64,000 nucleotides of DNA from Crambe crambe (lineage: Eukaryota > Porifera > Demospongiae > Poecilosclerida > Crambeidae): assembly GCA_963924555.1 (NCBI GenBank), contig OZ004584.1:3471001-3535000 (forward strand), written 5' to 3'. Shown here piece after piece: positions 1 through 64,000 of the stretch (position 1 is the stretch's first letter; every line of letters begins with the position of its first letter). Made by a program: the position numbers and the translations under genes. The notes beneath the pieces were generated by a model. The model saw only the letters and a list, made by a program, of their open reading frames with translations. It did no database searches and was not told the DNA's origin.

Positions 1-40
1 AGAGACACTACACTACACACACCTGGCCTTTCTGATCTTT

Positions 41-310
41 GTGGATAGTTGTTGGAGGTTGCTGGCAGTGGGTCCAGGGACTGGTTGCATGGAGGTTTCT
101 CTGTCTCTTTCCTCTACAACTTCACCAGATGCAAAAAAAATAAGTGTAATAGGCCTGCTTATGGACTACGACAGTGGACATGTGGTGAAAGTCTTGAAGA
201 CTGTATCTGATTACACCAGAGGAACTACACAGATCCTAGAAGCAGACAGTAATGAACACATTGATAAAATGTTGGCACGAATAAATGCACTATTTACATG
301 CACAAAGTAG
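41..310 (+). CDS. Possible terminal coding exon of an upstream gene
   Basis: An open frame of up to 89 codons ends in a stop at 308-310. The second half (from about 'KKISVIGLLMDY' onward) is mixed and charged, as in real coding sequence, while the first third looks like translated intron or UTR. An AATAAA polyadenylation signal lies at 357-362, about 47 bases after the stop, which fits the 3' end of a gene whose body lies left of the window. I do not recognise the family. It could also be a chance ORF. Confidence 0.3.
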   Translation: MDSCWRLLAVGPGTGCMEVSLSLSSTTSPDAKKISVIGLLMDYDSGHVVKVLKTVSDYTRGTTQILEADSNEHIDKMLARINALFTCTK

Positions 311-362
311 AGTCATTCAGTGCAGGAGAGCATAAGCTTCCCGAAACAGCACTCTTAATAAA

Positions 363-2610
363 ATTGGTATAACTCAAAAATATTAGTCTTTCATATTTTG
401 GGTATGGGTAGAGTAGAGCTTTGGCTATCTGGGGCCACGCCCACTTCCTCATACCTTTAACCACATTCGCGAAAATTAAATTTCGGGAGTCTGTGCAGCA
501 ACATCGGCAGCAAATTCAACAAGTTCAGGTGAAGATAGTATTGAGGAATTTCCTTTTTAAAATCAATAATTATGATTGATCTATAAGCTTAGTAAAATCT
601 TACATACCACAAATGCTATTGAAAATATTCTGAAATAGCTACCTATGAAACATCTCTGCCAATGGATCTGCTGTCAAACTTGCAATGGAATTCTTAGCCG
701 CTTTCATTTTTATATCGGAAGTAAAATGACGCTGCCTGGCTAGGCCAGGCGCTAGCTAGCTAGCCAATAATGCACACTATGCTGCCGACCATTACCTACT
801 CCATCTACTACAACAGCTGGTAACAAGTATGGATTAGCTAGCTGCTACTGTCTTACCTGCATGATATTGATCCCATTTCCATCCTACATATACAAAGGGT
901 AGCTTCAGATTATAGTAATGTACGTATATGTAGGTATTGTTCTTGTTTCCTTACTTTTTTGAGCAGTGGTCATCCCTAGCTACATCTTTTTTCATTTCAC
1001 GAAATGCTTTTTCCCTTATTATATTATTGATTCTTAGTGTGTTTACTAAGATACTATAGTTATTGTGAAGATTTTAGTTGAGTAACTGAAAACTATTACG
1101 AAGACATGACAATCTCATGATCATAACACTACACTAAATGGGGCGAATGACAAATCAACTATATCATATACTGATAAAGAAAATGAATGATGTTTTTTCG
1201 TAGGAGAATTTCCCTGTCAAGATTTGAGACGGGGAAGAAAATGTAGTTCTAGATTCCGAATCGGATGGAAAAAATCTGCATCTGTCATATTGCAGCTATT
1301 GTTGAATTAGCTTAGATAGCACATGGCATATGAGTGGAGCTATAGCTATAATAATTTTAAATGCTCACCTTATACTAGTTTTATCCTTAGTTTTGATAGT
1401 AGTTTGGTACAAAGTTTCTTTAGTTGTAGTACATTCATAGATAATTTGATTTAGCTAGCTATATACTAGAAGTGATGTACTAAGCTTAATAGTATTAATT
1501 TTTTGTTCATGTGAAAGTAGCATTTTTTTTAACCCTGTCACACCATATGGTGGTTAATTAACACTTGTATTTTGTTAATGTTAATTGACTGTTAATTAGG
1601 TGAACATCCATATAAGGGCATCCTGTAATCAGTAGGGAGATATAGATAGGGGATTCACCCAATCCGAAGTTCAGTCATGTGACAATTGAACTTCGACCTC
1701 TAGCTAGGACTAATACTTTTCACACTTAATATAGCAGCCTCTACAAACACTGTTGGAGTTTCTAGCTCTTCAAGATTTTTGGATTCAGCACCATTGATAC
1801 AGCCCCTAACTAGATTCACCAAAAAAATGAGGCTGCCCACAAAATCAAGGGTGCTGAATCTTTGCAGAGGCTGCTAGCTATGTAAAAAAGTAATTAGCTG
1901 TCAGAGTTCAAATGTGTCTAATCACTTCTAGTCTGCATTGTTCTTGTCAATATACTTTCACTTCAAGGAGTGCTAAAACAGAGAGTACCACAACACAGGC
2001 AGCTAACTATAAACATCTGTAGCAGTCTCCAATGTTAGATCAATAGAATCAAGACAAATTCTTGAATCAGTGGTTCCGTCTCTGAAGAGCACCTGTAGAA
2101 GTTGGCACAATGGTATCATAGTGATTTCCATAATAAATCAGCTCAAAGTGAGATTTCTCATAATAATTACGTATGTTTGACAAAGATATGTGGGACAGCT
2201 CTGGGTAATGAAGCTGGCTTAATTTCCCAAATATAAAATATAACCTTCCCGGTGACAACTTTTTCTGCAGATATAGTAATAATTAGCAGCAGCAACATGA
2301 GTGCCATAAGACATTGGTCTAAGCATATTATGATGAATATGCTCACGGAAGGTTTGCTGCATCTTCTCCAGATATAAGCTGATGTGAGAAAATATCTGAA
2401 TTTAAATTTTCAAATCGTACAAGGTAACATACGCATCACATAGTGCTCCTTTTCACTTAGACTTCTGAACATGCAATTACCATCATCAAGAATGGAATGG
2501 ATTTACAACCAGACTGACTGAGAAACTCATGATGTGTCTGGAAGGAACATACTTACCATGATGGTTGATTATGATGACTAAAATTTGTGTATCACCTGAA
2601 AAACAGTAAC
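363..2610. other. Non-coding stretch, nothing recognised
   Basis: AT-rich sequence with frequent stops in all frames. Short AGCTAGCT-type runs recur, as they do throughout the window. The small antisense ORF at 2067-2258 has no coding character I can defend. Confidence 0.5.
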
Positions 2611-2615
2611 ATAAA

Positions 2616-2725
2616 TTAACATGGGCCTTCGGGCCTCGGGTTCTGTCTGATTTATTGCACTGCACTGTGAGGGCCATCATAGTGCAGTGCAATAAATTAG
2701 ACAGAACCCAAGGGGCCATGTTTAA
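2616..2725. repeat. Hairpin element with about 45-bp arms
   Basis: The left arm (TTAACATGGGCC ... TTCTGTCTGATTTATTGC) is matched as reverse complement by the right arm ending GGCCATGTTTAA. There are a few mismatches, one short bulge (TTCGGG), and a loop of about 20 bases around GAGGGCCATCAT. The pairing is read directly. It resembles a palindromic MITE or a structured RNA; no clear target-site duplication was seen. Confidence 0.7.
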
Positions 2726-4238
2726 CTACTACATATCCTATTGCTTAGCTACACTTGGTTTGTATTAACCACCTTCTGGATTGTAAGTGCCTATTTTCTT
2801 GCAGTTAACAGCACTGGCACTAAACGGTAACTATGGTAAGCCACATACTACTATTGCTATAGCCTGGGGAAATAATTATTGCCCAACACACCTCCAAATT
2901 TATCTTACATCACACAACAGTATAAATGATGAACTTTAGTTATGACAATCCTACCCAACTGTAAAAAAATCACACTGCTGAATTAGACACTTAAAAACTA
3001 TCCATTCATGCTAGAGCAGCAATTACTGTTGAGACTGCAGTGCACCTACGAAACTTGCAGCATTGTTCCTTGACACCTCCCTCCATACTTCTTCATGTCA
3101 AGGCAATTACTGCATGATCGACAGTCTTGTCTCTGGCAATTCTCATACTGATTACACCTTTTTCTTTCGCTTTTTTCCTTCCAAAAATTTTTTTTCATGA
3201 CTCAATGGTATAGCTACTAATTTTCACCACAAACCTTGAGATAATGTAGACTTCAATGGACAATCACCTGCCTGGGTATGACTAAAATGGCCCATTGATT
3301 TGGTCTTGTGCACAGCAACAGGAGGAGAGGTTTTGGGATCAAATGACTTTCTGGGAGACTTTGGAAACAACTGCGAGCTACATGGGGGTTATTGATTACT
3401 TTGTGAAATCTGTTTGCTGCCAACATGTCCTCTAACTTACTGTCTTGTCTTTTTCTTCCTCAATAATAAAATAAAACTCCTAATACAATATTATCATGCT
3501 AGCTATAATAAATTTTCACAGATCTAATAATGTTGTGTAGCAATCTTAACAACGAAGATAAAAGATATTCAAGTGGGTTCTAATTGCCACCTTGACAGTT
3601 AAAAATGATAGAAAAGTAAGTCGCTGGGTGACTGAGGGAGGCTACTCAGGTGTAACATAAAAATCATTTATAACAAGTGATAAGTCAGGTTCTGGTGATG
3701 TCAGAGCAGAGAGGATCCTGTCCACATTCACGAGAGAGGAGTGAGTTGCAGTATAGTGCTCAAAGTATGAATTGTCCTCCAAATCTGACACATCACATCG
3801 AGGGCAAGGGCTGGAACCATATGAGGGTCTGGTCAGCTCCCTATACAGGTTTTCTAAGGCAGTGGTGCCGCCTGTGCCTCTATCCAGTCCTTAGCATCGA
3901 TTCAGCACGCGCGTAACTGGCAACATTACGTAACCCATGAACTTCAGATTGGTGAACATAGTGCAAGTGATTCCCTTTCTAAATACCATTGGTCAAGGTG
4001 TCTAGATCTAGAACAGTAGTCTACTGCACATGTACCAATACTATGTTGTAGCTAGACCTACATAAAAACAGCAAGTTGATCACATCCAATACCCCAATAT
4101 GGCGATGTGAATGTTATAAAATTTTAACTTCATGTTAACTAACTTGTGAGCACAGGTATCGTACACTATTGAGTTTTGAGATAGCTACTGCAAGTGAGCA
4201 CTTGCTGTAAGTTATTAATAAACATACGTAAGAAGATT
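2726..4238. other. Intergenic, no gene recognised
   Basis: Sequence with many stops. A short plus-strand ORF (3677-3916) has no recognisable domain and no splice context that joins it to a neighbour. Presumably it holds the 3' UTR of the minus-strand death-domain gene that ends at 4239. Confidence 0.4.
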
Positions 4239-5303
4239 TCAACTGAATAACTCTTGTTCCAGTTTATCAGCCAAGGAACAATACTCTATCTTCCTCATGA
4301 TATCAATTAGAGTCCTCCAAGTCACTGGTCCACTGCTGCACGGTTGTCCTGAGAGCCATTTCAAAAGAACTTCCCGACAAGCTTCTTGGACCTCATGTCG
4401 ACTGTTCCTCCTGATGTTTTCAATCATGACATGGGGAGATGTTGTTTCAAAATCCAGCATGATGCACAAATCCTCCCAGTGGCTAGCCAGTTCATCACGA
4501 ATTGCTATTTCTTCTCCCGATTGTCCTTTGACACGGATAATTTCATGAGCCTTGGGTTTGTCATCTGCAGTTCCAAATAAACTTCATAGCTACTATTCTG
4601 TTAATTTATACTCTACAACTTCCACTAAGTATGGCAGAGTGATATTGAACCAGGTAGTTAATTTACACAACTAGTAGGCTGACCAAGTCTAGGAACTCTA
4701 GTGGGCTGATTTCTTTTTTCTTTCCTTGTGACCTCCATACTGCAAGTGGAATGCAAGTCCATCAGTTGAATGATCATGTCTCGCCATTTGAGGGACTCAA
4801 ATCCTTCAGCCAGATGCAGATATGTTGCTTCTGATCCAAACCTTTGACGCCACACTCTCAGCATCCCTACAGTAATTGTTAAGAGGACTGACATTGAGGA
4901 AGATGTATAAAACTAGATTAGCCCAGGGGAGGGGGGGGAGGGGGGGGGGGGGGGGGGAGATGACATCATAGGTTCCAATGTGCTATGTACAATATAGGCC
5001 TGACCTATTTTTCTTTCCTTATTATTCTTATAATCAGCCTCAATATCTTCCTCATCTTGTTCTTTTAGCCCAATGTATGGACAAAGAATTTTCCACTTGG
5101 GTATTTCGAGGGCTAACTTGTTGCAGTGGTCTTCACTACATGCAACTCCTAAGCGCTCTTTTGTTAGAGCCCTGGCTGCTAGGATGCTGTCCAAAGAAGG
5201 CTCTCCTCGACAAACCATTTCGCTTTGCATCCAGGTCCTCCCCTTTTTGATAAGGGTCGTTAAAGTAAGAAGTGCGGTGCTCTTTATTTGGAACGTATGA
5301 CAT
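4239..5303 (-). CDS. Tandem death-domain protein
   Basis: Three exons join in phase: about 5230-5005, 4866-4741 and 4564-4239, with GT-AG introns (donors GTCAGG and GTATGG). The first death domain is split by intron 1: helix-rich 'KWKILCPYIGLKEQDEED' in exon 1, then 'MLRVWRQRFGSEATY' and 'KWRDMIIQLMDL' in exon 2. The second lies in exon 3 ('ACREVLLKWLSGQ', 'TWRTLIDIMRKI'), so the protein is little more than two DDs and is probably an adaptor binding other DD proteins. The start is unsettled. An ATG at 5301-5303 opens a different frame of 55 codons that overlaps exon 1, while the DD frame has ATGs at 5230 and just downstream. DD identity is strong; the exact N-terminus is weak. Confidence 0.75.
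4923..4957. repeat. Poly-G tract
   Basis: A G-rich run interrupted only by a few A residues, lying in intron 1 of the minus-strand DD gene. Such tracts are prone to assembly error and could form G-quadruplexes. Confidence 0.8.
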
Positions 5304-5353
5304 AGTCAACAAGATAGCTAGTCCATTGTACCAGCTTAATATATTATCAGATT
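5231..5353. promoter_or_regulatory. Shared divergent promoter region
   Basis: The start of calpain-7 (ATG 5354) and the putative start of the minus-strand death-domain gene (5230 or 5303) face away from each other with only 50-123 bases between them. Both must be transcribed from this interval or from within each other's 5' end, so a bidirectional promoter is likely. No TATA box could be assigned with confidence. Confidence 0.45.
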
Positions 5354-8300
5354 ATGGATCCCTCTCTCTACGCGGAGCAAAGGTACAAGGACGGACTAGA
5401 GTGTGCAAAGCAAGCCACCCAATACGACAAGAATAGCCAGTTCAAAGCAGCACTATCTTTCTACGACGAAGCAGTGGAGGCACTCACCCACTCCACATAT
5501 CTGGCACCTGTGTTCAGTCCTATCTTGACTCAAGTTGGAAAGTATGCAAGGCGAGCTGATGAGATTAGGCAATTCCTGTCGTCCATTGAAAAGAAACAAG
5601 GTAGCTAGCAAGCTCTAAAGTATTGTATGGTCATGTGCAGCTAGTAACTGTACATCAATGAAACACCACTGCCTATCAGACCTTTCACATGAATATTTCA
5701 GCTTTATATATTAGTGTCAGTTTGCTGTGCACCCTGTGTTTTCTATCTATGTACTCACAGCTCATGTATACATAATGGCTGGTAGTCTGGTGAACCATCC
5801 CCGGCCACTTCCACAGCACTAGATGCAATACATCCAGTGCTTCGGAAGTGGCCGGGGATGGTCCACCAGACTAAATGGCTGGTAAGTGAGGGTCTACTTT
5901 TTGCACTACTAGATCTATACAGCATATGAAATAACTTCTAGTAATGTACATCTCTGCTGCTTTGCAATATCCTCCTTCAAGACTCAACTTCATGTTAGAT
6001 TATCTTTTTGCATGATTTCAAGGTTTGATGCGTCAAGTTAGTGATGATCCCGTTACCAAAGATAAGGTTAGTACTATCGTTAATTGAAATTTCATTGGTG
6101 CAATGTCTAACCCTCTTTGTAGAAACTTATGCAGCAGGTGGAATACCTTCTGGGTATAGCCTTACAGGATGATGAGAGAGGAAAATACACTGACGCTTGC
6201 AAGATGTACTCCTGCGCAATAGAAGTGGCAATACCAGCAGTAAGTCATATACTATGTTAGTCATCCTAGATATGCTTTAAGCAATGAAGGGTTTCTTCCC
6301 ACACCCTCTTAGGGTTGGTGGATAGGGCATGGTCATCACTCTTTTAACAATAATTTTATACACCCTGATAAGTTGTCTAAAGCAGGACATCTTATGTTTT
6401 TGTGTAGCTAAAGAAGATTCAAACTGAAGAATTTCGGCAGAAAATAAAGATAATTACTGAGCAAGCACTCAACCGGCTAGAAGAACTGAAGGAGTCTCAA
6501 CCCACTAGCAAGAAAGCTGAGACAAACTACCTGGATGAACTTCCTCCTCCTCCTCCATCAGAGAAACCAAGAGGTGGAAGGACTGGGAAAGCTGCAACAA
6601 TACCTAGAGGTATGTCACAGTGATTAGGTAAGGGATACATTAGCCGGGTTTATTGCGAGGGGGCAGAAAGCAATAGCTTGCCCCCCCCCCAGGAATAGGC
6701 TAGCTTTCATAATGAGAATTCCACATACATGTACTGGTTTATAGTTGCCCCTCCTCAAATTTTTTCACTAGGCAATTGACCCCCCTCAAGCAAATCCCTG
6801 CATAGTTGACATGTATAGTTGTGACATGCATGAGGTAAGTATGAACTAAACAGTTGACTGAAAGAAGAGATCTTACTAAAATGTGATTGTAATGAACTTA
6901 CCAGGTCCACTCACCAGTTTTCTGGATTCAGATGGTGACCTAAGCAAAGCTGCAAAGTTCACAGCATACAGCAGTGGTAGATCACCTGACTTGTCCCATG
7001 GCAGAGATGGACAACATCCTCCATCACTGGGAAAGAAAGAACACAAAGGAGCCAAGTTCACAGACACAGAATTGAAAATCCTTCGGTAGGTAGAGAGGAT
7101 CAAATTGTAAGACTTCTATGAATCTCCCTTCTTGACTCAAGAGTCCTATATGGATTACTGCACTGCTATTTCCATTACTAGGGCAACTTCATCCATCAAT
7201 GGTGTGACTTATCTCCCCTGGAGTGATGCTGACTTAGCAGAGCTGCGTAAGATCTCACCCTTAGCTCAGGATTTTGAGGATCCTAATGGGCTTCTGCGGC
7301 TCTCAGATAAGCAGCGAGCACAATTCAGTAGCTGGATGAGACCCTATGACATAAGTGACAGTCCAAAAATGATCAGCTTGATTTCAAGCTTCTCTATCAA
7401 GCAAGTAAGTAAATGTTACTTGATTAGTCTCATGAACCAGACCCTACACACGTAAAGAAGTGGAAGGGTCTGGTGAGTGTGCTATGCATTTCCATGACAG
7501 GAGTTGAACTACATTGATGGAGAATTCAGGTCAGCGATAACAAAGGTAGCAGCTTTCACTCGACTGACCGCCTGAAGGGAGTGCAAATGCCTTGCGCATG
7601 CATGTTACTACTTGTAGATTTGTTGGCATATAATTAGATTCCTCTGCAACAAAACTGGTATAGCACGCCCAGGCCCTTCCGCTTTTTCACACATGTAGGG
7701 TCTGGTTCACACACACACACACACACACACACATACATACGTATACTGCACATAATAATTATGTAGATCACATAACCAAGTAAGAAACTACACAGTGTGG
7801 ACTCCCTGACTATAAATTCTTTTACACTTTCTGTTCCAGTATCATACAACATGCTCTGAAATTACATAGACCAAATCTTCTAAGCCATTCCTCAGTATGC
7901 CATTTTCATATTCCTTATACATAATGTTTTAATGTTGACAACCCTTACCATATATACACTTATGTTGCATTGACAACCCTTACCATTATGTTGAGATCGA
8001 GAACCCAACAGTGACTACCTTTACCAAAATACTCCAGCTGCATTTTCTCGACATTACTAGATTTGCTTCATTCCTTCTACAAGCAGCTACCCTTGAAAAA
8101 AAAACAAAAAAAAAACAGTAAAGTGAGACACCATCAAGGTGCTGTCCTCACTAGTACTGGTGTGATAACTGGTTTCCTCTTCAATCCTGTATACTTTTTT
8201 TCAGGACTTAACCCATAAAGTATACTAAATGCCAGCATCATTCCTTTGGCTTGCTTATGTAAGCATACACTGGCATGCAGTTGTTCATACTTGAGATACT

Positions 8301-11300
8301 GTTTCTAAAGCTGCTGCTCATTGTGACTTGTAGAGCCTATTTCCATGCAGGTAAGCAAAGACTAGGAACTTCTTTGTAAGAGTCTAGATCAAAGACAGTA
8401 GCTGTCAAATTTTGTATGGTACACAAGTTCTTTGAAGTTTTGCTGGCTTAGTATAGAGTGACATGGATTGGGACAGGAACACTGTACAGATCAAGTGTCC
8501 GCATTATTGTAGTGTAGTGACAGTTTAGAGCAACTAGTGAGACTTCTTAGACTCTCACAGTGAATGAGCCAATGACATCACATACAAGAGTGGCATAGCT
8601 ACAGCCTGTACTAAAGCACAGTCAGTGGCAACTCTAAAGTGCCCAGATACATAACAGTGCACTTGAGGTTCTTCACTAGGGTTTTATCACAGACCTACGT
8701 ATCACAAAGTCCAGGAAGCTAGGCTAACTACTATAAAATGAAAGCACTTTCCTGCTAGATGCAGTGTGACTCCAGATCTTCAACAAGCAATCATGTCCAA
8801 GCCCTACACACCATTTCCCTACGAAGAAGCCCCATTTTTGGGTGAGCTTCCCCTCAAGGTCAAGGAGGAAGTTGAATATGCACTAACAGATATACCAAGT
8901 CTTCCAGCTGGAAAGAAAATCAACGAAGTGCTAGTGTACATTTACATCACAGTGAAGTCTGCTACTAGGACCAAGACTAGAGCCGTTTATCAGATCTACA
9001 GTGAAAATACTGGCCTTGAGTACAGTCAGCTAATGAATACTGCCTTTCCAGAGGACGACTTTGTCATGAATTCTGCTAATTTATGGCTGCCTACTTTTGG
9101 TAAGAAAAAAGAAGACATTAAATTCAAGATCCGCATTCCCGATGGCTGGTGCACTAATGACACTCCCATTTCAGAGCCAAATTCAAAGAAGTACAAAAAT
9201 CTTCATGATGCAATGAAAGATTATGTTAAAGGAACCGATTCAATTTACACCGGTGTGTTTCTGCTCGGCTATCGCTGAAGAACGAAATATGCATTGAGTG
9301 CATTAACAATTATACTATGCATAAAAATAATAGTGAACTCTTTGGTAGCACAATAATAGTTGTGAACTTAGTCTTATAAGTATCATAATACTAAATTCGT
9401 ATGGACTCTAATATACTTTGTAAGTGGCACATGGCCAAACAAACTCTCTTATCACCTGATTCCATCTTAGAACAGACTGGTCCGTTAAATACAGCAGACA
9501 ACTGGACCTGTCCACTGATTAGCGTTCGATACAGTGAACTACCGGACCTGTCTGCTGATTACAGCAGACCACTGGACCATACACCAGACCACCAGACCTG
9601 TCCGCTGATTACAGCAGACTAAGGAAGAGGAAAGGAGGATTAAAATTAGGAGGAAAAAGAGTAGAAGGAGATGAGAGAGTAGTTGATTAATAAGTATATG
9701 AGGTGGAGTAGTTCAGGACATGGGGGAGAACAAGGATGATATGAGGGTTTGGTTGAGATAAGGAATACAGTGGACCACTGGACTGGTCTGTTCAATACAG
9801 AAGATCACCGGACTAATCCGTTAGATACAGCACCACCCACTGGAGTGGTCCATTCAATACAGCGGACCACTGGACTGGTCCAATCAATATAGCAGACCAT
9901 CAGACCAATCCGTTCAATACAGCAGACCACCAAACTAACAGATGACTGAACTACCAGAGTGACACCAGACCACCAGACTGGTCTGTTCAATACTAACAGA
10001 CCAGTCTGTTCAATAACAACAGACTACCAGACCAGTCCACTGATTACAAAAAAATAAGCAGCATAAATTGAACACATATATAATAAGATCTTGGTGATCA
10101 TTATACACCACCCTCGGTCTTCAATTCCATGAAGAACCCCATTGAGAGTGTTACTTATTTAGAAATGGTGAAATTCAGTGTTTTCTATAATGAGGTGTCT
10201 TAATCTTCCTGTAGTGAGGTGTCTTACTGGTGAATAGTCTGTGGGTAGGTGTCTTACTAGGTAAGAGACCTAGCCACACTACTAGAACAGGTGGCTTCAT
10301 GAAACTGAGCACCTGATTAAGGACAAAAGATCCCTCATTCTCCACATACTCATATCCTAATCCCTTTTACTTCATCTTCCTCCTAATTTGCAAAAGTGTC
10401 CATTTCCTTATTACTTCATATAAAATTATCCGCTAATTAAAATGATACATATATCTATAATTATTATTTAACTAGTTGATGTCCTTGAGAATTGTGTGCA
10501 CGTAAATATTCCGATACTTCAAATGATGTAGTTTAAATATTGCCAATGAAGTCACTATCGGTGATACCAATTGTTCACAATTCTAATCCCCCCCGCCCAA
10601 CTATACATATGCTGTGACTTCCTAGTTCAGGTATTGTTCCAGAAGACATACTTGAATGACAGCATAGACCATATAAATGGCAACAGAGACCAATTAAATT
10701 GTTAATACTTTCAACTAGCATGAAATTTTACTATCATGCTAGCAACTTGTGGAAGGTACGTATTCAATGTTACTACTGTACAGCTACATGTCAGTCTTTT
10801 TGTAGACGATTGAGCATGTTCAAATCTGTGCATTTGAGGAAAATGCAGTACTATAGTGCACTTTTTGGAAAGTAGGGACTATATAATTACACAATAGCTT
10901 GCTTTTCACAAGTACTGCTCTAATGTGGATCCTGTTAGCTTCTGAGGTCAACACATTTACACTGTACACTTTCAAACTATTGACAGACACAATAAAGTTG
11001 TCCTTGGCACACTGAACCCAGCTTACTTCATCCTCTTGCTTCATACTATATCATTATTGTGTGCATAATCGTAGGAATCTAATCTCACCCCATAAAAGTA
11101 TAAAAAGAGCTTTTCAGTATTTTAAATGACACTATATTATATATATAATATGATAATTTGTTGTTTTGTTACAGACTTTGATAGCAGACTGTTCATTTGT
11201 GGCCTCTCTTACTGTGAGTGCAGACTATGAGAGGAAGTTCAAAACAAGATTAGTCACCAGGTAATTAATAATAATGTGGCTTGTACACCAGAGACATGTG

Positions 11301-14300
11301 GAGTTAACTCTGAATTAACAATTTCTCTCTGGGATTTTACTCTCAATCAAGTCTAGACTTTATGGCTTAATGGCTAAACTCTTTTTCACATCACTTTAAA
11401 GCCTTATGCTTCTTCTTGACAACTTAAAAGAAAACAGAAGCATGCAGCTGTTGATCAGTGATTATAAATTCTGGGTAGGGTTCTAAAATTAGCTGCTAGC
11501 TTTGTAGTATAGCATGCAACCATTTCTCCTTCAGCTTACTAGTTAACATCAAAAGCTCTTCTTCAGTGTAACTATATGGCAAGGCAGCTGCATATTATGC
11601 ATACGCTTACTGATTTTGTGGGCTGGGTCTGCACCAACTACTATTTATTACGATGATGCTTGTAGCAGAGGTGTCTTTCAAGCAAATTAATTCGCTTATC
11701 ATCCTGGTATTATCATTTTTCAGAATAATTCACCCGCAGAATAGCAGTGGAGAACCTGTGATCAATCCAAGTGGCAAATACTTCATATCACTCAACCTTA
11801 ATGGGTGTAGAAGAAGGGTAAGTGTGACATGGCTAGAACTTCAAGAATAGTTTCATTGGTACATGAATTAAGGGGAGTTCACATATTAGTTCACTTATGG
11901 TAGTGTTTCCACATAATGTACATATGGAAATGTGCACAAGACTATAGGAATGATATACAAAATTTTTGTGGGTAAATTTTGAAATTCCCTGCCTATAATA
12001 AAAATGTGAAAAGGAAAATTTATTCTAAATAAAAAAGAAAAGCTGTGTCCAGTTCAAAAAAGTTTAGCAACAAGAGCGGTCAAGTAACCCCCTTCCCATC
12101 TCCAATATTACCAAAGTACGAGCTTGTTTTGTGTACTTAAAAACCACGAAGTTAGCAAAAAAAATTTACCCTACGAAAACTTTCCACTGTACAGTGCTAA
12201 CATAACCTTGCATGTATAATCACATGGTACTTTTTATTTCGTTTCTAGGTGGCAATAGATGATAGATTACCAGTGAGTATGAGTGGGGAATTGTTGTGCT
12301 CCTATTCCAGCAATGGTGATGAATTTTGGGTCAGCCTCATTGAAAAGGCATACATGAAGGTTTGTGCAATGAAATCAATGATAGCTGATGCTTATGATTG
12401 TTAAGGCAACCAAATATGTTAAGTATCCATTCATACGTGATTTTCTATTATGATCACATAAACTGAACATTGTATTATGTGTGTAGGTGATGGGCGGCTA
12501 TGACTTTCCAGGATCAAGTTCTGTGAGTATATTAATATTGATGGGTAGTATGCAGCCTAGTGCTAGTCACATGACTTGTGACCAATCAGATCCTCTGAAG
12601 AGTGTATTTTAATATCATTGTGATAACCTACGTGTGTATACGACCCATACAGGAATTTTTTAGGGGGGTGGAGTGGATTGCACATGGTATAGATGACCAC
12701 ATGATTAGGCCATGGCAATGGGGCGGAGCATGAAAGAAATGGAGGACTCATTGTTGGCTAATTCTCCTACCATTTTCATAAGTATCAGCAATATTGTGTT
12801 TTGTACTTTAGTTATTGCTTACATAATTTTGTGGGGGGAGAGGAGGGATTTCTTCCAGGTTTCCCACCCCCTCTATGAAATCTCCTCTCTGACCACCTGG
12901 TAAAGTGGACCCATGCATGCATGCATACTGTAGCAGCAGGTTACACTCATACACATTATGTATGTATGTAGAACATTGATCTCCATGCACTTACTGGATG
13001 GATTCCTGAGAGAATCAGCTTAAAAACAGCAGATGACACAGCATTCAGAAAAATGGAGCAGGGATTAAAGAAAGGTGTGTAATGTATGGATATTCATATG
13101 ACTATAGAACTCATGGCATCTCATAACTGAACATGTGCCCTCTTCTGTGCTAGCATTTTACATAATGTGTAGGTTGTGTACTCCGGTTTTCACAAAAAAA
13201 GCCACTCTTCTTGCAAAAGCACATGCGCAGTAAATAATTAACAGAGCATGCACAGTTGTGATAGCAACTATCGAGCAGAATGGCAAGCTGTGAGCCAGGT
13301 AGGAGAAGGCTTACAGTGTTGATTTGCATTGGAGAATGGAGAAGTAATAGGACTGAAACTGAAAGAATTTGTGTGTTGATGTGAGTACTGTGTGTAGAAT
13401 AGTTGTTCTGTAATCCTGGAAGTGTGTCAAAACAGCCTTACCCAGTGGACAGAACACCAACCAAAAAATTAACAGATGCAGTGAAAATGTTACTTCTTGA
13501 TATGGTAACTGATGAGCCACATTTATATTTGAGAGAACTACAAGCTAGGCTTCTTACATTTACTGGCATTGATGTCAGTGCAACAATTATCTGCAGATAT
13601 TGAGGCAAAAGACCTATATCTTTTAAAATGCTTGTCAGGGGAGAACGTCTTACTTTAGTTAGCATGATTACCATGAGTGGCATACTTGATTTTCACATGG
13701 TTCATGGAAATACAGATGGTGATGCTTTTCTTTGGAAAATAATTTACTGCCATGTCTAATGCCTTTTAATGCCAAATAGCATTGTGACTATGGATAATTG
13801 TGCTATTCACCATATTGAAGAAGTTATTGGAGCCATCATACACTTCCTACCACCATATTCCCCAGACTATAACCCTATCAAGTGCAAAGTGAATACCTCG
13901 ATGGAAGTTGAAATGAAAGTTACGGAATATGTAGAGCTTATTGTACGAAGTGCCTTTGCTGCAGTGACTGATTCTGATTGCCTCAGTTGGATAAGAGAGT
14001 GTGGAATTTACAACATGAACTACTAGATATGAAAGCTATAGCTATAGGTATTATAATTATTACTTTGTTCATTTATGCAACATGAACTACAATATAAAGA
14101 CTACAGTTATTAATGCATATACTTTGTTTGCAACATAATATCTACTAAGATAGGGGCATGAATGCTCAGTTGTAGTTATATGTGTTACAGACTGCGGAGA
14201 GTTAGTTCTTTTGTTCCATGAATTCTGACTCCGTTAAAATGTTATCTTGAAGTAATTCTTACAAGTATCTTAATTGCTGCAAGTTCTTAAATCTTATATC

Positions 14301-17146
14301 TGCACATCTACCAGATGAAGTACAGCTTTTTGTGACTTCTATTTGTTTAGGAACTTGATGTGCTGGTGCATTAATAGGGCTTACTGGTTTCATAAAGGCA
14401 TCAGCAATAGCTTCTGATAAAGATTCCTTCTTGGGTTTTGGAATTGATCCCGTTATCATGGGCACTTTTGGTGGGTGATCATAGCTCTCATGTATGTCAT
14501 TGATGATTATCCTAGCCCACAATTTTAGTTGGGGCCTTGTATAGCTATCTTGATGCTTTTTACATAACTCCTCAAATGCTTCTTCAATTCTTTTTCCTTT
14601 TTCTTGATGTCTAGTGCATCCATTACCTTCTTTTGTCCTCTTGCTTGGTGGTTCCAATTCCTCTACTTCAATTTCATTTTTGTTATACCAAAGGTGTATT
14701 TCACCTCTTTTATGCTTCAAATACATTTGAACGAGGTCTTCATCTACGATCCACCTCTTAGTAGATTGCCTGCCTTCAAAATACCCCAAACCCCCCCCCC
14801 CCCCAAAAAAAAAAAATCTCTTTAATTCTTTCTCAATTTTATTCTTCATATCTTCTCTCTTAACCAATACAATGCTGTTTAGTAATAGGTTTCTTCTTTT
14901 TCATTATTATTTTTACTTTATAGGAATATACATCATTCTGTGGAAGAAACTGCATGATAAAGCTTGACATAGCATTACAGTCGAAGAACTGCTAGACCGA
15001 ATATCAGAACATAGCAATCCTGTTAGGAGGAGTATGGAGAGTTCAAGAGAGTTTACTTAGTTTCCCTACTTACATAGTTGGATGAAACAAGTTGGATGGC
15101 TTTGGTTGGGGTACGTACAATAGTCTCTGAGATTGTCTGGGTTGTGGTTTGGCTTGGGACTTGACGCAGTAGACCTCTATGTACCATCCTAGTATATAAG
15201 CTACATCATTTCTACATATCAGCAAAATAATGTACATGTCCTTGATCCTAACCTGACAAGATTCCACATGCACAATATAAATGGCCATCTCACTGAGCCA
15301 ATTGACTAATTTATGTTGCCTGTGCATTAATAAATTTGTGTGAATCATTAATGATGCTATAATAAAGCATGTAAGATTAGCTATCACCCTTTTTGGCTCT
15401 AACTAAATAAATACAGTGTATTATGGTTGTGAGTTACATCTTGACACTATTGGGTTTTGTCCTTCTGTTATCTTCAGTCCCTTCAGCAAAATGAGAAAAC
15501 AGCAGCCTCCTATAATATGCTGCCACTCAGGAAAGTTAGTTGTTTTCTGAATTTGGTTATTCTGGCAGGCCAGAACAAGTGCTGCTTGGCGAGTGATAAA
15601 CCCTTCCCATACACTGCACATTTTCAGATGGTCCCAGGTAAATACCTGAAACCAGCTTATATAAATAATGGAATTCAGCCTTATTGAATATACGTAATAC
15701 CCATCAAAGTTGGTTATCTACTGAAGGCAATCCTTACCGAGTTCCATATACACTAGTACCTTTATCGCACCACTCCTAACAGTAGCTGAGACAGCAAGCT
15801 CTCCACATCATGATGTTCTCATCATAATTGCAAAGGAGTAATTGGAAGTCTAGAATCAGAAGATGGCTTCATCCCCTTAACACCAGTTGTAGCTAAGGAG
15901 TATCACTGAGAGGATTCCCGTACTCTTGGCTTATATGCACAGCCAACAAATATGTCCTAATGGTGTTATGAGTACAAGACTGCAATATATCTGTTCCATT
16001 GCTGGGAGTGGGGGCACTTCATAAAAATAGAACCCGAGCTGATGGGAGCTAGCTTGCTGCCAGGCTGTTCCTAACAAGGTCCAGAGCAGAATTCTCCAAT
16101 CTCTGGACAACCAATCTGGCCACTAAGAGTTTTCACAAGCATTCTATGGTTGGAGATGGGTGCAGCCCCAGTGCTGGGAAGTATACCTGGGATAGAGATT
16201 GCATCAGCTTTCACATTTTGTACCCCCACAATGTTCATACAAAGCTTTATAATCTTTACGATTTTGTCATGAACTACTGTCATGTTGTCGCACCTGATCA
16301 AAAGTTGTTTTGTGGTGCTCATAATCCCTGGCAGCCACTGCTATTACGATAGGTACTTGGCCACTCTGTACGGTTCAAAAAAGTTTAGCAACAAGAGAGT
16401 CAAGTAACCCCTTACCCATACCTATCACCAAACTCAGGAACCACACCAAACTACAAGCTAACTATTCCTACTTCACTCCCATGATAGGCCAGGATGAGAT
16501 ATTAAGGGAGTGAAATAGGAATAGTAGTTCGGTAATACTGGTGTGCTTGGTGATGGGTACGGGTAAGGGTTTACTAGACTCTCTTGTTGCTGAATCATAC
16601 ACATTAGCCATCCCTACTCTCCATTTTTAAAATTTTTCCTTTACTTGTTCATCACCTTTTTTGCAGATTACAGATGAAAATAGGTTATGTATCTAGAATC
16701 AGTCAGTTACTTTGTAACTTTTATAGGCAACTGGTATTGTATGAGCCGAATGAATCTGATCTGGAAGGACAAATGCTAATGGAGCTTGTAGCTATACAGC
16801 TAATAAGATTGTCATTGACATTGATTATAATTTTCATGGCCTTTATTGTTCGAGAGAAAATTAAAGTAGTTCTTCTTCGACCAATGAGAACCATTGGTGA
16901 CAGTAAACAGCTTGATTCGGCAAAGAAGAAACTCTATTCACTCTGTCCAACACGTGGTTCCGGGCCCACCCAGGTGGGGGCTGTTTCTATATAGTGCACT
17001 GCATAAGCAACCCTTTACCTGCCAACTGCACACTTGCACTGTACATAGGTTGAAAGCCGCTAGGTTGGAAGTGATGTGCTGTTGTTGAACATGTCGAGTT
17101 AGGATTATTTCCAAGTAGAATTATAGCTTTTTAATGAAATATGTTA

Positions 17147-17179
<33 letters not shown>

Positions 17180-20100
17180 AAACGACCAGATGAAAACGGC
17201 AATTTTAGAAGCCGCTGTAAAATGATCTTCTGTTGTTCATATTTGAGTCCCAGCACATAGGTGTTCTGTCTTCAGGTTAGGAGTTGTTGACAGTGGGAGA
17301 GAGGCATTCTAGAGTTATGAAAGAAAATATTATGTACTACTCAATGGAGCATCTGTGCCATCCCTACTTAGAGAGTACTATTGCCCCCTGAGTAGCTAGG
17401 TGACCTATAATCATATATTTTTGAGTGCAATTTGCTCTAACTATATTTGCATTTTCTAAAGCTTGACTAAGCAGCTGGAACTTGATCCTTCCACTACGCA
17501 GGGCAGGGGGGAGCATTTACCCCCCCCCCCCCCCCTTGAGAAACCTATTGTATAATTATGCTAGCTTCATCCCCTCCCCCGAAGTAATCTTTATCCCCCC
17601 TTAAATCTAATCCTAAATGCAGCCCTGCTACACATACTCAGCCATTAGCCCCACCACTTTCAATGTATATATTATTATACGTAGGTAATGCATTACTAAC
17701 AGTAGCTACTGGTGAGCTGAGTGAAGGGAAGGCAGAGAGAGCTGGTTTGGTACCTACTCATGCCTATGCAGTACTGAGTGTGGTTGAAGTACAAGTACGT
17801 GAACTAATATTGTAGATTCAGGTTAATTATCATACCTCATTAAGAATGTTAAGTCAGAGTCGGAAATTGTTACTTATCTCTATATTCTGTTTTGATGTCA
17901 GGGGATAAAATTGATGCAGTTGAAGAATCCATGGAGCCACAAAAGATGGCGGGTGAGTCAAAACTATCTGTGGCCTTGAACAGGATTTCTGCCTCTCATC
18001 TCGTTGGTTACTTGGTTATTATTATAATGGTACCAGGGCAATTATTCAGAGAAGGATCATTCACACTGGACTCCTGAACTGAAGAAGGCTCTTAATTTCG
18101 ACCAGACACGAGCTATGCAAATAGACAATGGTAAGGATTTTTTGGATGCATAAATTTTCATGAAGCCAAATCCTTCTTTCAAATAATAATTGCTGGAAGA
18201 TTGTTCATATTTATCCCATTAGGCCTGATTACTTAAAGTCTATTTGCGTTCACTTGATCCCTTGATCATTCATTTAGTAGCTATAACTTTCAAATTTCAA
18301 AAACCAGCTCATAGAATGGGTGATCAGCTCTCTACTGGTGTTTTAAATGTGAAATTTTGTCAAGAATTAAGAAAGATATGATCAAGGTATCAGGTGAACA
18401 CAAATACACTACTTGACTATTTGTATACATGTATGTAGGTGTATTTTGGATAGATTGGTCTTCATTGCTGAAATTTTATGACGTTGCTTACATCAACTGG
18501 AAACCCGACATGTTCAAACATAAGTCCACACTACACGAGTAAATTTAATACATATGGTTAGGTAGCTAAATGCAGTGGGTCTTCAATTAAAAGAGTAACA
18601 GGTTGGGTCAGTGCTGCACCCTGTTAGATGGGCAGACATTCTGCAGCAGCATCAAAGGTTTTATTACATTGGCTGCTGCTCTATGTGCCTGCAGCTGTTG
18701 GCAGTGACTGAAACAATAGTTTTAGCTAATAAAAGAACCAAATCTATCACATGTATGCTAAGAATTATGAGCACCCTAATATAATCAGACCTAAACTGAG
18801 GCAGTATAGGAAAATTTTAGGTCATGTGATCTGCCTACATGAGCAAGGGGTCTATATAAGCTTGGCTAACATAGCACACAGCATTTGGTCCAACCACCCT
18901 ATAGAAGTTCAATATATGCACGTCTCTATTATTATCATTATTCTTTCTTTGAAGTTGTTGGAAACCTAGTTCAGTGGAGAAAGACTGGTATGATATAAGT
19001 AAGTGTTATATGGTGTGTGACCATGCAAAGCAGTGATGGGCATTCTTCCACAGGCAACAATCCGCAGTACACTTTGAAGGTCCAGTGTAAAGATCCTTTG
19101 GCCACCGTGTGGGTCCTACTCTGTAGGCACATCACTAAGAAGGTGTGCACACAAAATCTATAGCATACATACGCACTATTAGATAATCCATGTCCTATTG
19201 CACATGTGGGAGATCATAAGTCCACATCTGCTGTTAATTCACCTGCCACTCCACCATTTGTGTGTGCCTTCTTAGTCAAAACGCCACATATCAGTTCATT
19301 CAGTGTGCATGAATGTTAATGTGCCACATTTCCAAACTTAGTGTTGCCTTTGTTATGATGATACTGTAATTATGCTATGTAGATTGCTAAATTGATACTT
19401 TTCACTGCTTATTAGAGTGACTTTGCCAACAATGAGAAGTTTATTACCCTCAATATCGATCCCAGTGATGGCAAGCGGATATATTACAATCGTATGTGAT
19501 GTATCCATAACTTTTCTTTAAATGTTTACCTGTACGTACCTATCTGCATGTACAGGGAAGTTTATGATTCAGGGAGTGAAGATCAATACTCCTCTATACC
19601 TTGCCAAGATAGAGGGTGTGACCAAGGGAACATCAACATATACCATCATTGTCTCACAGCTGGAATCTCTCAGCACAATTCATTATACTTTAAAGGTAAG
19701 CATCTTGAAACAACCCCTTGGGATCAGTTGTCTCTGCTACCAATTAAATTGACTACTATAGAACAAAATTAATTACCTCATACAGTCAAGACTTCTATAG
19801 AGTGAACCTTGATGTATTATCTTTACTAGATTCCATATGTAGTTAAAGGTGTAATAATTGTGTTTTTCATACTTGAAACAGGTTTATTCAACGTGTGATT
19901 TTTCAGTCACACCAGTCCCCAATCCATATATACATCATAAACAGGTATGACAAGTACACTTCCTTAGGTAAACAACATTGTTATATTCTTATTTCACACG
20001 CAGCTTAAGGGAGGGTGGCGGAATCCACAAACCAATGAACCTAAGTTCACCATCACTACTTCTTCACACTCCAACCAAATTCTACTGAAGTTACGAGCTC

Positions 20101-20575
20101 CTAAGTAAGCGTTTTAGCTAATACACAACCTCAGAGTATTTACTGTATTTGAATTTGATTCTGTGGATTTTAACAGTATGTGGGCTTAGTATTGGCTATA
20201 ATCTTCTCTGGCTGTAAGAAATTGCATATAAAGAGTCTCAAGAAAGCAATCATCATGCACATTATATTCTGTGATCCAATAGAGAATTGTTTGGTCAGCT
20301 GGATATTCAACCTAAGGAGGGATCTGATACTACTTTCCAAAGGACCAACAGTGGAGCATACAGGTAAGAAAACTGAAAACTACATCCAAAGGATACAATA
20401 ATTGGGCATGTTTTGCAGACAAGGGCTGGTTATCCTGGAGATTTCATTGCCTAAAGGAGTATTTACTGTTTCAGCACTTTGCTACAATCCAAAGGACATT
20501 CCCACAATGGCCACAGCTTCTTTCCTCATTACATTATACTCAGACAATGTTTTTAATTTTGATATTTCATACTGA
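5354..20575 (+). CDS. CAPN7: Calpain-7 (MIT-MIT-calpain cysteine protease)
   Basis: 24 exons join in phase by GT-AG introns into 852 codons plus stop, close to the vertebrate length of about 813. Exons: 5354-5600, 6023-6066, 6123-6239, 6408-6609, 6905-7085, 7182-7404, 11175-11260, 11724-11817, 12249-12359, 12487-12522, 12972-13074, 17685-17794, 17902-17952, 18037-18130, 18439-18538, 18970-18998, 19054-19142, 19416-19491, 19556-19695, 19882-19944, 20004-20104, 20190-20213, 20283-20363, 20419-20575. Two MIT domains (exons 1-4) should bind ESCRT-III tails. The papain-like core keeps Cys (codon 11190-11192, 'DCSFVASL'), His (17759-17761, 'PTHAYAVL') and Asn (17926-17928, 'LKNPWS'). Two C2-like/CBSW domains follow. 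Large introns 6 and 11 carry most of the inserted elements. Family call is firm; the 24-bp exon near 20200 is the least certain junction. Confidence 0.95.
5783..5873. mobile_element. 91-bp MITE with 9-bp target duplication
   Basis: Arms of 38 bp starting TAGTCTGGTG and ending CACCAGACTA pair almost perfectly around a loop of about 15 bases. The 9-mer AATGGCTGG flanks both sides (5774-5782 and 5874-5882), which is the target-site duplication. A 9-bp duplication with long inverted ends is typical of Mutator-like elements. It lies in intron 1 of CAPN7. Confidence 0.85.
7709..7732. repeat. (CA)n microsatellite
   Basis: A run of CA dinucleotides followed by CATACATACG, in intron 6 of CAPN7. Confidence 0.85.
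8793..9278 (+). CDS. Single-exon hypothetical protein nested in CAPN7 intron
   Basis: An uninterrupted 161-codon frame from an ATG at 8793 to a stop at 9276-9278, lying wholly inside the 3.8-kb intron between calpain exons 6 and 7 on the same strand. Composition is that of a folded soluble protein: charged, with alternating beta-like stretches ('INEVLVYIYITVKS', 'DIKFKIRIPDGW') and no signal peptide or membrane segment. It is by far the longest clean ORF in the intron. I do not recognise the family. It may be an intron-nested gene, a retrocopy, or a cargo ORF of a mobile element. A GTG upstream (8766) extends the frame by nine codons, but the ATG is preferred. Confidence 0.6.
   Translation: MSKPYTPFPYEEAPFLGELPLKVKEEVEYALTDIPSLPAGKKINEVLVYIYITVKSATRTKTRAVYQIYSENTGLEYSQLMNTAFPEDDFVMNSANLWLPTFGKKKEDIKFKIRIPDGWCTNDTPISEPNSKKYKNLHDAMKDYVKGTDSIYTGVFLLGYR
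9478..10045. repeat. Minisatellite, about 30-bp units
   Basis: Imperfect tandem copies of a unit built from 'TCCGTTCAATACAGCAGAC' followed by 'CACTGGACTGG'. They fall in two blocks (about 9478-9620 and 9765-10045), separated by purine-rich sequence rich in GGAGG and GAGA. The unit contains short internal inverted complements (GACCAGTC / GACTGGTC). It lies within CAPN7 intron 6, after the nested ORF. Confidence 0.75.
12052..12110. repeat. Fragment of the GTTTAGCAACAAGAG repeat family
   Basis: Starts GTTCAAAAAAGTTTAGCAAC and continues AAGAGCGGTCAAGTAACCC, nearly identical to the left arm of the inverted-repeat element at 16385. Only one arm is visible here, so it is a truncated copy in a CAPN7 intron. 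Confidence 0.6.
13270..14026 (+). pseudogene. Tc1/mariner-like transposase relic
   Basis: The N-terminal part (13403-13603) has a helix-turn-helix segment with 'YPVDRTPTKKLTD' and 'DEPHLYLRELQARL'. The C-terminal part (13769-14026) has 'IVTMDNCAIHHIEEV', containing the second catalytic Asp, and 'FLPPYSPDYNPI' leading into the third acidic position. The two parts are in different frames with stops between, and the region of the first Asp is shortened. It is a decayed DDE_3/Tc1-type transposase in the 4.6-kb intron 11 of CAPN7. Terminal repeats were not found. Confidence 0.75.
14259..14867 (-). CDS. Hypothetical ORF in intron 11 of CAPN7, antisense
   Basis: The minus-strand frame is open for about 200 codons, but its N-terminal part crosses a 15-C/12-A homopolymer (about 14789-14817) that translates to runs of Phe and Gly, so the true start or an exon edge is probably downstream of it (from about 14760). 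The remaining 165 residues are charged and helical ('EDLVQMYLKHKRGEIHL', 'RPQLKLWARIIINDIHES', 'DHPPKVPMITG') and end in a Ser/Cys-rich tail. I recall similar 'LWA ... PPxxPMI' ORFs repeated in sponge genomes, often near mobile elements, but cannot verify this. No function is proposed. Confidence 0.45.
   Translation of the reverse strand: MVKREDMKNKIEKELKRFFFFGGGGGLGYFEGRQSTKRWIVDEDLVQMYLKHKRGEIHLWYNKNEIEVEELEPPSKRTKEGNGCTRHQEKGKRIEEAFEELCKKHQDSYTRPQLKLWARIIINDIHESYDHPPKVPMITGSIPKPKKESLSEAIADAFMKPVSPINAPAHQVPKQIEVTKSCTSSGRCADIRFKNLQQLRYL
16385..16592. mobile_element. Foldback MITE, about 208 bp
   Basis: The left arm reads GTTTAGCAACAAGAGAGTCA then AGTAACCCCTTACCCATACC. The right arm is its reverse complement with scattered mismatches, ending GACTCTCTTGTTGCTGAATC. 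The inner parts also pair (CTATTCCTACTTCACTCCC against GGGAGTGAAATAGGAATAG). It belongs to the same family as the copies at 12052 and inside 55247-55704. Confidence 0.75.
17146..17179. repeat. (GAT)n microsatellite
   Basis: About ten GAT triplets in CAPN7 intron 11. Confidence 0.85.
18240..18412. mobile_element. MITE copy 1 (TTTGTGTTCACTTGATACC ends)
   Basis: Left end TTTGCGTTCACTTGATCCC followed by TTGATCA; the right end TGATCAAGGTATCAGGTGAA followed by CACAAAT is its inverted complement. Internal GGGTGATCAGCTCTCT is shared with the copy at 28046-28196. It lies between calpain exons 14 and 15. Confidence 0.65.
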
Positions 20576-22819
20576 ATATCCATGCAGTGTAAATTCATCT
20601 TGTTCATGTAGCTCAATGTCATATTCTTTGTATGATGATGATCTTGACCAGAGTTTTATACTTTCACCTGTTATTTCTGCGTAGTCTATACTTCACCAGA
20701 GTATACTATATTATAGGTGGAAATAATTTTTTCTTTACTAGCATGCAATAGCACAGAGGGCATGCACTCTGTATAACAATACATAAATATTTTGTATGAG
20801 GCGCCAGATGTGATGATAATGTTTGCACTGTATTACAGTGTTCAAATAAGTGTGCACTGTTGAATTGTATACACGTGTTAGATTGTATAAGAAATTACTG
20901 GTCAAACCATAGGTTAGATAAGTTAGCTAGGTACCAAAAAAAATTAAATGGAATTCTTAGGTCTGAGGATACTCAGCCCCTTTCATTTGAAGATTGTTAT
21001 TCTTTATAGCCATCCAGTTAGCTGCATGAATACATCCTACAATTGCAGCTGTGGTAGGATGAGTTTGCAAACCAAGACCTCATAGACCATTGAATTTGCA
21101 CACAAACTTTCCCAAAAGCTATTTGTTTAACAAAGGTGGCTGCTGGGAAACTTTTGAGTGCTTGGTACACAGTGAGTTTAACTTATTAAACTTGCAACAA
21201 AAGAGCTTATGGTGAAAACTCTCACAAAAGACTGTTTGACTGTTTGCATTTCTATATGATATCTTTGGGGGGAAATCAGTTTTCAGTGGTAGCACGTTAT
21301 TTATTTTGAACTTGTGTCAATATTGAGTTATTGTAACTGATTTGATACATAATAAGCTCACTAATTGCATAAAAGAGCTAACTGAGGTACTTGCAATTCA
21401 GGTCATTTTTACAGTGATAGCACCATCCAGGCTTAAAGTTGGACTCAAATTCTGGTAAGTATAGCTAATGACTATTTTATTACTATAGTGTTGTAATAGC
21501 AATGCAACTGCATATGATGTTTAGTTATTCTTTGCTTCTTTTACACATTTTCATCATTTTCTACATGTGACAAGCATATAATATTGAATTTTATGTGCAT
21601 GTTCTGCACTTACTACCTTGAGATGAGAAAAAAAATTAGCTATAGCTTCCCTCCAGGAGATTCTCTTGACAATTTTGAGGTGCTCACGGTATCTGGAGCT
21701 TAGCCAACAGCTGCTACATAAAACTAGGCTGGTCACTCATGCTTAGCAACCAGAGCCAAAATTAATCTTTTTGGTTTGTCAGGTGGAGAGAATTGAGGGA
21801 AGAAATTGAAATGCACATGCATGCAATGCTAGTCTCATATGCCATTCCTGTCTGATATATCTGACTAATGTATGTAGCTAAGGTGCACATGAAGAAATGG
21901 CTAGGCAGTTAATTGTATGCCTTTCTACCATTGTATGCCTCTCCACTAAACTTGGGAGTACTAACTTCAATGGATGACCAACCCCTAGGCTGTAATTACC
22001 CCTGGTAAAAGTAATTCCCGTGCCCATCATGATCCCCTGTATGTACTTCTTTGCATAATTTCAGAGGAGTCATTCTGTTCCACAGTGATTATAGAAAAGG
22101 ACTGCTGTCATTGCTAGTGTTAGACATTGCATGGAGGATAATCATGGTAGGATTTTTGTATAGTAGAGTTATTTGACCCATAGATATACAAACCCTTCCT
22201 AGAAAATCATGCTCTAGCTATAGTGCTTGGCGTATAATAACGAAGTGTTGCACAAGCTGAATTGTGGCCTGCCACTCCGATTAATCCACAATAATAATTA
22301 CATATTTACCTTTAATCTTCTGAATCGGTTAGAACTTTTAATGTTGGAATGTCAAGTGTGGAATCACATAGAAAATGATATTTGGCCATATTATATAATA
22401 TTGATCATGCCGTGGTTTCCAACTAGAGTTACAATTAGGTACTTCACTCCAGTATCAGAGACTCCCTCTAAGCTAATTTTTATGAGAGAGAAGTCACAAT
22501 CATACCCCTTTTTGGACAATACCATGCAAAGCAGGCACACTGAGAAGTTGCAGAAAAACTGCAAAAAACGCCCATTTTTGAGTTGTGTCTTGAACTCAGA
22601 TAATTTCATGCACGGATGAAGGCAAGGAGCACAGAATATTAAAAGCACTTTTAGCAGTACAGCAAAATAATACAGAGCAATGAATAATTTGTTACTTTAT
22701 ACATAGTATAGACCTCACTCCAAACAAAGGATAGCCCCTCGATCAAGAGTGAGTAGCTAAAGACTCTTAAAAGAAAATGGCTAAGCAGTGTAATGTTTGT
22801 TTCGTGTAGATTGAGAATC
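20576..22819. other. Intergenic gap between CAPN7 and the TRPA-like gene
   Basis: No gene recognised. A 130-codon plus-strand ORF (22227-22619) has no domain and no splice context, and its overlap with an equally long antisense ORF suggests chance. The promoter and 5' UTR of the downstream channel gene are expected in the last few hundred bases. Confidence 0.5.
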
Positions 22820-25800
22820 ATGTCACTCCGTGATCCTGAAGCACTAAGAAATTGTTGTGAAGCATTAAGGAATCGTTGTGAACGGTTGAAACTTGAAGAC
22901 CCATTACTACAGTGGGGTGACAAATTCGTGGAGCTGGAAGAGTGTTCACTAAATTACCAAATATCATTCAAAAATGCCTGGAAAGTCAGTATTCGATTAA
23001 TAACTAACATACTAACACCATCTCAGCATTTTGCTTTAGCTAAAGTATTATGTATCAAATTTACCAGGCTATAGAACATGGAAATCTAAGAAGATTAAAA
23101 GACTCTATTGAAAACATGAAGGAATATGCTAACACCCATCCAGGTGACAGGAAATACCTTGATGTCTGTTATCTCCAGAATGAAATGTCACTTAGTGGAC
23201 GAAAACGTACCTTCTATTTCATGGGCTTATTGGCATATGCTGCTGTTCGCGGTCGGAAGAACATGGTAGAAGAATTGATACTCAGTAAAGCAAGTATGTA
23301 TAAGGACTTTTCAATCAAAATTATATATTTATTCATGCAATGATTGCAGGTCCTGAAATGGGGGATTGTCTTTCAGGTTCACCACTAACACAGATACTGG
23401 TGTATGCTCTTCATCATAATTGCTCTGAAGTGATTAATACTGAAATTGTTCAGCTTTTGATTGGAACTAATCTTAACATCAACATCTTGTACCTCATGTA
23501 AGTAACTAGCTACTCCAATAATATGAATGAACTAAATCCAGTCATAGGTGAAAAGTCACATAATTACAGTCATTTCAAAGCCATACCTTCAATATTAATT
23601 ACTTTTCTAGCAAACCATGTGGTTAGTAAGCTGATTCCCTTTTCCTATCTCATTTTATATACTTGACATACTGGTATGCATTGGTTTGCAGTGTATGGAA
23701 ATGTGACTGATTTAAATGTAGTTAGCTACTCATATTACGATTAGATAACAATAATTGCAACCTCTAGTCTGAAATAAACTGCTGAAACCAATGTGACTCC
23801 TGGCTAGCTATCAAGCTATTTTCATAATTTTCATACGTAACAGATGTGATGATAGCCATGCATGGTGTTCTCCAATTGAATTGGCCGTTTCTATCAAGAG
23901 GATGGATATTGCAAAGCAGCTTGTGATGGCAGGTGCCCATCCAATACATCCCTCTTTGGATGATGCATGTGGTGTACTGCAAGTTCTTAATGAGTTTTAT
24001 GAATTTGGGACTAATGAGTACATCTCCTGGCTCCTTCATCAGCACCTGTCATTACGGGAAATCCCCCAGTTTATTGAAGATGTAGTAAAGCTCGATATTT
24101 TCAATGAAGCAGGTGTGAGGATGTTTGATGAAGTTGGTCGTCATCCTGCACATGCACTCCTCACATGTGGCAATGAGGATATGGTCAGACGACTCTTTGA
24201 GAACCATCCTGAAATAAAAGTGAATGTAAAGGATGGAACTGGGAGGACAGCCCTTCAAATTGCTACTGAAAATGGCGATCTTGAATCTGTTATGATTCTG
24301 CTAAAATTCTATAGGTGAGACAAAAGTAGCTAGTATAATCAGTTTACACTAAGTAATAGTCCACACCATTCATTATAAAATTTTTAGGAAGCTGCAAGGA
24401 TCCAATGTTAGTTTGGATGATGAGCCTCTGGATGGAAGAGACAGGTAACACTATCTACTACTAGCGTAAACCTTTAACAATTCTATCTAAGAAGCACCAA
24501 AATGACAAGACTTCTGAGCTCAAAGTTACAATAGTAGGGTATTAAAAGTATCAGTTGAATACCTTATTCAAAGTTACTGATGTAATCATGCATGTTGCAT
24601 TTAATTTTATGTTCAGTAACAAAGATATGGAATTAGCACTGCTTACAGCAGCTAGAAAAGGTGATATCAAAATCGTGAGGTGTATTGTTGAGGAGGGTCT
24701 TCACAATGTGATCCACATCATAGATCAGGCAGTGGAAGAGGGTCTAACCACTTTATTTGAGGTAATTGATCAATCATCCTGTTCATGGAAAAGAAACCTG
24801 ATGATTGCCTTAAATGGATCATAGGGGCACTTTTATAAGTCTTATATCATGCAATGGCTGTGTACGTTTCTTTGTCAAGCTGGCAAGCTGGATCCTTAGA
24901 CTGTTGATAGTGTTTTGTTCTATGTAATACGTACTTATCTAGCTCTACCTGCACAAGAATAATTGAGGTGAACACAAGCTGAAGGCCAGTACATTACATT
25001 ACCGAGAGTATGATAGCACCATTCAAGTGAATGCATAAAGAATTTTGTGCTGATTGGGTCATACTTTCTTATGACTGACACATTTTGGGTTTCAGTGATT
25101 TTTAAAGAATGTAATTATTGATCAAGTTCAATGATAGTCAAATAAATTCTTGTTAGAAAAACATTTATAGTGCATATAAAGTGTGCTTTAGCCAAGAGAT
25201 TCAACGCACACTTTTCAGATGGTCACAAGTCATGTGACCAGCACTAAATATTTTCAGTCAAGGACCATGTTCTGGCTTGGATAAACTGAGCTCACCCTCA
25301 TCCCATTATGCTTTTAGCTATAATGAGATGTGGGAACTACAATGGGGAAGTGAGAAGCTTTTAAAGTCTTGCTAGTTTGGCATATAGCTAAATCAATTCA
25401 ATTCTCCATTACAAAATTATCCTCAAGATTTCCTCTTAAAACCCACCTATGACTAAAAGTACCAAACAATAATGTAGAACATTATACTAGGCTTTTGAGC
25501 AATTTTAGAATCTCACTCCCCATTTTTAGGGCTAGCTATAACACGGAACTTGTACTTTTTTGCTGCATAGGTTCTGCGTGATTATCAATATCTATATGCT
25601 CTGCTGAAAAGAGGCAACACTCTGGTTCACACTGTTGCCCTCAATGGAAATTCAAAATTATTCAAGGTAATTGCTAGCACATTAATATTATGATGCAAAT
25701 AGTTTTGTTTTTGTTTTGTATTATAGTATATATGTTTGTTTATTCATTTGTTCATTTTTTTCGTTCGTTTCTTGTCTAGTTGTTTGTTCATTAGTTTCAA

Positions 25801-28800
25801 CCAAAAGATAGAACCTTGCTGTAATAATACTTTTTGTGGGTTACTTCATACTGGTGGTTCAATATTTAAAGGTATTATGTATTCATGTACAGATGTTTTT
25901 TCCACTCCAACCATCACAAAAAAGACTAGAGAGTGGAGGACATAATCCATCTGACTCTCACGAATTGCAAAAGATGATTAGTAGTGACAATGCAAGGCAA
26001 ATGTTCAAGGCATTAACCTTAGAAGATAACAGGAAGACACCACTTCACCTTGCAATTGATAATAATAACATTTGGTAAGGATCAAGTATAACCCATTGTC
26101 AAGCTAGAATTCACATGCCATACATAGATCAAATGTAAGCTATTGTGTATAAACACCTCTCTCTCTCTCTCTCTCATGCTATCCAGCATTCTAAGAACAC
26201 TACAAGAACGCATTACAGAAAGAGATTCCTATCCAGGTGCTGAGCAAAATATAGAGAAGAATGCTTGGAATAATTTTTGGGAGGAATGGGGTCCAAAACT
26301 ATTTGTTTATGCTTGTTCTCATGGCTCTGTTGAGGCTGCTAAGTTCTTGATGGAACTGGATACCAAGAAAGAGCTTCTCAAAACAGCAAAGTAAGGCATA
26401 TCTAGCTATGCAGCAGCCCAAGGATAAGAGCTATTTTGACAAAGAATGGGTCAAAGAATTTCCGGGAATAGGTACTAGCTCTAAAGGTTATCTTTAGAGC
26501 TGGTATAGCTTCCTCTGCACACATATTTGAATGCGCAGGTAGCTAATGCAGGATCTGTTCCATTGACAATACATAAGTAGGCATGAAAGGGTGTAGTTAG
26601 GCATGGTTAGGCCAAAAATTTTCCACTTGCATGGATATAACTGCCCCCCATATTTTGCTTGACCTTCATTTTGCCCCCTCTTGGGTATAATCCTGAAATC
26701 ATATTTTTGGCTCTATAGTGACAATGATGACACTCCACTCTCTGCTGCTGCCAGGAGTGGTAATGATGACATACTCCAGTACTTGTTGGATGATTGTAAA
26801 ATGAACTTTTCCTTGGTACGTGTGTCCAGGTACATAGTTTCATCTAGGAATTTCACCTTGCCACTGATTGCGTGGCTGTAGGCCATAGCGAAGGGGAGGG
26901 TGTGGGAGGGGATGTGCCCCCTCCACGCAAAGCCAAAAATGCTTACTACTCTGAAGTATCCCAAATTGGTCCTTAATTACTCCTTTGGTGACCACAGGTA
27001 ACAACCTCACTAGTTATATCAATATTAACTTTTTGTAGTTTATTTCTTTCAATAAGTATAGCTATTAGCTAGCTATAAACCCTGAAGATAAAAAAAAGCA
27101 ATTTTCATCTTAAAATCTTCATTTTCTGCTATCATAAAAATATGTACTCAGGGAAATAATATATGTTTCATTTATAGGACTTTCCACTTCTTCTTGCTGC
27201 TGAAAATAGCCATGCAGCATGTGTGTCCATCTTATTGAAGAAAGGAGCAGATATCACTGTTACAAATGATTATGGTTACAACTGTCTCATGATTGCTGCT
27301 GAAAGGAAATATAAGTGTGTGCATGGGGTTAATTAAATATGGCTACATAATTATTATGGGGACCAGCAAACTTGATTATTGATTTTCACACTACAGTTCA
27401 TTCCCCATATGTGAGTATAGTATAATGCCTTGGTAAAACTCTCAGAAATCTGGACACCACTATACTCAGCTACATATTAGCTCACACCTCTTGGATTAGG
27501 GCACTCTCTATAGTCCTAAGCCTTGTTTAGAGATTCCACTGCATGATGAAAGGAAAGGTGGCTGCTAAGATTGATACACCATAAAACTGTCTAGACCATA
27601 AGTGAAATTCTGTGTATTATCATACAACAGCCGCACTGTCATGGTCATTTTATCAGATAAGAGGGGATTTGAAGCTCTTCGTTGCAGGAAAGGCTCTATA
27701 ACACCAATGCGGATGTTAATTAAATACTTGCCAGGTTTGTATCATTATCATCATCATGCTGAGTATTAATTGACACAATGATACAGATGCTGCAGAATGG
27801 ATTCTTAATAGATGTGTTCTTGAGAAACATAGAGTTAAAGCATCATCTGATCTCACTGGAATTAATGTGCCATTTGAAGTCACTGGAGCTGAGGCTTTTG
27901 ATGGTGCCAGTAGTTTAGCAACTTCTATAGGCAAGTACCAGCATGGCTTGATTTTTGTGTATAAGCTGTGTTGTATAGTATGTACTCAAGATGCTACATA
28001 ATAATTATATTGTGCCTTGAATCAGGTGTTCAACACATTAAATCTATTTGCATTCACTTAATACCTTGATCATTAATTACAACTTCATAAATTTTCAAAA
28101 AGCAGCCCATAGAGTGGGTGATCAGCTCTCTGCAATGAAAAAGAATTGGTTAATAATTGAGATGAGAAAGTTAGAGGGTATCAAGTGAACACGAAGACTT
28201 CAAGGTGGTTAGATCCACAAGTCAGCAGCATGCACTCTTCATGACCTGGATTTTCGTGACCTGGATTTCACTTATAATAAATACAGGGAGTGAATTAGTC
28301 AACGAGTTTGAATTCCTTGAAGATTTCAGAAGTCCAGAGACCGATAGTACAGAGGATGATGATGATGATGTTGATTTTGGTGGTGATTCCGAGGATGGAG
28401 GTGATAGAGATTGGAGACCTCAGAATTACCACTCTGCTAACCATACCATTAAGTTAATGGTGAGCTATACCATAAAATTCCAAGATTTAATTGTCATACT
28501 TAAACAGGTGAAGTATAATCGGGAGAAACTTTTGGACCATATTTTGGTTAAAACATTGATCAAATATAAGTGGTGGAGAGTTGGTTTTCCTATTCTTTTG
28601 TTCTCCTATGGATTTCACCTAGTGCTTTTATTTCTGCTGACAGCCTTTGCATTAGTTCTTCCTATTGCTGGATCATCATGTAAGTGACTAGGCATCCAGA
28701 ATTAATAGATTATTAGCTACTATGCTGTGACTATTATGACTTAGAATCTTTCAAACACTTCAAACTGAACATAGTAAATATGTATTGCTTTCAGAACTTA

Positions 28801-30535
28801 TTCTCCTGAAGTGGCTAGAAAATATAATCATGGTATTATTTGTTCAACAAACAGGTACCAGTATTGCAATGGGATTTACAAATAACACCACAAATAATAC
28901 AGGTTAGCATAGATGAGCAATAAAGTTGTAACTGCATGTGCTGCTACCTTTTAATGCAGATGTCACATGTGAAGGTAAGTATATTTTTGTAGCTACATAC
29001 AAGCTAATTTATACTAATATGTAGGTACAGGAAAGACTGAGGGTCAGATGAGGTTCCTTGTCATTTCTGCAGTGATTGTAATGCTTATCAGCATTTTTTA
29101 TCTGCTGCTGGAAATCTACCAGATATACCAACGTAGATTTAAAAAATACTTCACAGATCCTCAGAACTATTTTCAAGTGGTTACATATGTATGTGTGATC
29201 ATATTCGTGTTCCCTCTGGGCCATAAATGTTGGTGCTACCCTTCATGGAAGTGGCAGATTGGAGCTTTGGCCATTTTTCTGACATGGGTTAATAACCTTC
29301 TTCTGCTCAAACACATTCCACATATTGGCAAGCCTGTCACCATGCTCTTCAATGTTTACCTTAACTTCATCTTGCTGATCTACCTCCCTATCTTACTGAT
29401 ATTAACCTTTGCCTTCCCTTTTTATATGTTGTTTGTTGCAACACTCAAGGTTTGTAAATTTATATAGCTACACATAGCACCAGTTTACAGTTTCTTGGAG
29501 AGATTGTTATTCCCACTCTTCAGAGAAATAAATGCTCTAATGATAGGCAGAACTGAGCATTCTGTAATGGATCAGCTAGTTGCTGGGAATAACAGCATAA
29601 TTATGGGCACTAAAGTATGCAGTCATGCAATATCAAGGGCATAAAGCTCACCCACTACACATATAGCTATTGGCAAACTAGCCTTTAGGCTGCCAAACAT
29701 AATGGTGCCCAAATATCAATTGTTGTTCCCATACCAAAAATAGTAACTATTTGTTAATTTGCAGGAGAACAGTGAAATGGCCTTGATTCATTTCCCCACT
29801 CCTTTTCATGCAATGTGGAGTGTGATTATACAAACAGTTGATGGTCCTGATACCGAGTTCTTAATGCAATCACTTCCTCATCAAGTAATGACGTACACAC
29901 TTTTTATTACTTTCATTGTCACTGTGCTCATTCTCTTCAACAACTTCCTTGTAAGTGCAATGTAGTGCAAGTGTAGGTGCAATGCAGCTTGTCAGAGTCA
30001 TTATATATAAAGTAGCTAGCTACTGGACCACTTCATCTGGTGTATACGTGACTGTACTGATTCACCCTCCTCTTAGCAGTCAATTTATTGCTATAGACCG
30101 GTATGGCAGTTGGTGAAACAGAAGCAGAACGCAAAAAGGCTAAGCTCTCCCTAATTAAATCAAAGGTATACAATTTATAATATTCTTCATTATTATTATA
30201 GTATTAATGCAGGTTGATTACATATTTGAGAGTGAAGACATTTTCAGGAGATTTTTCCATGGATTCAAACCTACACTCACCATGGATGACCACAAAATAG
30301 AGCTACTTCAACAGCAAAATGGAATCATCCTTGAGGAATTGAAGGTATGTATAATTAGCCTGCCAATTGCAACTCTGCATGTCACTTATGAATGTAGTTG
30401 GAAGGAGATGTATACAAAAAGTTGGATAAGCTCCAAAATGAGATGACAGGGACTGCTAAATCATTTGGTGTTCTGGAAGGTGAAATCAAGAAAATCTTCA
30501 CTATATTAAGGGACAGTAATGCCAAAATACAATAA
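22820..30535 (+). CDS. TRPA-like ankyrin-repeat cation channel
   Basis: 22 exons join in phase to 1177 residues. Exon starts: 22820, 23068, 23350, 23844, 24388, 24617, 25571, 25893, 26187, 26719, 27178, 27631, 27787, 28287, 28508, 28855, 28960, 29025, 29765, 30097, 30213, 30398. The N-terminal two thirds is a divergent ankyrin array ('GRTALQIATENGDLESV', 'KTPLHLAIDNNN', 'DTPLSAAARSGNDDIL', 'ACVSILLKKGADITVTNDYG'). An acidic linker (DDDDDV) precedes S1 in exon 15 ('VGFPILLFSYGFHLV'), S2-S5 in exon 18, and the pore and S6 in exon 19. Exon 20 ('TGMAVGETEAER') matches the TRPA post-S6 motif. A coiled-coil C-terminus follows. It is probably a plasma-membrane sensory channel; TRPA versus a related ankyrin TRP clade is unresolved. 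Intron 13 has a GC donor, and exon 17 is only 15 bp. Confidence 0.88.
28046..28196. mobile_element. MITE copy 2 (TTTGTGTTCACTTGATACC ends)
   Basis: Left end TTTGCATTCACTTAATACC followed by TTGATCA; the right end is GGGTATCAAGTGAACACGAA. The core GTGGGTGATCAGCTCTCT matches copy 1 at 18240. It sits inside intron 13 of the TRPA-like gene, the intron with the GC donor. Confidence 0.65.
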
Positions 30536-30979
30536 AAGTTCCATCTGATGAGTAAACTAGCAACCTAGAGCCCAATTTTCTTCTTTCCTGTTGTTTGTTG
30601 TTGTTTTTCCTTTCTTTCTTTTCTTTCTTTCTTTCATCTGAAATTTTTTCTGTAAGATATTATGAGTGTTGGTTTTAAATAAGCCACATATTGAGAAGTT
30701 GGAGTCCACCCCAGTTCCTTATACTTTGACCTAATGAGCCAAAGATTTCTCTGAATTCTTCAGTGACATGGTTTAGCATTAGTTATGGCAAGTGAAGGTG
30801 AAACATAGCTAGCTAAGCAGTGAAAGGGCACTTCCCAATACTGCTTTGAAATGATAACTAAGCCACTTGGTAAAAAAGAACTCTCATCAGCAATGGTATC
30901 TGAACGGACTTGAATCTGCATATTTGGCACAATTCAGCTGCTCGATAAATGGGTTTAAATTTTAGCTACAGCTTGAGCT
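30536..30979. other. 3' flank of the TRPA-like gene
   Basis: An AATAAA overlaps the stop codon (30531-30536), and pyrimidine-rich tracts (TTTC)n follow near 30605-30635. No gene recognised. Confidence 0.4.
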
Positions 30980-31363
30980 TCAATACCTACACCTTTCAAG
31001 TACGTTTAAAGCTGCACAATAGCCATTAGCCCATTCAGGATTAATGTCGACAGCTTTTTCAGTGTCTAACAATCTATCTTCTGGTTTATAGTAGGTTAGG
31101 CTTCGGTTGCTTAGAACAGCATAGTGGGTTGGATAGTGATTTCTTAAATCTTCAAACTCTTCTATCTTCTTGTTCTCAGCTGCCATCAAGTAGCTATAAG
31201 TTCTCAGATTATTAGCTATTTTATTAACTCTAATTGCATGAGGCACTGTACCCATGCTCACTTGCTCACTCATTATTGGCTTTAGATGTAATAATGTGCT
31301 AAAATCCTCGAGTACTGGCTTTGAAGTGATCAATTGAATGCTCCTTAATTGCACTGTAGCCAT
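30980..31363 (-). pseudogene. TPR-like gene fragment
   Basis: A 127-codon minus-strand frame whose C-terminal third reads 'AVLSNRSLTYYKPED' then 'DTEKAVDINPEWANGY', a recognisable but eroded tetratricopeptide repeat. The same signature occurs intact in the TPR-CHAT gene 2.4 kb away ('IYSNRSLVSIKLKNY', 'CIKHDPQWFKGF'). The start codon is in a plausible context (ATGGCTACAG), but the TPR spacing is broken and no further exon was found. It is probably a relic of an inverted TPR gene copy. Confidence 0.45.
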
Positions 31364-32486
31364 CCTTGGAACTCAAAGTTCTTACAGGTCTCGTTGACTC
31401 CTACAACAGGAGATGTAGCTAGATAAGCCACTCAATGTTGTGCTATAATCTCATGAAATACTGTAAGACGGTTGAATCTCTTTTGCCAGCCTTTCAAGTG
31501 ACTGTAGTTGATAGTATCAACACCTTACAACAGCAAAAGAACTGTAGTCCTTGCTCACCAAACAGGCACTGTCATTCCAACTTTCAGATAACCCCCAACA
31601 GATGAGCATAGCAATGGCCCTCAGAGATGCAGACAAGTAGCTAGCTATCCTGATAAAGTTAAGCAGTATGCAATGGAGCAATTTTCAAAATGTAGCTACT
31701 CCCAAGCCAAACACAGTCGGGCTCTCATTCAACTGACAGGTTACTGTAAGGACACTTTCTGATAAGATTAGCGTGTGCATAACTATGACTCCTACTACTG
31801 GTGAAAGATAAATTCTTTCTCTCATAGGTGTTGAACTACAACAAGGGGTAGCTACTGTCCCTTAAAGAAGAACCTGCCATACTTTTGAAAGAAAGTTAGC
31901 TATAGTCACAGGTATGACAATAAGATGGAAAACCCTTTACTCAAGAGTTCAATCAATCCAATAGCATCAAATCTGATAGCACAGTTAACTCTGCACATGC
32001 TCATGGAAAGGATCAAGCCATCCTAGTCAAGTGTTCATTTCTAGCTGTGTTTCTGCCATAGAAACCTCCGTACTGCTTGATGAACTGCTGGTCCTTTGAC
32101 TGCTATTGCAACAGTTTAGAGTATCCAGTAGTTCATTTTGTTAGCTAGACTTTTCTACGACAAACTCTTTCAACTAGTCTCCGGCCCACGAGACTAAGTT
32201 TGCCCCATCAGAAGCTTTGGAAACAGAGCAACACATGAATAACTCGTACTTACAAACACTGGCTGGCTTTGTCTGCTTTGGCCATTATTTTCAGCATACC
32301 AAGCTGAATGAAAAGCACTGAAGTGCTAACCCTCAGCGCACACTGAAAATGCTTAGTTATAGCAGGTATCGACAGATACTGAGCAGATAACTGATGAGCA
32401 GGAGATATTTAAAAGTATCATTCAATTTCTAATCATTTATAAAGCAGTTGAGCTAGCTAACATGTTTCTACTACAGAGTCCACATG
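31364..32486. other. Intergenic, no gene recognised
   Basis: Frequent stops on both strands and no domain found. It separates the TPR fragment from the inverted-repeat element at 32496. Confidence 0.4.
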
Positions 32487-32495
32487 CTTGGAGAC

Positions 32496-32948
32496 TAGTC
32501 TCGTGAGCCAGCCCACTTTTTTTTTTCGTGGGGCGGTGGAAAAATAAGGGTCTGGTCAAACTCGAGTGTCCAGATTTTTTCTGGACAGATGTACGTAACG
32601 CGTCATATTTCATAATGGGGTGTGGCTTCAAGATATCCTGTGGGTAAAGGTAACAAAAGTACACAAAAACAGTCACAGCTTCTATTTGGTTTAAGTTTTC
32701 ATTTATACTGCTTGTAGCCCAACAATTCAGCACTCTCCAAGATAGCCCTTTTCAAAGCCATGAATCTGCTCGAGCAACATTGCACGCGCGATTATTCATA
32801 ATGACGCATGACGTCAGATTAAATGATCTGGTCGGCCAGTACTGCTGACTCTGCAGAACAACTCGACCATGTGAGTTTGACCAAACCCTTATTTTTCCAC
32901 CACCCCGCAAAAAAAATTACTAAATAAGTGGGCTGGCTCGCGAGACTA
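32496..32948. mobile_element. 453-bp Mutator-like non-autonomous element
   Basis: Terminal inverted repeats of about 90 bp start TAGTCTCGTGAGCCAGCCCA and end TGGGCTGGCTCGCGAGACTA. The arms also share GGTGGAAAAATAAGGGT, followed by TGGTCAAACTC. A perfect 9-bp duplication CTTGGAGAC flanks it (32487-32495 and 32949-32957). No transposase is encoded; the antisense ORF at 32437-32733 is read-through of the arm. The ends share TAGTCT with the element at 5783. Confidence 0.9.
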
Positions 32949-32957
32949 CTTGGAGAC

Positions 32958-33737
32958 TGAGGTAGCTAATGGCTACATACATGGCAACATTGTCATTAAT
33001 TAATTAACAAAGAGTTTACCTTTTTTAGATTTCTCTCCAAACATGCAGTATTCATGCTGTTGCTGTACACCACTAAACAGATGCAGATCAGCTCACCTTG
33101 CAAAGTTGCAGTCTCTCACGTACAGATAGAGTAGGTAATGGTCGGCAGTCTGGAATATGCACGCTTTTTTCAAAGACGGCGCGGCACAGAATTGCTTTTT
33201 ATAATTTTTCAGCTGTGTGCTAAAACGCAGAAGTCGAAGTCTAAGAGAGAAACCAAACCTTATTAATTGTTGCTAGCCTAAGGTGAATTTTGTACGTACA
33301 TGAGCTATAGCTACTGGATACATACGTACGTCAATAGCTAGCGGGCATAATTAATAATACGCATGCGCACGTTCGTTTGACCTTTGACCCCACAAATGAA
33401 ACATGCCCATAGCACTTGGAACAAACAGCTTGAGCTTATTGTTTTCTACAGCATTTTGTCATAGAGGTGCTAAGTGGATTGTAGGCGCTTGGCTTTCTAA
33501 GTGCTTGTGGTAAGCCTCCTATGTATGCAGCTGCAATATCTTAGTAAGTCAAAGTACAAATGACTTTCACCAACTGCTTCGCTCGCCGATTGAATATGTT
33601 ACACGAACATACCCTAGTTTAGCAGAAATTTGGCACACTACGCTGCCTACACGGATTGTCGGTATATTGTCGTTATGGGCGCATGTGACCTGTTTCCAAT
33701 CCTGTGTACGTAATCTGTAACAACCATACGTACCTAG
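32958..33737. other. Upstream region of the TPR-CHAT gene
   Basis: No gene recognised. It presumably contains the promoter and 5' UTR of the gene starting at 33738. CpG content rises near 33350-33660. Confidence 0.4.
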
Positions 33738-36700
33738 ATGGCTGTAAAGCTCAAAGAAGAGGGCAACAAACTGTACAAAGAAGGTAACTTTATTGAAGCC
33801 CATAAGAAGTATTCACAAGCTCTGAAGCATGACTCAACCAACTCAGTGATTTACAGCAATCGAAGTCTTGTGTCCATTAAGCTCAAAAACTATGAATGTG
33901 CCTTATCCGATGCTGTTGAATGTATTAAACATGATCCACAGTGGTTCAAAGGATTTTTGAGAAAAGCTGTCGCATTGGAAGGATTGGGTAAACATAATGA
34001 AGTTAAGCAGAATGCTATTGAGGGTTTTCGATTGTGTAATGAAGGGCGCTTCAAAAAAGAATTGGTCTCTCTCTGGTTCAAGGCAAATAAGACACTAAAT
34101 GACCTACCAAAAGGATCAATTGAGCTCCCTAGGGGTATTATTATAATGTCACAAGACTACCTTCACGTTCTGGCATGCCTTATGCAATCTTTGAGTGGAG
34201 AATGTCCCCTCAGTCTCTCTCTGACTCAGCAGTGCTTGTTTAGTAGTGCTAAGCAAATTGAGATGCTTTTGCTAGATTTTGGTGAATGTAGCTCTCCAAT
34301 TGTTAAAGAATGGGCTAAGTATTTACCAAATGAAGTATATCCATATAGCATTAATCCAATGGAAAAGGCAAGATTAGAGCAAGAAATGAAATCAAGGAGT
34401 AAAGCACTCATTCAATTTCTGAACAAAGAAGTTGATCCAACTCTCTACCCATTACTTAGACCAGTTATGGGACTTGTGATATTAATTATCATAAATCGTA
34501 CAAACATCTTGACAGAGTGTAACACAGGGCATCATGCTGTTGAACTGATGAATCAAGCACTCCTCCCACTATTTGAGACATCTATTCTCTCAACTGATGA
34601 ATATTACAACATGTATATTGGACGTTTATGTGCTGTGGTTGATTCCTTCATAGGTCGAGGATACAAACTTGATCATAAAGAGTTCGTGGCTGTGAAAGCC
34701 TACTCCAAAAGACTTGAGGAAGCCATTCAAAAATATCCAAAGCATTTGCCAGAGTATCATAAAGATAAACAGCTTGCTGAAAGGGCCTTGAGCAATGTAA
34801 AGAACAATATACTTGAGCCAGCTGGACTCTCTCCACCAAAAATTCCATCAAGTTCTCCCATGAGTGTTGAAATGGCAGAACAGATTGTGAAAGAAAGACC
34901 ACATGATGCAAAAGCCTACATTGTAAAACGCCTTCAAGATTTAGAAGCTGCAAAATTTCTCACAATGGGAGAAGTTGAAGAACTTCTCACCATGACAGGT
35001 TGGTATCATGTTAAATATAAATGGGGCAAGTGAAGCGTCCACATTAAGTACATCCCAACATTGCAATTTATTTTAGCAATGACCTTTGGGTAAACTGAGC
35101 ATCCATGCTCACCCCACATTATTTCTGCATGTTGGCAGTTCAGATTTCAAATGAGGCAATGTGAAACAATAGCTGCTATGAATGTGAAAAAATTATGGAA
35201 TAGTGTCCAATATAAGATACTGAGCAATTCAGTGGGTGCTTGTATTAAGTTTGCTTGAAAACATAGCCATCATGTAGATATACTATGTAGCATGCGAATA
35301 TTCTGGGCCTTGAGTATTTCAGTACTTTATTATGCTGGCATCAGCAACTAGGCCCACTTATAGGTGCTTGCTGCTCTGACTCCCTTTGTTAAGCTCACCT
35401 TGCTAATGAGCTTATTTTGATTTTGATAAGCTTACCAATGTGTTTCTGCATGAACCACCCTTAACAAATAACACCTAGCCAAAACAACAGACTTTTTTAT
35501 TAATTTATCTTTCACAAATACATAGCTATATCAGATCTATAGGTAGTTGGAGGGGTGCAGGATGCCATTATGTAACTATAATTTTACAGGTATTTTTCTT
35601 ACATTGGGAGATGAAGATGCTGCTCTGAAGGTATTTATCAAGGGTGAACAAGCTTTCTTTCATGTGTTTGGTCAGATGCTACGTTTGAATACTCTAAAAC
35701 TTGATCAATGCCCAGCAGTAATTGCCCCAATGCGTCAATTGGTACTCAATCAAGCTTCAATGTTAAAAGTGCCAGAACTCTTTGCTGATGTAATACTTAG
35801 ATGGAAATGTTTATTCAAAGAGCTTCGTATGCAGTTGATGCATTTTAGTTCTGGAAGTATTTTTAGTGCATTCTATCAGTGGTACATGAAGCAGTTGACA
35901 ACACCTCATGCACCAAATGCAGAAGATACAGAAGCTGCCCTTCTCAAACAAATGCAGGAAGAAGAAAGTCTACTGCAAACATATGCGGAGTCAACATTAG
36001 CAACAATGTCCAAAGCAACCTATCCACTTATGTGGAAGTGTCTCCCACATGGAGTTGTTACTATCGATTATATTTTCTTTGCTCCATTGAAGGAAAACCC
36101 ACTACTGGAGGCTTACTGTGTGATCTCGGAGGGTAATGCAATCCCTCTAGTGTGCAAGTTGAATTATAAAACCATCCACAACCAAGCAGCATTATTTACC
36201 AAATTAATGTCTCGGGCTTTGGAAAATCAAAAAGTAGTCAATGCAGAATTCACCCTTCTTGCAAAATTAATATTCCCTCAGTGTTTAGTTGATATCTTAA
36301 CATCGAGAAGCATTACACACTTTTACATTAGCCCAGATAGTGATATCGTTCGCATCCCTTTTGACTTGTTGCCAGTGTACATTGACTCATCTTATGTTAC
36401 CCTTCATGAGAAGTTCTCTGTCAGTATTCTACCATCAATGAGAACACTCTTTTCATATTGCAAAGAAGGAGCTCTCAGCCAAGTGTGCTCTATCTTTGGA
36501 AACCCGAATTTTGACCTTCGTAAGCCAGCTACTGGATCATCAGCCTTTGAAAAACTTATAAACCACTTCTGTGAATATTTCGGCATTTCTTCTTCAACAT
36601 ATACTACTTTGGAACAGCTAACACACTCGCAGGATGAGGTAGACTTCATTTCACTCCAACTGGAGTCACATGGATTGAATGTTCAGAAATTCTTTGGTGA

Positions 36701-37271
36701 TCAAGCAGTACTTTCTCACGTTTTGTCCCTTGAAAGTCCAATGCTCCTTCACATTTCCTCTCATGCCTACAGTGGAACCATGCAGAAAATTTCAGCTTTT
36801 CGTGGAAACTTCTTTGATGACCTAAACTCTTCTGCTATTGCTCTTGCAGGGTTCAACACTTTCTCAGGAGGGCATTTTGATCAGCTTCCATCTGACTGTG
36901 GGCCTGCTCAACTTCCACCACTAGCAATATTTTCAATAAAGCTTAGAGGTACCAAACTGGTGTACTTATCAACATGTGACTCTGCTTCTGGAACAGCACC
37001 AATGCAAGAAGCAGTGGATAACCTTGCTGAAGCATTCCTTGTAGCTGGTGCAGAGACAGTGATTGCTACACTTTGGCCTGTTTGCGATGAAGTGGCAGCT
37101 GAATTTAGCAAAGTATTCTATGAGAGGCTTACTAGTCCAGGTGTTCAACCATCCCAAGCTCTTGCTCATGCCAAGCAATACTTTAGAATGCTTGATAGTA
37201 CTAGTCATATGCACTGGCCAAGCTATGCTGTTTTTGTATGCTATGGATTAGACAAGCCATTTCTATCTTGA
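33738..37271 (+). CDS. TPR-CHAT caspase-like protein
   Basis: Two exons (33738-34998 and 35590-37271, phase 1 intron with GT-AG) give 980 residues. Residues 1-110 are TPRs of the co-chaperone type ('KEEGNKLYKEGNFIEAHKKY', 'VIYSNRSLVSIKLKNYECAL'). A long helical middle follows, and about residues 640-980 form a CHAT domain. The putative dyad is present: His812 in 'LLHISSHAYSG' (CAT 36762-36764) and Cys883 in 'LVYLSTCDSASG' (TGT 36975-36977), with the typical C-terminal 'VIATLWPVCDE' and 'HWPSYAVFVCYG'. CHAT proteases are caspase/separase relatives, and in bacteria TPR-CHAT proteins cleave partner proteins in immunity. The substrate here is unknown. It is a cytosolic protein with no signal peptide or membrane helix. 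Both exons are fully open. Confidence 0.9.
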
Positions 37272-37951
37272 TTTTCTTTGTATGCAGCACACACATTTTT
37301 TACCTTTTGTGTATTCAAGGCCACACCATTTACACTATAATTATATGTATACTCAAATTTCAGAAGTGCCCTAGACCACTATTCACTATTTTAAAAACAC
37401 ACGCATATCTCAACCCCCTAGAGGCATGTGGTATGGCTCTACACAAAATTAGTGCATGCACATGCACACTTCCAAAAAAGCCTGTATACAAACCCAAGTT
37501 GACAACAAAAAGTACTAATAGGGCAATGTGAAATATTTGAGTCACAGCGAGCAAGCAATTTACACATTTCTATAGGAGGTAAGCATCCCTATTATCAGAA
37601 AAATTGAACCAACAGTTCCACTTTGTTCTGGCTGCATACCCAATGATTGTTTCCCTCCTGAGATCAGCCACAGTGCATCTGTGGTGCACAATCCACCAGT
37701 GGTAATGCTATCAGATCTCCCTTGCCCATTGATCTAGTGGGTAGTGAGGCGAAGTCACATTGACATATTACATCTGTACCATTAAATTGAACAACACGTA
37801 TGTACCATACGTACGCACACCTGGGGCATTTTGGAGAGTAGACCTAGATATATTTACAATTTCGACCTGAGAGTCAGCTCACTCGCTGCAGCAGAGCCCT
37901 CATTACAGTTTAGCAACAGCACATGATGTGAGCTAATCTCAATACAGGGAA
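37272..37951. other. Convergent intergenic region
   Basis: Shared 3' flank of the plus-strand TPR-CHAT gene and the minus-strand DD-Ig gene. ORFs in it (37238-37531 plus, 37360-37554 minus) overlap each other and show no domain. Confidence 0.45.
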
Positions 37952-40900
37952 CTACAGAACAATATGGTCTCTGAACATATACAATGTAGAAATTAGAAGT
38001 ATAAGTATCAGGACAATAACCAGTTTAAATTTGCTTCTTAACATTCTGTAGCATGCTTGTTGAACCATTTTGGGACATGACTGTCTTCTTTGGGGCTTTG
38101 AAAAGGAAGCTGCAAGAAATGTATACAAATCAGTATAATTAGACAGAGTGGAGGGAAAGGGATCACTTGCCTGTGCGGAATTTGGCAACTGATACCGGCT
38201 GGCTCCCTCTGCCTGAGTGTATAGGGACTGTATATTTTCCTATCTTGATGGATGTAATATGTCCCCAGTATAAAAAGGCCTTCATATTGGTGTTTGTCAT
38301 ACTGCTCCTCAGTAATGTAGCGATTGTATTAGGAATTGCCCATGTTACAGTGAGAATGCTTGGTGTAATGGTCTTCAATATCAAGGCATACTTTGGAATA
38401 GAGAATTTCAAAGCAATACTCCCTGCCAATCTATCTAATTCTTCAAGTGTGTAAACCTTGCAGTACTGATGCAATCCGACGTTAAAGTCCGAAAAATCTT
38501 CTAGTAAGTTCCTGTTTATCACAATGGAGTATGTAGAAAAATCAGAGAGGCATATGTTCCTTCGAAATTCTGCAATTTTTTTCAAGTAATCCTCCAGACT
38601 CATTTTTAAGTATTGATCACCTAACTCATTCACCAACTTCTCAAAGAGAATGTAGTTTTTAAAGTCCCAAAATGTAGTCAGTCTAAGCCATACACTGTCA
38701 ATGTTTGAATCTCTGTCGATCTTACAATAGATTTTCTCAAAGCCCTGTAGCTTAGAAAGGTAAGCTCGGAGGTCAGTGATAGTAATCTGCCTTCCTAAGA
38801 TCATATTTAAAAAATATTCTTCCATTTCAGCAAATTTGTCTTCCAGTGCACTGATGTTCCCTTGCATAGTATCTGCAAGGGGGATATACAATAACCATGA
38901 CAACATGCATGTGTGATGATATAAGTCAAGGCTTCATCTTTATACTTCTTACCTTTTGTTTACTAACAAAACATTACAATTTCACTAGGAAAAGGATACC
39001 AGAGTCGAGATGACCCAGCATGCTCCTTATACTTAAACATAAGAATTCAGTGAATATTAACTTCTGAAACTTCATGTACAGACATTTTAGCAGATCATAA
39101 ATACACTGAAATTGCATTTCATATTCAAAATAATGGGGATGTGGATAATGAAGATAATACTTACACTACAGAAAAATTAGGCTACACAATGACTACATTC
39201 TAAGCATACGTCTGTACCATTTACAGCATCCAGGTCCAACTAAACCTAGTAAGTAAGAAGCTACTCACATTCCATAGGCCATTTATACATAGTAGTTAAA
39301 TAATTATTAGTGCTAAACATTTCAAAGGTGGTTATAATCAAGAGTGTATTCCTTCATAATGTACAGCATAGGCTCTGTCTGCACATGTCTGGATACTCCA
39401 TTAAAATAAATAATACATTTTGCAGTTTCTGGCAAAAGAGGGATAATCACGATCACTCTATGCATGAAGGGTGGTCAAATGTCCACGGCAACATGTATAT
39501 AGGGATAACTACATCATTTGACAATGTAATACCTTCAATCCCAACTGTATAAAAAGAAAACTACAGTTATCATAAGAGTAACAAGTTACCTGTATCAATA
39601 TTATCAGACATGGAGTGCAATTTATTTGAATCCACACCATCAGATGAACAGTCCAATTCACTATCATCAACAGACACCTTGAGTATTCCTTGTAGTTTAC
39701 AAAATACTTTTATGTCAATACGATTCATATTTTCTTTCAGTGATACAGCAACTGTGGCAGGTGTGACCCATGTGATGCTGATGCAACCTCGCTTAATATC
39801 TTTTACTTGGAAAAAGTATGAAGGTAGAAAAAGTTTGCGAGCTATGCTTTCCCTGGAGTTTTCCAAGTCTTCAAGTGTGCACTTGTCCCACTGCTTATCT
39901 AACTTTATAACAACATCTTTGAGGTGTTCCTTTGATAAAGACTCATTGATTTGTCTAATATATTCAGAGAAGTCACAGAGACGTGTTTTAGATCGGAAAA
40001 TTTTCATCTGTTTCTTAAATTCTGAAAAATCTCTCTTTAAGGTGTTATCACCAAATTTTTTTACTAGGCTTTCAAGAAGAGAGTAATTAAGGAAATTGCA
40101 ATAAATATTAAGTTTTGTCCAGATATCTCCCAAAGTTGGATTATTCAAATTTTCCATCAGAGAAGATAAAAAATCCTTGTGTAGTTGTTTATTTCTAACA
40201 GGAATGCTTGAAAGGCGAGCTTTAAACATGTCCACACTGATATTTTCCATCTCGATAATTGCAAAAGTACGATCACATAAATCAAGGAAATAATTCTCCA
40301 ATTTTGATGCATCTGGCATGACTGTTGCTGCTACAGCAAAAAAAATTTAAAACCATAAGAGCCCTATATAAACTGTTTCTTTCCATGTGAGCATACCTGT
40401 GGGACCAGGATTGATCCCGTGAGAGTTGCTAGTGGCAGTTAGGGGATCCTTGAGTAAAGGAGAGGTAAGACTGATGCAACAGCTATACCGGCCTCCATGT
40501 GACATGCTAAGGGATGGGAATGAGAGAGTGGACGAAGAAAACTCATCCAAGGTAACTCCATCTCGTTGCCATTGGTAAGTGATGGTTGGACGAAATTGTT
40601 CGGCTCCTCTAACATGACAAGTCATTGAATAACTTTCATCTAATGTGGCTACATTTCTTCCCTGCACTTCCACAGAGAGGGAAGGTGCTACACAGAAAGA
40701 GTATAATAATGTAGGACATTTACAATACCACTAAACAGGTTACATATCTGGAAATTTTTTCTGAGTATAAAAGTCAATCTTCATCTAGGCTTCTAACTTG
40801 CTAGGTTTTGATCATGTAAAAATTTATTAAGAGATAAGAGGAAAAGGGTCTTGACATAGCTGATGCAGTGGTCTACTGAACTCGGGATATACACACATAT

Positions 40901-43900
40901 GGTATTGTATTAGACCTGCTGTAAGAGAAACACCATTCCAGCAGATCAACAAAATTAACACAAAGATACGCCAACAATACTAAATAAAGTGTTGCTAGTG
41001 CATGAATAATATGGTAGTTATGAATTTATATGGATTGCCACCATCTTATAACCCATTCATTCACATAATACCTGGTAGGTAGATAGAGTTTTGTTTTGCT
41101 ATCTTGAATGCTAAACCTTCATGGCCAACAACTTGCTGTGTAAGAGCTTGCACTAGCCTCTCCCATGAAGGTTGAGGGTCAATCATTTTCAGCCATGCCT
41201 TCAACATTGCACTGTAGCACTCCAAAGTAGTGGAGTAATCCTTTCTTATTCCATCCAATTTTGTCAAACTGACTCCTAACTGGACTCCAAGGTTATACCA
41301 CTCATTTTGAGCTTCAGCAAGGAGTGATTGAACATGACGAAAGTTAGAAATATTCAGTTCATCTGCATTAAAAAAATCACATGTACACAGTGTCAGAAAT
41401 CATGCAACCAGGGTGTAGAGCTGCCATAATTATAGCTAGGCTAATTCTTGACTTCATTATACCAACTACATGTACAAGGCCTTTTTTATTGTAAACCACA
41501 AATTTCTCATGTAACTGACAGAATATGTTGATGAAATACTCTATTATAAATACCTTGAGGTCACTTAAGGTTAAAGTTTAGTTTTTGTTTTTTTTTACTT
41601 CAAAATGAAAATTCGTAACCTGAGTTTATTGAGGTGCTGGGAAATTTTTGAATTGTCCAATTGTTCATATAATAATTCATGCTAGACAAGAAAATTTTTT
41701 TTCTATAATAACCAGTTGACGTATGTGGGTGTAAGTTTATTCAGTTTGATACCACATAGCAGCTGCAGTATGAATTATAGGCTTTGCTTCAAGCCAGCAT
41801 CATCTCTCCCTGACCTAAAAAGGTTAACTCTCGCTTCATTTTTGGAGAAAAGATCAGTCCAGGGCTGCTGATAAAGCTGTAACAGAAGTAAGTCAACAGT
41901 CACATCCCTTCATGCCAAAACAACAAGCCTCTATAACAAGGTATGTTACCGTAAATATCTCTATTGCTGTGGCTGAGAGCTAGCTACATGCACCAGCACA
42001 ATCATATTCAATGCCTGTGGTCTAAAAAAATCAATCTACAAAAAAAAATCTCCCACTATACAGTAAACCTTAGAATAATTCAAATAGCATTAGGCCCATG
42101 CACTGACTATCAAGGCATTTATGAGTCATAATTAAAATATGAATAGCTACATTAAATACCTATTAATAAAAGTTAAGAGCTATAACAGTTTTGCATTATA
42201 CTGTGCTCACATGGGGGCCCAGGATTGGTTTCCACGTCTCCGGAGAGGTAGAGGAGATATGGTATTACAAATATGAGGAAAGCAACACAAAACCACCAGC
42301 AACCCAACTTCAAACTCCCTCTATCATGCAAGATAAGACTGTACATAGGAACCTGTATAATAACATAGGAGATCCTTATTTCAAATATAGAGCAAGCATA
42401 GAATGTGTTGCTAGAAACTACTAAGCTGATTGGTCAGGTACTTAGGTATCAATAACTCAGGTACCTGGAGACTTTAGCTGTGTTTAGATTTGATGCATCA
42501 TTAGGTACCTGAATAAATTGAGAGAAAAAAATTGATTCAGATCTTTATCTCTTTTATGGATCGAAGCTAAGCTTCTGGAAAGTTCAGACAGCTGACTTGA
42601 AGACCCTTCATAGTCAAACTCAGCGCCACCAGTGGAAATATCACCTTCATTAATATGAAGCTACTGGCATTCAGCTCTATTGACATAACTTTAGAACAGA
42701 GATGTGCAGAATAGACCGATTTGATTGGTCAATTACAGAGGACACTAAGCTTAGTACCACTTGGTCTCAGGGCATAGAGCTACTAAGTTTAGTGCTCGTT
42801 GTCATAGATTGATAGCGTTGCTTAGAAATGGTAGGTTGCTATACCAATTGAAGAGCCAAAAATTACTACCAAAGTGAGAAAAAAAAAGATTAATTAGGTT
42901 ACTCCATAGCTCCATCACTTCAACTGTAAGAAGTGCAAGAACTCCTCCAAGGAAGGGCTAAGAACAAGCCTACCCCTGGTAGTCGGTGAAAAAAAAACTT
43001 CCAGCTCAGGAGGTGTGGCAGAAAAAAGCATCTATATGGCCAGAACGCATCAATTAGAAAGAATACGGTAGCTATGTTCTAAATTAGTTAGACACTTCTA
43101 CCATCGGGATCTAAGAAACCCTCAGCCCTGTAGTAGTGCCTTTGCTGCACTTGGGCGGGTTCTATGTAATAACAGCATTTATAGCTACCCACACCATACT
43201 GGGGCTATTTTTGGTAGGTATTTTGGTAGTCAATAGTGGCTCACCAAAGATATTTGATCCACAAGAGTTGGGCGTGGCAGGCACCTGAAAAACATAGCCG
43301 ACCCTTTACCATATTTCCCTACTAGTTCGAGTGGTAAAGGGTAGATCCGTCCATGGAGTTTTCTGTTTTCTCTGTGACGCGTACGCGCACGCGTCGACGA
43401 TCGACGCGACGCGACGTGGATCTGGAAAGGGTCGGCCTAGTGAACGTGCTAGGGTACCGGGTACGGGTAGCTCTGGCGGGGGGATACTCGTACACTTAAG
43501 GATACCGGCGACCGCTGCTGGTAAGTGCAGGACAGTAAGAAGACAACATTCAGCAGGTACCTACCCCTATCCTTCGTGAACAATCCTGCAGCGATTGGTG
43601 CAGAAAGAACCTGCCAGATCGACGGAGGGAGTGTGTAAACCGACCTGCCACACAGAGGTAGTATCCGAACAATGTGGTCAATAAACGGACGGTCAGGATA
43701 AATGATTATTTTATGAATTAAAAAATCCAAAAAAAATTTTTTTAGACTGAAGAATTAACTAGCAAGTAGTACAGTTAGTCCATAAGATAATATTCACAGA
43801 AATATATACCAAATATCGTTTACACACGTTCCACAGTACCAGTCCATGGTGCTGATACTGCTATAATCATCAGGAGATACATTGGTGCATTCTGCATGGT

Positions 43901-46699
43901 ACCACTATCATAAATGTCACATGAAAACCACAGAGCATCACCTGAGTCAGATTCATCTATACCACAAGCAGGACAGGTATAATTGCTTTGCTGCTCTGGA
44001 AGAGAAGCGCATTCAAAAGCAGAGAGAAAAGGAGGAGCGGAAAATTCAGCGACAGAAAGAACAGGAAGAGACGTATTCGGAAGCAGGAAGAAAAGGAAGC
44101 AAGAGAAGAGAGGAAACTCCAGAAACAGAAGCAAGGGGCAGGATGTCCCCAACAGCAGAGGAGCGGCAGAAGGAAGACTCCAAAGCAGACTGCCGTTCTT
44201 TTCTCATCCTTTTCTCAGCTTCAGCCTCTACTTTGTCCTGTATTCGCTTCTCCATCTGAAGTATTGCTGTGTCACCAGAAAGATGATGTGGCAATAGTGG
44301 TGTAGATCGAATTTTCTTACGAGCAATCGACTTAGGAAGGGCTAGAGTTAGCTTAAAAACATCCTCATAACTGGTATCATCTGTATTATCATCACTATCA
44401 TCTTCATTCTCTTCATCATTATCACTTCCACTATCCAAATCATTAGTTGCTGTCACAACATTCTTACTAACAGAACACACCTCACTAGTGGTATCTTCTA
44501 TTGTAAGTGCCTTGAGTTGACACCATACTGCATAAAATTCATCACCTTCCACATCATACCCCTCCTCATACCTGCGCTCAAATTTCTTGGAGGTTTCAGC
44601 TGACACGACTGACTCTAATATTTCCATTGCCTTATCTGAAGACACCACGTCCTTCCCGTCCTTGCTCTTGCTCTTGACAGAAGCTTCCTTGTCTTCGTAC
44701 ACAGTAGCTGGTGCAAGTTTACTTTGCCGAACAGCATTTGGATCTACAGGCCATATTCCAGCACCCTGAAAAGCATTAACCACTGTTGATAATTTTACAG
44801 CATCCAACCATGCTTCTTTAAAAATTCTAGCAAAGGTATATTTAGTGATGCTCAGTCCTACATTTTCCAAAGCATATTTAGAAACAGCTTTCTTCCAAGA
44901 ACTCTTCAGCGGGCCATAAAAACCCACATCCAATGGTTGTGTAACATGTGAGGTATGGGAAGGTAGACAGTAAAGAAGAATATTATTTTTTTTTACATAA
45001 TTTTGAAGTGTCTATGTTAATGTGGGACTTATGACCGTCAATTAGAAGTACAATAGGTCGGATTGTTGCAGTGCGTGGAATAAAATGCTCCTTCAACCAG
45101 TCGTAATAAAGTTCAGTGTTCATCCAACCAGAGTCAGATCTACCAAAATAAGCATTGGGGACACAGTCTTTCATTGGGTCATTTTTAAACCGTTTCCCAG
45201 CAAATATATGCATTGGTGGCACCATACTTCCCGCCGCACTAAAGGTACACAAGGTGGTAATTTGCTCTTTACTATTACTAGTAACCTGATAGATGTCTTT
45301 GGTACCTCTCATAGCAAGCACTCTTCCAGATTTGGGGCATAAAGGACAACCTGTCTCATCAGCATTCCATATCTTATCAGGATCCTCTATGTCATTATCC
45401 TTTAAAAACTTTTCAAAATCACTATACCATTTATTTAGTCTTTGTGGATTACAACAAGAAGCTCTTGCAATTTGTAGCTGTTCGGGAGAGTGAAGAGATA
45501 TGTCAGGGTGACGTCGTAGGAATGCATACCACCAATCTCGTCCAGGTCGATTATCAACAAATGGGGTTCTTCTACCATCCTTGTCCAGTATAGTCTTGAC
45601 TATCTCCAGTACTTGTTCACGAGTACGCCCGTAACCAATATTAGACATATTTATGGCCCACACGGCCAACATAGTCTCCTCAGCTTCAGATAAGACAGTG
45701 GGAGGTCCTTGTTTGAATCCTTTCACTTTACCCGAATAATGGTCATGGAGGGTACTCTTGGGTATGCCATAATGTTGGGAAGCATCCCTTAAAGACATCC
45801 CCCCCTCTTTAATCATGAGCAGAGCAGACTGCAAACTATCAGTCTTACTCTGAGAAGCCATAACCTAAACAAGTAACAAGTATGTAGTTAAGTAAACAGT
45901 GGTTACTAATGGCCATTGTACTGTTTGTACTACTGTCTGGAATAAGCCAGATTAGTGTACTTTCCAAAAAAAATCATTAAAAATAGGTGATAAGTCAAAA
46001 TATTCTCAGTTTTAGCACTCTACGTTAGCTAGTTCTGATCTAGAAGTAAAGCGCCTTTGATAGCAATCACGGGAACTTGCCATGTTTGGGGGAGGGTCTA
46101 CAAGTATGAAGTATTTCTCCCGTGCAAACACAAGCATGCAACTTTACAAACTAGCTTACAAAGCTCAACTGCAGGATATTTATGAACTGCATAGTAAAAT
46201 TTTTGCTTATACTTCAATATGGCAGCTGTGTGCAGTAACATGCAATCTTATCCAATGGGTCTATGTAAGCGAACAGTCAAGTAGCTACAATCAATCCACA
46301 GAGCTGTGATACTTGACCTTACAAAAATGCAAGTGCCACATACAATTATATGTACAACCATAATTTCTTTCCCTATTTGTGTTTGGACTCATTTGCATAC
46401 ACATATTATGAACAAAGATATTCACTGACCTTTTTGTTTTTCTGCAAACTTTCGTATCCTGTCTGCTATATCAAACTTTTTATACACATCAAGCCTATCT
46501 ATAAGCTTCCTCCAGGATGCGTACGGATCCTTTAGTATCCAGTGCCGGATGACAGTTGTCAGTCTTTCTCTGTCCGTGGAGCATTCTGATGCTATGGCAT
46601 CACACTTGGAGGAAGGGACACGTAAGTAGCGGTAACCAAAATCCCTCCATGGAATAGTCTCCAAGACCGCCACAACATTGTTCACAGTGAGAGGAGGAC
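37952..46699 (-). CDS. DD-DD-Ig-X-X-membrane-anchor protein (5' exon not found)
   Basis: Six exons in transcription order: 46699-46430 (DD1, 'RLTTVIRHWILKD', 'SWRKLIDRLDVY'), 41362-41072 (DD2, 'EWYNLGVQLGVS', 'PSWERLVQALT'), 40687-40397 (Ig: Cys in 'YSMTCHV', 'YQWQRDGV', 'GGRYSCCI'), 40330-39590 (module X1), 38872-38171 (X2), 38109-37952 (basic stretch then helix 'LVIVLILILLISTLYMF', ending HIVL). Every internal junction is phase 1, so each exon is a movable unit. With no signal peptide seen and a C-terminal hydrophobic helix, it may be tail-anchored with all domains cytosolic. The last intron has a GC donor. Linking DD1 across the 5-kb transposon-bearing intron rests on phase and domain similarity only; it could belong to another gene. 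Confidence 0.65.
38171..38872 (-). other. Module X2, second copy of an unnamed 230-residue domain
   Basis: A single exon of 702 bases (phase 1-1). It aligns by eye with X1: 'WLRLTTFWDFKNYILFEKLV' against 'WTKLNIYCNFLNYSLLESLV', then 'LSDFSTYS' against 'LCDFSEYI', and 'SIALKFSIPKY' against 'SIARKLFLPSY', with 'TVTWAIPNT' against 'SITWVTPAT'. It is mainly helical with a beta-like end. I know of no named family; similar segments recur in sponge DD proteins by memory. Confidence 0.65.
39590..40330 (-). other. Module X1, first copy of the unnamed domain
   Basis: A 741-base exon (phase 1-1), 247 codons, fully open. It starts 'ASKLENYFLDLCDRTFA' and carries the shared motifs listed for X2. The linker after it is Ser/Asp-rich ('DDSELDCSSDGVDS'). 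The duplication of a whole symmetric exon within one gene is visible directly. Confidence 0.65.
43297..43440. repeat. Short inverted repeat with CpG-dense core
   Basis: The left end TAGCCGACCCTTTACC is matched by the right end GGAAAGGGTCGGCCTA, about 140 bp apart. Internally TGGTAAAGGGTAG also pairs with the left arm. The core at about 43376-43425 is built of CG dinucleotides (GACGCGTACGCGCACGCGTC), unlike the AT-rich surroundings. It lies next to the transposon at 43.8 kb and may be one of its ends or an independent MITE. Confidence 0.5.
43821..45861 (-). mobile_element. Pogo/jerky-type (DDE_1) transposase with PHD finger, damaged
   Basis: The ATG at 45861 opens an HTH_psq domain ('GGMSLRDASQHYGIPKSTLH') and a CENP-B-like DNA-binding part. 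A DDE_1 core follows with Asp in 'WNADETGC', 'LLIDGHKSH' and 'TQPLDVGFYG'. The frame breaks once at a nine-A run (about 44989-44997), between the second and third Asp. After an acidic segment ('SGSDNDEENEDDSDD') and 'EKRIQDKVEAEAEKRMRKE', the minus strand turns hydrophobic while the plus strand reads as a K/E/Q-rich coil, which suggests an inverted segment. The end is a PHD-like finger ('YTCPACGIDESDSG', 'LWFSCDI') that continues after a one-base shift as 'WYHAEC' and 'WYCGTC'. It sits in the intron between DD1 and DD2 of the DD-Ig gene. Confidence 0.8.
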
Positions 46700-46703
46700 C
46701 TGC

Positions 46704-47455
46704 AAAAAACGTATCTATATAAATGGCCTGATTTTAGTGATATTGATATCATTATCATAAATCAGTATTCTGAGTACAAACACTCAGACTCATGCCCAAT
46801 TTTGGGGGCAGAGACTTGGAACCTTGGCATGAAGTAGTACATCTAACAAAGACTTAGGTTATCTACTGATAACTTCTTAGTGTGATAGACCACTGAAAAA
46901 CAAGGTCTCAGCTTTGCTGCTATTATTGTTCAATCATTGAATATATCTAGGTCAGGTCTACACTCCAAAATGCCCCAGGCCATGTGGTATGTGTCAGCAT
47001 TCTGCAAGGTTGATTTCTACAGCCTTTTGGGAAGCAGGCACAAAGCTTTAAAACTTATCTAAGTTGATTGTAGGCATTAGGCTTATCTTACAGCTTTCTA
47101 TGTATGCAGCTGCCTCCACTTACATACAAACTCACAGCAAATCTTCCAAGGAGTTGAAGCACAAATGAATATCAGCAGAAAACCCTACAGGAATGCTTGC
47201 TTGCTCAAATGTCGTACATTGCCCTAGTTTAAAGTGTAGAGGTAATCCATACCCTTGAATGTATACCTCATGATATAGTCTATTTATGTACATTATTATA
47301 GCAGTTATTGGGATAATAATTATCTCAGTAACTGTACATAATTATTGTTGCTTTTTGATAGATATGTAGCCTTATAAAAACACCATCAGATGATTACAAA
47401 CATTTGTGCAGGGATGACAAGTCAAACTGAATCAAAGTGTTTCTATCCTCCCCAG
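46704..47455. other. Gap between two divergent DD genes
   Basis: No coding exon was found on either strand. Promoters and first exons of the minus-strand DD-Ig gene and the plus-strand DD-GTPase gene should lie here if the models are right. A candidate plus exon, opening just after TTTGTGCAG at 47402-47410, is too short to judge. Confidence 0.4.
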
Positions 47456-47913
47456 ACTCCAGCCTCACCTCTCATAGTTTGCTGGCTGTTCTGGACACTG
47501 TGGAGAATGCAAACGACATCAGTGGGACTGATTATGGTGAATTGGAGAGTATATTAGAGATACCAGACCCTAAGTGGAAAGAAATGAGGTCAAAATGTGT
47601 TGGAAAGGATAATTATCGTAGTGAACTGATCCAGTATTATCTTGTGACCCATCCATGTGCTGGTTGGAACCACCTAGCTGGGCAGCTTCTCTACTATAAA
47701 AAATACAGTGCTAGAGCAGGATAGAAAATTAAGTTACAATGACAAAAAAAATCAAGTGATATTAACACAATCTCCCTTGTTCTACAGCTCTTTGTTAAAG
47801 TCATCTTTTATTATTTTGTAGTTATTGGAATTCTACTTCAATCTCTAGACCATAAACTATCGTTTCCTGTTAATTATTTTGGTTACTCAGCTCACTTATA
47901 TTCTATTATCAGC

Positions 47914-47965
<52 letters not shown>

Positions 47966-47966
47966 T
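47914..47966. repeat. (ATT)n microsatellite
   Basis: About 17 ATT triplets immediately before the 3' splice site (TTTTCAG) of the second DD exon, so the length may affect splicing there. Confidence 0.9.
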
Positions 47967-50599
47967 TCAGATCCCTCCCTCACCCTTGCTAATCTCACTC
48001 CGCTGCTCCAGGATAACATGATAGATTTGGATTGTGTGGGCCGTTCTCTCGACATCCCCGTTTCTGTGAATGAGAATATTGAATCACACCAGCACCATGG
48101 GAGGGCTTTGGGGGAATGGTACTTGAACAATCACCCATGTCCATCATGGCATCATGTGGCTAATGCTCTATATGAGGAGAGGGAACATGGAGTGCTGGAA
48201 GTATTGAAGAGTCGCTTCCTTAAAGGTTGGGTTGGTCTTATGCTCTCTGATAATAGTTGACTGCATATGAGCCTTCTTTCTAATTAGGTTGGTATAATCT
48301 CTTCCTGTGGTCTTACTCCATAGTGCATGCACTGATAGAGTTGATGATCCAGAATTTTTGATGTGTTTAATTATTAGGAGTAACATTCAACTTTTGAGGG
48401 GTTAAGAATAAGTTTGACTCTCGTGGATCCTTTTTGGCCATCAATGAAATCTGTCTTTATGACCACCAGCATTTAAATTTCTGTGATTTATTTGCTTGTT
48501 TTTATTTTCATTTTAATTTCAGGTTCATCTGAGTCATGTAGATTGTATAAAGGCAATGACAGAAGGATTCGTCAAAGCAGAAATCAATAAGATAGTGCTC
48601 TATGGAGCTGCAAGTCCAGCTCCATTGATCTGTTTGTCGGCAACCCTCCAAGACAGATTAGGAGAAGCACTCCTATAGCTGCTCGTCCAATTACCATGTG
48701 CCATGTTGACATCACCTCCAAGGAGTGGAAGAAACTTCCTCCAGAGGAAAGAAAACAATTTTTAGCCAGAGCCATCGCTACTCACTTTCCACCTGATGGC
48801 ACCAAGACCACTGACTGTTTTGATTTAGCTAAAGGTTCTGATTCTGATGAGGATTCTGACACTGGTGATCGTAATAATGCTGGACATGATTGAAATCCTC
48901 AAGTTCACCCAGTTTCTCTCTCCGGTCCAACACCCACTAGAAAATCCAGGAAAATATCTAAGCCAAAGAGAAAAAGCTCACTACCATCCATTTCCACACA
49001 TGATGAACTAGTAAAGCTGATGGATGAGTGTTTTGAGTCAGGTAAAACCTTACCCACTTTTCGAAAAATACATCTAATAGACTCTGGGGGACAACCACAA
49101 TTCCACGAGGTTCTACCCATATTTCTTCGTCACATGTCATTGTACATATTCGTGTTCAAGCTGTCAGAAGAGCTTGCCACCAAGCCTATGGTGGAGTATT
49201 TCAATCACAGTGGGCAAAGTATGGGAACCCCTTACCAATCAGCCCAGTCCAATGAGCAGCTGTTAAAGCACTGTCTCCGTGCCATGCACACCCATAGATC
49301 CAAGTCTGAAAGTGAATGTTCCAAAATCATGATTGTGGGAACCTACAGGGATAAAGAACATCACTGCAAAAGTGAAACACGAGAGGAGAAGAACAAGAAG
49401 TTAGCAGATATACTTCTCCCAGCTTTCAAGGATGAAATCATCTACTACAACCTGCCAGAGGATAAGTTGATCTTTCCAATCAATGCCAGAGAACCAGATG
49501 AATCCGATAAAGGCATAGCTAGGGATATTCAAAATTCAATCCTGACAGAGTGTAAGCCTAATGATATAGATGTGCCTCTTCAGTATTTCTCTTTAGAGAT
49601 ACTTCTTGAAGAAGTGAGTCTTTCTCTAGATAGAGGTGTACTGAGCAAAGAAGAATGCCTTAAAGCAGCAAAGGATCTTTACTTTGATGAGCACACACTC
49701 GATGCAGCTATCCAGTTTCTAGATGAGATATCAGTAGTCTTTTATTTCCCTGAGATTCTAGAGGGTGTTGTATTCACCAATCCTCAGGTCCTCTTGGACA
49801 AGGTAACAGAGTTGGTAGAGAAGATTTACTGCTTGAGAGGAAATGGTAGGAACCGAATTCATGGACTTTCTGGAATCTGGCAGAAGTTCAGAGACCATGG
49901 CATTGTTAGCTTAGAACTTCTCGAAAGAGAAGAATTTAACAAGCATTATGTACCTGAAGTCTTTACTGCTGTAGATCTGATCAAGCTCTTCAGAGAGTTG
50001 CTCATCATAGCAGACTATAATGCTTCTGAATACATCATGCCTGCTCTCCTTCCTGTCCTTGAAGAGGAGAAAGTTCATGAGCATCGTGTGCCTGATGATT
50101 CCATTTTAGCTCCCTTTGCCCTATCCTTCCCTCTTGGAGGGCCTTGTCTCAGCACCTACTGCAGTCTGACATGCTTCTTAGTCTCCCCTGATAATAGACC
50201 GAATCCATGGAAAATCACACTTCTCCCTCGCTCCAACACTCCGGCTTGCCTCACTCGAAACTGTACCATGTTTTCTGTTCCTGGTTTCCCTGGCTCTGTT
50301 ACACTCATAGACACATTTGCACACTTTGAAATCCATGTGCACACATCCCAGATATCACACCTCAAAATGTGTTCTTTTGTGTCTCGAGCCGTATTTGCAG
50401 GTGTGAAGAGAGCAATGATGGTCCTTGGCTACAATGACTCCATCCCATCAAAAGCACTGCTCTGTCCATGCGGTGGTGGTGATCCTCATGTCGCTACATT
50501 TGGAGATAAAGAATGGATCTGTACTCACTATCCAAATGGCTGACCTCTAGACAATCACCATGGTGTGAACAAGATAATTCCACTAAAAGTGGTATGTCC

Positions 50600-50690
50600 A
50601 TGCATACATATGTACATGGATACATACATGTACATACATACATGCACATGCATATACACACATATACGACGTACGTATATGCATACATAA
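50600..50690. repeat. ATACATGTAC-type low-complexity repeat
   Basis: Alternating ATAC/ATGT runs in the intron before the last DD exon; partly self-complementary. Confidence 0.75.
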
Positions 50691-51040
50691 TTATGTTAGG
50701 TAAACTCTTTTCAATCTGCATATTTTCTATGCAAACCTACATACAAAGTCTTTCTATATCTACAGCTCCATTGAACCTGAAGACAGTGCAAGGAGCATTG
50801 TGGGATGCTAAATGCAAGTGGTATAATCTTGGTCTGGAGCTAGACTTGAACCCACCAACACTTGCTGCTATCAAGAGCAACTTCCATGGAATGGTTGAAG
50901 ATTGTTTCAGAGAAGTTCTTCTGAAATGGCTTGAGGTAGCAACACCTTATCCCTCGTGGAAAGCACTGGTGAAGGCCCTGAGGGCTCCTGCTGTGGATTT
51001 CCCTCAAGTGGCTTCCAAGATTGAAAGCAAATATATTTGA

Positions 51041-51830
51041 ATATTAGACAATTTCTTATTTCATTTTGTTGTAATTCATGATTGTACTTTCACACATTCT
51101 TCCAAATGGTGTTTGATTTTAAAGCCAGAGCAGCTAACTGTAGTCACTGCTATCTGGGAAGGAGGGAGATGCAATGTATAGTCATCCATTGTGGCAATGT
51201 TCAAGCATTGATGATTGTCTGGTCCTTGACCCAAGAAGTAGCTAACTTGAATTGCTCACTGTCCTGCCCACTGGATTCAGTAAAATACCCATCTTACTTT
51301 GATGGTAGTGTTGTGTTGTTTAGGCATAGTGTGAAAGCTGAGCAAAGCAAACCCCACGCTAATAAATTCTACTACATCTAGAGAAATGTAGGGCAGCATA
51401 AATAGCATTGGAATGGACCTTGAGACGCTTCTTTGAAGGGAATTCTAAGATAATTTTCAGCTTCAACAGTCTGGAATCTGTATGTAAACTAAACCATTCA
51501 CTTCTTCCTGTGACCCAGGGTCTTGCTGAAAATTAATGTTATGCCATCAAAATTAAAGTGATTTGTTGTTTGCCCTGTACAGCCATTATGCAGGGGGTTG
51601 GCATACCCGTCTGCTCCTACATCAAAGGGGGCAGCTCAGCCCTTCTGATGGAATATTGCATACAATACAGACACTCGAAATAGATCTTAATGGAACATGG
51701 ACATAGTCCCAGGAATTGATGACAGAATGAGGAAGGTAATCATAGGTGTGACATGCTTGGATTAACATACTGCACACAAATGTTTGAAACCACGACAATT
51801 ATTGATGATTATGTACTTAGCTACTCCTTG
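51041..51830. other. Convergent intergenic region
   Basis: 3' flank of the DD-GTPase gene and of the minus-strand KAT2 gene. The ORF at 51082-51381 has no domain and is not supported. Confidence 0.4.
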
Positions 51831-63726
<11,896 letters not shown>

Positions 63727-64000
63727 CTTCAGAAGACTTTCACAGAAAACAGGAACATGACAAAAACAAACCCACCTAAATTATAAATAGGAATAATTGT
63801 GGTTAAGTGTATCTGCTCTCAGCAAATATCAGCTGAATGTATTTTGAGTTGGAGGTGTACACATAGTCTTTGACAATGCCAGAGTTCTTTTAGCTACCAT
63901 TCAAGAGCAGGAAATTACACAGCACTCTAAATATTTGAAAACCATGACCATAAACTATAGAACATGGCTACAGAATGGAAACATTCAGGGGGAGCAAACA

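Follow-up and report, generated by a model that had tools for sequence, protein, structure and literature searches.

Gene W and its neighbourhood

The window analysed here, a stretch of 64,000 nucleotides of the Crambe crambe genome (C6:3471001-3535000, on a contig of 9.08 Mb in an assembly of 143.1 Mb and 119 contigs), contains a gene, termed W, whose source frames at 33738-35033 (+) and 35547-37271 (+) join into a product of 980 amino acids (Table 1; all positions are those of the window unless a contig or locus is named). The preliminary description had proposed two exons, 980 residues, N-terminal TPRs and a CHAT domain, and this structure is borne out by the frames, by a GT-AG intron and by Pfam; its assignment of the product to the TPR-CHAT family was likewise right. 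A TAG stop stands immediately 5' of the ATG. Fourteen splice pairs preserve the open frame of W, and the pair used (CAG/GTTGGT ... TTTTACAG/GT) was chosen on site quality and on likeness to the paralogues A, B and C. In all three of these the best-looking intron lies at the site found in W and in phase 1, when all phases are scanned (open splice pairs of any phase: four in A, four in B and ten in C). Since the best-looking introns agree across W, A, B and C, and given the dN/dS ratios of the near copies described below, the family is considered to represent real genes. Bacterial contamination, considered as a source of W, is ruled out by the intron, by the 9.08-Mb contig and by a GC content matching the rest of the window, and is also countered by the presence of six family loci across contigs C6 and C8.

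Table 1. Features of gene W and of the adjoining reverse-strand pieces, in window coordinates.
Feature	Position	Strand	Basis
Exon 1 of TPR-CHAT gene W (residues 1-420 and first base of codon 421)	33738-34998	+	ATG-opened frame; donor CAG/GTTGGT
HOP-like TPR domain, residues ~2-106, clamp K6, N10, N41, K71, R75	33741-34055	+	HOP TPR1 1elw, E 2.6e-16
Middle region of gene W, residues ~107-420	34056-34998	+	22-28% identity to three paralogues
Single intron of gene W, phase 1, GT-AG	34999-35589	+	Splice-pair scan and paralogue agreement
Exon 2 of gene W (rest of codon 421 to residue 980 and stop)	35590-37271	+	Open frame
CHAT domain of W, residues ~644-973	36258-37247	+	PF12770 E 2.9e-37; own-family-free profile 103.8 bits
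His812 codon (SSH-A; second His of HISSHAYSG)	36762-36764	+	H in 39/39 aligned CHATs
Cys883 codon (LSTC-DS; YLSTCDSASG)	36975-36977	+	C in 39/39 aligned CHATs
Repeated module of ~250 aa, copy 2	38166-38933	-	Copy beside W
Repeated module of ~250 aa, copy 1	39573-40346	-	Genome-wide matches
Ig domain	40347-40730	-	E 1.1e-7
Death-domain exon	41064-41399	-	Pfam E 3.3e-6; 3.8 kb downstream of W end

Downstream of W, pieces on the reverse strand (37955-41399) converge on the gene, the last frame containing a hydrophobic stretch. A Death-domain gene beside W had been noted previously and is confirmed by the exon listed in Table 1; the genome-wide Death search, in which 150 of 965 candidates were scored, does not list this exon. 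Genome-wide, with 147 of 218 candidates scored, copy 1 of the repeated module finds at least 143 matches including its own, and the module has no Pfam match above cut-off. It may resemble the TRADD-N-like units described in Amphimedon (PMC8195603). The genome holds many Death-domain, NLR-type and TRADD-N-like frames. On contig C16 the module is found a few hundred bases after Death domains, while at locus L066 (1503-4499, +) it heads a NACHT-LRR (NLR-type) frame situated ~3.7 kb from the outermost exon-1 match of paralogue E. Many long module-bearing frames cluster on contig C10. The module nearest to W is 1.0 kb away; among the matches listed, all are more than 80 kb from A, B and C/D. Modules within 5 kb of two of the five loci would be expected with a chance of ~0.002 (two or more, under an even spread), but this figure is post hoc and the modules are clustered. 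The module neighbourhood offers a clue to a possible immune role and does not demonstrate one.

Elsewhere in the window, two overlapping frames at 44049-45864 (-) are like a Pogo/Tigger DDE transposase (HTH_psq, Tc5 HTH and DDE_1), a Roc-COR-like frame is found at 48894-50540 (+; COR-A E 1.5e-5, under the Pfam cut-off), and ankyrin-repeat and ion-transport-protein frames are located at 23797-24315 (+) and 29018-29464 (+).

The TPR and CHAT domains of W

Among single-domain solved structures, the N-terminus of W (~residues 4-106) is best matched by TPR1 of HOP (1elw), which is outscored by the full HOP chain 7kw7 because several domains are summed in the latter. Residues 4-99 align gap-free to HOP TPR1, and the five clamp residues of W (Table 1) align with the identical HOP residues K8, N12, N43, K73 and R77, which we take to be the carboxylate clamp gripping the EEVD tail of Hsp70 and Hsp90. 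Co-chaperones form most of the best 60 of 70 structure matches, for example PP5, CHIP, SGT, UNC-45 and TOM70, which are carboxylate-clamp TPR proteins. Pfam recognizes one TPR above cut-off (residues 6-35, E 6e-8) and weaker ones inside residues 3-73. The TPRs of the preliminary description are thus present, while their HOP-like clamp type, apparent from 1elw and the five identical residues, had been missed; a clamp-type TPR in place of a TPR array changes the likely mechanism.

Paralogues A, B and C share the clamp set except that Arg replaces the K71 of W (K, N, N, R, R), and the best match of exon 1 of A is also HOP. With K or R allowed at the fourth place, the spacing of the five residues recurs in A, B and C as well as W, and in the piece of the first exon of D. 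A scan of the frames 120 aa or longer from the window and the retrieved loci (115,764 residues) gave no further fit; loci overlap in this set, and part of the bacterial loci carried a flank of 1.5 kb only. As to the ligand, the last genomic HSP90 match ends at C13:5411596, and the in-frame tail beyond one stop ends in MEEVD followed by a stop. This single stop is apparently part of an intron, so that the HSP90 would end in MEEVD. Clamp-like TPRs are able to bind other tails; docking of the W TPR on the EEVD tail of Hsp70 or Hsp90 is nonetheless a well supported prediction and the best-supported functional step.

The CHAT domain of W scores 129.1 bits against PF12770, for which the curated cut-off is 24. 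Against a profile of 31 CHATs devoid of the family of W (27 bacterial and four other host domains, without L025, L029, L035 and L050) the score was 103.8 bits, whereas 200 shuffled versions of W reached at most 3.8. The columns of His812 and Cys883 hold H and C throughout an alignment of 39 CHAT domains composed of 31 bacterial and four other host sequences together with W, A, C and D, which bears out the dyad put forward earlier as intact. The bacterial set, L024 and 30 loci taken from the best matches, consists mostly of top Pfam scorers and is a sample of good CHATs. Following the catalytic His, these have Gly (20/31), Ala (8/31) or Ser (3/31), and the Ala found in W is therefore no sign of loss. 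His and Cys lie 71 residues apart in W and 68-69 apart in its paralogues A, C and D; the four other host CHATs span 47-67, and all but one of the 31 bacterial domains 39-52 (77 in the exception). The earlier statement that the dyad is spaced as in caspase-fold CHAT proteases thus holds roughly, the spacing in W being longer than in nearly all bacterial domains and than the 43 residues of Csx29 (PMC10028731). In the motifs around the dyad, W differs from those common to A, C and D (THG to SHA, GTGELT to GPAQLP) and has diverged furthest among the four family members analysed. The domain is predicted from its sequence to be a cysteine protease, and its activity to be proteolysis.

The fold was approached with sequence profiles and structure models. 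A profile of eight host CHATs matched, over the Cys segment, entry 8rot (title DdvA; E 2.8e-6), Csx29 entries (E 0.34-0.61) and separase (E 0.73-0.96). AlphaFold models were poor (mean pLDDT 42.1 for the whole of exon 2 and 41.8 for the CHAT core, both from four-row alignments). When the poor CHAT-core model was submitted to Foldseek, the first match was the SAVED-CHAT structure 8tl0 (E 6.1e-3), and ten of the first 11 rows were CHAT, Craspase, DdvA or separase, the other being a sperm axoneme; none of the 550 matches had E <= 0.001 and TM-scores were ~0.2. The weak sequence matches and the weak Foldseek matches of a poor model hint at a fold of the CHAT/separase type. The middle region, which is 22-28% identical to that of three paralogues, gave nothing convincing against solved structures, the best match being a designed helical repeat (E 0.0047).

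The family of W in the genome

PF12770 matches occur in at least 11 places in the genome, and six of these loci make up the family of W: W, A and B on contig C6, and C, D and E on contig C8. A and B are near copies, differing by 15 changes in 999 codons (dN/dS 0.41), and may have arisen by recent duplication in the genome or through duplication in the assembly; the two loci (L012 and L013) lie 137 kb apart. Between D and E, exon 2 shows 50 changes in 599 codons (dN/dS 0.51). The changes behind these ratios are few, one of the two pairs contains copies that are broken, and substitution is saturated wherever W is compared. Exon 1 of D appears to be frameshifted, and in the DNA fetched for E the likeness to W within exon 1 is confined to a short piece. 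With six loci, at least two of them broken, W belongs to a small set of genes undergoing duplication and does not stand alone. Exon 2 of W is 27-29% identical to that of its relatives. C and D are arranged head to head on C8. The same arrangement with respect to W is seen for a frame at 30983-31372 (-) in the window, which weakly resembles members of the clamp family in its TPR (E 6e-4 to 0.003), has no Pfam match, and is possibly a decayed relative.

The other CHAT loci L016, L017 and L018 carry TPR arrays, with several TPR families above cut-off, and BLAST matches between W and the other host CHAT frames fall within the CHAT region only. The PF12770 match at L011 contains two internal TGA codons. 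In the phylogenetic tree W groups with A, C and D (100/99) and has the longest end branch of the four (1.5), while L016-L019 group together (87/92) with L019 as a near neighbour of L018. A single clade uniting the family of W with the other host CHATs was not rejected (p-AU 0.136 with four, 0.236 with three), in a set that leaves aside L025, L029, L035 and L050 as well as human TTC28. Relatives of the clamp family were not found in the genome-contig and viral-contig collections, searched with a few degenerate patterns each. Queries built from the other CHATs of the genome retrieved one bacterial locus and none in viral contigs, and bacterial-type CHAT queries repeatedly retrieved the same two viral contigs (none for A5).

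Proposed function and comparison with known systems

We consider there to be an even chance that W is a chaperone-docked intracellular CHAT cysteine protease put to use in stress or defence. The first step of such a mechanism, binding of the HOP-like TPR to the EEVD tail of a cytosolic chaperone, is the one well supported by the sequence. Docking may then bring the middle region and CHAT domain of W close to complexes of chaperone and client, where a change in either of these, conveyed by the middle region, would align His812 and Cys883. This proposed switch is likened to that of Csx29, in which the TPR switches the CHAT domain. Once active, the CHAT domain would cut one or a few specific partners, with a stress or defence outcome. 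A part in cell death or defence, as suggested in the preliminary description, would follow from the gene neighbourhood only. A wider and tentative proposal, which we would sooner expect to fail than to hold, is that early animals possess a separate class of caspase-clan proteases, in which a clamp-targeted CHAT domain rides on Hsp70 or Hsp90, reads the state of the client and cuts either clients or a partner; the clients may perhaps be NLR-type receptors, given the module beside two of the loci.

The same docking is compatible with a scaffold, in which the TPR of W binds Hsp70 or Hsp90 while its CHAT domain is an inactive adaptor or regulator and the paralogues are the active members. The divergence of W in the motifs around the dyad and its long end branch are consistent with this. 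We find it unlikely, as an unused domain would not be expected to keep both catalytic residues at such low exon 2 identity, and as the His-Ala pair also occurs in the bacterial CHATs noted above. Comparably improbable is an immune sensor akin to Csx29 or to the fungal proteases, in which the TPR and middle region would read infection or allorecognition and the CHAT domain would cut an executioner such as a gasdermin-like protein, with something other than the chaperone as main partner. Precedents exist in the cleavage of Csx30 by Csx29 (PMC10028731) and in the activation of a gasdermin by a fungal TPR-bearing CHAT protease (PMC12881547). The Death-domain exon and the two module copies adjoining W, the module heading the NACHT-LRR frame near copy E, and a weak resemblance of the Cys segment to the PADLOC defence protein model BovA (E 3.9e-5) point in the same direction. 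Against it, the TPR of W is of the short clamp type and not a long array, the neighbourhood pattern is post hoc and seen at two of five loci, and a Pfam gasdermin search gave no match, the control being equally silent.

We hold it to be very improbable that W serves a house-keeping purpose, for instance in cytokinesis, as an ordinary animal TPR-CHAT protein of the TTC28-like kind. Such a class is known in animals (PMC12314368, PMC9145168), and the p-AU values leave room for a single clade with the other host CHATs; yet the TPR of W belongs to a different class, W, A, C and D form a strongly supported clade of their own, and the BLAST likeness to the other host frames is confined to the CHAT region. 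The broken-looking kin, with the apparent frameshift in D and the short exon 1 match of E, would fit W as a decaying duplicate without function, which is the least credible of the readings considered here: W, though anciently diverged, has an uninterrupted frame of 980 codons and retains a start, plausible splice sites, the dyad and the clamp. On balance, the chaperone-docked protease is the reading that we prefer.

TPR-CHAT proteins are already known as a kind from bacteria, from corals and other animals, and from fungi. What appears newly recognised is a co-chaperone-type TPR joined to a predicted CHAT protease domain, in a small family of its own; no description of a carboxylate-clamp TPR combined with CHAT was found in the open-licence literature, in which an absence carries little weight. 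We know of no substrate for any animal CHAT protein, although these are numerous in some lineages. With its predictable docking partner, the EEVD tail of Hsp70 or Hsp90, and its short protein, W offers an unusually testable entry to the animal CHATs. The combination suggests a protease acting on the protein-folding machinery of the cell and, if true, would mean that the caspase clan and the chaperone system are connected in an early animal.

Among the known systems, Csx29 is like W in having TPRs before a caspase-fold CHAT domain with a His-Cys dyad (H615/C658) and in its weak profile and Foldseek matches, and it is activated allosterically through the TPR (PMC10028731). It differs in its eight TPRs and in its partner Cas7-11 according to the same source, W having a short clamp TPR and another middle region, and exon 2 of W alone reaches 16.7 bits against the Csx29 model NF041237 (NCBIfam), below its cut-off of 300. 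TTC28-like TPR-CHATs share with W their animal origin and a TPR followed by one C-terminal CHAT domain, and are described as having long TPR stretches (PMC12314368), whereas W is without a long array. TPR-CHAT genes number hundreds in corals and one or two in most other animals, human TTC28 being a putative homologue (PMC12314368); a TTC28-like expansion is reported in Montipora (PMC9145168), and coral TPR proteins carry CHAT (PMC6208414). The long-array CHAT genes of the present genome (L016-L018) resemble W in the CHAT region only. The gasdermin-activating protease of fungi is, like W, a eukaryotic TPR-bearing CHAT protein (PMC12881547). The match of BovA to the Cys segment of W covers 58 residues of a 720-position model. 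Separase shares the caspase-clan fold predicted for W and matched weakly, over the Cys segment, the profile of eight host CHATs. The closest likeness of the N-terminus is to the TPR1 of HOP/STI1 and to the co-chaperone TPRs of PP5, CHIP, SGTA, UNC-45 and TOM70, with the clamp residues identical to those of HOP, and to our knowledge none of these proteins has a CHAT domain. The same clamp design is joined to a phosphatase in PP5 and to a ubiquitin ligase in CHIP, and a clamp-targeted CHAT protein such as W would, if the wider proposal is true, be their proteolytic counterpart.
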